Shown one piece after another: positions 1-64,000 of a stretch of 64,000 nt of DNA. A program made the translations under genes and the position numbers. The notes beneath the pieces were generated by a model, which did not search any database, was not told the origin of the DNA, and saw nothing but the letters and a program-made list of their open reading frames with translations. The first letter of the stretch is position 1. Each line of letters opens with the position of its first letter. This DNA comes from Chthoniobacteraceae bacterium (lineage in GTDB: Bacteria; Verrucomicrobiota; Verrucomicrobiia; Chthoniobacterales; Chthoniobacteraceae), in contig CANJPY010000013.1 of assembly GCA_947476255.1 (NCBI GenBank), forward strand, positions 1 through 64,000, in the 5' to 3' direction.

Positions 1-151
1 GCTGCGTAGCGTCTGCCTTTTGATGTACTCGCGCATGGGCCCCGTAGAGGGTCATCTGCCCACACGGCGTGAGGGGCTTTGCGCTCAACCGATGCTCGCA
101 AAACAACTCCTCAACCAGAAAATCTGACTTCAAAACAAAAAGCCCTGGCAC
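1..151 (-). CDS. Possible 5' end of a divergent gene (partial, unidentified)
   Basis: A reading frame on the minus strand stays open from about position 240 to the window edge. A GTG at 149-151 would begin with MPGLFVLKSDFLVEELFCEH, which has the mixed hydrophobic and charged composition of a real protein. I recognise no family and the gene would run off the window. The opposite strand also has an open tail (2-127, ending TGA), so the coding strand is not certain. If real, it is divergent from the gene at 222 and shares a short control region of about 70 bases. Confidence 0.25.
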   Translation of the reverse strand, partial: MPGLFVLKSDFLVEELFCEHRLSAKPLTPCGQMTLYGAHARVHQKADATQ

Positions 152-221
152 GCCGCGGCCCACGGGTGCCTCGGCGATTGCGTTTTGCTTCGGCCATGCA
201 TTAACCTTACCGTTTTCATAG

Positions 222-1448
222 ATGAAATTTCGCAATCAACTCATCGCTGCCGCCTGCTTGCTGGCATTTGCCGGTCTGGGAGCGCTCTATATTCGAATGT
301 GGGTTGTGCAGAAGCCGCGGCAGATCATCCTCTTCGTCAGTGATGCTCTTGCAACCCGGCCCCTTACGGCTGCGCGCCTGTATGCGGGTGGTGCCGAGTA
401 CCGGCTGGAACTCGAAAAATTTCCGCACACCGCGTTGCTCAGAAATGCCAGTGAAGAGTTTGCTGTTCCAGACACGGCCGCCGCTGCTACCGCATTGGCC
501 ACGGGGCATCGCACGCGCCATCGCGCCGTCGCTGCGACCGGCAAGGGACGTTCGTTTGACACCATTTTGGAAAAGGCGCGTTCCGAGGGACGTGCCATTG
601 GGTTGGTGACAAACACCCTGCTGACCGCTCCCTCGGCCGCTGCTTTTTATGCTCACACCGCCCGTCCTGAGGAAAGTGATGGCGTCGCGCTTCAACTCTT
701 TGAAAAGGAATGGATGAAGGTGGTTCTGGGTGGGGGGAGGTTGGATTTTCTACCCGAGGGGGAAGGGGGACGTCGCAAGGATGGACGTGATCTCGTCTCG
801 GAATGGAAGGCCAAGGGCGTTGAGGTGGTGCGCAGCAAGGCGGAATTGGAGACTGCTCAGGGAGGGGATTCTGGACGGGTGGTTGGACTCTTCAGCGGGG
901 GACCGCTCGCGTTTGCCAATCAAATGGAGTCAGGAAGCGAACAGCCCTCCCTCCCAGATATGACGCGGCGTGCCATCGATCTTTTGAAGTCGCACCGCCG
1001 TGGCTACGTTTTAATTGTGGACGCCGCCCTTTTCACGGCTGCCTGCGAAGGGAACCAAGCCGAGCGCGCCCTGAGGGAAGTGATGGCTCTGGATGAAGCC
1101 GTTTCTGTGGCCGTGCGCGAAGCGGGGGACAAGGCCCTGATTCTGGCTGTGGGGCGCCATGGCACAGGCGGGTTGACGCTGAGTGGTTATCCGCTTCTCA
1201 AACAGCAGAAGGGCGAGTTCTTCGGTCCCGATCCATCTGGATATCCCTACTTGAGCTGGGCGTCCGGCCCCAATGGTCCCCAGCCTGGAATCACCGTGCC
1301 AAGAAACGAACCCGCGGCAGTGGCGCACCCTTCTGGGTTAAACACGGCTGAAGATATGATTGGGGTCGGAAGAGGCCCTGGTTCAGAGCGACTCAGCGGT
1401 TTTTTGGACAATACCGTCGTTTTCTCGATTCTTAGGGAGGCGCTCTGA
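222..1448 (+). CDS. Alkaline phosphatase family protein with degraded metal-binding site
   Basis: The 408-residue protein follows the PhoA fold from end to end. It has an N-terminal membrane anchor (about residues 7-25), the first metal aspartate (D41 in LFVSDA), the nucleophile motif VPDTAAAATALATG (T85 in place of the usual Ser), the conserved stretch LLTAPSAAAFYAH and VVLGGGRLDFLP. By eye-alignment to the family pattern, several zinc ligands are replaced. The Asp and His of the IDWAGH motif become T272 and E276, the Asp of TADHETGG becomes R312, and the late His becomes N374. Catalysis is therefore doubtful and a binding or structural role is possible. No Shine-Dalgarno sequence precedes the ATG. 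rfbB follows after 53 bases. Confidence 0.8.
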   Translation: MKFRNQLIAAACLLAFAGLGALYIRMWVVQKPRQIILFVSDALATRPLTAARLYAGGAEYRLELEKFPHTALLRNASEEFAVPDTAAAATALATGHRTRHRAVAATGKGRSFDTILEKARSEGRAIGLVTNTLLTAPSAAAFYAHTARPEESDGVALQLFEKEWMKVVLGGGRLDFLPEGEGGRRKDGRDLVSEWKAKGVEVVRSKAELETAQGGDSGRVVGLFSGGPLAFANQMESGSEQPSLPDMTRRAIDLLKSHRRGYVLIVDAALFTAACEGNQAERALREVMALDEAVSVAVREAGDKALILAVGRHGTGGLTLSGYPLLKQQKGEFFGPDPSGYPYLSWASGPNGPQPGITVPRNEPAAVAHPSGLNTAEDMIGVGRGPGSERLSGFLDNTVVFSILREAL

Positions 1449-1501
1449 TTCCGCCCCGATTCTTTTGAGACTCCTCAACCTCCTTTCTCGGACCCGAATT
1501 T

Positions 1502-2563
1502 ATGGCTATCTTAGTGACCGGCGGCGCCGGATTTATCGGCTCAAACTTTGTGTTGGAATGGCTTGCACGCGAGCAGGAACCTGTGCTCGTACTGGACAAG
1601 CTCACCTACGCTGGCAATCCAGGCAACCTTGCCGGACTGCAGGGGGATTCCCGCCTGACGTTTGTGCACGGCGACATCGGAGACCGTCCTCTGGTGGCGG
1701 GCTTGCTTGAAAAACATGCTGTCCGTGCGGTGCTCAATTTCGCCGCTGAAAGTCATGTGGACCGCTCCATTCACGGGCCCGGTGAATTCATCCAGACAAA
1801 TGTCGTGGGCACCTTTGAGCTGTTGGAAGCGGTGCGCGGCTACTGGTCAAATCTGGGGGACGACCAGAAGCAGGCGTTCCGCTTTCTCCATGTTTCCACG
1901 GATGAAGTCTACGGTTCCCTCGGGCCCGAGGATCCGGCGTTTACAGAAAAACACCAGTACCAGCCTAACAGTCCGTATTCGGCCTCCAAAGCCGCCAGCG
2001 ACCATCTCGTACGCGCCTACCACCACACCTACGGCCTGCCGGTGCTCACCACCAATTGTTCAAACAACTACGGTCCTTTCCATTTTCCAGAGAAGCTCAT
2101 CCCTCTGATGATCCTCAATGCCCTCAATCACAAACCTCTGCCAATCTACGGGGACGGAAAAAATGTGCGGGACTGGCTTTATGTCACGGATCACTGCTCT
2201 GCCATCCGCCGGGTGTTGGAGGCGGGAAAACCGGGTGAAACCTACAATGTGGGCGGTCGCAACGAGATGACAAATCTGGAGGTGGTTCAGACGCTTTGCG
2301 CCATTTTGGATGAACTACGGCCTCGCGACGGGGGGCTGTCCTACTGGGAGCTCGTTCATTACGTGAAGGACCGGCCCGGCCACGACCGGCGCTACGCCAT
2401 TGACGCCTCTCTCATTGAGCGGGAACTGGGTTGGTGGCCCTCCGAGACCTTCCAGACAGGCATCCGCAAGACGGTGGAGTGGTACTTGAACCATCCGGAT
2501 TGGGTCAAAAGTGTCGTTTCGGGAGCCTACCGTGATTGGGTTGCTAAGCAATACGGAGCTTGA
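1502..2563 (+). CDS. rfbB: dTDP-glucose 4,6-dehydratase
   Basis: This enzyme converts dTDP-glucose to dTDP-4-dehydro-6-deoxyglucose, the second step towards dTDP-rhamnose and related cell-surface sugars. The 353 residues match the family's usual length. An NAD-binding Rossmann motif lies at the start (VTGGAGFIGSN, residues 5-15). The catalytic Thr-Asp-Glu is at 133-135 (STDEVYGS) and the Tyr/Lys pair at Y159 and K163 (YSASK). The NNYGPFHFPEKLIP stretch typical of RmlB is also present. No other rml genes adjoin it. An RmlC-like cupin lies far away at 58396. The assignment is firm. Confidence 0.95.
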   Translation: MAILVTGGAGFIGSNFVLEWLAREQEPVLVLDKLTYAGNPGNLAGLQGDSRLTFVHGDIGDRPLVAGLLEKHAVRAVLNFAAESHVDRSIHGPGEFIQTNVVGTFELLEAVRGYWSNLGDDQKQAFRFLHVSTDEVYGSLGPEDPAFTEKHQYQPNSPYSASKAASDHLVRAYHHTYGLPVLTTNCSNNYGPFHFPEKLIPLMILNALNHKPLPIYGDGKNVRDWLYVTDHCSAIRRVLEAGKPGETYNVGGRNEMTNLEVVQTLCAILDELRPRDGGLSYWELVHYVKDRPGHDRRYAIDASLIERELGWWPSETFQTGIRKTVEWYLNHPDWVKSVVSGAYRDWVAKQYGA

Positions 2564-2804
2564 TTCCGTGTGTTTTGCTTGCTATTGATGGCCGCTATAT
2601 ACCCGCGAGTCGTCGTTTTTAGCGCGCTTTAGATTACAAAACTCAGAAAGAAATCTTTTTTCGGTAAGTCAGAACCCTCTCCGCACATTACCTCGTATAC
2701 ACCCTTCTGCAAGCGCTCGGCAGACTCGCGCGCCTTCCAGAAGTTCCGAAATTACTTTTAACTCGCAATCCCCAAAACTAACGTTCAACCCAGAACTCAA
2801 TACT

Positions 2805-4274
2805 ATGAACCCTAACTCTACCTTCAATTGTTCCTACGGCGCAGACAGTTCTCCACTCCTGCACCCTGGGTCTGCGGGCTACTTCTCGCGCCGTGACTTT
2901 TTGGCTCGTAGCGGAGTTGGCATAGGGGGGTTGAGTTTGGCTGCACTCTTTGGAATCAATCCCTTTGATCTGAACGCGGCGGCATCCGCGCCCATGGGCC
3001 CACTGGCTCCCAAGGAACCTCATTTTCCAGCCAAAGCCAAGGCGATCATCCAGATCTTCGCGGGCGGTGCTCCTTCCACGGTGGATACTTGGGATCCCAA
3101 GCCTGACTTGGTCGAAAATGACGGCAAGAAAATCCCAGGGTATGAAGGGCTTGCCTTGGGGTCTCCCTACAAGTTTGAGAAGAAGGGCAAGAGTGGTGTT
3201 GAGGTGTCCGAGGTCTTCCCGGAAATCGGCAAACACATCGATGATATCGCAGTCATCCGTTCGCTGTTTGCGGAAATTCCGGACCATGGCATCGCTGCGA
3301 AAATGCTCATGACGGGTTCCGCTCAGTTGCCGAAACCCAGCCTTGGTTCGTGGCTCGTATACGGTCTCGGAAGCGGGAATCAGAACATGCCTGGATTCAT
3401 TACCCTTGGCGGTGACTCCACCTTCCGGCAGGCGGCATTCCTTCCCGGCATCTATCAGGGCTGTAATGTAAACTACAATCCGAATGCCAGTCTCTCGACG
3501 ATTCTCGCCAATATTCGGAGTGAATTCAGCAGTCTCGACCGCCAGCGCCGGCAGTTGGATCTTGCGGAGCAGATGAATAAAATGCACGCAGCCCAACTCC
3601 AGAAGGACGCCCAGCTCGAAGCGCGCATTCAGGCTTTTGAAATCGCGTTCAAGATGCAGACCGAAGCCACGGATGCCTTTGACATTTCCAAGGAGCCCCA
3701 AGCCATGCGTGACAAGTATGAATTAAGCACCGCCGGCGGGACCGGAATGGGAATGGGCGGGCGCAATGCCAATGGTACGAAGTTGTTGGTGGCGCGTCGC
3801 TTGATCGAACGCGGCGTCCGCGTTGTGCAGGTCGCTACCGGCGGCTGGGATACCCACGCCGATATCGGAAACAGTGTCAGGCGGGCGGCCCAGGGCATTG
3901 ACGGCCCGGCAGGTGCGCTGTTGCAGGATCTTAAGGACCGTGGTCTGCTCGACTCCACTCTCGTGATGTGGGGTGGGGAGTTCGGACGTACTGTGACTGC
4001 AGGTGGTGGCGCTGGCGCTCCTGGCCGCGATCACAATGGCAAAGCGATGGTTTCTTGGATGGCAGGCGGCGGCGTCAAGGGCGGTCAGGCGTATGGCGGC
4101 ACCGACGAGTTCGGAGGACGTGCTACCGAAAACAAGATGCATGTGCATGATTTGCACGCAACCATTCTGGCGCTCATGGGTTTTGATCACACCAAATTGA
4201 TCTACAACTACAACGGCCGTCCGTTCCGTCTCACCGATAACTTTGGCAATGTGGCCAAGGAATTGATCGCATAG
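2805..4274 (+). CDS. DUF1501 domain-containing protein, Tat-exported
   Basis: The 489-residue protein belongs to the DUF1501 family, widespread in Planctomycetes and Verrucomicrobia and related to the sulfatase/phosphatase fold; its reaction is not established. A twin-arginine signal lies at residues 28-50 (SRRDFLARSG followed by a hydrophobic stretch), so it should be exported folded. Family blocks near the C-terminus include GGEFGRT, GRDHNGKAMVSWMAGGG and VHDLHATILALMGFDH. It is followed by a hairpin and then by a PSD1-type cytochrome protein, its usual partner. The ATG lacks a ribosome binding site. The 240-base gap upstream of it contains no other gene. Confidence 0.92.
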   Translation: MNPNSTFNCSYGADSSPLLHPGSAGYFSRRDFLARSGVGIGGLSLAALFGINPFDLNAAASAPMGPLAPKEPHFPAKAKAIIQIFAGGAPSTVDTWDPKPDLVENDGKKIPGYEGLALGSPYKFEKKGKSGVEVSEVFPEIGKHIDDIAVIRSLFAEIPDHGIAAKMLMTGSAQLPKPSLGSWLVYGLGSGNQNMPGFITLGGDSTFRQAAFLPGIYQGCNVNYNPNASLSTILANIRSEFSSLDRQRRQLDLAEQMNKMHAAQLQKDAQLEARIQAFEIAFKMQTEATDAFDISKEPQAMRDKYELSTAGGTGMGMGGRNANGTKLLVARRLIERGVRVVQVATGGWDTHADIGNSVRRAAQGIDGPAGALLQDLKDRGLLDSTLVMWGGEFGRTVTAGGGAGAPGRDHNGKAMVSWMAGGGVKGGQAYGGTDEFGGRATENKMHVHDLHATILALMGFDHTKLIYNYNGRPFRLTDNFGNVAKELIA

Positions 4275-4297
4275 CCTTCACTCTGATTCTTGAGATC

Positions 4298-4337
4298 AGG
4301 CCGGGCGCTGCGATAGATGATCGTCAGCGTCCGGCCT
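4298..4337 (+). terminator. Hairpin between the DUF1501 and PSD1 genes
   Basis: A 13-base arm (4298-4310, AGGCCGGGCGCTG) pairs with 4325-4337 through one G-U pair around a 14-base loop, followed by a short T run. It may end or attenuate transcription after the DUF1501 gene. The hairpin covers an upstream in-frame ATG at 4317, which supports the ATG at 4380 as the true start of the next gene. Confidence 0.5.
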
Positions 4338-4379
4338 TTCCAGCTGTTAACGTCCGTATTTCGACTCAGACTCCTCCCT

Positions 4380-7300
4380 ATGAATCTTCAACGTTTCTTT
4401 CTTGGCGCAGCTACCCTTCTTTTGGCGGGGCACAGCTCGCTGGTGCACGGAGCTGTGACCGCGCAGATCTCGCCCGAGCAACGCGATTTTTTCGAGAACA
4501 AGATACGCCCCATCCTTAACAACTCCTGCTTGGAGTGCCACTCCGGCGAAAAAGGGAAAATCAAAGGGGGCTTGAATCTGGATTCCAGAGAAACGTTGCT
4601 CAAGGGTGGGGAGACTGGGGCGGCGTTTAAGGAAGGTGATGTCAAGGGGAGTTTGATCGTCAAGGCCATTACTTGGGCTGACGACCTTCAAATGCCTCCG
4701 AAGAAGAAGTTGAGCGACGAAGAAATTGAAGATTTCAAAAAATGGATTGGGATGGGGGCTCCTGATCCGCGTGATGCCTCAAAAATTGTTGTCAAGGACA
4801 AGAAGTCTCACTGGGCTTTTCAGCCCGTGTCGCGTCCCGTGGCTCCTGCGGTGAAAAATGCGGCTTGGTGTGTTAACTCGATCGACAAGTTTGTCCTCGC
4901 CAAACTGGAGTCCAAGGAGATGATGCCGGCACCCGCGGCTGACAGGGAGGCTTTGCTGCGCCGCGCCTATTTTGACTTGATCGGCCTGCCGCCATCGCCC
5001 CGGGAAATCGAATCATTCGTCCGTGACCCCGAACCGGACAAAGCCTACGCCCGTGTCATCGACAAGCTGCTGGCTGACCCCGCTTACGGAGAACGTTGGG
5101 CAAGACACTGGCTTGATACGGCCCGGTATTCAGATACAACGGGTATTGTGGGCGGCAATGGGAGGGGGCAGGACTACCGTTATGCTTACGCCTATTCGTT
5201 TCGTGACTGGGTTATCAACGCGTTGAACACCGACATGCCCTATGACCAGTTTATCCTCAACCAGTTGGCTGCCGACAAGGTCCCAAACAATAAAAAGGAG
5301 AATCTGGCGGCGATGGGCTTGTTGACTGTGGGGCAGCGCTTCAATCAGAAAGACGATGTGATTAATGACCGCATTGACGTGATTGGGCGTGGCTTTTTGG
5401 GCCTCACCATCGCGTGTGCGCGTTGTCACGACCACAAGTTTGATCCGGTCACGGCTGCGGATTATTACGCTCTGCGCGGAGTGTTTGATTCCATCACCGA
5501 ACCCAAGGAGGGACCCGTGGTTGCGGGCGACGCGAATTCTGCGTCGTATCAGGAATTCAACCGCAAGCTTGCGGACCTTGAGAAAAAAGCGCACACGGCG
5601 TTTTTCACCATTCAGAGGCAGGTTTCTGACCGGGTTCGTAAAAATGCAGAGCCCATTTTTGAGATCGCTTACTTGTCCAGGCGGGACTCGAGTCCCGAAG
5701 ACAAAAAGGCTGCAACGGCTCTTCTCGAAAAGTCGAAAATCGAGCCTCGGTTTGTCGACGACACCGCGAAACTGAACGGGAACCATCCCATCACCGGAGT
5801 CTTCATGAAAATGATCACCCTTGGGGATAACAGAGACAAGGCGCTTGCAGACATCTTGGAGGGGAAGGCGAAGGGGCCGAAGTACAATCAGTTTGTCATC
5901 GATTTCCTCAAGAAGCAGCCGAGCCTTCCGTCCAAACCGCACGATGTGGCTGTTTTGTTCGGAAAAATGATGCTGGAGTTCGAACCGCAGGTCGCGGCTT
6001 TGTTTGCCGAGATCCAGGACGCTACTAAAAATGCAGCGGAGTCTCCCAAAAAAGCGTTGATGGAATTGGCGACGCATCCTTTCGCAATGGTTTCCGGTGC
6101 TGATTTGGACTTGGATAGGATTCGCCAGGAAGGAGGGCGCTGGGGGCAGAACTTTGGCGGGCAACTCGAGAATCAGGCAGGTTTCGCGAAAATGAACGAG
6201 CTTAAGCTCACCTTCAGGGGAGGGCCCGTGCGCGCTATGGTGGTTGAGGATCTTCCAAAACCCAAGGATTCGCCTCTTTTCGTGCGTGGGAACGCTCCCA
6301 AAGCCGGCGAGGAGGCTAGAATCATCCCGCGCCGTTTCATCGAGGTCCTCAGTCCCAGTGGTGCGGCCCCGTTTAAGGAAGGCAGCGGTCGTTTCGAGCT
6401 TGCTCAGGCGATTGCAAGCAAGGACAACCCTCTGACAGCTCGCGTTCTGGTGAATCGCGTTTGGATGTACCATTTCGGGGAAGGCCTCGTGCGCACTCCT
6501 GATGACTTGGGCAATCAGGCGGGACAACCTTCGCACCCGGAGTTGCTGGATTTCCTTGCATCCTGGTTCACGGAGGATTTCGGGGCCGCAAAGCCAGCTT
6601 GGTCCGTAAAGGCTTTGCACAAGGCGATCATGTTATCGCGGACGTATCAGCAGTCCAGCAACACGCTGTTCCGGGGCAAGTCTGCCGTGGATTATGAAAA
6701 ACTTGATCCGAGCAACAGCATGCTATGGCACGCCAACGTGCGGCGTTTGGATTTCGAGTCTTTCCGTGATTCCATGCTCTCCATGGCCGGTACTTTGGAC
6801 CGGGCGACGATTGGCGGCCCGTCTGTGAATATCACGGAGGAACCCTATTCTTTCAGGCGTGCCGTTTATGGGTACGTAGACCGGGCCAACATGTCGGACC
6901 TTTTGATGCAGTTCGATATGGCCAACCCGGATCAGCCAAACACAAAGCGCACATCCACGATCGTGCCACAGCAGGCACTGTTTTTGATGAACAGCTCCTT
7001 TGCCGCGGCAGTTGTTCAGAAGGTGGTCAAACGGCCCGAGATCGTTCACGCCGTCACCGTAGAGAAAAACACGAAGGCGGGTATTGTCGCCATCTTCCGT
7101 ATTATTCTCCAAAGAACGCCGACCGTTGCCGAGCAGGAGATGGCACTTAATTTCCTAGTGAACGAAAATAAGTATCAGGCCTCTGTAAAGGCAGCCACCG
7201 TTGAAACGAACAAAGAGGCTGCGAAGCTTGCCGCGGACAGGCTGAAGGCCCGCCAGGGAAACAACAACGCTACAAAGGCAATCCTCAATGATGGAGAATT

Positions 7301-7586
7301 CGAAGGTCCTACCGTTACGATGAACAAGGGCAGTAGCATCGTCACGAATGTGATTAATGCCGGAGAGCTTCACGTCGGAGCGGTCGTGAGTGGGCAGGGG
7401 GTTCCTAATGGAACTGTGATTGCGTCTGTTTCTGGGACAACTGTGACCTTGAGCAACAAGGCCACACTCTCGAGTACAAATGCCTCCCTGCGCGCGGCTG
7501 AACTGGTGCAGCGTATCACCTTCTCTCCTTGGGAGGCCCTGGTTCAGGCGATCATGTTCTCGAACGAAGCTGCTTACGTGAACTGA
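4380..7586 (+). CDS. PSD1-type cytochrome c / DUF1549 / DUF1553 protein
   Basis: This large secreted protein (1068 residues from the chosen start) has the architecture planctomycete cytochrome c, then DUF1549, then DUF1553. A signal peptide covers residues 1-24, which decides the start over the ATG at 4317. A haem-attachment motif CLECH is at C50-C53-H54. A second CARCH motif (C346-H350) lies in DUF1549 before DHKFDP. DUF1553 blocks such as LVNRVWMYHFGEGLVRTPDD follow. Family knowledge places such proteins with DUF1501 partners in Planctomycetes and Verrucomicrobia, with an unproven link to polysaccharide breakdown. An unusual beta-rich insertion sits just before the final WEALVQAIMFSNEAAYVN block. 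Confidence 0.92.
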   Translation: MNLQRFFLGAATLLLAGHSSLVHGAVTAQISPEQRDFFENKIRPILNNSCLECHSGEKGKIKGGLNLDSRETLLKGGETGAAFKEGDVKGSLIVKAITWADDLQMPPKKKLSDEEIEDFKKWIGMGAPDPRDASKIVVKDKKSHWAFQPVSRPVAPAVKNAAWCVNSIDKFVLAKLESKEMMPAPAADREALLRRAYFDLIGLPPSPREIESFVRDPEPDKAYARVIDKLLADPAYGERWARHWLDTARYSDTTGIVGGNGRGQDYRYAYAYSFRDWVINALNTDMPYDQFILNQLAADKVPNNKKENLAAMGLLTVGQRFNQKDDVINDRIDVIGRGFLGLTIACARCHDHKFDPVTAADYYALRGVFDSITEPKEGPVVAGDANSASYQEFNRKLADLEKKAHTAFFTIQRQVSDRVRKNAEPIFEIAYLSRRDSSPEDKKAATALLEKSKIEPRFVDDTAKLNGNHPITGVFMKMITLGDNRDKALADILEGKAKGPKYNQFVIDFLKKQPSLPSKPHDVAVLFGKMMLEFEPQVAALFAEIQDATKNAAESPKKALMELATHPFAMVSGADLDLDRIRQEGGRWGQNFGGQLENQAGFAKMNELKLTFRGGPVRAMVVEDLPKPKDSPLFVRGNAPKAGEEARIIPRRFIEVLSPSGAAPFKEGSGRFELAQAIASKDNPLTARVLVNRVWMYHFGEGLVRTPDDLGNQAGQPSHPELLDFLASWFTEDFGAAKPAWSVKALHKAIMLSRTYQQSSNTLFRGKSAVDYEKLDPSNSMLWHANVRRLDFESFRDSMLSMAGTLDRATIGGPSVNITEEPYSFRRAVYGYVDRANMSDLLMQFDMANPDQPNTKRTSTIVPQQALFLMNSSFAAAVVQKVVKRPEIVHAVTVEKNTKAGIVAIFRIILQRTPTVAEQEMALNFLVNENKYQASVKAATVETNKEAAKLAADRLKARQGNNNATKAILNDGEFEGPTVTMNKGSSIVTNVINAGELHVGAVVSGQGVPNGTVIASVSGTTVTLSNKATLSSTNASLRAAELVQRITFSPWEALVQAIMFSNEAAYVN

Positions 7587-7694
7587 GCGATTTCGGAGTC
7601 CACAGGCACACCTCCCGCCGTGCTTGATCTGGCTCCAAAGTTTATTTTTCTACGTAGCGTATCACCGATCTCAAGACCGGAGGCTTTGCTGATA

Positions 7695-8270
7695 TTGAAA
7701 GCCGGAAGTCCTCCTGAACACGCTACGTGCGACGATGGCGGTGCCCTGGCTCCCAGCGACCGGAGGCCTGAGTTTGAGAAGTGCCTGATAGAAGCTCGGT
7801 CCTCTCTGTTTCGATTTGTTCTTTCGCTGGTGGGAAATGCACAGGACGCAGAAGACGTCATTCAACGCGCATCGATAACGATGTGGCGTCGATTTTCTGA
7901 ATTTGAGAAGGGGACTAACTTTATAGCTTGGTCTTTCGTGGTTGCGTCTTTTGAGGCGAAGAATTTTTTGCGGAGTTCTTCGCGCTCGGTAGTCCGATTT
8001 GACGAGGAACTTTTTGAGAAACTAGCCAGAGAGCGCGAAGTCGATATTCAAAATGATGATACTCGCTTGGAGGCGCTTGACGAATGCATGCAACAACTGG
8101 ACCCCCAGAGCAAGGCGCTCGTCGAGTCGGTTTATATGCGGGGGGAAGAAGTTAAAGACCTCGCTCAACGTGAAGGGCGCGCCCCTCAAACCTTTTACAA
8201 CCGCTTGAATTTTATCCGCCGCATTTTGACCGATTGTCTGCGGCAAAACAACCATCGCAAAATGTCATGA
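7695..8270 (+). CDS. RNA polymerase ECF-type sigma factor
   Basis: The short sigma-70 family protein has region 2 (FRFVLSLVGNAQDAEDVIQR through MWRRF and the NFIAWSF stretch) and region 4 (LDPQSKALVESVYMRGEEV with an AQREGRAPQTFYNRL helix-turn-helix). It fits the sigma group found beside FecR proteins in Planctomycetes and Verrucomicrobia. The start is uncertain. TTG at 7695 has GGAGG 11 bases upstream, and a GTG at 7620 would add 25 residues of unusual composition. The stop overlaps the ATG of the FecR gene by four bases (ATGA at 8267), implying translational coupling and joint regulation, probably of the PSD1/DUF1501 genes before it. Confidence 0.85.
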   Translation: MKAGSPPEHATCDDGGALAPSDRRPEFEKCLIEARSSLFRFVLSLVGNAQDAEDVIQRASITMWRRFSEFEKGTNFIAWSFVVASFEAKNFLRSSSRSVVRFDEELFEKLAREREVDIQNDDTRLEALDECMQQLDPQSKALVESVYMRGEEVKDLAQREGRAPQTFYNRLNFIRRILTDCLRQNNHRKMS

Positions 8271-9631
8271 ACCTGACACCTCTTGAACAGAAAGCCTTGT
8301 ACGCGCTTTTCGGTGCCGCCTTTGATGGAACGATATCCGAGGAGAGCCGACAGGTGCTACAGCGGCACCTTGCTAACGAGGCAGGCACTCGAAAGCTCTG
8401 GTTTGACTATTGTGACGTCGAATGCGGAATGAGGGAATTACGCCAGCAAGTCTCGCCCCTCCCATTCCTCTTGCCTAAGCATGCGTCGCCCTCAAATGAA
8501 TTGACCAGTCGCCCCAAAGTGACAAACGTCACTCAAATGTGGCCAGGTTTGATTTGGGCTGCTGCTGCTGCCGTGATGTTCGGTATTAGTGTGTTTCACG
8601 CGCCCGTACGCCTGCCCTCCGAACCAGTGCTCGCTAGTTTTGGTGAAATGCGCGAGGCGCTTTGGGCTTCGCCAGAAGCTTCTTTCCGGGCAGGAGATTT
8701 TGTGCGTGCTGGCCAGACACTTGAACTTCTTTCGGGGGCGGTGGACCTCAATTTCCGAAGCGGTGCCTCGGTGACACTTCACGCTCCGGCGATTTTTCAG
8801 GCGACCTCGGAAAACGAGGGATTTCTAAAGTTTGGCAATCTAAGCGCTCGTGTGAGCACACAAGGCGCGAAGGGTTTTACAGTGCAGACTCCGACGGCGC
8901 GCATTGTTGACGTGGGCACCGAGTTCAGCGCATCCACCGCTGCAGACGGGCAGAGTCAGGTTGTCGTAAAATCAGGCGAGGTCTTCGTCCACCTTCCATG
9001 GGCGCAAGAGGCCAAACGGGTGCTCGGGGGAGAGAATCTTTCCACGGAAAACAACCTCCAACGGATCACCGTGCGTATGGAAAGTGGTGATGGGACGGAG
9101 GCTTTCCGCCTGCCATCGATTGATCGCCCCTCGGACTTTGAAAGTGCTCACGCACCGAGGGCATCCGCCGCCGCTCGTCTGCTTGGGGGGGAGGCGCATG
9201 TGGATCCAGTGATTACTCAAGGGCAGGAAGGCCGCATTCTGGTGGATTTAGGCAGCCCCATTTCAGTCACAAAAATAAATGCGTACAGTTGGGGCAAAGG
9301 TGGCTTCTTTGATAATGATCGCGGAGCAGTCGCCCAGAATTTCGAGTTGTACGGTTCGAATGCCGCAAATAGCGGCGAGTCTGCGGAGACACTGTCCCAA
9401 AAGGGATGGGAGCTGATTGGACGCGTTGATTCGGACAATTATTTTGGCAAGGCCGCTTCCAATAGTAGAGCTGACCAGCAGGCTTCTTCTTTCACCTCTG
9501 CCTCCGGATGCCTTGGACGATATCGCTATTTACTGTGCGTCCCGATTCGACGCTCCTCGGATCTGGCCGTTGTTAATCTCAAGTCTTGCCTGAGTCTGTT
9601 CGATGTTTACTCAGAGCCGTGGACGTTTTAG
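8267..9631 (+). CDS. FecR domain-containing membrane protein (likely anti-sigma or sensor)
   Basis: The 454-residue protein begins with a cytosolic helical domain (MNLTPLEQKALYALFGAAF to about residue 70). One membrane segment follows (WPGLIWAAAAAVMFGISVF, about residues 92-110). The FecR domain covers about 120-250, with the repeated VDLNFRSGASVTLHAP and VDVGTEFS blocks. The C-terminal third resembles a discoidin (F5/8 type C) fold, ending in a YLL and FDVYSE pattern. The known role of FecR proteins is to control a cognate ECF sigma factor, here the overlapping upstream gene. ATG 8267 is preferred over an upstream TTG at 8234 because it forms the ATGA overlap. Confidence 0.85.
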   Translation: MNLTPLEQKALYALFGAAFDGTISEESRQVLQRHLANEAGTRKLWFDYCDVECGMRELRQQVSPLPFLLPKHASPSNELTSRPKVTNVTQMWPGLIWAAAAAVMFGISVFHAPVRLPSEPVLASFGEMREALWASPEASFRAGDFVRAGQTLELLSGAVDLNFRSGASVTLHAPAIFQATSENEGFLKFGNLSARVSTQGAKGFTVQTPTARIVDVGTEFSASTAADGQSQVVVKSGEVFVHLPWAQEAKRVLGGENLSTENNLQRITVRMESGDGTEAFRLPSIDRPSDFESAHAPRASAAARLLGGEAHVDPVITQGQEGRILVDLGSPISVTKINAYSWGKGGFFDNDRGAVAQNFELYGSNAANSGESAETLSQKGWELIGRVDSDNYFGKAASNSRADQQASSFTSASGCLGRYRYLLCVPIRRSSDLAVVNLKSCLSLFDVYSEPWTF

Positions 9632-9727
9632 GCAAACGAAGGCGCTCCTCAAACCGGCCTGTGTTGCTGGTTCGCGGTGGCTAAAATCCCAGCTTCCCCA
9701 ATTCTGCAGGACCTTTAATCTCCTGCG

Positions 9728-11119
9728 ATGCTTGAATTTGATTTTGCAGTGATTGGCGGGGGAAGTGCCGGGTACGCCGCCGCTGCTCTTGCCTCAAAGC
9801 AGGGCTTTAAGGTGGTCGTCATCGAAGGGGGAGAGCAGGTCGGAGGCCTCTGCATTCTTCGAGGGTGCATGCCTAGCAAAACACTGCTCGCTACGTCCTC
9901 TTGTGCGAGGAGCGTGCGCTCCGCGTCTGCGTTCGGGGTAAACGCAACTTTTGACGGCATCGATGGCACCGCGATGCAGGCCCGAAAGCGTCTCTTGATT
10001 GAAGACTTCGCTGGCTATCGCAAAGGACAGCTGGAGTCTGGCAAATTCGCGTTTTTGAGGGGGCGTGCACGCTTCGTGGATCCGTTCACACTGATCGTCG
10101 CTGGCGAGGGCGCTGAACAGACGCTTCGAGCGCAAACATTTCTAATCAGTACGGGTTCGGTCATTCCACCGCCGCAAATCTCCGGACTTTCCGAGGCCGG
10201 TTATCTGGACAGTGACGCGATGCTGGCATCCGAACGAATCCCCAGTTCCGTGACGGTTCTTGGTGGTGGTGCCATTGCCTTGGAAACCGCCTCGTTCTAC
10301 GCAGGTGTGGGAGCAAAGGTTACTTTGCTGCAGCGTTCAGAACGCATTTTGAAGGATCTTGATCCCGATGTGACAGACGCCCTGACCGCGGCGATGAAGG
10401 CGCAGGGAATTCGCATTGAAACAGGCGTCGCTCTTCAATCTTGCAGGCGCGAATCTGGAGGTAAAACCATCAAGTTTAATCAGGGTGCTGAATCCCATGA
10501 AGTCACCGCTGAGGAGATTGTTTGCGCACTTGGACGCGTGCCCGCGACGCACGGGCTGGGATTGTCCGCGATCGGCATTCAGTTAGATGGGGTGCGTATT
10601 GCAACGAGCCTGACGCAGCAGACATCACTTCCTCATATTTTTGCAGCGGGTGATGTGTGCGGTCCGCTTGAGGTGGTGCATCTCGCAATCCAGCAGGGAG
10701 AGACAGCAGCTCGTAACGCGGTGCGTCTCATGCGCGCGAGTCGCGAAGCTTTTGAGCAAATGGATTATCGCCTCAAACTGTTCGCTGTATTTTCCAGCCC
10801 CGCAGTCGCTGTTGTTGGTTTGACAGAAGTCGAGGCAGTCAGGGCAGGAACGCCCTTCAGTGTAGCCACTTATCCTTTTGGAGATCATGGCAAATCCATG
10901 GTCGAAGGCCATGTTCACGGCTTTGTGAAACTCCTTGTGCATGCAGAAACGAAACAAATCCTTGGGGCTGCGGTTGTCGGACCGCAGGCGGCGGAGATTA
11001 TTCACGAGGTTGTGGTGGCAATGCACTTCAATGCCACTGCCGGTGACCTATCGAAAGTCCCTCACTACCACCCGACCTTGAGCGAAATTTGGACCTACCC
11101 CGCCGAGGATCTTGCGTAA
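9728..11119 (+). CDS. Dihydrolipoamide dehydrogenase-like flavoprotein disulfide reductase
   Basis: This is a class I pyridine nucleotide-disulfide oxidoreductase of 463 residues. It shows the FAD motif IGGGSAGYAAAA (residues 9-20), the redox-active pair C42 and C47 (CILRGCMPSK), an NAD(P)-binding motif LGGGAIALE, the second FAD block IFAAGDVCG, and the C-terminal catalytic H448 and E453 (HYHPTLSEIW). All catalytic residues needed for lipoamide-type reduction are therefore present. The substrate cannot be told: lipoamide dehydrogenase, mercuric reductase-like or another disulfide. No dehydrogenase-complex subunits adjoin it. A pdhA gene starts only at the far end of the window. Confidence 0.88.
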   Translation: MLEFDFAVIGGGSAGYAAAALASKQGFKVVVIEGGEQVGGLCILRGCMPSKTLLATSSCARSVRSASAFGVNATFDGIDGTAMQARKRLLIEDFAGYRKGQLESGKFAFLRGRARFVDPFTLIVAGEGAEQTLRAQTFLISTGSVIPPPQISGLSEAGYLDSDAMLASERIPSSVTVLGGGAIALETASFYAGVGAKVTLLQRSERILKDLDPDVTDALTAAMKAQGIRIETGVALQSCRRESGGKTIKFNQGAESHEVTAEEIVCALGRVPATHGLGLSAIGIQLDGVRIATSLTQQTSLPHIFAAGDVCGPLEVVHLAIQQGETAARNAVRLMRASREAFEQMDYRLKLFAVFSSPAVAVVGLTEVEAVRAGTPFSVATYPFGDHGKSMVEGHVHGFVKLLVHAETKQILGAAVVGPQAAEIIHEVVVAMHFNATAGDLSKVPHYHPTLSEIWTYPAEDLA

Positions 11120-11150
11120 AATCAACGCTTCTTTAGATACCCGTGCTTTT

Positions 11151-12176
11151 ATGAAACGTCGAAACTTCCTTCATAGCTCATGGTTAGCGCTGGGCGCGGC
11201 TTTTTCACAACAAGGGCTCCGTGGAGATGTGGCACCCCTCCTTGGGCAAGGAGATTTCCGGTACCGGGTCGTTCCGGGTTGGGGAGTGCTTGATGCCAAA
11301 ACACCCGTGAAAAACTGCCACGGCATTGTAACGGATGGGCAGGGAAACATCATTCTGCTCACCGACCACGTCTCCAACAATATCCTCATTTACGACAAGA
11401 CGGGACGACTCCTCCACAAATGGGGCACGTCCTTCCCCGGAGCTCATGGGTTGTCTTTGGTGAGAGAGGGCGAGAGGGAGGTGCTCTTTATCACCGACTT
11501 GCAGCGGCATAAAGTATTCAAAACCAGTCTCGAAGGCGCTTTGTTCCAGGAGTGGGAATGGCCCGCTGACTCCGGGAGGTATCAGCGTGAAGACGAGTAT
11601 AAACCCTCCTGGACACTACATCTCAACAACGGCGATTTTTTCGTGCTTGATGGTTATGGGAGGGATTTTATCACCCGTTATGACGCGAATGGTAAGTTTG
11701 TAAAAACCTTCGGTGGCGCCGAAGGTGGCATCGTCCACTGGGGGCCACATGGGGGGATGACGGATGTGCGCGATCCCGTGAAGCCGTCTCTCTTGATTGC
11801 AATGAGCGATCAGCAGCACCTTCTACGACTCTCGCTGGAGGGAGAGACACAAGGAAAGACAGAAATGCCCGGAGGAAATCCGCGTCAAATTCGCTCTCAC
11901 AAAAACCACTTTTTTGTCGCTCACCTGGCGGACAACTGGCCTGCAGATAAGAACTCACGCGGATTTATTTCCGTCTTGGATTCAGAATTAAAAGTGGTTT
12001 CCAATATCGGAGGCGCCGCCCCGGTGTACGGAGTTGATGGAAAGCTTCAACGCATGAGCAGCCTCGGAAAAGTCTTCGTTCATCCGCATGATATTACCGT
12101 GGACGCGGTGGGCAGTATTTACGTGGCGCAGTTTGCCTCGGGAAATACTTATCCCATCAAACTCGAGCGCGTTTAA
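11151..12176 (+). CDS. Secreted NHL-type beta-propeller protein
   Basis: The 341-residue protein starts with MKRRNFLHSSWLALGAAF, a twin-arginine-like or general export signal. It carries NHL/six-bladed propeller repeats with recurrent patterns such as NGDFFVLDGYGRDFITRYD, GKFVKTFGG and HPHDITVDAVGSIYVAQF. This class includes peptidyl-glycine amidating lyase-like and scaffold propellers; no catalytic assignment is possible here. The ATG at 11151 is chosen over a TTG at 11112 that would overlap the preceding flavoprotein gene. It lies 31 bases behind that gene and is probably co-transcribed with it. Confidence 0.8.
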   Translation: MKRRNFLHSSWLALGAAFSQQGLRGDVAPLLGQGDFRYRVVPGWGVLDAKTPVKNCHGIVTDGQGNIILLTDHVSNNILIYDKTGRLLHKWGTSFPGAHGLSLVREGEREVLFITDLQRHKVFKTSLEGALFQEWEWPADSGRYQREDEYKPSWTLHLNNGDFFVLDGYGRDFITRYDANGKFVKTFGGAEGGIVHWGPHGGMTDVRDPVKPSLLIAMSDQQHLLRLSLEGETQGKTEMPGGNPRQIRSHKNHFFVAHLADNWPADKNSRGFISVLDSELKVVSNIGGAAPVYGVDGKLQRMSSLGKVFVHPHDITVDAVGSIYVAQFASGNTYPIKLERV

Positions 12177-12330
12177 AAGCGTTTCCGGATTCAAACCGAT
12201 TATTTTGACGGGCTCGCGGCGTATTGTAAAAACAACGCGACTGGGGACCCGCAGGGTTGCGCCGGGGCTTCCGATTGAAGTTCGCGCCAGTGTTTGTGGT
12301 TTGTGTGAATAAGCCCATGGTGGTAGACAG

Positions 12331-13251
12331 ATGCCGATGTCGCTTTCCGTATCCTTATCTCCGAATGGCCCCCAGTTTTCGCGCATAGCATTTGGTACGT
12401 GGCGGATTCTTGATGATCCCGAAACCAGAAACGCAAGCGGCTTGATTGAGCGTTTACATGCGTGTTTGGCTGCTGGAATCACCACGGTGGATACCGCAGA
12501 AATATACGGTGCCTACCGCGTTGAGGAAGCGCTTGGAAGCGCCTTTGCTCTCGAACCGGGACTGCGTGCAAAACTGCAGGTTGTCAGCAAGTGTGGGATC
12601 TATGTTCCCTGCAATTTTCATCCCGATCGAAAGACTGCTTTTTATAACGCAACCGCTGAGCGAATTGTAAAGAGTGCAGAGAAGTCCTTGCGGTTCCTTG
12701 GTACCGATTATCTTGATCTTTTGCTGGTGCACAGGCCCGACTGGTTGTCATCGATTGATGAAACTGCGGAGGGTTTAAATCGGTTGCTCAAGGCGGGGAA
12801 AATACGCAGCGCAGGCGTTTCGAATTACAGCGTATCGCAGTTTGAGGCGTTGAATTCACGCATGGCCCAACCGTTGGTGACCAACCAGATTGAGTTTAGC
12901 CTGTTGCACATGAACCCGCTTTACGACGGGGTCTTTGACCATGCGCAGCAGCATCGGTATCGTCCCATGGCGTGGAGTCCCCTTGCCAGAGCACGTTTGT
13001 TGGACGCTGCCCATGAACCTAGCCGCCGCATTCATGAGGTTTGTGCCGGACTTTCTTCAAAGTACGGCAATGCAACAATAGACCAACTGGCGTATGCGTG
13101 GCTTCTAAACCACCCCGCACAACCCGTGGCGATTATAGGCACTCACAAGCTCGAGAGAATACGGTACGCCGCACAAGCCGCAGCGATCCAACTTGAGCGG
13201 GAAGACTGGTACGCATTGTGGTCTGCCGCTCAAGGCCGGCAGATCCCCTGA
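12331..13251 (+). CDS. Aldo/keto reductase (YdhF-like)
   Basis: This NADPH-dependent TIM-barrel oxidoreductase has 306 residues. The catalytic tetrad of the family is visible: D54 and Y59 (VDTAEIY), K87 (VVSKCG) and H134 (LLVHRPDW). Later come GVSNYSVSQFEAL and NQIEFSLLH, as in the YdhF group. The substrate is unknown; such enzymes reduce aldehydes or ketones of sugars and other small molecules. The gene is 154 bases behind the propeller gene and convergent with the transporter operon that ends at 13328. Codon use looks like the neighbours. Confidence 0.9.
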   Translation: MPMSLSVSLSPNGPQFSRIAFGTWRILDDPETRNASGLIERLHACLAAGITTVDTAEIYGAYRVEEALGSAFALEPGLRAKLQVVSKCGIYVPCNFHPDRKTAFYNATAERIVKSAEKSLRFLGTDYLDLLLVHRPDWLSSIDETAEGLNRLLKAGKIRSAGVSNYSVSQFEALNSRMAQPLVTNQIEFSLLHMNPLYDGVFDHAQQHRYRPMAWSPLARARLLDAAHEPSRRIHEVCAGLSSKYGNATIDQLAYAWLLNHPAQPVAIIGTHKLERIRYAAQAAAIQLEREDWYALWSAAQGRQIP

Positions 13252-13327
13252 TTTTCTCCGGAGGCTAAATTTCAGGGTTGGCTTTTGAGTTGCACTGACG
13301 GGCTCTTTACCGGCCAGCAAGGCGGTT

Positions 13328-13606
13328 TCAACGCGGCTTCCGGTTGAAATAAAGTTGCCAGAGAAACATGGCGACGATCCAAAGAAAAATGACCACGACG
13401 ATCGGAAGCCTTTGCCTGGGTTTTTCACTCGGTCCCTTTTGTGCAGGGGCCTCGATAATCATAAACTCCGTACCAGCTACAAGAATTGGCTGGCTTAGGC
13501 CTGCTGCGGATGGCGTTCGGGAAGGTTTGGTTTCTTGCGCCAAGGCTTCACAGGATGGAGTGAAAAGAACGCACGCGGCGAAAATGAACGCAAGGCAACG
13601 ATACAT
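13328..13606 (-). CDS. Small exported membrane protein, last gene of the MacAB operon
   Basis: The 92-residue protein has a signal peptide-like start (MYRCLAFIFAACVLFTPSCEA), a short central region (about 30-65) and a C-terminal membrane helix (PIVVVIFLWIVAMFLWQLYF) followed by a basic tail, so most of it should lie outside the cytoplasm. I recognise no family. It begins only three bases after the stop of the MacB-like gene and reads the same way, which suggests it is an accessory part of that export system. Confidence 0.65.
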   Translation of the reverse strand: MYRCLAFIFAACVLFTPSCEALAQETKPSRTPSAAGLSQPILVAGTEFMIIEAPAQKGPSEKPRQRLPIVVVIFLWIVAMFLWQLYFNRKPR

Positions 13607-13609
13607 GGT

Positions 13610-15673
13610 TTATGTCACGTGTCTGAGAGCTTCGATGGGATTCATCATCGCAGCCCGCTTTGCCGGGTAAAGACCGAACACGATTCCGATGCCCACCGAG
13701 ATGCCGAATGCGAGTGGAAGTGACCAGGGGACGATGATGGGAACCATGGTTCTGACCACCTCTGGCAATGCTGCCATGGCGGCGGGAAAACTGTGGTTCA
13801 TGAGTTTCATCGCGACTGCAAAAACTGGCGAACAGGCCAGGCCTCCAATCGCTCCGGTAATGCCGCCGCCAATGGAAAGGACGACCGTTTCAACTAGAAA
13901 TTGTCGCGTGATATCGATGCGGCGCGCTCCGATGGCTCGGCGGATGCCGATTTCCCGAGTCCGCTCCGTCACCGTTGCAAGCATGATATTCATGATCCCG
14001 ATTCCCCCCACTACGAGCGAAATCGCGGCGACAAGACCCATCATCGCGATGAACATGAGGCGGGTGTTGCGCGCTTGTTCCAGCAGTTCAAGCGGTACGG
14101 CAATCGTGTAGTCGTCAGCTTGATGTGAACGCGCAAGAGTGCGACGCACGATCTCAGCGGTCTCAATAACTTGAGAGGAATCTGTCAGTGAAAGAGTCAC
14201 TTGCGTCGCGATGGGGACACCGCTCTCGGTGCGCGAGTATATGTCGGAAAGTCTCGCCCAAAGCGTTGTGATGGGGATGTGGACGTCCCGTGAAAATTCC
14301 TGCTTAGCCCGCGCTCCCGGAATCTCGGAGATGCCGCCCTTTCGTTTAAGCACACCCACAACAGTATAGAAATCATAGCCAATATGAATGGCTCGTCCGA
14401 TGGGATCCTCATACCCCAGAAGCGCTGTCGCCACTTCCGGAGCCAGCACGCAAACCTTGTTTCCCTGAAGTACATCGGTCGCGGTGATAAAATGGCCGCG
14501 CTCCACCTCCATTTTGTAGAGACCTAAATAGTCGGGGGTCGACCCAAGCAGCCGGCCGAAAAATTGGCGGGTGCCGTAGCTGAAGAGTTTCTTGGGTTGC
14601 TCCCTGATGGGAATGGCTTTCTCAACACAAGGCACTGTCTTTGCGATGTTTTCGTAATCGTTCAACGTGATGCCATACGGGCGAAACTTTCCGCTCGTCT
14701 GTTGCGGTGGAGGCGCAACGGTCGTCAGAATGATATTATTGGCACCGAGTTCGGCGATTTGCTGCTGTGCCTTGGCACTGATGCCCTCGCCAATCGCCAG
14801 AAGCCAGATCACGCTTGCCACGCCGATAAAGATCCCAAGGATCGTGAGCAACGAGCGCAGCGGATGCAGCAACAGGTTTTTAACTCCAAGACGGGCGGTG
14901 CGTAAAATGAGGCTGATCGCCCCCGCTGTGCCTGGAGGATGTTCGAGAATGCTCGGCGTTTCTTTGTGATGTGTTGTATCGTCTACAGGGCGCAGCCGCG
15001 TGTCGGATTGAATGATTCCATCTCGAAGGCGAACAATACGGCGTGCGTGCGCGGCAACCTCCTCTTCGTGGGTGACGAGGATGATCGTTTTTCCATCGTT
15101 GTTTAAGTTGTTGAGGAGGTCGAGAATCTCGGCCGAAGTCACCGTATCGAGGTTTCCCGTGGGCTCATCGGCGAGAATATACCGGGGTTGGTTGACTAGT
15201 CCGCGCGCGATGCCCGCGCGTTGCTGCTGGCCGCCGGAAAGTTGCGGAGGCCGGTGGGTGAGGCGGTCGGCAAGGCCCACAAGGCGAGCGAGTTCAAGAC
15301 AACGCTCGCGTCCCTCCTGCGTAATGGGGCCCTGATAGGAGAGGGGAGACTCGATATTCTCCAGAACAGTCAGTTGCGGAATCAGGTTGTAGGACTGGAA
15401 TACGAACCCAATCCTGGAGGCGCGGATGCTCGCCAATTGATCGTCATTGAGTTTCGCAACGTCGTCATTTCCGAGCAAAAATTCGCCGGAAGTGGGTTGG
15501 TCAAGGCACCCGAGCAGGTTCAGAAGAGTGCTTTTCCCCGAGCCAGAGGGCCCCATGACAGCGATGTAATCCCCTTCGGGAACAACGAGATCAATTCCTT
15601 TGAGAACAGACAAGGGTTCCCCTGCAAGGTCATAGTCTTTTCTCAGATGCACCAACCGAATGGCTGGAGTCAT
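13610..15673 (-). CDS. macB: MacB-like ABC transporter, ATPase-permease fusion
   Basis: The 687-residue protein joins an ABC ATPase (residues 1-230) to a MacB/FtsX-type permease. The Walker A motif GPSGSGKST is at 41-49, the signature LSGGQQQR at 146-153, and Walker B with D-loop (ADEPTGNLD) at 169-177. One membrane helix lies near 290 (LLTILGIFIGVASVIWLL), then a periplasmic MacB_PCD domain, then three C-terminal helices. MacB proteins drive substrates or peptides across the outer membrane with MacA and TolC, both encoded just upstream. The ATG at 15673 is preferred to a GTG at 15697, which lies directly behind the macA stop. The substrate is unknown. Confidence 0.92.
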   Translation of the reverse strand: MTPAIRLVHLRKDYDLAGEPLSVLKGIDLVVPEGDYIAVMGPSGSGKSTLLNLLGCLDQPTSGEFLLGNDDVAKLNDDQLASIRASRIGFVFQSYNLIPQLTVLENIESPLSYQGPITQEGRERCLELARLVGLADRLTHRPPQLSGGQQQRAGIARGLVNQPRYILADEPTGNLDTVTSAEILDLLNNLNNDGKTIILVTHEEEVAAHARRIVRLRDGIIQSDTRLRPVDDTTHHKETPSILEHPPGTAGAISLILRTARLGVKNLLLHPLRSLLTILGIFIGVASVIWLLAIGEGISAKAQQQIAELGANNIILTTVAPPPQQTSGKFRPYGITLNDYENIAKTVPCVEKAIPIREQPKKLFSYGTRQFFGRLLGSTPDYLGLYKMEVERGHFITATDVLQGNKVCVLAPEVATALLGYEDPIGRAIHIGYDFYTVVGVLKRKGGISEIPGARAKQEFSRDVHIPITTLWARLSDIYSRTESGVPIATQVTLSLTDSSQVIETAEIVRRTLARSHQADDYTIAVPLELLEQARNTRLMFIAMMGLVAAISLVVGGIGIMNIMLATVTERTREIGIRRAIGARRIDITRQFLVETVVLSIGGGITGAIGGLACSPVFAVAMKLMNHSFPAAMAALPEVVRTMVPIIVPWSLPLAFGISVGIGIVFGLYPAKRAAMMNPIEALRHVT

Positions 15674-15700
15674 GGACGTCTCTTTTTGGGAAGGCACCGC

Positions 15701-17161
15701 TTAAGGCGTTCTCGAGTTTTCAGCCACCTTCACCGGCTTGCCAGGCGCCGAGCGTGAGGGGTCCTCCTTTGCCGCGACATCCGGAAGCAAGACCTTGTTT
15801 TCATAACTTTGAGGTGCCAAAACCACCTGCTCTCCGTCTTCAAGGCCCTCGGAGATAACAACGTACTGCTCGTTCGCAGAACCAACACGCACCTCTTTGG
15901 CGACGAGTTCGCCTCCGGAATCAACGATGCAGAAAAACCGTTTGCCGCGCTCCAGTACCGCCTGCACGGGCACTTGAAGCACATTTTCTTTCCGCTCCAC
16001 TTCAATGGCAACCTGTGCAGTCATGCCAGAGCGGACTCCTTGCGGAGGTTCGTCGATGGTCACTTCGGCACCGTATTCTTTGACCGAACTGTAGGGCGTT
16101 ATTGCTGGCAGCGGGTACTCGCTCACGGAACGCACAGCCCCCGTCAGGACGGTATTTGGGAAGGCATCGAGCCGGATTTTGCTTTGCATTCCAACGCGCA
16201 CTTTGTCGATGCGTGATTCGTTGATGCGGGCTGTGACCTGCATCCGCTTGGGGTCCGGAAGCCGTATGATGACCTGACGTTCGCGCACCGGTTTTCCTTC
16301 GGCAATGAGTGGGTCGCCTGTGGGTAGATTGGCGTAAACAACCTGTCCGGAGGTGGGGGCGTTGATCAAACACTTCGCGAGTTGATCCTCGAGACTCTTG
16401 AGTCGGTCCTCGTCAAGTTTGTGACTGTTCTCGCGTGCACGCAGGCGCGCTTCTGCTGTCTCCACATTGGCTTTGAGTCGATTGGTGGTTTTGGTTTTTG
16501 TATACCGGTGAAGTACCGCCAATTTTGTGGAGGCATTGTCCAGTTCCTTCCGGGCTTTTTCCACCGCAAACCGATCCGCTTCAAGCTGTACGTCAGTCAC
16601 ATAGCCGCGCTCCGCCAGTTTTAAGCTGTAGCGCAGGTATTCCTCGGCGCGGCGCATGTTTTCTTGAGAGACAAATCTGTCGCCCTCCAAAACGCCGAGG
16701 TCTTGAAGAAATGTGCCTCTCTCGTACTCCTCCAACGCCAATTTTGCGGCTTCAAAATCCGTGCGTGCCTCAACCTCGAGCGCCCGGCTTGAGTTGCAAG
16801 CGATCTGCTGTTGAACGACATCCGCCTGAATACCCGAATCGTCCAGCTTTACCAGAAAGTCCCCTCCCTTGACGTAGGTGCCTTCGGGGACAATCTGGAT
16901 GATCGGCGTTCCTGTTAATACCTTCGATTGCACCTGGCATCGAATTTCGACGTTGCTGGAGCTCCCAACTTCCCCCCGTTCAAGAACCTCTTGCAAAAAC
17001 TGAGAGCTTGCCGCCGCAATGGTGAGAGGACCTGACGGGAGCGTCGATTTATTTGAAACGGATGCTTTCTTTGGACGCAGGCTGTAAGCGCCAGCGCACA
17101 CTGCAATCAATGCGAGGGCTCCGATCCATTTTTGGAAGCGAGGTTTGGACGCGGACATCAT
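15701..17161 (-). CDS. macA: Periplasmic adaptor (membrane fusion) protein, MacA-like
   Basis: The 486-residue membrane fusion protein links the MacB-like transporter to the TolC-like channel. The N-terminal anchor is at about residues 9-28 (WIGALALIAVCAGAYSL). A lipoyl/barrel-sandwich half lies before a long coiled-coil hairpin (about 110-270, rich in A, E, K and L), and its second half follows (APTSGQVVYANLPTG). Beta-barrel and membrane-proximal domains come last (TARINESRIDKVRVGMQ and later VLQVPVQAVLERG). The start ATG overlaps the stop of the upstream TolC gene as ATGA (17158-17161), so the two are translationally coupled. The macB gene follows closely. Confidence 0.9.
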   Translation of the reverse strand: MMSASKPRFQKWIGALALIAVCAGAYSLRPKKASVSNKSTLPSGPLTIAAASSQFLQEVLERGEVGSSSNVEIRCQVQSKVLTGTPIIQIVPEGTYVKGGDFLVKLDDSGIQADVVQQQIACNSSRALEVEARTDFEAAKLALEEYERGTFLQDLGVLEGDRFVSQENMRRAEEYLRYSLKLAERGYVTDVQLEADRFAVEKARKELDNASTKLAVLHRYTKTKTTNRLKANVETAEARLRARENSHKLDEDRLKSLEDQLAKCLINAPTSGQVVYANLPTGDPLIAEGKPVRERQVIIRLPDPKRMQVTARINESRIDKVRVGMQSKIRLDAFPNTVLTGAVRSVSEYPLPAITPYSSVKEYGAEVTIDEPPQGVRSGMTAQVAIEVERKENVLQVPVQAVLERGKRFFCIVDSGGELVAKEVRVGSANEQYVVISEGLEDGEQVVLAPQSYENKVLLPDVAAKEDPSRSAPGKPVKVAENSRTP

Positions 17162-19716
17162 CGTACGTTTGGAGGGGCCTGACGAAAACTCAGGCGCTGG
17201 GTTGAGGAGAGGACGTTGCCGTTGGCGCCTGACTTGGGAGTCACAAAGGCCATTGTCCGCCACTGGGGCGCGCGCGCGGTGAGACTCTGTATGGTGACGG
17301 CGCCGGGGTCCATCCACAGGCCATTCTCGTCGGTTTGCATGGTGCCGGACTCAAAGTCGAGAACGAGTCTGAGGACGTCGTATCCGACGCGCATGGAAAG
17401 AAAATTGTTCTGAGCTTCCAGCAGGTCGCTGAGTGCGGTTACAAGGTCGCGCGCCGTTGTAGCTCCAATTTGTGCCACAACTCCGGGCCGCGGTGGTTCT
17501 TCGAGGCGCAGGCGCGCGAGATCAACCTGCGAGATAGCAACCTGCATGGCAGAGCGCCGGAGCTCGAAGTTTAATTGGCAGAGCTCAATGATCCGAAGGG
17601 TATTGCGAAGGCTTTGATCGATTCTGTCTTCAAACAGCATGTACTCTCGTCTGGCCTGCTGGTATTCAATCAGCGCCTGGCGGTAATTGTTCCGCTCAGC
17701 GAGCCTCGAGAGCGGCGTGTCAAATTTGAGGCCAGCGCGCAGAATGCCGGTGCGGCCATCAAATCGCGCTGCATTATTGTTCAGGGTGCCGACTCCGGCT
17801 GAGGCGCTAAAATCAAGGCCGCTTTGCAGTGCATCAGCGTAATATCCAATCTTGCGCCAGGAATCCACAAGGCGCGCCCGGGCATTCATCCAGTCCAGAC
17901 GGTTCTCTTTGGCGATCGAAAGCGCTTGCTGTTCACTGAGTTTGACAGGAGGCAGTGTTGCTGTTTCCAGCCTTACAGCTGTTTGGTTCAGTGAAACCGC
18001 CAGAAGCAGGCCGGACATGTCAGCCGAGATATCCACGATCTCAGTGCGCGCTGCCTCATATTCGTTGGCTTCCGCGAAAGCAGGAAATGCTTCAAGCCGT
18101 TCTGTTAGCTTTTTAAATTCCTCTTCGTTTTGGAAGCACCTTCGAGTCGCTGTAGTTTTTCTCACTTCAAGATCCGCTGGACTTAGCGCCGATGCCTCAA
18201 CGCCAAGGTCCATGGCGCTGACGCTCTGAGAAAGTTCTTCAAGCTGCCTTTTGCGGGTGGGTAGTTCTTTTTCTAAAAGCACTCCGTCCGCCCTTGCTCC
18301 CGACAATATATGGCCAAGAGAGGGCGCAAACTTTAAAAGAGCCTCGCGAGTCGCCAGAAGGTCCTTGGTCTCCTTGGTTTGATTCCTATCACGCAGTCGA
18401 TTTTGAACGACGGTTAAGCGACGGTCCAAGGCGGTGATTTCCGGATTCGCAATGCTAAATTTATCCAAAAGAGGGTCTGCCACCTTCACGGTGAGATCGG
18501 GCGGAAGCCCGAGGTCGACCTTGAACGCATCAACACGCGCTTGATAGCCGGCTTTTGCTGAGAGTAAATCGCTCTGACCGTTGAACAGGGCAAGGCGTGC
18601 CTGATCAACCTGCAAACGACTGCTGATTCTACCGGCATCAAAGGCGGCAGAGAGTTGGTCCATGCTTTCGCGCAAGCGGGCCAAATTAGCTTCCTGGTTT
18701 TTGATGCGCTGGGTTTCCTCGAGCAGCCCCATATAGCCGCCCGCGGCTGGTGCTCCGGTGCGTGATGCGGGCGAGCCCGCTACAATGCCGAGTCCCGACG
18801 CGCCCACTGCACCTGAGCGCGCCGGCCCTTCTCCTGAATTCCGGCCTGCTGCAATCCGAACATAGTATCCAAGCTGGAATTGCTGCATCTGACGGACGTT
18901 GGCCAGCAGCGTGCGCTCAGCCTGCGTAAGTTGTTCGAGCGCTCTATCTTTGCCTCCAAGTCTCAAGAGCGGTTGCACCAAACTGAAGTTCAAAAGCGTT
19001 CCTGCGGAGTCTGTGATTTGATGGGCTTTAAAGTCCCAGACGAAGGAATTCGCGAAGCTCACCAGCAAATCAGCCCCAGTCGATGTCATCCACCGCACGC
19101 TGCCATCCGTCAGAATATTGAGGCGATGTTGTGGCTTGGCATCGGCGGACACCCCGCCAGCGTATTTTGCATCCGCCTCCGCTTTCGCGGTTTCGCCAAG
19201 AGCGAACTTCGGAGACAGTTGGTAGCGTTCGAAGGTGACATCCAGCGCACAAAGGTACAAATCTTCGCGTTCCTTTTGAAAATCTCGAGAGTTCCGAATT
19301 CCCAAATTGATCGCAGATGCGAGGTCCAATTTTACACTTCCATCCTTGTCCTTGGGAAGCATCTCGCGCCAAGCCTCTGATTGTATGGCAGCGGGCTCGC
19401 CCCTCTGATTCCAACTGGCCGCCCCTTTGCGTCCGTCTACCTTTAACATCAAGGAATGGGCAACAGGATCATCTGGGGGCATCGGAGGCTGATCCGAGTC
19501 AAAGGGATCATAAAAGCGAGAATCCGGAACCGGTTCAATCCTCCCTCCTTCGCGCAACTCGATCTGCTCGGGAAGCATTGCCGCTTTTGCAGAAATGGCC
19601 GCATACGCCTCCCTGTCCGCTTTCTGGTGGTACAAGGCACGAGAGCAGCCCCAACAGGCCGCGAAAATGCTCGCGGCGCCGAGAAAGAGGGGCACGTTCC
19701 TTGGGGAGAACTTCAC
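17158..19716 (-). CDS. TolC-family outer membrane efflux protein, double length
   Basis: This outer membrane channel protein has about 852 residues from the GTG at 19716, roughly twice the usual TolC length. GTG is preferred because GAGGGTAGG precedes it by a few bases; a TTG at 19740 is the alternative. A signal sequence with a cysteine (LGAASIFAACWGCSRA) suggests export and perhaps lipidation. Two long helical outer-membrane-efflux regions are visible. One is around the QPLLRLGGKDRALEQLTQAE stretch, the other in the C-terminal third (ERNNYRQALIEYQQARREY through ATTARDLVTALSDLLEAQNN). A Gly/Ala-rich linker lies between parts of the first. It heads the TolC-MacA-MacB unit, 107 bases behind secA. 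Confidence 0.85.
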   Translation of the reverse strand: MKFSPRNVPLFLGAASIFAACWGCSRALYHQKADREAYAAISAKAAMLPEQIELREGGRIEPVPDSRFYDPFDSDQPPMPPDDPVAHSLMLKVDGRKGAASWNQRGEPAAIQSEAWREMLPKDKDGSVKLDLASAINLGIRNSRDFQKEREDLYLCALDVTFERYQLSPKFALGETAKAEADAKYAGGVSADAKPQHRLNILTDGSVRWMTSTGADLLVSFANSFVWDFKAHQITDSAGTLLNFSLVQPLLRLGGKDRALEQLTQAERTLLANVRQMQQFQLGYYVRIAAGRNSGEGPARSGAVGASGLGIVAGSPASRTGAPAAGGYMGLLEETQRIKNQEANLARLRESMDQLSAAFDAGRISSRLQVDQARLALFNGQSDLLSAKAGYQARVDAFKVDLGLPPDLTVKVADPLLDKFSIANPEITALDRRLTVVQNRLRDRNQTKETKDLLATREALLKFAPSLGHILSGARADGVLLEKELPTRKRQLEELSQSVSAMDLGVEASALSPADLEVRKTTATRRCFQNEEEFKKLTERLEAFPAFAEANEYEAARTEIVDISADMSGLLLAVSLNQTAVRLETATLPPVKLSEQQALSIAKENRLDWMNARARLVDSWRKIGYYADALQSGLDFSASAGVGTLNNNAARFDGRTGILRAGLKFDTPLSRLAERNNYRQALIEYQQARREYMLFEDRIDQSLRNTLRIIELCQLNFELRRSAMQVAISQVDLARLRLEEPPRPGVVAQIGATTARDLVTALSDLLEAQNNFLSMRVGYDVLRLVLDFESGTMQTDENGLWMDPGAVTIQSLTARAPQWRTMAFVTPKSGANGNVLSSTQRLSFRQAPPNVR

Positions 19717-19768
19717 CGAAAGCCTACCCTCGGCAGGCAAAAACCTTAGAAACTTGTTTGACGCAATA

Positions 19769-19785
19769 CCCCCTTCTGAAGGGGG
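19769..19785 (-). terminator. Short GC hairpin between secA and the TolC-like gene
   Basis: CCCCCTT and AAGGGGG form a perfect seven-base stem around a three-base loop in the 107-base gap after secA. No T run follows on the minus strand, so it would be a weak or factor-dependent terminator, or an attenuator that lowers expression of the efflux genes relative to secA. Confidence 0.35.
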
Positions 19786-19847
19786 CCTGGGACGGTTTTA
19801 CCCCGCAAGCAGATACGGCGATATTTGTTTTGCGCACCCGCAGGCTG

Positions 19848-22820
19848 TCACGCGGTTTTTCCGCAGCAACTTTTGAATTTCCGACCGCTTCCGCATGGAC
19901 AAGGATCGTTCCTGCCCACTTGGGTTGGCGAAGGCGCTGGATGGGATCTGGCGGCCAGAATGGCGTCCAAAGAAGGTTCTGACTGCTGAAGTCTCGGGAC
20001 TTCCCGCGTTTCGGTGATGCCCCCAGACTCGTCCGGCGCTTGCAGAAACTGGGGAAGATTCGCAAGGAACTGCTCAAAGGCCATTAAGTTGGAGGCCGAG
20101 CGGAAAAGATTATGCAAGATCTCCGAGTTGATGTTCGCCATCAGAACCTCGAACATGTCGTAAGCCTCGGTCTTGAATTCCACAAGCGGGTCCTTTTGCC
20201 CGTAAGCCCTGAGATAGACACCTTCGCGCAGTGCGTCCATCCCGTACAAATGTTCCTGCCAGAGACGGTCGATGGCATTGAGAAGAACCATGCGTTCCGT
20301 ATTTTTGAGGGCTTCCGGCTCTTCATGCGCCGACTTGAGCGCGTAGGCGGCGCGCAATTTTTCCGCGAGGAAATCGGAAACTTCCCCAGCTGTCCCTTCC
20401 TGAAATGGACCTTCTTCCATTGTCAGCGCCAGAGGACAGGTCACATTGATCCAGTGCAAGAGTGCCTCGGGTTCGCGCGGACCGTCGGGAGGGAGAAACT
20501 CGAGGACCTTTGCTGGGATTGTTTCTTCAATGACTTCCTCCAACATCTGATGCGGGTCTTCGGTGTTGATCGCATCATTGCGCCAACCGTAGATGACCTC
20601 GCGCTGCTTGTTCATCACATCGTCAAATTCGAGGGATCGCTTCCGCTGCAGGTAATTGCGTTGTTCGACCCGTTTTTGCGCCGTCTCCACGGATTTGTTG
20701 AGCCACGGGTGTTCTAGGGACTCGCCCTCTTGCAACCCGAATCGCTCCATCATTCGTGTCATACGATCCGCAGCGCCGAAGTTGCGCATGAGGTCGTCCT
20801 CGAAGGAAACAAAGAATCTCGAAAGCCCCGGATCTCCCTGTCTGGCACAACGGCCGCGCAGCTGGCGGTCAATACGGCGTGATTCATGACGTTCAGTTCC
20901 AATTACATACAGGCCGCCCAGCTCACGGACTCCGTCTGCGAGTTTGATGTCCGTACCACGGCCGGCCATGTTTGTGGAAATCGTCACAGCGCCTTTTTGA
21001 CCAGCTCGAGAAACAATTTCGGCTTCCTGCTGATGGTATTTTGCATTGAGGACGGCGTGCGGAATCTTTTCGCGCTTGAGCATGCGGGAGAGCACCTCGC
21101 TTTGCTCCACGCTGACCGTTCCAACAAGAACAGGCTGCCCCTTGGTGTGGGCATCGCGGATTTCGTTGATAACGGCGGCAAATTTCTCGCGTCGTGTTTT
21201 ATAAATCAGGTCGTTGAGATCCTTGCGGATGCACGGTCTGTTTGTGGGAGCCACCGCCACATCGAGCTTGTAAACATCGTGGAATTCGTTCGCTTCCGTT
21301 TCAGCGGTGCCTGTCATCCCTGCGAGTTTCTTATACAGGCGGAAGTAGTTCTGGATCGTAATGGTTGCGAGCGTCTGGGTCTCCCGGTCAATCGTCACAC
21401 CTTCTTTCGCTTCAACGGCGCCGTGCAACCCATCACTCCAACGGCGACCGGGCATCTTTCGGCCAGTAAACTCGTCAACGATGATGACCTTTCCTTCTTC
21501 CACGACGTAGTTCACGTCCTTTTCGTAAATGCAATAGGCCCGGAGTAGTTGCGTGATGTTGTGAATCCTTTCGGACTGATGATCCATGTGCGCCTGGCGA
21601 TTGGACTTCTGCTCGGCCTTTTCCGCCGGCGTAAGAGACGTGTTTTGATCGATCTCGGCGAACTGCGTCATCAGGTCGGGGAGCACGAAGGCGTCGGGAT
21701 CCCCAGGGCTCATGAAGTTCCGGCCCATGTCGGTGAGATCGGTTTCGTGCGCGCGCTCGTCAATCGTGAAAAACAGTTCTTCCTTAACGGCAAAGAGTTC
21801 TTCCTTGTGTGTATCGGTTGCGAAATACAGTTCCGCCTTGTCGAGTGCCCTGCGCTTCTCCGCGTCCTCCATAGAGCGCATGAGGCCCTTGTTTCGAGGT
21901 TGACCAAGTTTAATTTTGAAAAGCAGCCTGCCGTATTCTTCCTGCTTGCTGGCCTTCCATAGTTCGTCCGCTTCACTTGCCAGCCTGTTACAGAGCATCG
22001 CCTGTTTCCGGACCAGATCGTCGACCATCGGCTTATATTTGTCGAATTGGTGCGTCGAAACCGTCGCTGGTCCTGAGATGATGAGCGGTGTGCGGGCTTC
22101 ATCAATGAGGATAGAATCAACCTCGTCAACGATTGCGAACGCGTGTCCCCGCTGCACCTGTTGCTCCTTCGAAGAGGCCATCCCGTTGTCGCGCAGGTAA
22201 TCAAAGCCAAACTCCGAGTTCATCCCGTAAGTGATGTCGCAGTAGTACTGTTCCCGGCGGTAGTCCGAGGACTGGTCGTGCTGGATGATCCCAGTGCTCA
22301 GCCCGAGGAAGCCATAAATCTGGCGCATCCATTCCGCATCGCGCCGCGCAAGGTAGTCGTTGGTTGTCACCAAATGCGAACCGAGTCCGCTGAGGCCATT
22401 GAGAAAGAGGGGCAGCGTTGCTACGAGTGTTTTACCTTCTCCCGTGGCCATTTCCACGATCATTCCACGGTGAAGGCAAATGCCCCCGATCAACTGCACG
22501 TCAAAATGAACCATCTCCCAGCGGACCTCGTGGTCGCATGCGATGAACGTGTGTTTACGCTCTGTGAGGCGCCTGGCGGCGTTTTTGACCGCGGCAAAAG
22601 CCTCGGGGAGCAACTCATCAAGCATGCGCTGCCGGTCCGCTGGCTGCGATTCTTCCCGCAGCTTGGTTTTCCAACCGTCCACCATGGAGCGGAGTTCTTC
22701 ATCACTGAGGCGTTGAAACTCCAACTCCAACTGATTGATGCGATCCACTGTTGGCCGCAATGTCTTGAGCATGCGGGTGTTTTTGGAGCCGATCACCTTC
22801 TTTAGAAGCCACTGGATCAT
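19848..22820 (-). CDS. secA: Preprotein translocase ATPase SecA
   Basis: This motor of the Sec pathway pushes unfolded proteins through SecYEG using ATP. The 990-residue protein has all landmarks: Walker A ATGEGKTLVATLPLFL, the Walker B region VDEVDSILIDEARTPLI, TNMAGRGTDIKL in the second helicase domain, and a helical scaffold region. It ends in the zinc-binding SEC-C motif CPCGSGRKFKSCCG that contacts SecB and ribosomes. It is longer than the E. coli protein because of an insert in the first half (about residues 290-400, including LADIGQ-type charged segments). It lies in a minus-strand run behind pyrE. Confidence 0.97.
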   Translation of the reverse strand: MIQWLLKKVIGSKNTRMLKTLRPTVDRINQLELEFQRLSDEELRSMVDGWKTKLREESQPADRQRMLDELLPEAFAAVKNAARRLTERKHTFIACDHEVRWEMVHFDVQLIGGICLHRGMIVEMATGEGKTLVATLPLFLNGLSGLGSHLVTTNDYLARRDAEWMRQIYGFLGLSTGIIQHDQSSDYRREQYYCDITYGMNSEFGFDYLRDNGMASSKEQQVQRGHAFAIVDEVDSILIDEARTPLIISGPATVSTHQFDKYKPMVDDLVRKQAMLCNRLASEADELWKASKQEEYGRLLFKIKLGQPRNKGLMRSMEDAEKRRALDKAELYFATDTHKEELFAVKEELFFTIDERAHETDLTDMGRNFMSPGDPDAFVLPDLMTQFAEIDQNTSLTPAEKAEQKSNRQAHMDHQSERIHNITQLLRAYCIYEKDVNYVVEEGKVIIVDEFTGRKMPGRRWSDGLHGAVEAKEGVTIDRETQTLATITIQNYFRLYKKLAGMTGTAETEANEFHDVYKLDVAVAPTNRPCIRKDLNDLIYKTRREKFAAVINEIRDAHTKGQPVLVGTVSVEQSEVLSRMLKREKIPHAVLNAKYHQQEAEIVSRAGQKGAVTISTNMAGRGTDIKLADGVRELGGLYVIGTERHESRRIDRQLRGRCARQGDPGLSRFFVSFEDDLMRNFGAADRMTRMMERFGLQEGESLEHPWLNKSVETAQKRVEQRNYLQRKRSLEFDDVMNKQREVIYGWRNDAINTEDPHQMLEEVIEETIPAKVLEFLPPDGPREPEALLHWINVTCPLALTMEEGPFQEGTAGEVSDFLAEKLRAAYALKSAHEEPEALKNTERMVLLNAIDRLWQEHLYGMDALREGVYLRAYGQKDPLVEFKTEAYDMFEVLMANINSEILHNLFRSASNLMAFEQFLANLPQFLQAPDESGGITETREVPRLQQSEPSLDAILAARSHPAPSPTQVGRNDPCPCGSGRKFKSCCGKTA

Positions 22821-22873
22821 GAGAAAAAGCGGCGCTTATGGCGCCTGTTAAGTTGAATGTTAAAATGAAAGGC

Positions 22874-23437
22874 CTACTTGCTGCCTGGTTTGATTGCTAG
22901 GGTGCCAGCGAGGTCTGGAGGGAGATTGTCTGCGGCAAAAGTCTCAACGTTGAGTTGCGTCAGACTGATGAACGGGCATCCAAACTCGGGCAACTGCCCG
23001 CCGCTGCGATCTACAATGGCGGCGACCGCCACAACCTCCCCGCCATGTTGTCGCACGATGTCGATGGTTTCCATGACGCGGCCGCCTCGCGTGACAACGT
23101 CCTCTGCTACGATAAACTTGTCCCCTTTGTGAATTTCAAAGCCCCTCCGCAAAACAAGGCGGTCATTTTCCTTCTCCGCAAAGATGTGGGGCAAGCCAAG
23201 GTGCCGTGCGACTTCGTGCCCCACAATGACGCCTCCCAAAGCGGGCGAAATCACGCGGTTGGCGCCGGTTGCGCGGGCTTTATCGGCGAGGCGTCCGCAC
23301 ACATCGGAAGCAAGCGATGTGTTTTGCAGCAGAAGGGCGCACTGGAAAAACTGGCGGCTGTGAAGTCCAGAGCGCAGAAGAAAGTGTCCTTCGAGCAGCG
23401 CTCCAGCCTTGCGGAAAAGATCTAGGATGTCGGACAT
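22874..23437 (-). CDS. pyrE: Orotate phosphoribosyltransferase
   Basis: This enzyme joins orotate to PRPP to make orotidine 5'-phosphate, the fifth step of UMP synthesis. Its 187 residues fit the short PyrE class. The PRPP-binding loop is clear (KFIVAEDVVTRGG, near residues 107-119), as is the ISPALGGVIVGHEVAR block and the flexible-loop segment HIFAEKEND. The gene sits 13 bases behind ridA and 53 bases before secA in one orientation. pyrD is also in this window, at 27.6 kb, but not in the same operon. Confidence 0.96.
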   Translation of the reverse strand: MSDILDLFRKAGALLEGHFLLRSGLHSRQFFQCALLLQNTSLASDVCGRLADKARATGANRVISPALGGVIVGHEVARHLGLPHIFAEKENDRLVLRRGFEIHKGDKFIVAEDVVTRGGRVMETIDIVRQHGGEVVAVAAIVDRSGGQLPEFGCPFISLTQLNVETFAADNLPPDLAGTLAIKPGSK

Positions 23438-23450
23438 GGCGGTTTAGAAA

Positions 23451-23828
23451 CTAGGAAACTGCGATGACTTCTATTTCTACCTCAGCCCCGCGCGGCAGGG
23501 CAACGACCTGAACGGTAGAACGAGCGGGAAAGGGGGCGTTGAAATAAGTGGCATAGATGGCGTTCATGTCTCCGAAGTGGGCGAGGTCCGTCATGAAAAC
23601 AGTGGCCTTCACAACGTGGGAGAAATTCATTCCATTGGCGCTGAGGACGCCTCTGATATTTTCAAGAACGCGCGTTGTTTGCTCCGCGACGCCCCCGGCA
23701 ACCAGCTCTCCTGAGGCTGGGTCTAGGGGAATCTGTCCCGCGCAATACAGCGTATTGCCGGCAGCGATGGCTTGGGAATACGGACCGACGGCTGCTGGGG
23801 CTTCAGATGAGGCGATCACTTTTCGCAT
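23451..23828 (-). CDS. ridA: RidA family protein (enamine/imine deaminase)
   Basis: RidA proteins hydrolyse reactive 2-aminoacrylate and related enamines formed by PLP enzymes. The 125-residue product begins MRKVIASSEAPAAVGPYSQA and has the family blocks GQIPLDPASGELV, VLENIRGVL, the pair ATVFMTDLAHFGDMN and the C-terminal substrate arginine region ARSTVQVVALPRGAEVEIE. ATG 23828 is chosen over a TTG at 23849 because the protein then starts at the usual place. It is followed closely by pyrE; an association of ridA with pyrimidine genes is also known in enterobacteria (beside pyrBI). Confidence 0.95.
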   Translation of the reverse strand: MRKVIASSEAPAAVGPYSQAIAAGNTLYCAGQIPLDPASGELVAGGVAEQTTRVLENIRGVLSANGMNFSHVVKATVFMTDLAHFGDMNAIYATYFNAPFPARSTVQVVALPRGAEVEIEVIAVS

Positions 23829-24036
23829 AGGAGTCGGACAACGTAGCAAGCTGGGCTCCAGTGTAAAGGCTGGTGCGCTTCATGGATGGTGATGGGCGAA
23901 GGGGGGGGTGTTCAAAAAATGGACAGTCATTGGGTTTTTGGTGCCGCTGTTCGGGCTGGTCGCGAATATTCATGTGCATTCATTCTTCAAAATAGTTGGC
24001 CCGGGGCTGCGACTCTGTTTCCATCCGGCCTGACGT

Positions 24037-25326
24037 ATGAAAATTGTGCTCGCTTACTCTGGGGGGCTTGACACCTCGGTGCTCCTCGCTTGGTTGAAAG
24101 AAACGTATCAGGCCGAAATTATCGCCTTCTGTGCTGATGTTGGTCAGGAGGAGGAACTTCATGGCTTGGAGGAAAAGGCTGCCCGCACAGGTGCATCCAA
24201 AATCTTCATCGACAACCTCTGCGAAGAGTTCGCAAGGGATTTCATTTTTCCGATGATCCAAGCCAATGCCATTTATGAGGGCCAGTATTTTCTGGGTACT
24301 TCCATTGCACGGCCCCTCATCGCCAAGCGGATGGTTGAGATCGCAAAAGCAGAAGGCGCGGATGCCGTGGGGCATGGTGCCACGGGCAAGGGGAATGATC
24401 AGGTTCGCTTTGAGTTAACGGCCGCTGCTCTGGCCCCGGAGCTCGAGGTCATCGCTCCGTGGAGGCAGGATCGCTTTCGTGAACAATTCCCCGGGCGCGC
24501 CGAAATGATTGCGTATTGCGAGGCGCGAGGCATTCCGGTGCAGGCAACGGCCAAAAAGCCGTATTCCATGGATCGCAACCTCCTTCATATCTCATTCGAA
24601 GCAGGAATTTTAGAGGACCCCTGGTATGATGCCTCCGCTCCAGAGGCCGCGGGAATGTATGTCTTGTCCGTCTCACCGGAGCAGGCGCCCGATCGGGCGG
24701 AGTACGTGCATCTCACCTTCGAAAAAGGAATTTGTACGGCTGTCGGACATGAAAGTCTGGGCGATATTTTGGCGCAGCTGGGTTATTCAGGGCCACAGAA
24801 GCTGGATGCTGAAGGCAACGTGGTGTTAACTCCCTACTGGGTGATGAAAGTCCTCAATCGGTTGGGCGGTAGGAATGGCATTGGCCGCGTGGACATGGTT
24901 GAAAACCGGTTTGTAGGAATGAAATCGCGCGGAGTATACGAAACGCCCGGTGGAGCCATCCTGCACTTCGGCCACCGGCAGATTGAATCGCTCACGATGG
25001 ACCGTGAAGTGATGCACTTGCGAGACGGGCTGATACCAAAGTATGCGTCGCTTGTGTACAACGGGTTTTGGTTCAGTCCGGAACGCGATGCCCTGCAGGC
25101 TTTAATTACCGAAAGCCAGCGTCATGTCAGCGGCGTCGTACGCCTCAAGCTATACAAGGGTAACGTGATGGCTGCGGGACGGAAATCTCCAGTGAGCCTC
25201 TACAATCCGCACATCGCAACCATGGAGGCCGACCCAACGAAAGCCTACAATCAGAACGATGCTTCGGGATTTATTTCCCTAAACGCCTTGAGGTTAAAAG
25301 TCGCGGCGCGGGTGCATGGAGTGTAG
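24037..25326 (+). CDS. argG: Argininosuccinate synthase
   Basis: This enzyme condenses citrulline and aspartate with ATP, the penultimate step of arginine synthesis. The 429-residue protein starts with the ATP-pyrophosphatase P-loop [12 protein letters not shown] (residues 5-16). It continues with [39 protein letters not shown], the [15 protein letters not shown] motif and [12 protein letters not shown]. It is single-copy and apparently monocistronic. The 190 bases upstream back onto ridA (divergent) and hold no clear promoter consensus. No argH is nearby. Confidence 0.97.
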
Positions 25327-25418
25327 TCCGTGAAAGCGGCTGCATCACTGGCGTGTGGAAATATGCAGGGAGGTGAGCGCGGCATTCAGATAATGTCGCG
25401 CGTCTTTTCCCTCTGTTT

Positions 25419-25703
25419 TCAGGATGGACTTTGGGTTCGAACCGCAGCTTTCCGCTCCTCCGCGGAGGATTGAATGCCGCTGATTTCGCGAACGAGTTGT
25501 TGCTCGATTTGATGGGCTCCTTGAACATCTGCGCCCGCAAGGGCTTTGGTGATTTGTTCCCGCAGAAAAAGTTCCTTTTCAGCGATTTTGGCGCGGGATA
25601 AAGATTCAATCTCAGCTATTTGCGCCTTTTGGGAGGCTGTGAGGTTGGAGCTCGGAGATTGTTTTTCCAAGCGGGCCATGGCGAGTTCGTATGCGCTTTT
25701 CAT
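25419..25703 (-). CDS. Small conserved coiled-coil protein
   Basis: The 94-residue protein starts MKSAYELAMARLEKQSPSSN and is almost entirely helical, rich in A, E, K, Q and L, with heptad-like spacing (LTASQKAQIAEIESLSRAKI and onwards). There is no signal peptide, no cysteine cluster and no membrane helix. The N-terminal MKSAYELAM pattern is one I associate with hypothetical proteins of Verrucomicrobia and Planctomycetes, but no function is known. It lies alone on the minus strand between argG and the HAD gene. Confidence 0.7.
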   Translation of the reverse strand: MKSAYELAMARLEKQSPSSNLTASQKAQIAEIESLSRAKIAEKELFLREQITKALAGADVQGAHQIEQQLVREISGIQSSAEERKAAVRTQSPS

Positions 25704-25749
25704 AGGGAAGTTCGTGAAAAATTAAGCCTTCTGAGTCAATGTTGCACTG

Positions 25750-26523
25750 ATGATCCGATTACTCAGCACAGATTTTGACGGTACACTAGTCGATCACTTC
25801 GCTACCCCGCCAGTGGATCAGCAGCTTTTTTTGGCTTTGGCAGAACTCCGCTCCCGAGGCGTTTACTGGGCCATCAATACGGGGCGTGACCTGCATTTTG
25901 TAGATGATGGTCTCAGGGAGTTTCATTTTCCCATTGAGCCGGATTTTGTATTAACGGCGGAACGCGAGGTTTTCCAACGAGATACGGCTGGTCAATGGGT
26001 GGATTTTGGAGACTGGAACCGGCGGTGTTATTCTGACCATGACGCCTTGTTTGAGGCCGCATCCGGTTTTTTGGAGGACATCCGGCGTTTTTTGGACGAA
26101 ACAAAAAGTGAATGCGAGCCGATCTGGGAGGGTTCGCGCATGGTGGGGCTTGCCGCCAAATCAGAGGATGAGATGGATCGCATCTGCCTTTTCCTCGAGA
26201 AGGAACGCATGAAGGTTCCCGGATTTGCCTACATGAGAAATACCATTTGGGTGCGGTTTTGTCATGAGGCGTACAGTAAAGGGACGGCTTTGGGCGAGTT
26301 GGCGAGACTTCTTGATATTTCACGAGATGAGATATTTGCGGCGGGTGACCATTATAATGATCTGCCTATGTTGGATGGCATACACGCGCGGTGGGTGATG
26401 TGCCCGGATAATGCGGTCGAGTCCGTGAAAAAAACGGTGAATGCAGCCGGCGGTTATATTGCAAGGGCGCGGTGCAGTAGCGGGGTTGTCGAGGCGCTGT
26501 CTCACTTTGGAGCGCTTGGTTGA
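25750..26523 (+). CDS. HAD-superfamily phosphatase, Cof/type IIB
   Basis: This cytosolic phosphatase of 257 residues has the HAD motifs in order: motif I STDFDGTL with D8 and D10, motif II AINTGRD, the motif III lysine in the YSKGTALGELARLL stretch, and motif IV GDHYNDLPML. The type IIB cap lies between motifs II and III, as in sugar-phosphate and sucrose/mannosylglycerate-type phosphatases. It is separated by only two bases from a maltokinase-like gene. This suggests a job in sugar-phosphate or trehalose/glucan metabolism, although the substrate cannot be read from sequence. Confidence 0.85.
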   Translation: MIRLLSTDFDGTLVDHFATPPVDQQLFLALAELRSRGVYWAINTGRDLHFVDDGLREFHFPIEPDFVLTAEREVFQRDTAGQWVDFGDWNRRCYSDHDALFEAASGFLEDIRRFLDETKSECEPIWEGSRMVGLAAKSEDEMDRICLFLEKERMKVPGFAYMRNTIWVRFCHEAYSKGTALGELARLLDISRDEIFAAGDHYNDLPMLDGIHARWVMCPDNAVESVKKTVNAAGGYIARARCSSGVVEALSHFGALG

Positions 26524-26525
26524 AA

Positions 26526-27584
26526 ATGAACGAACCAAGCCCTGCTGCGTCGCGTATTCGCGTGGTTCGCGGCGCGTTTCGTCCTAGAGGTGTCCGGTGG
26601 AGTCCGTTTGTGGTGGAGAAAACCGGATCTACCAACCGCTTATGGCGAGGTTCAAACGGCTCGGGCGAATGGCTCTTAAAATGGTACCGCTATCCTAAAG
26701 CTGGGGTCCATCCCGAGGCAGAGATTTCGCAGTTCTTGCAAGAACATAACTTTGAGGGTGTTGCCGGGTTTGGTGGGCGCTTGGATTTAAATGGCAGTCA
26801 GGGCTGGATGACCATCGCGTTCGTGCAGCGTTGGTTGGAAGGCCGTTCCGTCTGGGAGAAGGCGGTGGAGGCGATGCGCTCCGGTGGCACGGGACACATT
26901 TTTGCGAGAGACTTGGGGCGGTCTGTGGGGCGGTTGCACCGTGCGCTGGGTTCCGGCGCAAGAGGCACGTCCTTTGGTGTAGACCCGTGGAGCGCTGAAG
27001 CACGGGAGGCCTGGACTCAACGTATTTCTGAAAGTCTGATGCGCTTAAGAGGTGTCTGCAGCAGTGCTTGTCCGGCAGGAATGTCTGAAGGCGCGTGGGC
27101 GGATGCAAAGCGCCTTTGCCTGGCTGCAATACAGCAAACAGAGCAGCGGATCTGCGAGCTTTCGACATTGAAGGTTGCAGGCGATGTGATTCGTATTCAC
27201 GGCGATCTGCATCTGGGGCAGATCCTCGAGGTGTCCAGTGCTACACTCAAAGAACGCTATGTCGTGGTGGATTTTGAGGGAGAACCGATGCGTTCCATCG
27301 AAGAACGCAGAGCCAAGGATTCACCACTACGCGACGTCGCCGGGATGTTCCGCTCTTTCGCCTATGCGGCTGCGGTAGCAGGTGTATCTCCACAGGTCGC
27401 GGAAGTCTGGAATACTGAATTTTTGGAGGGCTGGAACGAGTACATGCCTTTGCCGATGGGCGATTGGACGGGCTTCGTTGCTGGATTGGTATTGGAAAAA
27501 GCCCTCTATGAGGCTGAATATGAGGTGCGCCACCGTCCGGATTGGCTTTGGATTCCGCTGCGTGCGCTCTCGAATGCATTGTAA
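26526..27584 (+). CDS. Maltokinase-like sugar kinase
   Basis: The 352-residue protein resembles the maltokinase (Pep2/Mak) domain that phosphorylates maltose to maltose 1-phosphate. Its C-terminal block is diagnostic: IRIHGDLHLGQIL (catalytic Asp after HGD), VVDFEGEPMRSIEERRAKDS (metal Asp and Glu) and PLRDVAGMFRSFAYAA. The N-terminal half has a kinase-like GEWLLKWYRYP lysine region. It lacks the trehalose synthase domain to which maltokinases are often fused. ATG 26526 is chosen over an overlapping TTG at 26520. The HAD gene ends two bases before. No GlgE is present in the window. Confidence 0.8.
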   Translation: MNEPSPAASRIRVVRGAFRPRGVRWSPFVVEKTGSTNRLWRGSNGSGEWLLKWYRYPKAGVHPEAEISQFLQEHNFEGVAGFGGRLDLNGSQGWMTIAFVQRWLEGRSVWEKAVEAMRSGGTGHIFARDLGRSVGRLHRALGSGARGTSFGVDPWSAEAREAWTQRISESLMRLRGVCSSACPAGMSEGAWADAKRLCLAAIQQTEQRICELSTLKVAGDVIRIHGDLHLGQILEVSSATLKERYVVVDFEGEPMRSIEERRAKDSPLRDVAGMFRSFAYAAAVAGVSPQVAEVWNTEFLEGWNEYMPLPMGDWTGFVAGLVLEKALYEAEYEVRHRPDWLWIPLRALSNAL

Positions 27585-27638
27585 TTTCTGAAAACCTTGC
27601 AGCCGACGGGCCCCTTGCGGTTTCTTCTTTGTGTGAGC

Positions 27639-28643
27639 TTGTACCGTCGAATTATCCGTCCCCTGTTTTTTTCCAGCGATCCGGAAACAGTGCATCATTT
27701 TGCAATGGGATGCCTTGAATCAGCTGGGCCGCTGCTGAGGTTTTTCGCGGGGACTGCCGATCCCCGATTGGCCAAAACTGTTTTTGGCGTGCGCTTTCCG
27801 TCACCAGTTGGATTGGCTGCCGGGTTTGATAAAAATGCGATCGCCTTAGCCGCATGGGAGGCGCTGGGATTTGGATTTGCGGAGATTGGAACAGTGACGG
27901 CAAGGAGCCAACCAGGGAATCCCAAACCTCGTTTGTTTCGGCTGCCCGAGCTTGAGGGGGTCATTAACCGGCTTGGGTTCAACAATGAAGGCGCAGAGGC
28001 GGTGGCCGCCCGACTTCGTGCGTTGAGGCAAAGCGGGGGATGGCCGCGGATCCCGGTCGGGGTGAACCTTGGAAAATCTAAGGTGACCCCGTTGGAGAAG
28101 GCTCCAGACGATTACGTCGAATCTTTTCAGCGCTTGAGGCCATTCGGAGACTACTTTGTTTTGAATGTTTCCTCACCGAATACTCCCGGGTTGCGGAAAC
28201 TTCAGGACAAGGCGTCTTTGGAGGAGCTTTTGTCTGCGGTGCAGGCCGTCAATACGACGCGATTGCCTCTTCTGCTCAAGATTGCGCCTGATTTGGAGTG
28301 GGGGGCCATCGAGGAAATTTTAGCGCTTGTTGAGGCGCATGAATTGGCGGGCTTGATCGCGACCAATACAACGATTGATCATTCTCAAGTGCCCATGGAC
28401 AAGCGCCAGCAGGGCGGATTGAGCGGACAACCTCTTAAAAAGAGGGCGCTGGAAGTACTGCGGTTTATCACGGCACGCACCACTCTACCGGTCATAGGAG
28501 TTGGAGGCATTGCAGGAGCGGCTGATGCGAAGGAGAGGTTTGATGCAGGGGCGGCGCTTGTGCAAATTTACACTGGCTTGATTTACGAAGGGCCGGGAAT
28601 GGTCCGCTGTATATTGAAGTCCCTCGTGCGAGAGAAGCAGTAG
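27639..28643 (+). CDS. pyrD: Dihydroorotate dehydrogenase (quinone), class 2
   Basis: This membrane-linked flavoenzyme oxidises dihydroorotate to orotate using quinone. It has the class 2 N-terminal helix (YRRIIRPLFFSSDPETVHHF), the FMN barrel block VGLAAGFDKNAIA, PRLFRLPELEGVINRLGFNN, the catalytic-serine region FVLNVSSPNTPGLRKLQ, LLKIAPDL, GLIATNTTIDH and PVIGVGGIAGAADA. The start is uncertain: TTG 27639 and GTG 27633 place it at the family's usual first residues, while TTG 27597 gives 14 more. None has a ribosome binding site. It ends 11 bases before a convergent gene. Confidence 0.94.
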   Translation: MYRRIIRPLFFSSDPETVHHFAMGCLESAGPLLRFFAGTADPRLAKTVFGVRFPSPVGLAAGFDKNAIALAAWEALGFGFAEIGTVTARSQPGNPKPRLFRLPELEGVINRLGFNNEGAEAVAARLRALRQSGGWPRIPVGVNLGKSKVTPLEKAPDDYVESFQRLRPFGDYFVLNVSSPNTPGLRKLQDKASLEELLSAVQAVNTTRLPLLLKIAPDLEWGAIEEILALVEAHELAGLIATNTTIDHSQVPMDKRQQGGLSGQPLKKRALEVLRFITARTTLPVIGVGGIAGAADAKERFDAGAALVQIYTGLIYEGPGMVRCILKSLVREKQ

Positions 28644-28653
28644 CGGTAGTCCT

Positions 28654-29658
28654 TTAATTGGTCCTCGATGGTTCGACCCACACTTTTTTCTTTTCAAAGT
28701 CGATGGTGATTCGACTCTGTTTGAATGGCAACCACCCGAGCAACATGTCTGGTGAGCCCGCACCTATATCGAATTCTAGGGGAGTGATCCGTACAGAGCC
28801 AAGGGAAGCTTCCCGAAGGACACCCACATACTCCTGCTCAACCCCGCCCACGCCCATCGCCCGCCTTTTCCGAAGATGTGACGAAGTTAAGGCGCTTTTT
28901 GGAAGGGCGTCCATTGCGGCCTTTGAGAGCCGTAACCCGGAACCGCAGCCAGTGTCCAGAAAAGCAGTAAGCTCCTGACTGCCAATTTTTATCTTCACCC
29001 ACATTCTGCCGTCCTGAATGGTGAAGGGGAAGCTGGCGGCCTTTTCGGGAGGCGTGAACGAACGTTTATAGGCGAAGACGACTTCATTGCGTGGAGCGTC
29101 TATCGTCACGGAGGAAAACTGTTCAAGAAGAGGCAGTCCCAAAAGGTTTAACTGTATTTCGTCAACGGTCAGCCCTGCAAAGGTTTTACTATAGGAGTGT
29201 AAAAAAACGCCGGCGATGCCTCTGCCTAAAATTTTGCGGTTCAGGATACTTATGGAGTCGTACTCCGTGAGCAGTACATCCACGTTTCCGCCGATGCCAG
29301 TCCCTTTAAGCGAGCCTCCGCGAATCGTTGGCATTCCTATGGCGGCGGCTGAACTCGCGTCTAATAAAACAGGGAAGGCGTTGCCGGTATCGAGAATCAA
29401 GCGCGTGTCTTGGCCGTTAATCTGGCCGTCGATGCTCGGAATTCCAAGGCTATTGTCTAAAGGCACGCGTATGATTGTCGCAGGCCCAATTTTCCATAAG
29501 TAGCGTGGATGAACCTGACCGTTGTGGAAGTCCAGGGGATTGGCCGCGATGTTGTTCTTTTGTAGCAGACGAATGGTGCTTTGCGGAGCTTTACTCACGC
29601 TTTGGGCGCATCCCGTCAGAAGGCAGAATGCAACGGACAATATCGTGCGTCGGATCAT
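28654..29658 (-). CDS. Lipoprotein with two retropepsin-like aspartic protease motifs
   Basis: The 334-residue protein has a lipoprotein signal (MIRRTILSVAFCLLTGC, with C17) and then two aspartic-protease-like halves. The first active-site motif is LILDTGNAFPVLL (D90), the second AFLDTGCGSGLRL (D235). Each is followed by a hydrophobic Gly-containing strand of the type found in clan AA (GRGIAGVFL; PDMLLGWLPF). One chain could thus form a complete two-Asp active site by itself. ATG 29658 overlaps the stop of the upstream gene (ATGA). The target is unknown; the upstream membrane and propeller proteins are obvious candidates for partners. Confidence 0.75.
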   Translation of the reverse strand: MIRRTILSVAFCLLTGCAQSVSKAPQSTIRLLQKNNIAANPLDFHNGQVHPRYLWKIGPATIIRVPLDNSLGIPSIDGQINGQDTRLILDTGNAFPVLLDASSAAAIGMPTIRGGSLKGTGIGGNVDVLLTEYDSISILNRKILGRGIAGVFLHSYSKTFAGLTVDEIQLNLLGLPLLEQFSSVTIDAPRNEVVFAYKRSFTPPEKAASFPFTIQDGRMWVKIKIGSQELTAFLDTGCGSGLRLSKAAMDALPKSALTSSHLRKRRAMGVGGVEQEYVGVLREASLGSVRITPLEFDIGAGSPDMLLGWLPFKQSRITIDFEKKKVWVEPSRTN

Positions 29659-30311
29659 TGAGTAATAGCGTTTGTTTTTCGCATTCGGCGCACGCGGATG
29701 AGGAGAATGCATCCTTGTAGTCCTAGGCCGCAAGCTGCTATCGTAGCCGCCGTATAGGCCTTCCAGTTCCACTGGAGGGGGGTTGGTTTGAATGGCAAGG
29801 CAATGCGATTTGATTGCTCGCCTGCTGTAAGCATTTGCCAGCCCGGGCATGGAACATCCGAATTTGAAAGCACCGTCCAAATAAGAGCGGTCGCTGGATT
29901 TTCGTTTGTAATTTCAACGCGAAGTGGATTGTCGCTGGGCCTCCATGTCCACGAAACTGTGTAAAGTTCTGGCGCGGGCTCCTCGTTGTTGTGCGTCAAT
30001 GGAACCGGCGAGGGATGTGGGTATCCCGTGTGTAAAGTCACGGTCGGCGGACCCAAACTTGAGACGAACCACGAACGGCCATTCGGCAAATGTAGTTTCA
30101 ACGTCTGCCCAATCACTTCTGCTGGGTTTGAAGCCGTTTTGAGCCAGGGAATACCTTCCAAATCCGCAGTCGCCTCAAGAGTCACCTGCGCGGACTCCTT
30201 CATTATGAGCCGCACTAAAAGAGTATCCGACGAATGTGCCCCCGCTTGGTTGGCAAGGGGGGCTGTGCAGAGAATGAGAATACCGATGCAAAAGCGCCAG
30301 AGCGCTTTCAT
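29655..30311 (-). CDS. Exported membrane-anchored protein of unknown family
   Basis: The 218-residue protein has a cleavable signal (MKALWRFCIGILILCTAPLA), an extracytoplasmic domain of about 150 residues rich in beta-strand patterns, and a C-terminal membrane helix (AATIAACGLGLQGCILLI) followed by an RVRRMRK tail. I recognise no family. Its start overlaps the stop of the NHL gene upstream (ATGA), and its stop overlaps the start of the aspartic protease gene (ATGA), so the three products are likely made in fixed ratio. It may be the membrane partner or substrate of that protease. Confidence 0.65.
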   Translation of the reverse strand: MKALWRFCIGILILCTAPLANQAGAHSSDTLLVRLIMKESAQVTLEATADLEGIPWLKTASNPAEVIGQTLKLHLPNGRSWFVSSLGPPTVTLHTGYPHPSPVPLTHNNEEPAPELYTVSWTWRPSDNPLRVEITNENPATALIWTVLSNSDVPCPGWQMLTAGEQSNRIALPFKPTPLQWNWKAYTAATIAACGLGLQGCILLIRVRRMRKTNAITQ

Positions 30312-31564
30312 TTTCTATTCCACCGGAGCACCCGACCGAATTGGTTCCACTCTGTTTCTAAAATATTGCCCTTCGCATCGAATGCGATGCCGTGGGGCGA
30401 AGTCACTGTGTTGTCGCGCCAGTCGGCGGGGGGGACACGAGGAGTGTTTGTTTGGCCAGGCGTATCATTGGTGCCGAGCGCTGCAACCATTTTCCCCTCC
30501 TTATCCCAGACAGAAACTCGGCCGGCGATTTCCGCGATGCAAACATAGTCTCCGTTGAAGGACGCCGAGCTCGGGTTGCGAAGCCCCGTGGCGATGACAC
30601 CGATAAGTTCACCTTCGAGCGATGCGTGCATGATCCTCTTGTTTCCGCGGTCGCAGAGGAAAACACGGGCCGGCTGGAAGCGGGTGTCGATGTGAATTTT
30701 GTGGCAGTTGCTCAGTTTGAAAGGCTCGCCCGGTCCGCCAAACTGTTTTTTGAATTTGCCAGTGGCATCGAAGACGAAGACCCAGGACGTGCCGTACCCA
30801 TCTACGACATAAATGTCGCCGTTGGGCGCGCAATCAGCCGTCGTAAGTTTGAGTCCGCCACGCGTGTCCGCGACACTTTGGCTGTAGGCAGGCTTCGCGT
30901 CCTTTTGTGCCATTTCTGAAAATGCTATTTTCTTCGGCTCTCCCCCTGCTGTAAACGTCACCCCCGTTTCGTCTTTCACCGGATTGAGTCCTTCAACCTT
31001 CGTTCCGTTCGCAAGCGTTGCGCTTCCCTTGGTAGCAATGTCTGCCTTGGCAACCTTCTGAATTTTGCCGTCTGGTAAAGTGAACGAAATTGTTTCGCCT
31101 TCGTCTTTGGGAGCGCTGCCTCGGATTGTTTTTCCATCCTTGAGGATGACGCTGATCGGGTCCGCAATTTCCGCAGGGAAAGAGGTGCGCGGAATTTCGA
31201 GAACGATTTTGCCTTCAAGCGTTGCTTTGATGACCTTTTGTTGTCCAAGCACCGCGGCGTATATAAACTCCCCGTCCGCTGACTTGCGGATGGAGAAGCC
31301 GTGCAGTGATGCCGGGAGTTCCAGATGCTTCAAGTAACTGCCTTGGGCCGAGTAAACTTGGATTCCGCCTTTTTCCTGGCCTTCAACGCTCACGTAGATG
31401 TTGCCAGCCGCGTCCAGTTGGATTTCGCCATGGCCATTGCCTATTGTTTCGAGACCAGTGGGCGGCTTTAGAAAATTGGGAGCAAACTCGTAACTCAAGT
31501 CCGCCTGTGCAAGAGTTGTCCCTAAAGCAAGGAGGGTTATGAGGGAGGAAAAACGAAGTGTCAT
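30308..31564 (-). CDS. Secreted NHL beta-propeller protein with duplicated insert
   Basis: The 418-residue protein has a signal peptide (MTLRFSSLITLLALGTTLAQA) and NHL-type propeller repeats, for example HGEIQLDAAGNIYVSV, DCAPNGDIYVVDGYGTSWV and PHGIAFDAKGNILETEWNQF. Between blades, at about residues 138-222, lies an insert of two similar 40-residue units (first DGKTIRGSAPKDEGETISFT, second NGTKVEGLNPVKDETGVTFT). It heads a three-gene unit joined by ATGA overlaps with a membrane protein and a two-DTG protease. Resemblance in layout to the propeller at 11151 suggests a shared family, but no activity can be assigned. Confidence 0.78.
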   Translation of the reverse strand: MTLRFSSLITLLALGTTLAQADLSYEFAPNFLKPPTGLETIGNGHGEIQLDAAGNIYVSVEGQEKGGIQVYSAQGSYLKHLELPASLHGFSIRKSADGEFIYAAVLGQQKVIKATLEGKIVLEIPRTSFPAEIADPISVILKDGKTIRGSAPKDEGETISFTLPDGKIQKVAKADIATKGSATLANGTKVEGLNPVKDETGVTFTAGGEPKKIAFSEMAQKDAKPAYSQSVADTRGGLKLTTADCAPNGDIYVVDGYGTSWVFVFDATGKFKKQFGGPGEPFKLSNCHKIHIDTRFQPARVFLCDRGNKRIMHASLEGELIGVIATGLRNPSSASFNGDYVCIAEIAGRVSVWDKEGKMVAALGTNDTPGQTNTPRVPPADWRDNTVTSPHGIAFDAKGNILETEWNQFGRVLRWNRK

Positions 31565-31731
31565 AGGTTCATGGAACTTGGCTGGAATGATACCCCTACG
31601 TCAATCATTCAGTAGGCGCGCCGCGCGATCTTTGTGAAATATTTTCAGAAAACAAGCGTGGCGATGGGATAAACGATTCCGCCAATACCGCCGCTGTTCG
31701 CTCAGGTTCAATCACCATCGGGTGCAAAGCA

Positions 31732-31757
31732 AAGGCCCGCACTCAAGTGCGGGCCTT
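31732..31757 (-). terminator. Rho-independent terminator of infC
   Basis: A perfect 12-base stem (AAGGCCCGCACT paired with AGTGCGGGCCTT) encloses a two-base loop. It lies 28 bases past the infC stop and is followed on the minus strand by T-rich sequence (GGCCTTTGCTTTGC). It separates infC from the NHL gene. Confidence 0.75.
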
Positions 31758-31784
31758 ACACAGTCGATTCTGAGCTTTGTCGAT

Positions 31785-32516
31785 TTAGGATGCCGTCACC
31801 GGTTCCGTATCTTCATTGTCGTCCTCGTCTTCATCGTGGTTTTCGCTGTCGTCTTCTGGGGGGAGGTGGTCCATTTTGGCAAACTTGCGTTTGCGTTTGC
31901 CCGCTGGAAGCGGTGCAAGAGTCATGGTTACCGCACGGCCCATCAGTTTTGGAGCCTGCTCCACGTTGGCCATCGTCGCAAGATCATCGCTGATCTTGTG
32001 CATCAGTTTTATCCCAAGGTCTTTGTGTGCGTTTTCTCGACCCCTGAACTGGAGCTGGACGCGGACCTTGTTCCCACGGTCCAAGAACTCTTCGCCATGG
32101 CGGAGTTTTGTCTCGTAGTCATGCTCGCTGATGTTCACCCGGAACTTGATTTCCTTGAGCTTGCTTGACGCCTGTTTTTTCTCCTTGTCCTGCTTGGAAA
32201 TCTCATATTTGAATTTTCCAAAATCCACGATTCGGCACACTGGAGGATTGGCTGTCGGCGCAACCTCCACAAGGTCAAGACCCGCGGTTTGAGCCGCGCG
32301 AAGGGCATCTTGAATCTTCAAAATGCCAAGCTGCTGGCCTGAAGACGCTACAATCACACGCACCTCGCGGGCGCGGATCCTCTGATTCACTCGATACTGC
32401 TGGATTTGTATAGCTTGGTACTGGTGGGGATCCGGCTCCGGGGAGCTTGCGGACGGACCCGGGTTAAGGCTGCTACAGTACGGCGAACAGAGTTGCCTCC
32501 ATGCGCCGGCTCGCAT
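31785..32516 (-). CDS. infC: Translation initiation factor IF-3
   Basis: IF-3 binds the 30S subunit, prevents premature joining of 50S and checks the start codon. The N-domain begins at the family pattern VNQRIRAREVRVI and includes GLDLVEVAPTANPPVCRIVD with FGKFKYE. The C-domain includes KEIKFRVNISEHDYETK and RFRGRENAHKDLG. A long acidic tail (last 25 or so residues, many D and E) is unlike E. coli IF-3. The ATG at 32516 adds an unlikely 42-residue leader. The real start may be GTG 32390 or a non-standard ATA/ATC just before it, as infC often uses AUU-type starts. It is not followed by rpmI and rplT. Confidence 0.93.
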   Translation of the reverse strand: MRAGAWRQLCSPYCSSLNPGPSASSPEPDPHQYQAIQIQQYRVNQRIRAREVRVIVASSGQQLGILKIQDALRAAQTAGLDLVEVAPTANPPVCRIVDFGKFKYEISKQDKEKKQASSKLKEIKFRVNISEHDYETKLRHGEEFLDRGNKVRVQLQFRGRENAHKDLGIKLMHKISDDLATMANVEQAPKLMGRAVTMTLAPLPAGKRKRKFAKMDHLPPEDDSENHDEDEDDNEDTEPVTAS

Positions 32517-32641
32517 GCGGTCTGGCTGTAGCCCCCAAACCGCTGGATCGAACTGGTTCGCAGCTCTAATCCCTCCTTCGGGCTAAGTGTTTCCGGACCT
32601 GAGATCAAGGTAAAAGTAGTTCTCAGCGGAAGTTTGTGGTT

Positions 32642-33184
32642 TCAGCTCCAGTCCACGCGGACGGATCGCCTGTTCTGGAACTTGTCAACATACTGGAGTT
32701 CCTTGTGGATCATGCCATGTTCGTGTATCAATTTGGTGCACTTTACATCAAAGCAGCAGTATTCGGCGATCTCTGCAATCCGTCCTTCCCGCCACCATCG
32801 TATCGCGTCCAAGCCATCCCCGGTTTTGCCCACGCCCAAAGTCGCCGTCGCCAAAACGTCCAGTTTCAGCCGGTGTCCCAGAGTCTTTTCGATATCGACC
32901 ATGAGATCCAGCGTGCGCGCCGTATGGGCCAAATCTAAAATGGTGTAGGCGCCCAAGACTTCGTAGTCGAAACTGATCACGTTAAATCCGACGACAAGGT
33001 CGGCTTTGATCAACTGGTCGACCAGCAGGTGGACGTCTTTTTCGGTGAATATCTGGTACTCTCCCAATTTGGTGGAGTAAGTGACGCCGATGGACATGCC
33101 CATTTCGCGTTTTTTGTCCCAGCCGCCTGCATCGTTGGCTGTGCGTTGTGTCTCTAAGTCGAAGTAAACGATATCGCGAGGCAT
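32642..33184 (-). CDS. DEDDy-type 3'-5' exonuclease-like protein
   Basis: The 180-residue protein is a single RNase H-like exonuclease domain. The acidic catalytic residues are visible: D9 and E11 (YFDLET), D73 (NVISFDYEVL), and Y142 with D146 (EYCCFDV), the DEDDy arrangement seen in PolB-type proofreading and YprB-like nucleases. There is no helicase or polymerase part, so it would act as a stand-alone nuclease on DNA or RNA. It starts at ATG 33184, seven bases downstream of the restored stop of the frameshifted thioredoxin-fold gene, so the two may be co-transcribed. Confidence 0.8.
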   Translation of the reverse strand: MPRDIVYFDLETQRTANDAGGWDKKREMGMSIGVTYSTKLGEYQIFTEKDVHLLVDQLIKADLVVGFNVISFDYEVLGAYTILDLAHTARTLDLMVDIEKTLGHRLKLDVLATATLGVGKTGDGLDAIRWWREGRIAEIAEYCCFDVKCTKLIHEHGMIHKELQYVDKFQNRRSVRVDWS

Positions 33185-33190
33185 GAAAGC

Positions 33191-33813
33191 TCAGGTTAAT
33201 AGCGGGTCGGCCGGTTCATTTCCAGCCTTCCATTTAATGCTGCAGCCGATGCTTGGAAGTTGATGTTCCGGTGGTGCCTGTTCTTCGAGCAGTGCATCAA
33301 GCGCGGCTCGAAGTGCGCCTCCGTGGGGGGCGCACCTGCCCGGACGCGTATTGTCCATCTGCCCGCGGAAAAAAGCTTGCGGTGCTGGTCAAAAAGAAAA
33401 AAGTCGGGAGTGCAGGCTGCGGCATACATGTGTGCCACGCTTTGGCATTCATCAAACAAGATTGGCAAGGTCAAACCGTATTGTTTGGCGAAACGAACTG
33501 TGGGCTCGGGAGCGTCTTGTGGGTAGTGGACGATGTCATTCGATGTGATGGCGACAAATTTGATCGCCTTGGTTGAATACTCCTGTGTGATTCTCGCAAT
33601 TTCTGGAGCTACATGAAGCACGTTGGGACAGTGTGCACACAGGAAAATGATAAGAAAGGGCTCGTTTTTCGCGATGTCTTCCAGAGCGATGAGTTTCTCG
33701 GTTTCGACGTCGGGAAGTGCAAACGCAGGTGCGGTTGTTCCCAACGCACGCATCCTAGATTCAGTGGCGGCCATTTGCTTTTGAGTGGAATCGACCCAGT
33801 GAATAAAATCCAC
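33191..33813 (-). CDS. Thioredoxin-fold peroxiredoxin-like protein, frameshifted near the C-terminus
   Basis: The first two thirds match thioredoxin-family proteins of the AhpC/TSA-like group: PAFALPDVETEKLIALEDIA, then IIFLCAHCPNVLHVAPEIAR with a single CxxC-like C-A-H-C, and AACTPDFFLFD. After residue 150 the direct frame becomes nonsense and stops at 33196. The neighbouring frame reads GQMDNTRPGR, later LPSIGCSIKWKAGNEP, the expected end of this family, stopping at 33191. Adding one T to the six-T run (33369-33374 on the plus strand) restores one frame. This is a one-base deletion, a sequencing error, or slippage. Confidence 0.8.
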
Positions 33814-33887
33814 ACGTTTTCCTGAATAACGTAAAAGGGTAAAAAAATCCTTTTCAGCTCAGGGTCGAGTCGTGTCAGGGATAGAGG

Positions 33888-34742
33888 ATGCACACCACGC
33901 TTTTAAAGGTTTCCTGCCCCGACCGAGTCGGACTTCTAGCTCGCATTGCAAATTTTGTGGCGGAGCAGGGAGGCAATTTAAAAGAGGTGCATCAGTTTAC
34001 TGATCCGGTGGAAGGATGGTTTTTTGCTCGTCTTGAGATTGAGACGCACACGTTGCGGTGTGATGTGGGAAGTTTACGATCTGCGTTCACGCCTCTGGCC
34101 TCAGAGTTACGGGCTGAATGGTCTGTGCGTTCGGCTGAGACCCGCCTCAAGGTGGTTCTGATGGTGAGCAAGCTTGGGCATTGCCTCGCAGATTTGTTGT
34201 GGCGTTGGCGCTCCGGTGAACTCGGGTTCGACGTGCCCTGTGTGATTTCTAATCATGAAGTGCTTCGCCCTCTTGTGGAAAGAGAAGGAATTCCTTTCCA
34301 CTGCATTCCAATTTGTCGTGAAACCCGCGACCAAGCCTTTGCGGAAATGGAGGCGCTTTGGAGGTCGCTGGGGGCGGATTTGATTGTCCTTGCTCGGTAT
34401 ATGCAAATTCTTCCCTCGGATGTATGTGCGCGCTGGCCTGCGCGGGTGATGAATATTCACCACAGTTTTCTTCCTTCTTTTGTGGGCGCGAATCCGTACC
34501 TGCGTGCTCATCAGCGCGGTGTTAAACTGATTGGAGCCACGTGTCATTACGCAACTGCAGACCTCGATGAGGGGCCTATTATCGAGCAGGAGGTTGTCCG
34601 GGTAGAGCACTTTCATTCCGAGCAGGATTTACTTCGGCTGGGACGGGACTGCGAACGGATGGCGCTCGCGAGGGGACTTCGCTACCATTTGTCCGAACGC
34701 GTGTTAGTGCGGGGTAACAAGACAACGGTCTTTCGGGATTAA
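33888..34742 (+). CDS. purU: Formyltetrahydrofolate deformylase
   Basis: PurU hydrolyses 10-formyl-tetrahydrofolate to formate and tetrahydrofolate, supplying formate for purine synthesis and balancing one-carbon pools. The 284 residues split into an N-terminal ACT regulatory domain (VSCPDRVGLLARIANFVAEQ, residues 8-27) and a formyltransferase-like catalytic domain. The catalytic domain has VLMVSKLGHCLADLL, LIVLARYMQILP, the catalytic MNIHHSFLPSF motif (Asn and His) and the aspartate of ATADLDEGPIIEQ. Length and motifs fit the family. It is divergent from the thioredoxin-fold gene, with 74 bases between. Confidence 0.95.
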   Translation: MHTTLLKVSCPDRVGLLARIANFVAEQGGNLKEVHQFTDPVEGWFFARLEIETHTLRCDVGSLRSAFTPLASELRAEWSVRSAETRLKVVLMVSKLGHCLADLLWRWRSGELGFDVPCVISNHEVLRPLVEREGIPFHCIPICRETRDQAFAEMEALWRSLGADLIVLARYMQILPSDVCARWPARVMNIHHSFLPSFVGANPYLRAHQRGVKLIGATCHYATADLDEGPIIEQEVVRVEHFHSEQDLLRLGRDCERMALARGLRYHLSERVLVRGNKTTVFRD

Positions 34743-34829
34743 TGGACGGTAGCCGCTTAAAGAGGCTTGGGCGCATCGAATACAAGCTGGCAGCCTTCGT
34801 TTTTCAACGCCCTTGCTTCGGCGAGGATT

Positions 34830-36344
34830 TTATTGGAGATGCAGTGCGGCGCTCGTGCGCGCCCTCGTATCGCGGCAGAGTGACGCATTTTTGGCGAGAG
34901 ACTGCCCGTAGGAGGGGATCATTGCAGTGATTTTCGCCTGCCATTCCGGGGTGTTGATTTCGTTTTTGAAGCAACGCTGCAACAAATCCAGCATGATGGA
35001 AACCGCCGTTGAGGCTCCCGGAGAAGCTCCCAAGAGTGCCGCGACAGAACCGTCCGCAGAGCTGACGATCTCTGTTCCGAATTCCAGTTTTCCGCCCTGA
35101 TCTCTGTCTTTTTTGATGATCTGTACGCGTTGCCCGGCGTTCTCCAGTTTCCAGTCTTCCAATTTCGCTGTGGGTACAAACTTTTGCAACGCCTCAAGCC
35201 TGTCCTGGGGTGACTGGCGCACTTGATCGATCAAATATTTTGTGAGCGGAATATTGTGCAGGCCCGCGGAAAGCATGGGCAACACATTGTTCACCTGAAG
35301 AGATTCAGGGAGATCAGTGAGCGAACCATGCTTGAGAAACTTCGTGGAGAAGCCAGCGTAAGGACCGAAAAGGAGCGCCTTTTTTCCCTCAATGATGCGC
35401 GTGTCCAAGTGTGGAACGGACATGGGAGGAGCGCCAACTTCGGCTTTCCCATACACTTTCGCGCTGTGCTTGCAGATGATTTCCTCGTTCTGGCAAACCA
35501 ACCACTGGCCGCTTACAGGAAAGCCGCCATAGCCGTCTGCTTCCGGGATTTCCGTTTCTTCGAGCAGGGGAAGAGAACCTCCTCCCGCGCCGATAAATAG
35601 AAATTTGGTTTCAATGGTGCGTCTTTCTTTGGACGCGAGATTGACAACTTCAAGCTCCCAATGGTTGTCACTTTTGCGGCGTTCAATGAAGTCCACTTCG
35701 TGGCGCAGGTGAATGCGAACATCGGGCAGCGTCTCCAGATGCTGGAAGAGGCAGCGGGTTAGTTCGCCGAAGTTCATATCGGTTCCGAGTTCCATCCGAG
35801 TAACCGCGATGGGTTGGCCGGGATTCCTGCCCTCCATAATCAGGGGAATCCACTCCTTAAGTTGCTCCGGATCCTCGGAATAAATCATTCCTTCAAAAAG
35901 TGGAGACTGTGTTAAAAGTTCGAACCGCTGTTTCAGGTACTCCACGTTTTCGTCCCAGACGATGCTCATGTGGGGTGTTTGATTAATAAAAACCTTCGGC
36001 TCCGAAATGTACTTTTTTGCGATCAAATAGGCCCAGAACTGTTTGGAGACTTCAAAGGACTCCGCGATCTTGAGGGCCTTGCTGATATCAATACTTCCGT
36101 CCTCTTTTTGGGGAGTATAGTTCAACTCGCAGAATGCTGAGTGGCCCGTACCTGCGTTGTTCCAAGCATCCGAACTTTCTGCTGCAATTGCGTCCAGCCT
36201 TTCATAGATTTCGATTTTGAGTTCAGGGTGTAGTTCTTTGAGGAACACCCCCAGTGTGGCGCTCATGATGCCGGCTCCAATGAGCACGACATCGGGATGG
36301 GCACTCGGTTCGTGGTGGCGGTGGAAAAAATGGGAGAGTGACAT
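34830..36344 (-). CDS. mqo: Malate:quinone oxidoreductase
   Basis: This FAD enzyme oxidises malate to oxaloacetate and passes electrons to the quinone pool, as an alternative to NAD-linked malate dehydrogenase in the TCA cycle. The 504-residue protein has the FAD motif VLIGAGIMSATLGVFLKEL (about residues 20-38), the family blocks ESSDAWNNAGTGHSAFCELNY, GMIYSEDPEQLKEWIPLIM, FLFIGAGGGSLPLLE, and the C-terminal ALLGASPGASTAVSIMLDLL. It should sit on the inner face of the cytoplasmic membrane. The quinone is probably menaquinone, given mqnC nearby. Confidence 0.96.
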   Translation of the reverse strand: MSLSHFFHRHHEPSAHPDVVLIGAGIMSATLGVFLKELHPELKIEIYERLDAIAAESSDAWNNAGTGHSAFCELNYTPQKEDGSIDISKALKIAESFEVSKQFWAYLIAKKYISEPKVFINQTPHMSIVWDENVEYLKQRFELLTQSPLFEGMIYSEDPEQLKEWIPLIMEGRNPGQPIAVTRMELGTDMNFGELTRCLFQHLETLPDVRIHLRHEVDFIERRKSDNHWELEVVNLASKERRTIETKFLFIGAGGGSLPLLEETEIPEADGYGGFPVSGQWLVCQNEEIICKHSAKVYGKAEVGAPPMSVPHLDTRIIEGKKALLFGPYAGFSTKFLKHGSLTDLPESLQVNNVLPMLSAGLHNIPLTKYLIDQVRQSPQDRLEALQKFVPTAKLEDWKLENAGQRVQIIKKDRDQGGKLEFGTEIVSSADGSVAALLGASPGASTAVSIMLDLLQRCFKNEINTPEWQAKITAMIPSYGQSLAKNASLCRDTRARTSAALHLQ

Positions 36345-36466
36345 GGGGCGGGAAGTGCAAACGGGTTGGTAGAGAGGGCCGTGAGTTTTTCAGAAAAGCA
36401 TTGAATACTATAGGTAGAAAAAAAAGGGGAGCTTGGGTGCGTGCTTTTTGTGTGAAAACGAGGGCA

Positions 36467-36498
36467 CAAAAAAACCCGCGACTCTGGCGCGGGTTTTT
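36467..36498 (-). terminator. Strong hairpin terminator of the ferredoxin gene
   Basis: AAACCCGCG (36472-36480) pairs with CGCGGGTTT (36488-36496) around a seven-base loop. On the minus strand the stem is followed by a run of at least seven T, so it should end ferredoxin transcription before mqo. The T run on the other side makes it potentially bidirectional. Confidence 0.75.
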
Positions 36499-36541
36499 GA
36501 GGAACTCGATTTTTTACAAATCGAGGCATGAAGGTGATCGT

Positions 36542-36775
36542 CTATTTGCCGTCCTCACCGATTGCCTCTACGGGACATCCTTCCATGGCCTCTTTACAAA
36601 GACTTTCCTCCTCGGGAGATTCGGGTTGTTTGAACACGTAGGAGTGTCCCCCGTCGTCATCGCGCTTGAAGTTAGCTGGAGCGGTTTCGCGGCAAAGATC
36701 GCAGTCAATGCACTGGTCATCGACATAGAATGCGCCCTGAATGTTTTGTGCGTAGCGGTTTGAGGCGTCGGCCAT
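36542..36775 (-). CDS. Ferredoxin, single [4Fe-4S] cluster
   Basis: The 77-residue electron carrier has the cluster pattern C22-x2-C25-x2-C28 (QCIDCDLC) with the distant C67 before proline (EGCPVEAIG), the arrangement of single-cluster ferredoxins. An extra C60 is present (ESLCKEAM), which may be unused or form a disulfide. The protein is acidic, as expected. ATG 36775 gives a normal length; longer in-frame starts would add a basic leader. It is divergent from mqnC with about 200 bases between, and it may supply electrons to radical SAM enzymes such as MqnC, though this is inference. Confidence 0.9.
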   Translation of the reverse strand: MADASNRYAQNIQGAFYVDDQCIDCDLCRETAPANFKRDDDGGHSYVFKQPESPEEESLCKEAMEGCPVEAIGEDGK

Positions 36776-36971
36776 GGCTTGGAATAATTGGAAGGGGATT
36801 TGGCACATTAGGAGTATCAGTGCGTCTTGCAATCTTTTTTTGAATTTCAACGGCGTTACGCGCTCCCGCGGCTCCAAAGCGGGCCTTCTGGATCTCCGCG
36901 CGTTCTTGTTTACCGGCCTTTGGGAGGCGCGTATGGACGCCTTTTGTTTTTCGCGTTACACTAAGGCCCTC

Positions 36972-38063
36972 ATGTCTACCGCAATGCTTTCCGAGGATGA
37001 ATTGATAGAAAAAGTCATTGCGGGCGAGCGCGTATCCGATGCCGAAGCGCTTCTGCTCTATCGATTGCCTCTCAATGTGCTTGGCGGCTTGGCGAATCAT
37101 CGCAGGGTTTTAGCAAAGCGGGAGGCGTATCGGGGGCGCGGTGCTGAGGTAGTGACCTACATTGTGGACCGTAACGTCAACTACACAAATGTGTGCAATG
37201 TGTACTGCAAGTTTTGCGCGTTTTATCGGACTGAGAAGGATCATGACCACTATGTGCTTACTCATGCGCAGTTGGAGGAAAAGCTGCAGGAGTTAACTGA
37301 AATTGGCGGGGTGCAAGTATTGTTGCAGGGCGGTCACCATCCAAAGCTCGGGATTCATCATTATTTGGAGATGCTTGCTTTTATCAGGGAGCGCTTTCCG
37401 TGGATCAACATCCATGGATTTTCGCCTCCCGAGTTTCATCATTTTTCACAGGTCTTTGAGATGCCCGTGCGCGAGGTGCTGCGTCGTTTTAAAGAAGCGG
37501 GTCTCGGGTCGATTCCCGGGGGAGGGGGAGAGATTCTTGTGGACCGCGTTAGAAACAAGATCTCCCCCTTGAAGGCAAACAGTACTGAGTGGCTGGGCGT
37601 GATGGAGGCCGCGCACGATCTTGGGCTTCGCTCTAGTGCAACGATGATGTTTGGCCACGTCGAGACCCTTGAGGAGCGCATCGAACATTTGCGCAGGTTG
37701 CGCGAGTTACAGGATCGGACGCAGGGTTTTACGGCTTTCATTTGCTGGACATTCCAGCCTGAGAACACGGTTTTAAAGGCGGAGCCCGTGGGGTCTTCTG
37801 AATATTTGCGCATGCAGGCTCTTTCGCGCATTTATTTGGATAACATCGACAATCTGCAGAGCAGTTGGGTGACTCAGGGGCCCAAGATTGGCCAGATTGC
37901 CCTCAAATATGGCGCAAGCGATTTTGGCTCGGTGATGATGGAGGAAAACGTTGTTTCCAAGGCTGGGACCAGCTTTCGGTTGCAGGCCCAAGAAATAGAA
38001 CGATTGATCGCCGAGGCTGGATACGAAGCGCGTCGTCGGTCGACATGGTACGAGTTGCTGTGA
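36972..38063 (+). CDS. mqnC: Dehypoxanthine futalosine cyclase (radical SAM)
   Basis: MqnC converts dehypoxanthine futalosine to cyclic dehypoxanthine futalosine in the futalosine route to menaquinone. The 363-residue protein carries the radical SAM cluster C75-x3-C79-x2-C82 (CNVYCKFC), followed by FYRTEKDHDHYVLTHAQLEE, LLQGGHHPKLGIHHYLEML, HGFSPPEFHHFSQ, LGSIPGGGGEILVDRVR and FICWTFQPENT, all close to the MqnC pattern. ATG 36972 is preferred to an ATG at 36933 because the product then has the usual length. Other mqn genes are not in the window. Confidence 0.94.
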   Translation: MSTAMLSEDELIEKVIAGERVSDAEALLLYRLPLNVLGGLANHRRVLAKREAYRGRGAEVVTYIVDRNVNYTNVCNVYCKFCAFYRTEKDHDHYVLTHAQLEEKLQELTEIGGVQVLLQGGHHPKLGIHHYLEMLAFIRERFPWINIHGFSPPEFHHFSQVFEMPVREVLRRFKEAGLGSIPGGGGEILVDRVRNKISPLKANSTEWLGVMEAAHDLGLRSSATMMFGHVETLEERIEHLRRLRELQDRTQGFTAFICWTFQPENTVLKAEPVGSSEYLRMQALSRIYLDNIDNLQSSWVTQGPKIGQIALKYGASDFGSVMMEENVVSKAGTSFRLQAQEIERLIAEAGYEARRRSTWYELL

Positions 38064-38123
38064 TAATGCGCTGTTCTCTACTTTGCGACTGAAGAGAGGC
38101 GGAGGTTCAGGAGCCGTTTGTGA

Positions 38124-39473
38124 TTAGGGTTTAGCGCGTGAACGGCGCCACACATCCCAGCATTTGAGAAAGCCCGGAGCAAAATCCTCGGGTCTTCGCG
38201 AAGTCCATTCGCAGATTTGGGAAAGTGTAAACCACTCTCCATATTCAATTTCAGAGGGAGGAAGGTCGAAGGGGCCGGAGTGGTGCGCTTCAAATAAAAC
38301 GACGAATTCGTGGCCGGTTTCCTCACAGGGAGTGATTTTTGAGATGGAGCGAACGCTCGCCTTGATCCCGAGCTCCTCTTCCAACTCTCGGAGAGCTGTT
38401 GGCTCATAGTCCTGTCCTGCATTAACATGGCCGGCCGCACTTGAATCCCACTTCAGGGGACAGACGTCCTTCCATCGGGAACGCTTTTGCAAAAACAACT
38501 CGTCGCTTTCATTGAGGACGAAAATATGCACGGCGCGGTGGCGCAGGCCTTGTTTATGAACCTCGTAACGTGACGTTTGTCCGATGATGCGATCCTCGTC
38601 GTCAACAATATCGAAGGTCTCACCATGTACATCTTGGCCGACTATTCCGGATACAATGGCTGGGCCCTGTGGCGTCCAGGCTGCGAGTTCACACCACTGG
38701 CGGATCGTGAGCGCTTCAGCCCTTGCCGTTGTTGGGATTTTTAGATCCGCAGCGGCGTGAGTCCATGCGGGCAACAAGGGTTCGAGCAACTTGCCCAACT
38801 GTTTGCGGCGTTGAGAGAAACCGAGTTTTACAAGGGCGCAGAAGCGCTTGTCGTCGCAGTCTGGAAACTCGCCGGCCTCGCGCGGTGTCATTAAAACGAC
38901 GGAGGATTCAACTTTTGGAGCAGGCAGGAAAACGGAACCCGGCAAAGTTCGAAGAATTTCCACCCGCCAGCGGCGTCCTATGAGGACGGTGGGGCTTCCA
39001 TAGTCCTTGCAGTTTGGAGTTGATGCAAATCGTTCGGCCAGCTCTTTTTGAAGGGTAAAAAGCAACACCCTTGCCGGCGAAAATGCCGCGGTAAAGTTGA
39101 AGATAATTTGGCTCGAAACGTAGTAGGGAAGATTTCCAAAAATCTTGATTGGCCCGCCCGCCATGAGTTCTCGGGTATCGAAGCGGCAAGCATCGCCGTG
39201 GACGACTTGGAGGCTTGGAAATTGAGTTCCAAGAAAACCTATGAGACGGTCGTCTTTTTCGATGAGAATGCCGTTCTTCGAATGCTCCTGCGCAATGCAG
39301 GTCAGCGAACCAAGCCCCGGTCCGATTTCGAGCCAGCGCTCTCCAGAAGTTAGTTCCAAGCGCGAGACGATCCATTCGGCGAGATTCCTGTCATGCAGAA
39401 AATTCTGGCCGAGGCTTTTGGTGGGAGAGGCATCCAGTGCCCTCAGGGTAGCCTGCAATTCCGAGAGTTTCAC
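38124..39473 (-). CDS. rsmA: RsmA (KsgA) rRNA dimethyltransferase fused to a Nudix domain
   Basis: This single 449-residue chain joins two enzymes. Residues 1-270 are RsmA, which dimethylates two adenines near the 3' end of 16S rRNA: GQNFLHDRN (22-30), the SAM loop EIGPGLGSLT (49-58), catalytic NLPYY (114-118) and FSQRRKQLGKLL (219-230). Residues 280-440 are a Nudix domain of the Idi/YfcD kind. Its box runs 348-370 with RELEEELGI intact at 362-370, but the usual first Glu is Q354. No stop or start separates the parts in frame. The Nudix substrate is unknown. uppP ends just upstream at 39487. Confidence 0.9.
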   Translation of the reverse strand: MKLSELQATLRALDASPTKSLGQNFLHDRNLAEWIVSRLELTSGERWLEIGPGLGSLTCIAQEHSKNGILIEKDDRLIGFLGTQFPSLQVVHGDACRFDTRELMAGGPIKIFGNLPYYVSSQIIFNFTAAFSPARVLLFTLQKELAERFASTPNCKDYGSPTVLIGRRWRVEILRTLPGSVFLPAPKVESSVVLMTPREAGEFPDCDDKRFCALVKLGFSQRRKQLGKLLEPLLPAWTHAAADLKIPTTARAEALTIRQWCELAAWTPQGPAIVSGIVGQDVHGETFDIVDDEDRIIGQTSRYEVHKQGLRHRAVHIFVLNESDELFLQKRSRWKDVCPLKWDSSAAGHVNAGQDYEPTALRELEEELGIKASVRSISKITPCEETGHEFVVLFEAHHSGPFDLPPSEIEYGEWFTLSQICEWTSRRPEDFAPGFLKCWDVWRRSRAKP

Positions 39474-39486
39474 AGGGAGGTAGGAG

Positions 39487-40263
39487 TTAAAGGGAGCAGA
39501 GCAGTATCACGCCCACCACCACGCGATAAACTCCGAATACCGTGAATGAATGCGTTTGAACGAATCGCAGAAGCCATTTGACGGTGACGAAGGAGACGAT
39601 GGCTGCCACAAAGGTCGAGAGCAGGAGCATTGACCAGTTTTCGGACGATCCGTTTTTGAAGGCTTTCAGGAGTTTCAGTGAACTTGCAGCGAGCAGGGTG
39701 GGGATGCCCACGAGGAAGGAAAACTCTGTGGCTGTGCTCCTAGCTGTACCTGCCATCATGGAAGCGATGATGGTGCTTCCAGAGCGAGACGCACCGGGGA
39801 AAGCTGCAGCCAACAGTTGAGCAAAACCGACGATGATCGTCACTGGCCATGTGTGTTCAGAGCGTAGGGTTTTGTGCGAGAGCAAGCGCTCGACGAGTAA
39901 AAAAACGACCCCGCCTATGATCAGTGCCCACGCCACTGGCTCGGTCGCTTCGGGCAAGCGCATGTGGAACTTTTCCATGAGGACGCCTCCCGCAGCGGTG
40001 ATGCCAAAGGACGTTATAATCAACGCCCAGAGTTTCCGACTGGAGGGTTCTCTCCACTGCGATAATTGACGGATGCGCTCTTTGAACAGCGGTAGCACCG
40101 CCAATACTGCTCCAGACTGGATGACAACATTGAAGAGATCCGTTTGACGGGGGAGCCAGTGTTCGGCGATGAGCAAATGTCCCGTGGACGACACGGGTAA
40201 AAACTCAGTAAGACCTTCGATCACGCCCAGAATGACAGCCGTGATCCAATGGGGGATTTCCAT
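39487..40263 (-). CDS. uppP: Undecaprenyl-diphosphatase
   Basis: UppP (BacA) removes a phosphate from undecaprenyl diphosphate to recycle the lipid carrier of cell-wall and surface polymers; it also confers bacitracin tolerance. The 258-residue protein is polytopic, with about eight hydrophobic helices. The two active-site blocks are present: GVIEGLTEFLPVSSTGHL (about residues 13-30) and FPGASRSGSTI with SFLVGIPTLLAAS after it. It lies 66 bases from the PII gene and 13 bases before the RsmA-Nudix gene, all on the minus strand. Confidence 0.95.
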   Translation of the reverse strand: MEIPHWITAVILGVIEGLTEFLPVSSTGHLLIAEHWLPRQTDLFNVVIQSGAVLAVLPLFKERIRQLSQWREPSSRKLWALIITSFGITAAGGVLMEKFHMRLPEATEPVAWALIIGGVVFLLVERLLSHKTLRSEHTWPVTIIVGFAQLLAAAFPGASRSGSTIIASMMAGTARSTATEFSFLVGIPTLLAASSLKLLKAFKNGSSENWSMLLLSTFVAAIVSFVTVKWLLRFVQTHSFTVFGVYRVVVGVILLCSL

Positions 40264-40328
40264 TGCGGTAAGTAGAAGCTATGAACGCCTGCTGACTCCG
40301 CGTGTTGCGGGAGTCTGTGAGGCGCGGA

Positions 40329-40685
<357 letters not shown>

Positions 40686-40828
40686 TTAACTCAGGAAAAC
40701 AGCAAGCATTCAGAGTTTGCGGTCTATTTGTGCGACTGTTGGAGCGGGGAGTACGGGTTCTAAAACCAAGATTCCGACAGGGTCTAGGCAGGCCTGGAAT
40801 GCTTTTTTTAGCAATAAAGTCTCAACGC

Positions 40829-40856
40829 TTGTCATCAAGCGGTGCATTGTTATCAT
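40829..40856 (+). promoter_or_regulatory. Sigma-70-like promoter for the ptsN-like gene
   Basis: TTGTCA (40829-40834) and TATCAT (40851-40856) are separated by 16 bases, each one mismatch from the consensus hexamers. Transcription would begin near 40863, about 30 bases before the ATG at 40892. This is one of the few recognisable promoter matches in the window. Confidence 0.45.
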
Positions 40857-40891
40857 CGCGTTTTCAGTAAACCCCGTTGAATCGAGCTCCA

Positions 40892-41353
40892 ATGACCCTC
40901 GCCAACCTACTCTCGGAAGATCAAGTCATACCCGAGATGAAGTCTACGGAGAGGTGGGCTGCGATCACAGAACTCGTGGACGTGCTCTTGGCGCGGGAAC
41001 GAATTGCAGTTGTGGACCGGCAGGAGGTGATTGATGCGCTGTATGCTCGCGAGCATACGATGAGCACGGGCATTGGATTTGGAATCGCAATTCCTCATAC
41101 CTCTTCTGAAAAGATTTCTGAAGTGGTGTGCGCCTTTGGTAGATCTTTATCTGGGATTGAGTTTGGTTCTTTGGACCATGCTCCAGTGCGGTTTGTGGTC
41201 CTGTTTATTGTGCCGAAAGACCAGTTTCAGGCTCATCTGAGGACGCTTGCGGCCATTGCGAAATTTCTCAATGACAGAGGCGTTCGCGAGCGACTGGCGA
41301 CGGCTGAAGGGGGGCGTGAGATCCTCGAGGTGTTTGGCTCGCCGGTTCGGTGA
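40892..41353 (+). CDS. PTS IIA-type phosphotransfer protein, PtsN-like
   Basis: The 153-residue protein is a fructose/mannitol-type EIIA domain. The phosphorylated histidine is H69 in GFGIAIPHTSSEKI, preceded by REHTMSTGIG. The C-terminal half has VRFVVLFIVPKDQFQAHLRTL, as in PtsN/FruA-type IIA proteins. No sugar permease or EI/HPr gene adjoins it, so a regulatory role of the PtsN kind (nitrogen and potassium signalling) is more likely than sugar uptake. Its position back-to-back with a PII gene fits that inference. ATG 40892 is chosen over an upstream TTG. Confidence 0.88.
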   Translation: MTLANLLSEDQVIPEMKSTERWAAITELVDVLLARERIAVVDRQEVIDALYAREHTMSTGIGFGIAIPHTSSEKISEVVCAFGRSLSGIEFGSLDHAPVRFVVLFIVPKDQFQAHLRTLAAIAKFLNDRGVRERLATAEGGREILEVFGSPVR

Positions 41354-41448
41354 TTTTCTCAAATCCTGCGAGCAATCAGGCGTAAAAATGGGTTCGACGG
41401 CCCATCAGTTTACGAGGCGGGCCGCAGCAAAATCTGCTAATTTTTTTC

Positions 41449-43212
41449 ATGGAAACTATTCCCTCAATTCTCGAAAAACGACTCAGGGCGGCGGTTGATG
41501 AGCCCGGAGACACGCCTCTTTTAATAGCGTCCGCGACGGATTCGAGATTTGGTGATTATCAGTCCAATGCCGCGATGCTTTTGGCAAAACAACGCCGCAT
41601 GAATCCTCGCGCGGTAGCGCAACAAATTGTAGAACGCATTGGGGTGGAGGACATTTGTTCGGGGGTGGAAATCGCGGGTGCTGGCTTTATCAATTTTCGA
41701 TTGCGCGCCGACTGGGTTCAAGCGCGGGTTTTGCAACTTAGGGACGATCCGAGGCTTGGAGTGCCGGAGCCTGCTCGTACTTTGGGCATCGTGATCGATT
41801 TTTCCTCCCCAAACGTTGCAAAACCCATGCACGTTGGACACATACGGTCGACAATTTTGGGGGATTCTCTGGCGCGCATAGCGGAGTACATCGGGCACAA
41901 AGTGGTTCGAGACAACCATATTGGAGATTGGGGGACGCAGTTCGGGATGCTTCTGCTTGGCTGGAAGACGATTTTGGATCGTGTTGCTTTGGCGCAGGAT
42001 CCGTTGCTGGAAATGGAGCGTATTTACAAGGACGTCAGCGCCCGCTGCCGTGGGGAGGAGGGTGTGCTCGAAAAAGCGCGGCATGAGCTGGTTCTTCTTC
42101 AGTCTGGTGATTTGGAGAATTTAGCGCTCTGGAAGGAGATGATTCGGCTTTCGCAATTTCAATTCGATGCGATTTACGGCCGGCTTGGGGTCCGCTTTGA
42201 TGTGACTTTGGGGGAGAGTTTTTACAACGACCAACTCAAGGCGGTTGTGGATGAATTGCGGAGTCTGGAGATCGCAAAAGAGAGTGACGGAGCGATTTGT
42301 GTTTTTTCTGACGGCAGCCTGGCTCAGGAGCAGGATGTTTTTTTGATTAAGGACAAGGAGGGGTGGCGCGATAATCCGGCAATTGTTCTCAAAAGTGATG
42401 GAGCGGCAAATTATACGACGACGGATCTGGCGACGCTGCAGTACAGAATTCAGACGTGGAAGCCCGATGAGATCATCTATGTCACGGATGGCCGGCAGCA
42501 GTTACATTTCCGGCAGATGTTTACGATTTTCCGGCGCTGGCACCCTGCAAGCAGTGCACAAGTGAAGCTTTCCCACGTGTGGTTTGGCTCTATTCTGGGG
42601 GATGATGGGAAGCCCTTTAAAACACGCTCCGGGGAAACAATCCGCCTTGCAGACTTGTTGGATGAGGCTCAAGAGCGTTCTTTCGCGCAGGTGAGTGAGC
42701 GCAATCCAGCCATGGCGGAAGAGGAGCGTCGTGAAATAGCGCGAATTATCGGGATTGGTGCTGTGAAGTATGCGGATTTGCTCCCGCATCGGCAGGGTGA
42801 TTATGTGTTCAACTGGGATCGCATGTTGAGCTTCCAAGGAAATACGGCGCCCTATCTCCAGAACGCGTATGTGCGTATTCGTTCCATATTTAGAAAACTG
42901 GCGGAGGCTGGAGAAATATGGGAAGCCGGCTCGCCGCTGATTTTGGAGCATCCAGCGGAAATTGCTTTGGGTAAACGCCTTCTTGAGTTTGGCGAGGTGC
43001 TTCCCAATGTGTTGCTGGATCACCGGCCCAATACGCTTGCGAATTATCTCTACGAACTTGCCAACACGTTTCATGCGTTCTATGAGGCGTGTCCTGTTTT
43101 AAAGTCCGAGGGGACGCAGCGGCAAAGCCGATTCGAATTGTGCGATGTGGCTTCGAGAATGATTAAGACGGGCTTGGGACTGTTGGGGATTGAGGTGCCT
43201 GAAAGAATGTAA
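41449..43212 (+). CDS. argS: Arginyl-tRNA synthetase
   Basis: This class I aminoacyl-tRNA synthetase charges tRNA-Arg. The 587-residue protein has an N-terminal additional domain (about 1-100, including ATDSRFGDYQSNAAMLLAKQ) and the HIGH-type motif in FSSPNVAKPMHVGHIRSTIL. It also has DNHIGDWGTQFGML, the degenerate KMSK-like KPFKTRSGETIRL typical of ArgRS, and the anticodon-binding C-terminal domain (NTAPYLQNAYVRIRSIFRK onwards). It ends before a bidirectional terminator shared with the convergent isomerase gene. The short hairpin and T run immediately before its ATG may end the ptsN transcript. Confidence 0.97.
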   Translation: METIPSILEKRLRAAVDEPGDTPLLIASATDSRFGDYQSNAAMLLAKQRRMNPRAVAQQIVERIGVEDICSGVEIAGAGFINFRLRADWVQARVLQLRDDPRLGVPEPARTLGIVIDFSSPNVAKPMHVGHIRSTILGDSLARIAEYIGHKVVRDNHIGDWGTQFGMLLLGWKTILDRVALAQDPLLEMERIYKDVSARCRGEEGVLEKARHELVLLQSGDLENLALWKEMIRLSQFQFDAIYGRLGVRFDVTLGESFYNDQLKAVVDELRSLEIAKESDGAICVFSDGSLAQEQDVFLIKDKEGWRDNPAIVLKSDGAANYTTTDLATLQYRIQTWKPDEIIYVTDGRQQLHFRQMFTIFRRWHPASSAQVKLSHVWFGSILGDDGKPFKTRSGETIRLADLLDEAQERSFAQVSERNPAMAEEERREIARIIGIGAVKYADLLPHRQGDYVFNWDRMLSFQGNTAPYLQNAYVRIRSIFRKLAEAGEIWEAGSPLILEHPAEIALGKRLLEFGEVLPNVLLDHRPNTLANYLYELANTFHAFYEACPVLKSEGTQRQSRFELCDVASRMIKTGLGLLGIEVPERM

Positions 43213-43232
43213 GGCATGCGGTGAGGCACAAA

Positions 43233-43260
43233 AAAAGCACCGGATTTCTCCGGTGCTTTT
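43233..43260. terminator. Bidirectional terminator between argS and the isomerase gene
   Basis: A perfect 12-base stem (AAAAGCACCGGA with TCCGGTGCTTTT) has a four-base loop. A runs on one side and T runs on the other serve both convergent genes, argS on plus and the isomerase on minus. Confidence 0.8.
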
Positions 43261-43281
43261 GTTTGGGTTGGTGCGCAGGGA

Positions 43282-44313
43282 CTATGCGCCCATTCCGTCC
43301 TCGAAAGAACCTCCTGCTGCGGGCCACTGAAAGTGGTCGCGGACGTAGGCGATGCCGTTGGCGCTCGTGTAATCCAGGTCTTTGTGCGCACTTTCCGCCT
43401 CGACCACCAGTGGTGCGGATGCGGTTCCCATGAGTTTGCAATAACGCTGTGGATAGCCGATTTGGAGCATGAGTTCGGCGTAGCGTTGCATGTTAAGATC
43501 TCCGGTGCCGAGATCGGTGAACTGCATTGCACGTTTTGGCCAGTGGGGTTCCATGGAGCGCACTGGTAAACCCGGGCGGACGGAGTGATTTTTGATATGA
43601 CACGCGTACACCCGAGCGCCGACCTTGAGAAAACGGCTTTCGAAAGACTCGCCTTCCCAGCAGTGGGAAGGATCGGCGTTGACGGCAAGGACTTCGTCTC
43701 CATCACAAATGGAAACGAGGGACAGAAATTCATCGGCCGTTGCGGCCGCGGATCCGGGGTGAATTTCGTGGCAAAGTTTGATGCCCAACTTGCGCGCATG
43801 GTCGCGGATTTTGGCGGTTTTTTTGACGAAACGTTCCTGTCCTTCTTTGATGAGATCGTATCCGGGGCCGGCCCAGAATCCCCAAGGGTAGCCGGAAGCG
43901 AGTTCCCAGCCGAAAGCAACGCCCCAAAACATGGGGAAAATCTTGACCTTCAATTCGGCGAGGAGGTCGAGCAGGCGGAGCACATAATCTTCAGCCCACG
44001 CTTCAATATCCGCGGTCGATTTTTTTGCAACGTCTTCAGGGATGAAGGGGCGAATGGTGGGCGAACCAGTCCAAGCGGTTGTGTGCACCCAGATCGGGCA
44101 GTGCCCTGAGACGCCGTCCAGCAGGAGACCGCTCTTTTCGAACGTGTCGCGAATTTCCTTGGCGGATTTAAATCCAGAGCCTTCTTGGAGCATGTAATTG
44201 CTCGGTTGTGCCCCAAGGGCGCCTGAGCGCTTGGCATAAGCCAAGAAATCGCCAAGGGACTTTGCGCCGTGTTGGGCGCCTTCGACGGAGGGATGATAGA
44301 CGCTATGAGCCAT
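43282..44313 (-). CDS. Sugar phosphate isomerase/epimerase family protein (TIM barrel)
   Basis: The 343-residue protein resembles the xylose isomerase-like TIM-barrel family. It has barrel strands with metal-ligand candidates typical of the fold: KLCHEIHPGSAA (Glu and His), VLAVNADPSHCWEG (Asp and His), and ACHIKNHSVRPG (His), followed by VVEAESAHKD. It lacks a signal peptide and should be cytosolic. The substrate is unknown; members handle sugars, inositols and sugar phosphates. ATG 44313 (MAHSVYHPSVEG) is chosen over in-frame starts further upstream. It is divergent from the Nif3-like gene. Confidence 0.82.
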   Translation of the reverse strand: MAHSVYHPSVEGAQHGAKSLGDFLAYAKRSGALGAQPSNYMLQEGSGFKSAKEIRDTFEKSGLLLDGVSGHCPIWVHTTAWTGSPTIRPFIPEDVAKKSTADIEAWAEDYVLRLLDLLAELKVKIFPMFWGVAFGWELASGYPWGFWAGPGYDLIKEGQERFVKKTAKIRDHARKLGIKLCHEIHPGSAAATADEFLSLVSICDGDEVLAVNADPSHCWEGESFESRFLKVGARVYACHIKNHSVRPGLPVRSMEPHWPKRAMQFTDLGTGDLNMQRYAELMLQIGYPQRYCKLMGTASAPLVVEAESAHKDLDYTSANGIAYVRDHFQWPAAGGSFEDGMGA

Positions 44314-44426
44314 AGAAGCGTAGGTTAGAACGGCGCGTCTATTTTGGGCAAGCAAAGGCTGTGGGATGTATAAAACCAAAACCGCAAGTTGGCGTGCCGC
44401 TCGTAATGGCCTACGGTTTCTTTGAT

Positions 44427-45179
44427 ATGGTTTCCTTGGATCAAATTACCGCGTATCTCGGCGATTATCTCCGGATTAAAGACGTTTCGGACTATGGGCA
44501 GGCCATGAACGGCCTGCAGTTGGAGAATAACGGAGCGGTGCATCGCATTGCTGCTGCTGTAGATGCTTGTGAAGTGGTGATGAAATCTGCAGTGAATCAA
44601 GAAGCGGATCTTCTTCTGGTTCATCACGGTTTATTCTGGAACACCACGCCTCTTACGGGAGCCATGTACCGCAAGGTCCGCGACGCAATCGAAGGTAATC
44701 TGGCCGTGTACAGTGCCCACTTGCCGTTAGATATACATCCAAAAGTTGGGAACAACGTGCTTTTGGCGAAGGCGCTTGGACTCAAGGGGCTCAAGCCCTT
44801 TATGCCCATTAAGGGACAGCCTGCTGGATTGACGGGAAGTTGCAGTCTTTCCCGAGAGGCTTTGCGGAATCAATTGAGCTCAATACTGGGATCGGCAGTG
44901 CACCTATGTGCCGGCGGGCCGGCAAGACCACGCAAGGTGGGGGTCGTGACTGGGGGCGCGGGATCTGAAGTCGCCCGTGCTGCCGCCGAAGGGGTGGACA
45001 CATTCATCACAGGCGAGGGGCCGCACTGGAGTTACACGCTCGCAGAGGAGTTGGGAGTCAATGTGCTCTACGGGGGGCATTACGCGACGGAAACCTTCGG
45101 CGTGAAAGGATTGGCGGCGCACCTTTCCAAAAGATTCAAACTACCGTGGGTTTTTATCGATCATCCGACCGGCTTATAG
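44427..45179 (+). CDS. Nif3-like dinuclear metal-centre protein
   Basis: Nif3/YbgI-family proteins form ring hexamers with a two-metal site in each subunit; their physiological role is unsettled. The 250-residue product has the N-terminal pattern YLGDYLRIKDVSDYGQAMNG, the metal-ligand histidines in LLVHHGLFWN, VYSAHLPLDIHPKVGNN, VGVVTGGAG, FITGEGPHW and the C-terminal GGHYATETFGVKGLAAHL. ATG 44427 matches the family start; ATG 44406 adds seven residues. It is preceded by a divergent isomerase gene and followed by about 120 bases without a gene. Confidence 0.87.
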   Translation: MVSLDQITAYLGDYLRIKDVSDYGQAMNGLQLENNGAVHRIAAAVDACEVVMKSAVNQEADLLLVHHGLFWNTTPLTGAMYRKVRDAIEGNLAVYSAHLPLDIHPKVGNNVLLAKALGLKGLKPFMPIKGQPAGLTGSCSLSREALRNQLSSILGSAVHLCAGGPARPRKVGVVTGGAGSEVARAAAEGVDTFITGEGPHWSYTLAEELGVNVLYGGHYATETFGVKGLAAHLSKRFKLPWVFIDHPTGL

Positions 45180-45295
45180 CTGATGATAGCCCTAACCCCG
45201 AGGGGGCGGTTTCAATGGTGGATCGAGGCGTGATTGGGCGAACCTACAAAGCGCATCGAAACCTTGAACAGTGCCGATTGGGAGCCATGGACAGA

Positions 45296-46120
45296 TTATT
45301 TCTGAGGGAAAATTTCCGTGAAAAAGCTTTTCATCGCGAGCCATGAACGTCTCGCCGCGGGTTCATTATAGGCGGCTCCCTTACTCTTGTCGGTGCCGGA
45401 TTTTTTCTGCGTGAAAGAGTGCACCGCATCGCCGTAATACATCATCTGCCAATCCACTCCACCCTGCCTGAGTTCTTGCTGGAAAGCAGAGATATCCGAG
45501 GCCTTCACGAATGGATCATCAGCGCCATGCAGTACCAAAATCTTGGCTCTGATATTTTTGCCGTCCATCGGGTTGGGTGAATCGAGCCCCCCATGAAAGC
45601 TCACCGCACCCTTGATATCAGCGCCGGAGCGGGCCAGTTCCAAGACTGTGGTGCCTCCAAAGCAAAAACCGATGGCGGCTATTTGCTGTGCATCGATGCG
45701 CTGATCCTTTTTTAGAAACTCGAGCGCGGCCGCGGCTCTTTTGCGAAGCAAAGAGCGATCTGACTTGTATTTTCCAGCCTCCGCAGCAGCCGACTGCATG
45801 TCACTGGGACGTATTCCCTTGCCGTAGATGTCTGCAGCGAAGGCGACATAGCCCAGACGGGCGATGTCTTCGGCTATGGCCTTGGTGTGCTCCGTGACAC
45901 CCATCCAATCGTGAACGATCAATACGGCGGGACGTTTTCCTGAAAGTCCGTCGTCAAAGCTTTGAAGGCCTTCCAGAATGGTATCGCCTTCACGGTATTC
46001 GATCACCGCAGTTTTAATTTCTGCGCTGGCCTGATAGAGCAGACAGAAAAGAGCAGTGACCGCGGTTGCAAGGCACTGAACACCCATGAAGGAAGCTGCT
46101 GGGAAGAGTTTTAAGCTCAT
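45296..46120 (-). CDS. Dienelactone hydrolase family protein, exported
   Basis: This alpha/beta hydrolase has 274 residues with an N-terminal signal (MSLKLFPAASFMGVQCLATA). The triad of dienelactone hydrolases is seen: nucleophile Cys in IAAIGFCFGGTTV, Asp in VLHGADDPFV and His in YGDAVHSFTQ. The block DWMGVTEHTKAIAEDIARLG also fits. A periplasmic hydrolase acting on small esters or lactones is likely; the exact substrate is not readable. It stands alone between the Nif3-like gene and the old yellow enzyme gene. Confidence 0.88.
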   Translation of the reverse strand: MSLKLFPAASFMGVQCLATAVTALFCLLYQASAEIKTAVIEYREGDTILEGLQSFDDGLSGKRPAVLIVHDWMGVTEHTKAIAEDIARLGYVAFAADIYGKGIRPSDMQSAAAEAGKYKSDRSLLRKRAAAALEFLKKDQRIDAQQIAAIGFCFGGTTVLELARSGADIKGAVSFHGGLDSPNPMDGKNIRAKILVLHGADDPFVKASDISAFQQELRQGGVDWQMMYYGDAVHSFTQKKSGTDKSKGAAYNEPAARRSWLAMKSFFTEIFPQK

Positions 46121-46278
46121 GTTTTTGTTGTTGTTAGAATGACGATCAAGGAACGGTGCAGGAGAATCGACTCTGCTTTAAGGAGATGTTTTGGGATAAG
46201 CGAAAGGAGGTGAGTGGACGGCTCTAGTCTCAAGCGCGTGGCTAGAACGTTGAGAGCGGCGACATTTTCCCGGGCAAC

Positions 46279-47364
46279 TCAGTGAGACAGGGCGGGGTAA
46301 TCAGTGTAGCCCTTTGGCCCGGGAGTGTAAAAAGTGGCGGGATCAGCCTCGTTGAGGGGTGCCCCCAGTTTGAAGCGGTTGGGGAGATCTGGATTTGCGA
46401 GGAAGGGCACGCCAAAGGCGACGGCATCGGCCCAACCCTCCTGCAGTGCCTGATTGCCTGTTTCGAGGGTAAACCCGCCGTTTGTGACGATATTTCCACG
46501 ATAATGTGGGCGCAGTTCACGGGGGCCGACTCCCTCGCGAGCGCCATGGGCGATATCCTGTGCGGAGACTCGCGTGACGTGGGCGTAGGCGAGCTGGAGG
46601 GGGCTCAACTGTTCGAGAACGTACCCAAACGTGTGCAGGGGATTGGAGTCGTGCATGTCGTTAAAGACCCCGCCTGGGGAAAAACGAATTCCCACGCGGT
46701 CAGAGCCCCAGACATCGATGACCGCTTTGGTGACTTCAAGCGTCAGACGCGCACGGTTTTCGACTGTGCCTCCATAAGAGTCCGTGCGCTGGTTGGTGCC
46801 ATCGCGCAAAAATTGATCGAGCAGGTAACCGTTGGCATTGTGAATTTCCACGCCGTCGAAGCCCGCCTCCTTGGCGGCTTGGGCGCCATGGGCGTACTCG
46901 GCGATGACTGCTGGGATCTCGGTGCTATCGAGAGCCCGAGGCGTGACAAAATCGGCCATTTCCGTTCCGGTGAAAACTTGTCCCTTGGGTTTCACTGCGG
47001 AAGGTGCGACTGGCAAGGCACCGGCGGGTTGAAAAGAGGGATGCGAAACCCGTCCGACATGCCAGAGTTGGAGGAAAATGAATCCACCAGCCTCGTGTAC
47101 AGCGGAAGTGACTTTTTTCCAGCCTGTAATATGGGCGTCGCTGAAGATGCCGGGAGTGTTTGGATAGCCGTAGCCATTGGGGGAAACCGAAGTGGCTTCT
47201 GCGATGAGAAGTCCGCCGGAAGCGCGTTGTTTGTAATATTCCGCATTGAGTTCACAGGGGACATTCCCGGGTTCCGCGCGACAGCGTGTGAGAGGGGCAA
47301 GATAAATACGATTCGGTGTAAGAATTGCGCCCAGTTGAAGTGGAGAAAAGAGGTTCGGTGTCAT
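46279..47364 (-). CDS. Old yellow enzyme family alkene reductase
   Basis: This FMN-dependent TIM-barrel ene-reductase has 361 residues. Family blocks include IYLAPLTRCRA, GLLIAEATSVSPNGYGYPNT, IFLQLWHVGRVSHPSF and the substrate-binding His-Asn pair in FDGVEIHNANGYLLDQFL. They continue with RTDSYGGTVENRARL and the phosphate-binding ADAVAFGVPFLANPDLP. Such enzymes reduce activated double bonds or nitro compounds using NADPH. ATG 47364 (MTPNLFSPLQLGAI) is chosen over a start 30 residues upstream. The substrate is unknown. It lies 159 bases from the hydrolase start, in the same orientation. Confidence 0.92.
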   Translation of the reverse strand: MTPNLFSPLQLGAILTPNRIYLAPLTRCRAEPGNVPCELNAEYYKQRASGGLLIAEATSVSPNGYGYPNTPGIFSDAHITGWKKVTSAVHEAGGFIFLQLWHVGRVSHPSFQPAGALPVAPSAVKPKGQVFTGTEMADFVTPRALDSTEIPAVIAEYAHGAQAAKEAGFDGVEIHNANGYLLDQFLRDGTNQRTDSYGGTVENRARLTLEVTKAVIDVWGSDRVGIRFSPGGVFNDMHDSNPLHTFGYVLEQLSPLQLAYAHVTRVSAQDIAHGAREGVGPRELRPHYRGNIVTNGGFTLETGNQALQEGWADAVAFGVPFLANPDLPNRFKLGAPLNEADPATFYTPGPKGYTDYPALSH

Positions 47365-47525
47365 GAATGGGTTCAAATGGATGGTGTGTAGAGCCGAGGG
47401 GCAGACAATCTGGCGGTTAGTGCAAGAGCTTCCGAAAGTGTGCCTCATGGACATACGCGATGGCCACTGTTTTGGGCAGGCGGTCCATTAATCAATAGGA
47501 GGGTGATTGCGTGCAGGGGCGGTGC

Positions 47526-48170
47526 TTATTCGGGTTGCACTTTCTTTTTGCTGGCGACTCCCTGTTCAAGAGCGGCGCGAGTTGCGGGCGGAAATGGCTG
47601 GCTGCTCAGTTCTGCCCTGCGTGTACGAGCAAGGAGGATGGAGGCTTCGAGATTGCGGGCGTAAAGGGAGGCGAGTGGTTTGTCGGGTGTTTTGATCTCG
47701 GAAAGATAAAGTTCGCGAAAGAGTCGGACAGCCTCGTCGATTTCACTTTGCCACATCCGGGGTGAAGCTGTTTCGATTCGCATGGCGTAGGCGGCATAGT
47801 AGAGGGCCATTGCCAGAGTTGCTTTGGCTTCTGCGACAAAATTTTCTGGAAGAGGGTTTTGGCGGTTGGGTTTTAGGAGAAGATCGATTTGTTCCGCGGC
47901 TTCCAGCGGCGCACCCGCCATTGTGATGGTGCGTGCGGCGTCGATTCTTGCGCGGGCCCGCAGCAGGCGATCTTTGGGGTGGGCCGCGTTTTCAGCTGCG
48001 AGGTAGAGCGGGACGGCCTTTATATAATTGCCGGCCTGCTCGGCTTTTTGTGCCAAGCGTTGAAGACGAGCCGAATCCTCCGCAAGCGCGAGTTGTTCTC
48101 CGTAGAGGAAATGGAAAAATAGGATGCCCAACGGAATGAGGCACCAAACGAGAAGCCTGTGTTGTTTCAA
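47526..48170 (-). CDS. Membrane-anchored TPR-like protein, end of the kinase cluster
   Basis: The 214-residue protein starts with a hydrophobic anchor (LLVWCLIPLGILFFHFLYG) and then a helical stretch with TPR-like pairs (RLQRLAQKAEQAGNYIKAVP, LYLAAENAAHPKDRLLRARA). I recognise no named family. TTG is the apparent start and overlaps the stop of the gene above as TTGA at 48167-48170, a strong sign of translational coupling. It is the last of five minus-strand genes that include the FHA kinase. Confidence 0.65.
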   Translation of the reverse strand: MKQHRLLVWCLIPLGILFFHFLYGEQLALAEDSARLQRLAQKAEQAGNYIKAVPLYLAAENAAHPKDRLLRARARIDAARTITMAGAPLEAAEQIDLLLKPNRQNPLPENFVAEAKATLAMALYYAAYAMRIETASPRMWQSEIDEAVRLFRELYLSEIKTPDKPLASLYARNLEASILLARTRRAELSSQPFPPATRAALEQGVASKKKVQPE

Positions 48171-49162
48171 GCGGCTATGATGTTTGAAGCGTTGTGGTGA
48201 GTGTTATCTGGCAGAGTGGATTGTGGTCGGGGAGGAGACATTTCCAAGCAGGGTATGCCGAGATAACTTTCAAGGGCTGAGCTGATCTCTTCTGGCGTGA
48301 TTGAGGAGTCTGGTTGGTAGAGCCATTGTTCAATCGTATGCAGAAGCGCGCCAGCTTCGGGGTGTTCTAAGATGCGGCGGAGTTGCTCGACGCTGTTAAG
48401 ATGGTCGAGTTCAAGTTCTTTGCCCCAGTACTCGAAAAGGATGCGTTCGAGTTCGGCCTTTTCGTCGGCGTTTATGGATTTATCAGCCGCTTTCTCCACG
48501 AGAGGCCGCAGTAGGTCGGCAAGAGTTTGAGTGTGCGGAATCTCATCGGAAGAAGGTGGTGGTGGATCCGAGGGAGAAGATCCTGCGGCAGGTTGTTGTT
48601 TTTTAGCAGGCCAAAAAAGAAGGGCGCCACAACCCGCCCACGCGATGATGCCAAGGATAACAGTCAACCGATAGGGGAACGCGTTTGTTCGGAGTGGAGG
48701 CGTGTAGAGGACTGCGTTGAACGCGGCGTTGGTGGGGATTGCGCTTCCGATGGTTACGGTTGCTATGGGTTCTTTGAGTCTGTCCCCGGCTGGAGATACG
48801 AGAAAATCAGTGAGGTTGAAAACCCCTGTTTCGAGTCCCGTGTAGGACAGCTTGTAAACAAATGTCCCTTCGCCTGTGGGTTCAATGGCGGTAATTTTCA
48901 CCAGAAGGGGAGTTGCGTCAGACCGATCGGCGACTTTGTAGGAGGGCTGATCCAGTACAATAGATTGAAGGGACTCCGTTCCAACGGACGGTAACAACGG
49001 AAGGGTTTGGGGACGAGGCTTTGGCTGCGAAGGGCTCCAGAGGAGAGTCCCGAGCAAAACGGTGCATACGGTCCCCACAATGATCGCGGTTTTTATCTGG
49101 AGCGGTTTGGGGGCCAGGCGCAAATAGCTCAGGTAGTCTTGAATACGTGTGAGAAAGCGCAT
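48167..49162 (-). CDS. Two-helix membrane protein beside the FHA kinase
   Basis: The 331-residue protein has membrane helices near the start (TAIIVGTVCTVLLGTLLW, about residues 25-43) and near residue 175 (YRLTVILGIIAWAGCGALLF). A beta-rich extracytoplasmic region lies between. A Pro/Ser-rich linker and a helical cytosolic C-terminal part follow (ADLLRPLVEKAADKSINADE and beyond). No family is recognised. The topology, with a sensor-like outer part and a cytosolic tail next to a kinase, suggests it could be a kinase partner or substrate. It lies 43 bases behind the kinase gene. Confidence 0.6.
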   Translation of the reverse strand: MRFLTRIQDYLSYLRLAPKPLQIKTAIIVGTVCTVLLGTLLWSPSQPKPRPQTLPLLPSVGTESLQSIVLDQPSYKVADRSDATPLLVKITAIEPTGEGTFVYKLSYTGLETGVFNLTDFLVSPAGDRLKEPIATVTIGSAIPTNAAFNAVLYTPPLRTNAFPYRLTVILGIIAWAGCGALLFWPAKKQQPAAGSSPSDPPPPSSDEIPHTQTLADLLRPLVEKAADKSINADEKAELERILFEYWGKELELDHLNSVEQLRRILEHPEAGALLHTIEQWLYQPDSSITPEEISSALESYLGIPCLEMSPPRPQSTLPDNTHHNASNIIAA

Positions 49163-49205
49163 GGATTTGCGGAAGTGAGACGGATGTGGGGGCGGCTTTA
49201 AGCGT

Positions 49206-51713
49206 TTATTTGGAGGGCTCCGGAGCGACGGTTTTCCAAAATTCAGCGGTAGTGTGAGCCGGCGAGCCGTTATCGAGCTCTTTGTGAGAGATGCGTTTGA
49301 GTGTCGGGCTCGAACGCAGGGGCTCGTAGGAGATTATTTTTTTTGGGAGCACGAGTTCTTGAAGGTGTGCACATGAAGAAAGGGGCGAGAGGTCATCGGC
49401 TGGAGACTCCCGAAGATTGAGTTTAAAAAGAGGAAGTTTTTTTAGGGGGGAGAGATCTGTGAAAGGGTTTTCGGCGAGAACGAGACTTTCGAGGTTAGAG
49501 CCTGAGAGGAAAGCGAGATGGCTGAGATTGCAGCCGCGCATGCTGAGTGTTTTTAGCGGGAGTTTTTGGAGCTTGGCCAAAAGCTCGTCGTTCACGGACG
49601 CGTGGCATCCGTTGAGTATCAATTCGGAGACGGGCATGTCCTCAAGGCAATCAAGGGAATCAATCTTCAGCCGGGAAAAGTCTATGCTGAAAGTGCCCTC
49701 CTGAGTTTGTTTTAAGCGTTTTGTTTCCCAGCCTGGAATGGCCTGCAGGCGTTGCTCAAGCAAGGGCTGAAGGTCGGCGATTTGTTTTTTGAGGTCGCGC
49801 ACCAGCAGGAAGGAGTCTTGTGGGCGGCCTTGGCGCTGCATGGCGTGCACAAGGGTTGCCTTGGTCGAGGGTGGAATATCGCCGCTGTCACGGATGGAGG
49901 GAAGCAGTTGTGTGCAAAGCTCTAGATTTTCCGAGGCGCTCGGATCCTTGCGTAATTGGAGGACAATTTGAAATGAGACAACAGCCTCGGGTAGGCGGGC
50001 TTCAGCCTGAAGGAGGCGTGCTCTCAGCAGGTGGTAGTCGGCATTAGTGGGATCGACTTCGACGGCGAAGGAGACTTTTTCGAGAGCTTCCTCGATGCGG
50101 CCTTCTTCAAGGTGGACCCAGGCGCGTTCCACAAAAGTAGGGGCTGCTTTTCGCAGTCGCGATAGCGCTTGAGCGGAACGGTCCGCTTCGCGTGCGAGAC
50201 TTAAGGCAAAACAAACAGTGATAAATACGAAGGCAGCAGCGGCAATGGAGATCGCACGGTTTCTCTTCAAGAACAGCCGAAGGCGCTTCAGAAAGCCCGC
50301 GTGTTCGGCTTCCGTGGCATAGCCTTGTTGGTACGCTGCGATTTCTTTTTGAAAATCGGCGACGGAAGGATAACGGTCCGTCTGCTCATGAGCCATGGCC
50401 TTGAGGACGACGGCTTCGAGGGAAGCTGGGATGCGCCCAGCGGGAAGGTGCGGCAAGCTTGTGGTCCCGGAGGAATGGGTGGAGTTGTCCAGTGGGACGC
50501 GTTGCGTGGGGTGGAGGTCTTCAGTTGCGTGTTTGGTGGTGCGCTCGATGACATCCGTGGGGGCTACAATTTGGCCGCGAATCACCTTCTCCAGCATTTG
50601 TTCGGCGGTTCCGGACTCGACGGAGGGACGTAGCGTTAGGATGTGGTAGAGGATGGCGCCGAGCGAGTAGATGTCAGCGCGTTCGTTGATGCTTTCTGTG
50701 TCCCCAAGTGCCTGTTCTGGAGGCATATATTGAGGGGTTCCGAGGACTGATCCGCACTGTGTATTCACGCCCGCACTGTAATCAAATTCATCGTATTCCT
50801 CCTGCAAGAGAGTGGGGGTGTCGTCTGTGGATTCTGCGGGTTCGGGGTTTTTGCAGGCTTTCGCCAGCCCCCAGTCCATGACAAGCACCTCCCCATAGTC
50901 GCCGATCATGATGTTGTCGGGCTTCAGGTCACGATGAATGACTTTTTGGCTGTGAGCAAAGCGTATGGCATCGCAGACTTTTTGGAAGATGGTTAACAGC
51001 TCTGGAAGTGGATAAGAGCGGATGGCATCTTCCTCTCCGGTGGCAAGGCCGTTGAGGATTTGTTTGAGCGTGACGCCGTGCACCAATTTCATGGTGTAGA
51101 ACGGTTGCCCGTGTTCGTCAGCTCCCAAGGTGTGAACGGGGACAATATTCGGATGTTCGAGTTGTCCGGTGATTCTGGCTTCGTGGATGAAACGAAGGAC
51201 GTCCTTTGGCGAGTCGCCGTGGAGAACCACTTTCATGGCGATCTGTCTCTGGATGGAGGCGTCTTCGGCCTGGAGGACGGCGCCCATCCCTCCGCGCCCA
51301 ATGAGCTGGCCTATTTTATAGCCGCTGTGATGAAAGGCAACGTCTTCTGGAAGTGAATCCAGAACAGCAGCTTGAGAGGGCGCCAGAGACCCGCCCCTCT
51401 CCAGGTCAGTACAGATTTTTCGTAACTCGACTGAAACATTGCCGATTTGAATTTTTTGGCCGTGCCAGATTTGCGTGCGGCCTTGCATGCGGCCGCCGTT
51501 GAGGGTTGTTCCGTTAAAGCTGCCCAAGTCCTCCAAGAACAGGTTGCTAAAATTGACCGTCAAGCGTGCGTGTTTGCGCGATACCGTGGTGGAGGGGACG
51601 CAGAGTTCGCACGCGGTCGCGCGCCCGATTAAGTATTCGCCTGGACGCAACGTGCGCCGGAGCAGTTCTTGTCCGTCGCAGGTGATCAAGATTTCCGTTT
51701 CCGGGGCGATCAT
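49206..51713 (-). CDS. FHA-Ser/Thr protein kinase with TPR and leucine-rich repeats
   Basis: This 835-residue protein has an unusual order. An FHA domain (about 1-100, EYLIGRATACELCVPSTTVS then RKHARL and GSFNGTTLNG) precedes a Hanks kinase (about 130-430). The kinase shows GRGGMGAV, catalytic HRDLKPDN, DWG in place of DFG (VMDWGLAK) and YMPPEQA. One membrane helix (ISIAAAAFVFITVCFALSLA) leads to an outer TPR part (WVHLEEGRIEEALEKVSFAV) and C-terminal leucine-rich repeats (LEDMPVSELILNGCHASV, LKTLSMRGCNLSHLAFLSGS). FHA domains bind phosphothreonine, so self-regulation is likely. It belongs to a five-gene run. Confidence 0.9.
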   Translation of the reverse strand: MIAPETEILITCDGQELLRRTLRPGEYLIGRATACELCVPSTTVSRKHARLTVNFSNLFLEDLGSFNGTTLNGGRMQGRTQIWHGQKIQIGNVSVELRKICTDLERGGSLAPSQAAVLDSLPEDVAFHHSGYKIGQLIGRGGMGAVLQAEDASIQRQIAMKVVLHGDSPKDVLRFIHEARITGQLEHPNIVPVHTLGADEHGQPFYTMKLVHGVTLKQILNGLATGEEDAIRSYPLPELLTIFQKVCDAIRFAHSQKVIHRDLKPDNIMIGDYGEVLVMDWGLAKACKNPEPAESTDDTPTLLQEEYDEFDYSAGVNTQCGSVLGTPQYMPPEQALGDTESINERADIYSLGAILYHILTLRPSVESGTAEQMLEKVIRGQIVAPTDVIERTTKHATEDLHPTQRVPLDNSTHSSGTTSLPHLPAGRIPASLEAVVLKAMAHEQTDRYPSVADFQKEIAAYQQGYATEAEHAGFLKRLRLFLKRNRAISIAAAAFVFITVCFALSLAREADRSAQALSRLRKAAPTFVERAWVHLEEGRIEEALEKVSFAVEVDPTNADYHLLRARLLQAEARLPEAVVSFQIVLQLRKDPSASENLELCTQLLPSIRDSGDIPPSTKATLVHAMQRQGRPQDSFLLVRDLKKQIADLQPLLEQRLQAIPGWETKRLKQTQEGTFSIDFSRLKIDSLDCLEDMPVSELILNGCHASVNDELLAKLQKLPLKTLSMRGCNLSHLAFLSGSNLESLVLAENPFTDLSPLKKLPLFKLNLRESPADDLSPLSSCAHLQELVLPKKIISYEPLRSSPTLKRISHKELDNGSPAHTTAEFWKTVAPEPSK

Positions 51714-51726
51714 ACTTGCGTTGGAT

Positions 51727-53133
51727 TTACTTGGTGGAGTTGGTGGCTGTCCAGTCTAGGCAGAGAAGAAGGCTTTCATCTCGGAGATAGAGCCGGCGGT
51801 TGGCAAGGACGGGGCCGGTCCAGCAGGGGTAAGAGAGACCCGGCACCTGCCAGTAGCCGATTTCAACGGTCTTGTGGGAGTCGGGTTCAAAAAGTCCGAG
51901 TCGGCCTGCTTCACCCAAGGCGATGAGTTTTTTGTCTGCAAGAATGAGGGAGCCGCGTCCGTAGAACTCCGGTGGTTTTTCGCCTTCCCTCAACTTGGAG
52001 TGGCCGGCGTTTGGCCATCCTTCGTAGCGTTCCCAGCGGAGTCGGCCGTCGGCCCAATCGACGCAGCGAAAGCTGGCGTCAGGTTCATTGCGTCCGCTAA
52101 ATCCGAAGAGACGGCCTTCGCTAAGAATGGGGCGGTTCCAATGCATTTCGAGTTGGGTGCCTCTCCACACCTCGTCAACGCCAGATCCCTCGGCTCGTAC
52201 CCGAAGCAAAACCGAACCGTTTCGAAAATAGGCGGAGGAAATCAGAATACAATCGTCCTGAACGATGGGTGTCATGGCATTGACCGAGGAGTCCTGCCGG
52301 GCGCGGAACCAGAATGCGAACCGTCGATTTCCGGTTTCTGGATCGAGCGAGAGCAAGCCCTGGCGGGTACAGCAGAGGACGTGACGTTGGCCGTGGATGG
52401 TGGCTAAAACTGGAGTGCAGTAGCTGGCTTGTTTTTGAAAGGCGGGATCTGCGGTGTTCCAAGTGACGGTTCTTTCGCCGGGCCAGCCAGTCATGGGAAC
52501 GCCATTCCAAGTGGAAGCACCGCCGTTTTCCCAAAGTGTTTTTCCAGTGAGGGCGTCAAAAGCGACGACGGCAGCATTGGGTTGGCCTCCCAAGATGACA
52601 ATGAGCCGGGTGCCATCGAGAACGGGAGAGCTTCCCACGCCAAAAAATGCCTCTGGGACATCGAAGTCGGCGCGAGTGTCGCGTTTCCAGACAACTTCGC
52701 CGGTTTTGCGGTGAAGACACAGGAGCATGCCCTCGGCGCCGAAGGTATAGCAGAAGTCTTTTGTAAGCAAAGGACTGCATCTCGGGCCGTTGTTGTATCC
52801 GAAGGGGTCTATAAAATGAGTCGGATAGGAGTGGCGCCAGAGCGGCTTGCCGGATGCAGGCTCGAGAGCGTCAATGATTTCCTCGTTGGCCAGTCGGTGG
52901 TGGAGCACCAAGGTGCCTTCATAAACACTGGGAGCGCTGTACCCTGTACCCACCTTTTGTTGCCAGAGAATTGGAACACCCTCCGTGGAAAGAGTTTGGC
53001 GGAGACCTGTTTCGGAGGAGGAATTGTCGCGCGCGAGGCCTAAAAACTCGGGCCAGTCGGCGGCGTGCGAGGGTGGAGTGCCAAGCCCGTTTAAGAGCGC
53101 CAACAATAGAACGATGGGGTGAAGTTTGGTCAT
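51727..53133 (-). CDS. Secreted PQQ-like beta-propeller protein
   Basis: The 468-residue exported protein has a signal peptide (LHPIVLLLALLNGLGTPPSHA) and tryptophan-containing PQQ-type repeats, for example ALEPASGKPLWRHSY, LHRKTGEVVWKRDTR, FDALTGKTLWENGG and LDPETGNRRFAF. Such proteins bind partners or act as scaffolds; no cofactor site is certain here. The ADWPEFLGLARDNSS motif just after the signal is typical of the family in Verrucomicrobia and Planctomycetes. It ends 13 bases before the kinase gene, so the two are probably one transcript. ATG 53133 is chosen over a TTG six bases earlier. Confidence 0.86.
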   Translation of the reverse strand: MTKLHPIVLLLALLNGLGTPPSHAADWPEFLGLARDNSSSETGLRQTLSTEGVPILWQQKVGTGYSAPSVYEGTLVLHHRLANEEIIDALEPASGKPLWRHSYPTHFIDPFGYNNGPRCSPLLTKDFCYTFGAEGMLLCLHRKTGEVVWKRDTRADFDVPEAFFGVGSSPVLDGTRLIVILGGQPNAAVVAFDALTGKTLWENGGASTWNGVPMTGWPGERTVTWNTADPAFQKQASYCTPVLATIHGQRHVLCCTRQGLLSLDPETGNRRFAFWFRARQDSSVNAMTPIVQDDCILISSAYFRNGSVLLRVRAEGSGVDEVWRGTQLEMHWNRPILSEGRLFGFSGRNEPDASFRCVDWADGRLRWERYEGWPNAGHSKLREGEKPPEFYGRGSLILADKKLIALGEAGRLGLFEPDSHKTVEIGYWQVPGLSYPCWTGPVLANRRLYLRDESLLLCLDWTATNSTK

Positions 53134-53184
53134 ACGCAAAAAAGGAGGGATGCGCTGATGGGAGCCAAGAGCTGCTGCTGCGTT

Positions 53185-53991
53185 CTAGCGTGCGCCTTGG
53201 AGGAATTGAGACGTGGCTTTTTCAAAATCTTTGGGCGATAAAAATTTGGCGTTCGAGGGGGGCGTCCAAACTGAAGCAGGAAGTTCTTTGGTGAAGTTCA
53301 TATTGTCGATGCGAAGTACGAGCGAATTTTTCGGGAGGCGCAGGCCCGCGCGCAAGGGTTTGCCCTCTGCGGAGATCCAGAGGCGTACGGACCAGCTGGC
53401 GGCCTCCGGAGGCAGCAAACGACTGATTTCGGGACGTGTACGAACATCCAGCACGCGGCAGGCGGCGGAGTCGAGAGGAGCGGTGCCTTTGTCCAAGACC
53501 TCGAGCAAGACGGGGAGGATGGCGAGTTGTTTGCCGGAGAAAGGCAATTGCATGGGAGGAAAGGTTTGTTCAGTGGCATTGGACCCGCTGTCCGGAGATG
53601 GAAGGACACTTCCGGGTGCGACCCAAGCTTTCTGGCCGTCGCGGCAGGCGGCGAGGTCGGAATCTGAGGTGCGGAGTTTGAGCAATAATTTTCCCGGTGG
53701 GTGGAAGGCAAATTCCAACTGTGGCAGTTGGCCATCTGGAAACCGAGTGTCGCCCAAGGATTCAACCCTGCATTGAAGCGTGCAGGCGCGTGCATCCCCG
53801 GAGGGGGGAGAGGTGAGCAAGTCTAGGAAGGGAAGCAGAATGGCTTCAGCCTGCTCTTGCGGGGTAGCGGCGTGGAGGGAGGACGGGATCGCAATGGTTG
53901 ACAGAGCGAAGAAAGTAGTAAGTGTAAGCAATAGATAACACCGAGCTAGAATCGAGCGGCAATCTAGTGCAATGTGCGACTGGTTGATCAT
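53185..53991 (-). CDS. Periplasmic LolA-like protein (probable)
   Basis: The 268-residue protein has an N-terminal signal (about 1-42, including LLLTLTTFFALSTIAIPSS). The mature part has the alternating strands and length of LolA-type lipoprotein carriers (LEFAFHPPGKLLLKLRTSD, PLRAGLRLPKNSLVLRIDNM and a C-terminal SPKDFEKATSQFLQG). The resemblance is structural in feel rather than motif-based, so the family call is tentative. It is the first gene of the minus-strand run that includes the propeller and the kinase, divergent from the tolQ-like gene at 54043. Confidence 0.55.
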   Translation of the reverse strand: MINQSHIALDCRSILARCYLLLTLTTFFALSTIAIPSSLHAATPQEQAEAILLPFLDLLTSPPSGDARACTLQCRVESLGDTRFPDGQLPQLEFAFHPPGKLLLKLRTSDSDLAACRDGQKAWVAPGSVLPSPDSGSNATEQTFPPMQLPFSGKQLAILPVLLEVLDKGTAPLDSAACRVLDVRTRPEISRLLPPEAASWSVRLWISAEGKPLRAGLRLPKNSLVLRIDNMNFTKELPASVWTPPSNAKFLSPKDFEKATSQFLQGAR

Positions 53992-54042
53992 GGCATTAAT
54001 TTTTGAGAACTTGGACTTCCTTTACTAACGAACCTTAGACGC

Positions 54043-54819
54043 ATGGCGGCAACGCTTTTCTCCAATTTGATTCTCGCTAATAGCGATGGTGGATTAATTT
54101 TCGCCTTCGAGCAATCCACCTTGCCTGGAAAGGTGGTGTTGTCGGTCTTGTTTTTGGGATCCGTGTTTTCCTGGTCTGTGATGCTTAGCAAATTACTCAC
54201 GCTGAGGGTCGCAAAGAAGCAGCGCGAGTTGTTTTTAGAGCTGTTTCGACAGGACCGCCAGCCCCTTCGTTTGTATGCCGAGGGGTTGAGTTTTGAGGGA
54301 GCGCCAGTTTTCGCCATTTATGAGGCGGGATGCGTGGAATTATCGTATCAACTCTTGGGATCGACAGAATTAGATGAATCCTTTGGGGCTCGGCTGGACT
54401 CTGCGGAGCGAATTACGCCTTCGCAGATGAGGGTGGTGGCGGTGGCTTTGGAGCGAGCGGTGGGGGAGTCTTCTCTGAAATTGGAGTCGCAGATGATTAT
54501 TTTGGCGACGGCCGTGAGTGGGGCGCCTTTTGTGGGATTGTTAGGAACGGTCTGGGGGGTGATGGAAACCTTTGCAGATGTGGCCAAGGCAGGCTCTGCA
54601 AGCCTCGCAGCCATGGCGCCCGGGGTGTCAGCGGCTTTAATCACGACGGTGACTGGGTTGCTTGTGGCGATTCCCGCCATGTTCGGCTATAATTACTTGG
54701 TGACTTCGGTGCGCGGCATGATTGTGGAAATGGATAATTTTGCGGCTGAGCTTACCAGTGCCTTTGAACACCGTTATGTGGAGCATCGGCCTGATGGCGG
54801 TGGGGGCCGGCGGCATTAG
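54043..54819 (+). CDS. tolQ: MotA/TolQ/ExbB proton channel protein, TolQ-like
   Basis: The 258-residue inner membrane protein forms the proton channel that powers TolA or TonB. Three helices are seen: near 25-50 (VVLSVLFLGSVFSWSVMLSK), and the pair in the conserved region (ATAVSGAPFVGLLGTVWGVM and ITTVTGLLVAIPAMFGYNYL). The polar Thr and Ser residues of the channel are in place (TVWGVMETFADVAKAG). It is followed by tolR- and tolA-like genes, which favours TolQ over ExbB, although tolB and pal are missing here. The 5' side is divergent from the LolA-like gene. Confidence 0.9.
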   Translation: MAATLFSNLILANSDGGLIFAFEQSTLPGKVVLSVLFLGSVFSWSVMLSKLLTLRVAKKQRELFLELFRQDRQPLRLYAEGLSFEGAPVFAIYEAGCVELSYQLLGSTELDESFGARLDSAERITPSQMRVVAVALERAVGESSLKLESQMIILATAVSGAPFVGLLGTVWGVMETFADVAKAGSASLAAMAPGVSAALITTVTGLLVAIPAMFGYNYLVTSVRGMIVEMDNFAAELTSAFEHRYVEHRPDGGGGRRH

Positions 54820-54827
54820 CCTGGGGG

Positions 54828-54861
54828 TTGAATGGATTGAATGGATTGAATGGATTGAATG
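54828..54861 (+). repeat. 9-base tandem repeat TTGAATGGA, about 3.8 copies
   Basis: TTGAATGGA is repeated three times plus a partial TTGAATG in the gap between the tolQ-like and tolR-like genes, without a substitution. Pure short repeats of this kind change copy number easily. Here it lies 40 bases before the tolR start, where it could alter spacing or translation. Confidence 0.85.
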
Positions 54862-54900
54862 TCCATCGAAACCGTAAAAAAACCGTGAGAATTTGATTTT

Positions 54901-55317
54901 ATGCGCCGCTTTTCTGACAAGCATAGCATGCACACGCTCAATGAATTGAATGTGACTCCTTTGCTGGATCTCGCGTTCGTTTTGTTGCTGATTTTCATGA
55001 TCACGACCCCTCTGATGGAAAACAGCACCGATCTGATCTTGCCTTCCGGTCAAAAAGACGGGGTGGCAGTCGATCCCAACAGCGTGATCAATATTTCAGT
55101 GTTTCGCGAAGATAAAATCATGCTCAACACGGAGGTGGTCCCTTTGGAGTCTCTCACCCCGCGCCTCGTCGCGTTGCACGAGGCCAAGCCTGAGATGGCG
55201 GTTGTCGTGCGTTCCCACAAAGAGTTGCCGGTGCAGCGGTTGATGGAAATTTTGGATGCTGTAAAAGCTGCGAAAATTACAAAAGTGGGGTTGGCGAAAA
55301 TCGCAGAGGGGCAATAA
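54901..55317 (+). CDS. tolR: ExbD/TolR biopolymer transport protein, TolR-like
   Basis: The 138-residue protein has one N-terminal membrane helix with the functional aspartate in LNELNVTPLLDLAFVLLLIF (the residue before LAFVLL), then a periplasmic domain (NVTPLLD and later AVVVRSHKELPVQRLMEILD). This is the usual ExbD/TolR pattern. With the TolQ-like channel it forms the motor that energises the TolA/TonB protein encoded 17 bases downstream. The ATG lies beyond a repetitive gap and has no strong ribosome binding site. Confidence 0.92.
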   Translation: MRRFSDKHSMHTLNELNVTPLLDLAFVLLLIFMITTPLMENSTDLILPSGQKDGVAVDPNSVINISVFREDKIMLNTEVVPLESLTPRLVALHEAKPEMAVVVRSHKELPVQRLMEILDAVKAAKITKVGLAKIAEGQ

Positions 55318-55334
55318 ACCGCGTCCTGTCGCAA

Positions 55335-56657
55335 ATGTCGGACGAATCGTTTTTCCGCAAGAACTTCCTCATTGTAGCGTTGCTGCATGTTGTGGCGCTT
55401 GTGGCGATTTGGTTTTTTAGCGCCGTGCACAAGGTCCAGAAGCCCGTGGAAGTAATGTGGTTGGACGGCGGCGCCGCCGGGGGAGGCTCCCCGGGCGGGG
55501 GAGCTGCAGGCGAGGTCGAGGGGGCGCCCGCACCTATTTCCAGCCCAAAGGAGACCGAGACAATACCTGATTTGCCAGCCCCAACTTTGCCCAAGTTAGC
55601 GCCTCCCTCCGTGCCCAAGGCTGAGCCGCGACTTGAACCTGTGCCAACGGAAGTAAAAGTGAAAGTGGAACCGGAGCCAGTGCACAAAGAGGAGCCCCCA
55701 AGTGAGATTTCTTTACAAACTCGCAAAGTAAAACCCGTGCCCAAACCGGAGCTCAAACCGGAGCCCAAGCCGGCGCCCAAGCCAGAGCCCAAGCCGGCGC
55801 CCAAGCCAGAGCCCAAGCCGGCGCCCAAGCCGGCGCCCAAGCCAGAGCCCAAGCCAGAGCCCAAGCCAGAGCCCAAGCCAGAGCCCAAGCCGGCGCCCAA
55901 GCCGGCGCCCAAGCCGGCGCCCAAGCCGGAGCCCAAGCCGGAGCCCAAACCGGAGCCCAAACCGGAGCCCAAACCGGAGTCCAAACCGGAGCCCAAACCG
56001 GAGCCCAAGCCAGCGCCTAAGCCCGAGCCCAAGTCCGAAGCCAAGTCCGAAGCCAAGTCCACGCCGAAGGCCATTGCCAAGGGAGAGGCCGGTGAGAAAA
56101 CAGCGGCCAAGGCTGAGGAGGTGAAACCAGTTAAAGCAGTGCCTGCGGGAGGAGGGGCATCGGGGGAGAAGGGACCGCCCTCTGTCTCGCCTGTGCGTGC
56201 GGAAGCGGTGGGAGGCGGCGGAAATGGGGGGGCGGGTACTGGTGGATCTTCTGGAAGTGTCTCAACGCGTGGTCAGAGCGGGTCCGGTGGTGGTTCCTCG
56301 GGCGGTACGGGCCAGGGCAGTGGAGCAGGCAGTGGAGCAGGAAAAGCCGGAAGCGGTCCGAGCGCTGCGGAGCTTGGACGCTACGGGCGGTCTATTTACG
56401 AACGTTTTTATGGCGTGTGGGAGCAGCCTTTATCAGTGGTTCGTTCCAATCAGGACTTTGTAACCGTTCTTAAAATACGGATTCGCAAGGATGGAAGTAT
56501 TGTGGGCAAGGAGATTGTGACGTCTTCTGGCAATCCCGCCATGGACGAATCCGTACAGCGCGCGGCAGAAAAAGTAACGCGTATCGATGCGCCTCCCGCA
56601 GGGATAACAACGGACCCATACGAGGTCAGAATCGCGTTTAAATTGGATCAAAATTAA
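55335..56657 (+). CDS. TonB/TolA-type energy transducer with long KPEP/KPAP tract
   Basis: The 440-residue protein has an N-terminal membrane anchor ([17 protein letters not shown]), a Gly/Pro region, a lysine-proline tract (about residues 133-241) that can span the periplasm, and a Gly/Ser-rich linker. The C-terminal domain of about 90 residues is TonB/TolA-like ([18 protein letters not shown] and later [19 protein letters not shown]). The tract is built from near-identical KPEP and KPAP units. Whether it serves TonB-dependent receptors or the Tol system is open; no receptor, tolB or pal lies nearby. Confidence 0.87.
55731..56058 (+). repeat. 12-base repeat array encoding KPEP/KPAP units
   Basis: Over about 330 bases the sequence repeats units of the kind AAGCCGGAGCCC and AAGCCGGCGCCC, giving Lys-Pro-Glu-Pro or Lys-Pro-Ala-Pro. 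Copies differ mainly at an A/C base and at codon third positions. Such near-identity suggests recent expansion and likely length variation between strains. Confidence 0.9.
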
Positions 56658-56704
56658 AGGCGCTTATCCCGAAGGCCATTTCTGGCGGCGAGGGCGGCTT
56701 TTGT

Positions 56705-57952
56705 TTAACCTTTGACGCCAAAGGGCTTTGGATCAAATTTTTTCGGATCGAACTTTTCTCCAAATGAGTTCGCTGTTTTTTGAGAGGACGACACTTTTTT
56801 TACAAAGAAAGTCCGGCTGATAATTCCTTCGGGAGCTGCCTTGTTGGATACCCTGCATTGAAACGCCAGCATACTGTCTTCCGGTTCAAGGGCGACTGTC
56901 AGGCTCGGGTCAAAGCAACCTGCGATGGGGAGTGAAACTCCTTTGAGGTCGTCCCATTGCTCCCATTGATAACGCAAGGGCGGCTCACCCGAGACACTTA
57001 CCTCCATGCGCACTGGTTCACCGGGAGGAACGCGCAGAACCAAAGGCGTGGTCGTATCGAATTCAGGCGCACCCTGAGCCAGAGTGGGCTTCGTTTGCGG
57101 GGCGGGGGCGCCAAATACTTGAGCATTTGTTTTTGGAACTTCTTCTGGAAGAATGCCCTTCCTCCGAAACATTTGGGCATAAGTTTGCACCACCACGGGC
57201 TCCTGAGCTTTGGGCTTGTCGCCGTCAATGGAGTTGGGGGTGTTTTGTGCTGGAGAGACTGTCAGGGGTGTGCTGGCGCTTTCTTTATCTGCCTTGGACT
57301 GGGGCCCTGCGGAGGGGTTTGAGTTCGGGATTTCTTTGGAGTCGCCTATGGGGGCCCCTTCGGGAGTGGCAGGTTTCGACTCGGGGGAAGCCTGTTCTGC
57401 GGCTGGCACTGGCACTGCAGCCGATCTCGCATAGGTGTGTTTGATGCTTGATTGGAAATCTGGCCTTGGCGGTGCCTTGTAGGGAGCGGCGGGCAGCGGT
57501 TGGAGAAAGTGTACTTGCCGGAGGGCCAGTGTTTTATCGCCGGATATCTCAGAAGCCAGGGGCAGGGTGGCCGAAATATCCGTGTCCACGGGTTTGGAAT
57601 CGCGGATGGAATTCGCGATCGAGGTGAGACGCGCCGCACGCTTCTGAGTGACAAAGCGCCGGAAAGCAAGGCAGTCGGCTTGAGTTGCCGGAGCCTGCCA
57701 CTGAAAATGTTCATAGCCCGAGAACGCTTGCCAGTAAGGATTTTCAGGCCAGCGCAGCAGAACCTCTCCCTCTGAAAGGCCTGTGACTTCACTTAAAACA
57801 ACGATGGATGCCAACACCCAGATTTTTGCCGCCGCAAATCCTTCTTGCTGGGCGTCTGGAAAAAGCGCGACGACTTCCGTCCAGTCAAAGTCACGCGCCG
57901 CCTTCGCGAGGGGGCGCGTGAGATCCAGAATATCGAAAAGCCGGACTTTCAT
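56705..57952 (-). CDS. IS5-type transposase N-terminal domain joined to Ig-like domain
   Basis: The 415-residue protein has no signal peptide. Its first 110 residues match the DUF772-type N-terminal domain of IS5-family transposases: RLFDILDLTRPLAKAARDFD, LSEGEVLLRWPENPYWQAFS with the GYEHFQW follow-up, and AFRRFVTQKRAARL. The DDE catalytic domain that should come next is absent. A low-complexity Pro/Ala/Ser-rich linker (about 130-270) is followed by an Ig-like domain (GEPPLRYQWEQWDD and AFQCRVSNKAAPEG). This looks like a captured transposase fragment reused in a new protein. It is convergent with the TolA/TonB gene. ATG 57952 is chosen; a GTG lies four codons earlier. Confidence 0.8.
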   Translation of the reverse strand: MKVRLFDILDLTRPLAKAARDFDWTEVVALFPDAQQEGFAAAKIWVLASIVVLSEVTGLSEGEVLLRWPENPYWQAFSGYEHFQWQAPATQADCLAFRRFVTQKRAARLTSIANSIRDSKPVDTDISATLPLASEISGDKTLALRQVHFLQPLPAAPYKAPPRPDFQSSIKHTYARSAAVPVPAAEQASPESKPATPEGAPIGDSKEIPNSNPSAGPQSKADKESASTPLTVSPAQNTPNSIDGDKPKAQEPVVVQTYAQMFRRKGILPEEVPKTNAQVFGAPAPQTKPTLAQGAPEFDTTTPLVLRVPPGEPVRMEVSVSGEPPLRYQWEQWDDLKGVSLPIAGCFDPSLTVALEPEDSMLAFQCRVSNKAAPEGIISRTFFVKKVSSSQKTANSFGEKFDPKKFDPKPFGVKG

Positions 57953-58395
57953 CGAGGGTTCCACCCTATACCAACTATGGAACGGAGGGGAATGCTGATG
58001 CCTCTTTTTTTAGGCCCGAATCTTTTCCTCGCCCCGTCGCAGGCTGCTTTTTATGGATTTAGAGAATCACTGGGACCGCCTGCGGTGCTCCCTCTTCCCG
58101 CTTCGGGGGGCGCCCTCTGATTCAAAGAAGGGCAGTGGATGGGGCCCGGGCGCATTTTCGGCATTCTTTTGTTCAGGTTTTTGCTCAACTATAGGAGTGG
58201 TGTGCTCGGGGTTCTGTGATGCTCGAAAGATCATCGCGGTAGTGCCGAAGCGGAGGGATGCGCGACAGAAAATAGGTCATGGCGGTGGGGGCGATCGCTG
58301 AGGAAACTGATGCTTGCTGCAATAAACCCTGATTCAGGCTATCCCTGAAGACGCTTTTTCGTTTTTACTCGAATCTTTGTTAGAAGAACGGATTT
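57953..58395. other. Gap of about 440 bases with little recognisable content
   Basis: No tRNA or named RNA family was recognised here. The region contains a short T run near 58005 and a possible small minus-strand ORF, listed separately. It separates the transposase-Ig gene (minus) from the cupin gene (plus) and must hold the promoters of both, but no clear consensus boxes were found. Confidence 0.5.
58067..58234 (-). CDS. Possible small protein, 55 residues
   Basis: An open frame begins with ATG 58234 (MIFRASQNPEHTTPIVEQKP) and ends at TGA 58067, with a hydrophilic, Pro/Glu/Lys-rich composition and a very basic end (GKREHRRRSQ). The composition is protein-like, but there is no ribosome binding site, no known family and another frame overlaps. 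It may simply be a chance frame. Confidence 0.22.
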   Translation of the reverse strand: MIFRASQNPEHTTPIVEQKPEQKNAENAPGPHPLPFFESEGAPRSGKREHRRRSQ

Positions 58396-59130
58396 ATGTC
58401 AGACCATTGGACAGCATTGAAAAACTCTGCACGCGGTGCACTTTCCCAGCGTAATTACGCGGCGGGCTCTCTTTTGGAGCGCCTCGGGACGACTGGAGTG
58501 GGCACTGCCGAACTGTTAGCGGCCGATCGCCAGGGGCTTGGCTTGGGGTGGATCCCTGGGGTCGAGTTCGTGCCCCGCCGTGTGTTTCGGCAGAGGCATC
58601 GCGGTTTTTTTGGAGAATTCGTGCGGGAGGGGCAGGGGATCACTGGGGATCTTGCCTTGTGGCCCAGGCAATGGGCCTCCGCAACAATGTTTGCAGGAAC
58701 GGCCAAAGGTTTTCACATTCATCCGCCTTTTGTGCCGGCAAATACGGACCCTGCGGCCTGGTTTCAGCACCTTTTTGGTCCAAACCCGGCGCCTGTCAGC
58801 GAGCGCCCTTATGCGAAGGAACAATGGGACGTGATGTTTTTTGTGAGGGGCAACGTCGAAATGCTTTTGGTCGACGAGAGGATGGGGTTGGAGCGTCGCA
58901 TCATGCGGTTTATCCTCGAGGGTGACGACAGCGGCGGCAACGCGCACGCTGGGGTGGTCATCCCGGCAGGCGTCGCGCATGCGCTGCGAGTGGAGGGGTC
59001 CACAGATGCCATCATGGTGTACGGCACCAGTACCGTGTTTGACCCCGCCGCCGAGGGGCGTATCGCGGACGATGTGGAGCGGGCCCCGCTCCCAAGTGAG
59101 TGGCAGGCTTACTTGGACGGTGCCAAGTAA
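58396..59130 (+). CDS. RmlC-like cupin protein
   Basis: The 244-residue protein resembles dTDP-4-dehydrorhamnose 3,5-epimerase and related cupins: KGFHIHPPFVP, EQWDVMFFVRGNVEMLLVDE and VVIPAGVAHALRVEGSTDAI, followed by VYGTSTVFDP. Two histidines, in the GFHIHP motif and in AGVAHAL, could bind substrate or metal. The N-terminal half (about 60 residues) is extra compared with RmlC. A role in sugar nucleotide modification would fit rfbB at 1502, but the genes are far apart and the substrate is not certain. It heads a short plus-strand series with an FmdB protein and a thioesterase. Confidence 0.7.
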   Translation: MSDHWTALKNSARGALSQRNYAAGSLLERLGTTGVGTAELLAADRQGLGLGWIPGVEFVPRRVFRQRHRGFFGEFVREGQGITGDLALWPRQWASATMFAGTAKGFHIHPPFVPANTDPAAWFQHLFGPNPAPVSERPYAKEQWDVMFFVRGNVEMLLVDERMGLERRIMRFILEGDDSGGNAHAGVVIPAGVAHALRVEGSTDAIMVYGTSTVFDPAAEGRIADDVERAPLPSEWQAYLDGAK

Positions 59131-59148
59131 AGTTTTTTGAGCTCTTTT

Positions 59149-59394
59149 ATGCCTATTTACGAATACGAGCCTTGTTCCGGAGACTGCCGTATTTGCAAAA
59201 AGGGGTTTACGCTGAACCGGCCTTTGAGTGCCCCAGCCCTGGAGAAGTGTCCCTTGTGCCGTGCGCCTGTGCGCAAGCTCATCAGTTCCTTTTCAACCCC
59301 AACGATTTTAAAGCCATTATCCACGGCGCAGGCAAAGAACGCCGGGTTCAAAATTTATAAAAAGGTGGGCAACGGAGAGTACGAGCGGCAGTAA
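59149..59394 (+). CDS. FmdB-type zinc ribbon protein
   Basis: The 81-residue protein starts MPIYEYEPCSGDCRICKKGF, the pattern of FmdB-family regulatory zinc ribbons (usually MPxYEYxC). Zinc ligands would be the CSGDCRIC cysteines and the CPLC pair (EKCPLCRAPV). The tail is a short basic helix-rich segment (AQAKNAGFKIYKKV). Function is unknown; members are small DNA- or RNA-linked or scaffold proteins. It lies 18 bases after the cupin stop and 21 bases before the thioesterase start, so the three are likely co-transcribed. Confidence 0.85.
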   Translation: MPIYEYEPCSGDCRICKKGFTLNRPLSAPALEKCPLCRAPVRKLISSFSTPTILKPLSTAQAKNAGFKIYKKVGNGEYERQ

Positions 59395-59415
59395 AAGAGA
59401 GAGAAAATCGGTTTC

Positions 59416-59865
59416 ATGCAAGGCGCCCAACACCCCCAACACCCATCCACACCCGAGGTCCGAACGGAGGTGCAGGTCATGTTTTTCGACACGGACTGTG
59501 CCGCCGTCGTGCACAACATTGCCTATCTGCGCTTTATTGAAACAGCGCGCACCTATTTGGCGGAGCAGCTGGGAATGGGCCTGGCGGAGATGGCCAAAAC
59601 CAGTCTTTTCCCCGTGGTCGCCCGCACTGAGATTGATTACAAGAAGCCGGCGGTTCTCGGCGATAAACTTGTGGTCCATGGCTGGTTAGAATCTTTTGAT
59701 CGAAGCCGGTTCTGGTGCGCCTTTGAGATCCGCAGGGAGTCGGACCAGGTTTTGATGGTGAGCTCCCGCCAGATGTTAGCCTTGGTTCAAATGCCGGCCG
59801 GCCGGCCTGTCAGGCTTCCTGCTGAGTGGCAGGAAAGATATCCCCACCTCGTGGGAAATCATTAA
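59416..59865 (+). CDS. YbgC-like acyl-CoA thioesterase (4HBT fold)
   Basis: The 149-residue hot-dog fold protein has the YbgC signature VQVMFFDTDCAAVVHNIAYL, with the catalytic aspartate in FFDTD, and RFIETARTYLAEQLG. A DYKKPAVLGDKLVV strand block follows. In proteobacteria ybgC is part of the tol-pal operon, and this gene lies some 3 kb from tolQ/tolR-like genes. The first 15 residues are a Gln/Pro-rich extension that may be unneeded. The substrate is unknown. Confidence 0.88.
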   Translation: MQGAQHPQHPSTPEVRTEVQVMFFDTDCAAVVHNIAYLRFIETARTYLAEQLGMGLAEMAKTSLFPVVARTEIDYKKPAVLGDKLVVHGWLESFDRSRFWCAFEIRRESDQVLMVSSRQMLALVQMPAGRPVRLPAEWQERYPHLVGNH

Positions 59866-60077
59866 AGAGTGCGGGCAAGTACGGTACGGGGAGCCTGTCG
59901 CGTTCGAGGCCTGCAGCGGGAAGACTTCCTCCAAATGCTGCTGAATCGATTTGATTGTCGGGTTCTTTGTTCGGAGCCTGCCTCTGGGCTCATACGGGGC
60001 CGGTTGTTTGCATCCTACCGTGGCTCGGGCTTGGAGAAAATATCCTGCAAGCCCGCATCTTTTTGGGATGCTCCGGT

Positions 60078-61370
60078 TTATATCGTGGTACCCGAAGGAA
60101 TGACGGCGTCCTTTGGAATCACCACGATACCATCGCGGATAAAAAAGTTCGGGCCGTCAAAGGTGTCAGGTTTGCCCGCAGGATTGATGGTGACGCGGTC
60201 TCCGATGCGTGCGTTTTTGTCGATGATTGTGTTTTCGATATGGCAGTTGCGCCCAACGCCGATGGCCGGAGCATCCGCTGGGCGAGCGAGCTCGGAGTCA
60301 AAAAAATCCGCCCCCATCATGACGGAATTTCGGAGTACGCTTCCGGTTTCAATCACGCTTCGAATTCCGATGACAGCGCGGTCAATGGTGGCTTCTGTGA
60401 TGACGCAGCCGTCAGAAACAACGGCTTCGCGTACGGTGGCGGAGTTTATTTTGCTCGCGGGCAAGAAGCGTGCGTGTGTGAAAATGGGCGCGGCAGAATC
60501 GAAGAAATTGAACGGAGGCAACGTGCGCGCCAGCGCTAGGTTGGCATCAAAAAAGGAACGGATGGTGCCGATATCCTCCCAATAGCCTTGGAAGATATAG
60601 GCGGAAACCTTCGCTTTGTGAATTTGCTCGGGAATGACGTTTTTGCCGAAATCCACGTGCTGGTTGTCCAAGGCTTGAATCAGAGCGTCCCGGTTGAAAA
60701 CGTAGATGCCCATGGATGCCTGATAGAGCTCGGCATCTGCGGCTTTGCCGAGTTTGGCGAGCAGTTTTGGGCCGATACGAAGCGGTTCTAACACTGCGGG
60801 GTCCTTGGGTTTCTCGACGAATTCGGAGATGCGGCGGTTGGCATCGGTGCGCATGATCCCAAAACCCGAGGCGTCCTGGCGGGAAACCGGCGTGGTGGCG
60901 ATGGTGATATCCGCCCCCGATTCGATATGACCTGCGAGAACATCCCGGAAGTCCATGCGGTATAACTGGTCGCCAGAAAGGATGATAAAGTGTTCGTATT
61001 GGGAGTTTAGAAAATCCCTGAGGTTTTGCCGCACGGCGTCTGCAGTGCCCTGGTACCAGCGCTCACCGCTGGGCGTTTGCTGAGCCGCCAGAATCTCGAC
61101 GAAAGCTTTTGAGAAGTCGTCGAATTTGTAGGCTGCGTGAATATGCCGGTGTAGAGAGACGCTGTTAAACTGCGTGAGCACAAAGATGCCCCGCAGACCG
61201 CTGTTAATGCAGTTGCTGACGGCAATATCGACGATTCGGTATTTCCCAGCAAGCGGGACCGCCGGCTTGGAGCGCTCTTTGGTGAGCGGGAAGAGCCGGG
61301 AGCCGGCGCCACCGCCCATGATGATAGCGAGGGTTTTATCTGTGATGGAGGACCAATTCTGTAGGCTCAT
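60078..61370 (-). CDS. glgC: Glucose-1-phosphate adenylyltransferase
   Basis: GlgC makes ADP-glucose for glycogen synthesis. The 430-residue protein has the nucleotide-binding GGGAGSRLFPLTKERSKPAV (residues 19-38), FVLTQFNSVSLHRHI, YEHFIILSGDQLYRMDFR (substrate-binding Asp) and VEKPKDP. The C-terminal left-handed beta-helix runs from about residue 290 (DSAAPIFTHARFLPASKI on). Regulation by allosteric effectors is expected but not visible. It is divergent from glmS. The maltokinase gene at 26.5 kb hints at other alpha-glucan steps. Confidence 0.95.
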   Translation of the reverse strand: MSLQNWSSITDKTLAIIMGGGAGSRLFPLTKERSKPAVPLAGKYRIVDIAVSNCINSGLRGIFVLTQFNSVSLHRHIHAAYKFDDFSKAFVEILAAQQTPSGERWYQGTADAVRQNLRDFLNSQYEHFIILSGDQLYRMDFRDVLAGHIESGADITIATTPVSRQDASGFGIMRTDANRRISEFVEKPKDPAVLEPLRIGPKLLAKLGKAADAELYQASMGIYVFNRDALIQALDNQHVDFGKNVIPEQIHKAKVSAYIFQGYWEDIGTIRSFFDANLALARTLPPFNFFDSAAPIFTHARFLPASKINSATVREAVVSDGCVITEATIDRAVIGIRSVIETGSVLRNSVMMGADFFDSELARPADAPAIGVGRNCHIENTIIDKNARIGDRVTINPAGKPDTFDGPNFFIRDGIVVIPKDAVIPSGTTI

Positions 61371-61511
61371 GAAATGACAGGCGAGGTTCGGGTGAAGGAT
61401 GGCTTTAAAAGCATGATACCGTTTTGTGCGCCTGCCGAGCCGCTTTTTTTCGGAAGTTTTCTCCCGAAGTTATTAGACGTCGGCATGGGCGTCTCTTAAA
61501 GTCGGAGGCTT

Positions 61512-63377
61512 ATGTGCGGGATTGTTGGCTATGTCGGAAATCAAGAGGCTGTTCCCTTTCTTTTGGAGGGTTTGCGGAGGCTTGAATATCGGGGGTACGA
61601 TAGTGCGGGCGTGGCCGTGTTAAATGAGGATGGCCTTGCAGTGCGCAAGCGCATCGGCCGGATTGCGAATCTCGCGGAGTTGTTGAGAGAGGCTCCTGTG
61701 GCGGGAAGAGTGGGGATTTCGCATACGCGCTGGGCGACGCATGGAGGGGTTACCGACGATAATGCCCACCCGCACACCGACCAATCGGGGGCGCTGGCTC
61801 TTGTGCACAACGGAGTGATTGAGAACCATGGCGCGCTGCGTGAAGCGCTCGCGAGGGATGGTCATGTTTTTCGTTCGCAGACGGACACAGAGGTGCTGGC
61901 CCATCTGGTTGGCAAACATTTTCAGGCCGTGCGAGGCGGCGCAGGCGGGGTTGCCGTGTCCGCGGCGCAGCTGGAAGAAGCGGTGCGCTCTGCGTTGAGC
62001 CAGGTCGTGGGAACGTATGGAATCGCTGTGGTGCACAGCGATCTTCCCAGGGTGATTGTGGGTGCACGGCGGGGAAGCCCGTTGGTGCTGGGGATCGGAA
62101 AAGGGGAGCATTTTCTCGCAAGCGATGTCGGTGCCATTGCTCGCCATACGCGCGAAGTCGTTTACCTCAAGGATTTTGATGTGGCCGTGGTCACGCCCGA
62201 TGGTTTCGAATTGTCGACCCTCAATGGAGGCTTGAGTGGCTATGAAATCAAGGCGGTCGAAATCCAAGAGAAGGACGTGGACAAGGGGGATTATCCCCAT
62301 TTCATGTTGAAGGAAATCTTTGAGCAGCCTGAAACGATCCGCGACGCGATGCGCGGTCGGTTGTCGAGGGAGGAGGCCTCTCCAAAATTGGGTGGATTGA
62401 ACATGACCAATGCCGAGCTTCGTACCGTGGAAAGGGTTGTTTTAACTGGTTGCGGTACCGCATTCCACGCGGCGATGGTGGGCGAACTCTTAATCGAACA
62501 ACTCGGTCACATTCCCGCGGAAGTCGAATTCGCTTCCGAGTTTAGATATCGCAACCTGCCGCTGCCCAAGGACGTTTTGGTATTCGCCCTCAGCCAAAGC
62601 GGAGAAACCGCAGATACTCTCGCTGCGGTTCGCGAAAGCCAGAGGAAAGGCCACAGAACTCTAGGGATCTGCAACAACGTGGCTTCCACAATCGCCAGGG
62701 AAAGTGATGGGGGCGTGTATATGCACGCGGGAACTGAAATCGGGGTCGCCGCGACGAAAAGTTTCACCAGTCAGTGTACGGTTCTCACGCTGATTGCTTT
62801 TTTGAAGGGCCGCATCAGGCACCTTTCCAGTGCTGAGGGTCTGCGAATGATCGATGAACTCGAGGCGCTTCCCGACAAGGTGCGTGAGATTTTGAAGCTC
62901 TCGGATCAAATTCGCGAGGTCGCCAGAAAGTATTCTCATGTGCAGTCCATGATGTTTTTGGGGCGGCAGTTCAACTATCCAGTCGCCTTGGAGGGCGCCT
63001 TGAAGATGAAGGAGATTTCCTACATTCATGCCAGCGGGCATCCAAGCGCCGAGCTCAAGCACGGTATCATTGCGCTTATCACGCCTGAATTGCCGAGTGT
63101 GTTTATTGCGCCGGAGGACAGCGTTTTTGAGAAAAACCTGAGTAATATCGAGGAAGTTCGGGCCCGGAAAGGACCGGTGATCGGGATCGGTTCGGAGGGG
63201 AGTCGCCGTCTGGAGCAGATATGCGATGACGTTATCTTGATTCCGCGCTGCCCCGACTATCTGTCGCCGATTCTTAATGCGATTCCACTGCAGCTGCTTG
63301 CGTATCATACGGCAGTGGCGCTTGGATGCGATGTCGACAAGCCACGCAACCTGGCCAAAAGTGTGACGGTTGAGTAA
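61512..63377 (+). CDS. glmS: Glutamine-fructose-6-phosphate aminotransferase (isomerising)
   Basis: GlmS makes glucosamine 6-phosphate, the first step to UDP-GlcNAc for peptidoglycan and lipopolysaccharide. The 621 residues contain the N-terminal glutaminase domain with catalytic C2 (MCGIVGYVGNQEAV), the conserved GISHTRWATHG and two SIS domains (LTGCGTAFHAAMVGELLIE; SGETADTLAAVRESQRKG; EISYIHASGHPSAELKHG). It ends with the family C-terminus PRNLAKSVTVE. A Shine-Dalgarno-like GGAGG precedes the ATG by three bases. No glmS ribozyme hallmark was seen in the 140-base leader. Confidence 0.97.
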   Translation: MCGIVGYVGNQEAVPFLLEGLRRLEYRGYDSAGVAVLNEDGLAVRKRIGRIANLAELLREAPVAGRVGISHTRWATHGGVTDDNAHPHTDQSGALALVHNGVIENHGALREALARDGHVFRSQTDTEVLAHLVGKHFQAVRGGAGGVAVSAAQLEEAVRSALSQVVGTYGIAVVHSDLPRVIVGARRGSPLVLGIGKGEHFLASDVGAIARHTREVVYLKDFDVAVVTPDGFELSTLNGGLSGYEIKAVEIQEKDVDKGDYPHFMLKEIFEQPETIRDAMRGRLSREEASPKLGGLNMTNAELRTVERVVLTGCGTAFHAAMVGELLIEQLGHIPAEVEFASEFRYRNLPLPKDVLVFALSQSGETADTLAAVRESQRKGHRTLGICNNVASTIARESDGGVYMHAGTEIGVAATKSFTSQCTVLTLIAFLKGRIRHLSSAEGLRMIDELEALPDKVREILKLSDQIREVARKYSHVQSMMFLGRQFNYPVALEGALKMKEISYIHASGHPSAELKHGIIALITPELPSVFIAPEDSVFEKNLSNIEEVRARKGPVIGIGSEGSRRLEQICDDVILIPRCPDYLSPILNAIPLQLLAYHTAVALGCDVDKPRNLAKSVTVE

Positions 63378-63484
63378 TCGGGCGCATGTGAGTGGCGTAT
63401 TTTAATGTGAATCTGCATTTTGAAAGGCGGGAGTCCTCCGGCCCGTGTTCCTGCCGCCGGGGGAAATGGGGCGAGGGCCCTCCT

Positions 63485-63502
63485 CCAATTGGCGCCAATT
63501 GG
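63485..63502. promoter_or_regulatory. 18-base perfect palindrome upstream of pdhA
   Basis: CCAATTGGCGCCAATTGG reads the same on both strands. It lies about 83 bases before the pdhA start in the glmS-pdhA gap. Perfect two-fold symmetry with AT-rich half-sites around a GC core fits an operator for a dimeric regulator; no T run suggests a terminator. Confidence 0.5.
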
Positions 63503-63584
63503 CGCTTTCTCCCCCCAATCAGGAGTTGCCTGAAACGCGCTGCGCGCGTAGCTTATTCAAAGTTTTCCCAAACGTTCACTTGCC

Positions 63585-64000
63585 ATGGAAACCCTCAAAA
63601 ACCGCGACTACTCTTCCGCTCCAATCAATGCCGCGCTCAAGCCAGCCGACAAAATACGTCTGCTGAAGGAGATGCTGCGAATCCGCCGGTTTGAACAGGC
63701 CGCGCTTCGGGCGTATCAGGGGGGCAAAATGGGCGGGTTTCTGCACCTCTACATCGGGCAGGAAAGTGTAGCGGTTGGAACCTGCTCCTTGATGGGCGCC
63801 AATGACCATGTGATTACGGCTTACCGGGATCACGGGCATGCCTTGGCGGTGGGGATGAACATGAACGAGTGTATGGCGGAGCTTTTCGGCAAGGCGACGG
63901 GGTGCTCCAAGGGCAAGGGGGGGTCGATGCACTTTTTTGCACCGGACAAAAACTACTGGGGCGGGCACGGGATTGTGGGGGGGCAAACGCCTCTGGGTCT
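63585..64000 (+). CDS. pdhA: Pyruvate dehydrogenase E1 alpha subunit (partial)
   Basis: The first 138 residues of a thiamine-diphosphate dehydrogenase E1 alpha chain are in the window; the gene continues beyond it. Recognisable blocks are LKEMLRIRRFEQAALRAYQG, GGFLHLYIGQESVAVG, VITAYRDHGHALAVGMN and ELFGKATGCSKGKGGSMHFF. The order matches PdhA of the pyruvate complex. The GDG thiamine motif lies outside. The start ATG (METLKNRDY) lacks a ribosome binding site. A possible E3 partner is the flavoprotein at 9728, far away. Confidence 0.93.
   Translation, partial: METLKNRDYSSAPINAALKPADKIRLLKEMLRIRRFEQAALRAYQGGKMGGFLHLYIGQESVAVGTCSLMGANDHVITAYRDHGHALAVGMNMNECMAELFGKATGCSKGKGGSMHFFAPDKNYWGGHGIVGGQTPLG

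Follow-up and report, generated by a model that had tools for sequence, protein, structure and literature searches.

Is the gene at positions 56705 to 57952 a decaying piece of a transposon, or a host gene built from one? These positions lie on the minus strand of the window (i.e., the whole 64,000-nucleotide stretch of Chthoniobacteraceae DNA that was analyzed), where they formed an open frame and a complete CDS of 415 aa. The start, the ATG at 57952 (MKVRLFDIL...), was backed by orthologs. The encoded protein was comprised of an IS5-type N-terminal domain (NTD), a disordered linker, an Ig-like domain, and a conserved C-terminal tail. Intact orthologs occurred in nine species (the main clade) and a diverged copy in a tenth (G011), in agreement with an earlier note on this DNA that had called the gene intact. 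The same note had proposed a protein made from part of an IS5 transposon. This was borne out by a profile match, loss of the catalytic DDE domain, intact orthologs, the strong purifying selection seen in NTD and Ig domain alike, and the grouping of all ten NTDs in one clade. Given the purifying selection, intact frames, and single clade, the gene is very probably an exapted IS5 transposase N-domain kept as a host gene, and not a product of decay.

The NTD covered residues 1–122 (57587 to 57952, minus strand). The NCBIfam profile NF033578 (IS5 family transposase) matched residues 3–109 (E = 7.5e-17, profile positions 7–115 of 419), confirming that the first 110 residues are an IS5-family transposase domain. 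This profile search had been set beforehand as a possible refutation, and it returned the transposase match. E-values were about 1e-16 to 7e-19 for orthologs and 1.9e-12 for the diverged G011 copy; the scores (58–68 bits) were below the curated full-length score of 275 bits. The window protein scored just under the cut-off of Pfam DUF772, and all four relatives tested scored over it. Homology to IS5 transposases included the ENPYWQ..F.G motif and ended just before the first catalytic Asp. When full-length transposases were aligned to the 3.5 kb around the gene (tblastn), only their N-terminal part aligned and no DDE remnant was found, in line with the claim that the DDE domain is gone.

Most positions conserved among the compared transposases were kept in the NTD: W24, G38, L53, S60, W68, Y73, Q75, F77, G79, P88, and R98. 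All 13 compared transposases had Arg at position 45, as did the G011 copy, whereas the nine main-clade proteins had Trp there; D61 of the transposases was replaced by Glu in the host protein. The window NTD was at most about 27% identical to the compared transposase NTDs, and the net charge of the NTD was near zero, much as in transposase NTDs. Together, the altered and kept positions would fit an NTD with a retained core and some changed contacts. An AF2 model of the NTD alone, built from 25 host and transposase sequences, was helical throughout (pLDDT 93, pTM 0.86). A fold search with this predicted NTD gave no match in PDB or among viral structures, and a profile search for a solved relative found none. 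No solved structure found in these searches thus represents the predicted fold of this IS5 transposase part, and a DNA-binding function cannot be read off by analogy. DNA binding by the NTD is plausible but putative, given the unmatched fold and the Trp at position 45 in the main clade.

The gene did not behave as an insertion sequence. No terminal inverted repeats were found flanking it, as the earlier note had also reported. One perfect 12-nt pair (I3), considered as the mark of an insertion sequence remnant, was the sole such pair; it lay inside the CDS, was not conserved in relatives, and was rejected. The genomic site (by tonB) was shared in all main-clade contigs that showed it, with none of the varying sites expected of an IS5 insertion sequence. 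IS5 fragments in the genus were mostly truncated or decayed, and IS5 elements of the NF033578 type were rare in genomes of the family, including those that lack the gene. Elsewhere in the same genome, an IS5 DDE-domain fragment (G000:C31:23138-23605, locus L091) covered profile positions 260–418 only.

Residues 123–288 (57089 to 57586, minus strand) formed a Pro/Ala/Ser-rich linker of about 165 aa, almost all of it with pLDDT < 50 and predicted to be disordered. Within it, residues 142–178 (57419 to 57529, minus strand) held the motif LALR..H..QP.P..PYKAPPRPDF.SSIK..YA.SA, a possible interaction motif that was kept in the nine main-clade orthologs and lost in the short G011 copy; no second occurrence was found in the same genome. 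An AF2 model using ten aligned relatives predicted the helical N-domain, the disordered linker, and a beta sandwich at residues 304–386.

The Ig-like domain spanned residues 296–386 (56795 to 57067, minus strand). A separate profile search of this part gave a match to Pfam Ig_3 (E = 6.7e-4, 20.6 bits) that fell below the gathering cut-off of 30. The Ig fold, left open by the weak Pfam scores, was settled by AF2 and Foldseek: the best PDB matches to the predicted sandwich were Ig domains (E = 4.9e-5). The Ig-like domain is thus weak by sequence and clear by predicted structure, and the order of a long linker followed by an Ig-like domain stands. The same genome contained 63 Ig_3 matches, which are possible donors of the domain. 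Most of these were in large frames and are probably secreted; a cytoplasmic Ig domain would be unusual. Downstream of the domain, residues 393–415 (56708 to 56776, minus strand) formed the C-terminal tail, with NSFGEKFDP conserved among orthologs.

Selection was estimated (Nei-Gojobori) from closer pairs with unsaturated synonymous sites, several wider, saturated pairs being left out; dN/dS was 0.03–0.08 for the NTD, 0.055–0.106 for the Ig domain, and about 0.19–0.30 (with a lower bound of about 0.12 in the wider statement of the range) for the linker, which was looser than both domains. The conservation check proposed in the earlier note thus revealed strong purifying selection on NTD and Ig domain, and no stops occurred in the relatives' frames. 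GC and GC3 of the gene were close to the values of its neighbors.

The long form of the gene was found in 9 of 12 genomes of one Chthoniobacteraceae genus and in none of 28 other family members; the sole other match in this family search (G028) was a complete IS5 transposase. No ortholog outside the genus was found among 213 genomes of the order, nor in a 388-genome sample of the phylum that was searched less deeply (at most about four candidates scored per genome). A scan of GTDB contigs yielded four loci only, titled Chthoniobacteraceae, Spartobacteria or Verrucomicrobia. Two of the copies (G009 and G014) were on short contigs. Two genomes of the genus (G010 and G012) gave no match; as their contigs end in tonB, the gene is only possibly absent there. 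The G011 copy (L022:7330-8148, minus strand) was a diverged protein of 273 aa with NTD, short linker, and Ig domain.

Wherever main-clade contigs showed that side, the gene adjoined exbB-exbD-tonB (54043 to 56657, plus strand, in the window; Pfam MotA_ExbB, ExbD, and TonB_2) and was convergent with tonB. The neighboring TonB (55335 to 56657) had a very long (EPKP)n spacer that varied in length between species. The G011 copy sat between flagellin and feoB/feoA genes, and in that genome tonB and bioA were side by side, the positions between which the other species have the gene. The earlier note had placed the gene in the midst of envelope genes, which holds for the exbB/exbD/tonB side but not for the other, where sugar-metabolism and housekeeping genes were found. 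Co-occurrence with the exbB set likewise held as synteny in the main clade but not beyond it, since the G011 copy lies elsewhere and the exbB-exbD-tonB cluster occurs across the family, including other genera, without the gene.

In a GlmS tree G010 and G012 diverged first and G011 next, which left the species that have the gene as the last clade (support 85/93). In the NTD tree the ten host NTDs formed one clade (100/99) against 15 other sequences. This tree had no root, a long branch led to the host clade, and the position of G011, itself long-branched, was unsure; the direction from transposase to host protein is therefore taken from the distribution of IS5 transposases, which is far wider and extends over the phylum and to plasmids of many genera. 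Most simply, the gene arose once within the one genus. The simplest course would be a single fusion before G011 and the main clade diverged, after which the linker expanded and the gene settled at, or moved to, the tonB site; the short G011 copy is then a possible intermediate. Loss or relocation in G011 is a possible alternative course.

A conserved block upstream of the gene (57953 to 57995, minus strand; ATTCCC...TGGTGTA-like), identified in an upstream alignment of nine orthologs, is likely its own promoter, with a very short leader. The block ended about 15 nt before the ATG, and no clear ribosome-binding site was present. The gene probably has its own transcript, which may be nearly leaderless. 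A simple hydropathy test revealed no signal peptide or transmembrane segment; the highest 19-residue value (1.74) fell in a helix that is also present in transposases. The lack of both features, the convergent transcription, and the position of the G011 copy by flagellin and feoB do not indicate an envelope role; the link to the envelope is weak, coming from synteny that fails in G011. PADLOC and PHROGs searches gave no match to anti-phage defense or phage proteins.

The best explanation of the whole is that the exapted NTD and Ig domain form a DNA-associated adaptor or regulator (probability about 0.5). In this reading, an IS5 transposase was severed immediately ahead of its catalytic DDE domain, and its NTD gained an Ig-like domain, of which the genome has many of this kind, by way of a long disordered linker; the gene has since been kept by selection, and its role in transposition is gone. 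Without a catalytic domain, signal peptide or transmembrane segment, the protein is predicted to be non-enzymatic and cytoplasmic. N-terminal transposase domains are thought to dock on nucleic acid or to self-associate. The protein may thus work as a two-headed tether, in which the compact helical NTD would dock on nucleic acid or self-associate, the Ig domain and linker motifs would bind protein partners, and the whole would act as a DNA-associated adaptor or regulator. This mechanism of DNA docking or self-association is put forward tentatively, at a little under even odds. The unmatched NTD fold, near-neutral charge, replacement of Arg45 by Trp in the main clade, and unusual setting of a cytoplasmic Ig domain count against it, and the neighboring genes, which differ in G011, provide no functional context. 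That IS5 N-domains are a recurrent bacterial route to regulators, reused as sequence-specific DNA-binding heads and here paired with an intracellular Ig domain as partner-binding head, is doubtful.

The change at position 45 would also fit an NTD that no longer binds DNA and is a pure protein-protein module, the protein being a cytoplasmic scaffold that perhaps touches the ExbB/ExbD/TonB machinery. The conserved linker motifs and tail and the main-clade synteny with exbB-exbD-tonB point the same way, but the convergent orientation, the separate upstream block, the G011 copy by flagellin and feoB, and the other genera with exbB-exbD-tonB and no such gene make this scaffold rather unlikely. Truncated or N-terminal transposase products repress some other insertion sequences, and the orphan NTD could in the same manner be a host-encoded silencer, acting either at the ends of IS5 elements, by binding them, or on IS5 transposases, by drawing them into mixed complexes that are inactive. 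Such a role would suit the retention of most conserved transposase motifs (W24, ENPYWQ, G79, P88, R98) and the mostly truncated or decayed state of IS5 in the genus. It is nonetheless improbable: the NTD is on a long branch at the low identity to compared transposases given above, position 45 has Trp in place of Arg, NF033578-type IS5 is scarce in the family even where the gene is missing, and a selected Ig domain would be superfluous for silencing.

Two further readings concern origin. The long branch between host clade and transposases in an unrooted tree would be expected also if the NTD were an ancient helical domain taken up independently by host proteins and IS5 transposases; with the host gene found in one genus only, the transposases present in much of the phylum and in plasmids from many genera, and a transposase-type Arg at position 45 in G011, this is highly improbable. 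Transposase fragments are common debris and the linker is of low complexity, as would be the case if the gene were a functionless chimera, formed by chance or now decaying, in which a piece of a transposase adjoins an Ig gene. Such a chimera is scarcely credible and is contradicted by the data: dN/dS was 0.03–0.11 for the two domains, the frame was intact in 10 genomes, and the gene had the same site in the main clade. The reading as an exapted host gene, acting as a DNA-associated adaptor or regulator, is preferred over all of these.

Domesticated transposases are well documented in eukaryotes; in bacteria, documented cases are mostly of a few families such as TnpB. The function of exapted TnpB-derived regulators of bacteria is known. 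They are likewise bacterial transposon proteins that lack nuclease activity and were kept as host genes, whereas the present protein comes from another family. With IS5 family transposases (NF033578; DUF772 PF05598 and DDE domain) it has the whole N-terminal domain in common, but it lacks the DDE domain, terminal repeats, and any sign of mobility, and carries a C-terminal linker and Ig domain under purifying selection. The predicted Ig fold is common to it and to bacterial Ig-like domain proteins (Pfam Ig_3 / I-set); unlike them, it has a single divergent Ig domain joined to a transposase domain and no signal peptide. In eukaryotes, transposase DNA-binding domains have been captured, for example the Tc1/Mariner HTH by F-box genes (PMC12062965). 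There too the N-terminal domain of a transposase was joined to a host domain of other origin and retained; the present case is bacterial and of the IS5 family, and fold searches of its NTD gave no HTH match. The literature searched, in which most subscription journals are missing, contained no report of a domesticated DUF772/IS5 N-domain. Domesticated transposase domains as a kind are already known, and the NTD-linker-Ig architecture is a new form of them. The single clade, possible intermediate in G011, tonB-bioA adjacency, and strong selection make this a directly testable case of bacterial transposase domain capture. The small, selected, catalysis-free IS5 N-domain would also be a good object for structure and binding work, the PDB searches described above having matched no structure to it.

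A second protein, of about 176 aa and consisting of the IS5 N-domain alone, was found in two genomes (G399 and G490) of another Verrucomicrobiota family (L071:1453-1980; L070:1315-1890, minus strand). The G490 copy matched DUF772 (E = 1.7e-13) and NF033578 (E = 2.4e-40), and no DDE domain was found near the gene in either genome. In both, the gene was convergent with that of a HEAT-repeat protein. The pair had a dN/dS of 0.147 and was present in only 2 of 29 family members. Less well supported than the main case, this protein suggests recurrence of N-domain reuse. Other NTD-only candidates of the phylum search were rejected: in L067 a transposase had been broken into two frames, L062 and L074 ran off their contigs, and L063 and L077 were transposase fragments. 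Among the short NTD-only frames of that search, only L070 and L071 were without a DDE domain and agreed between two genomes.
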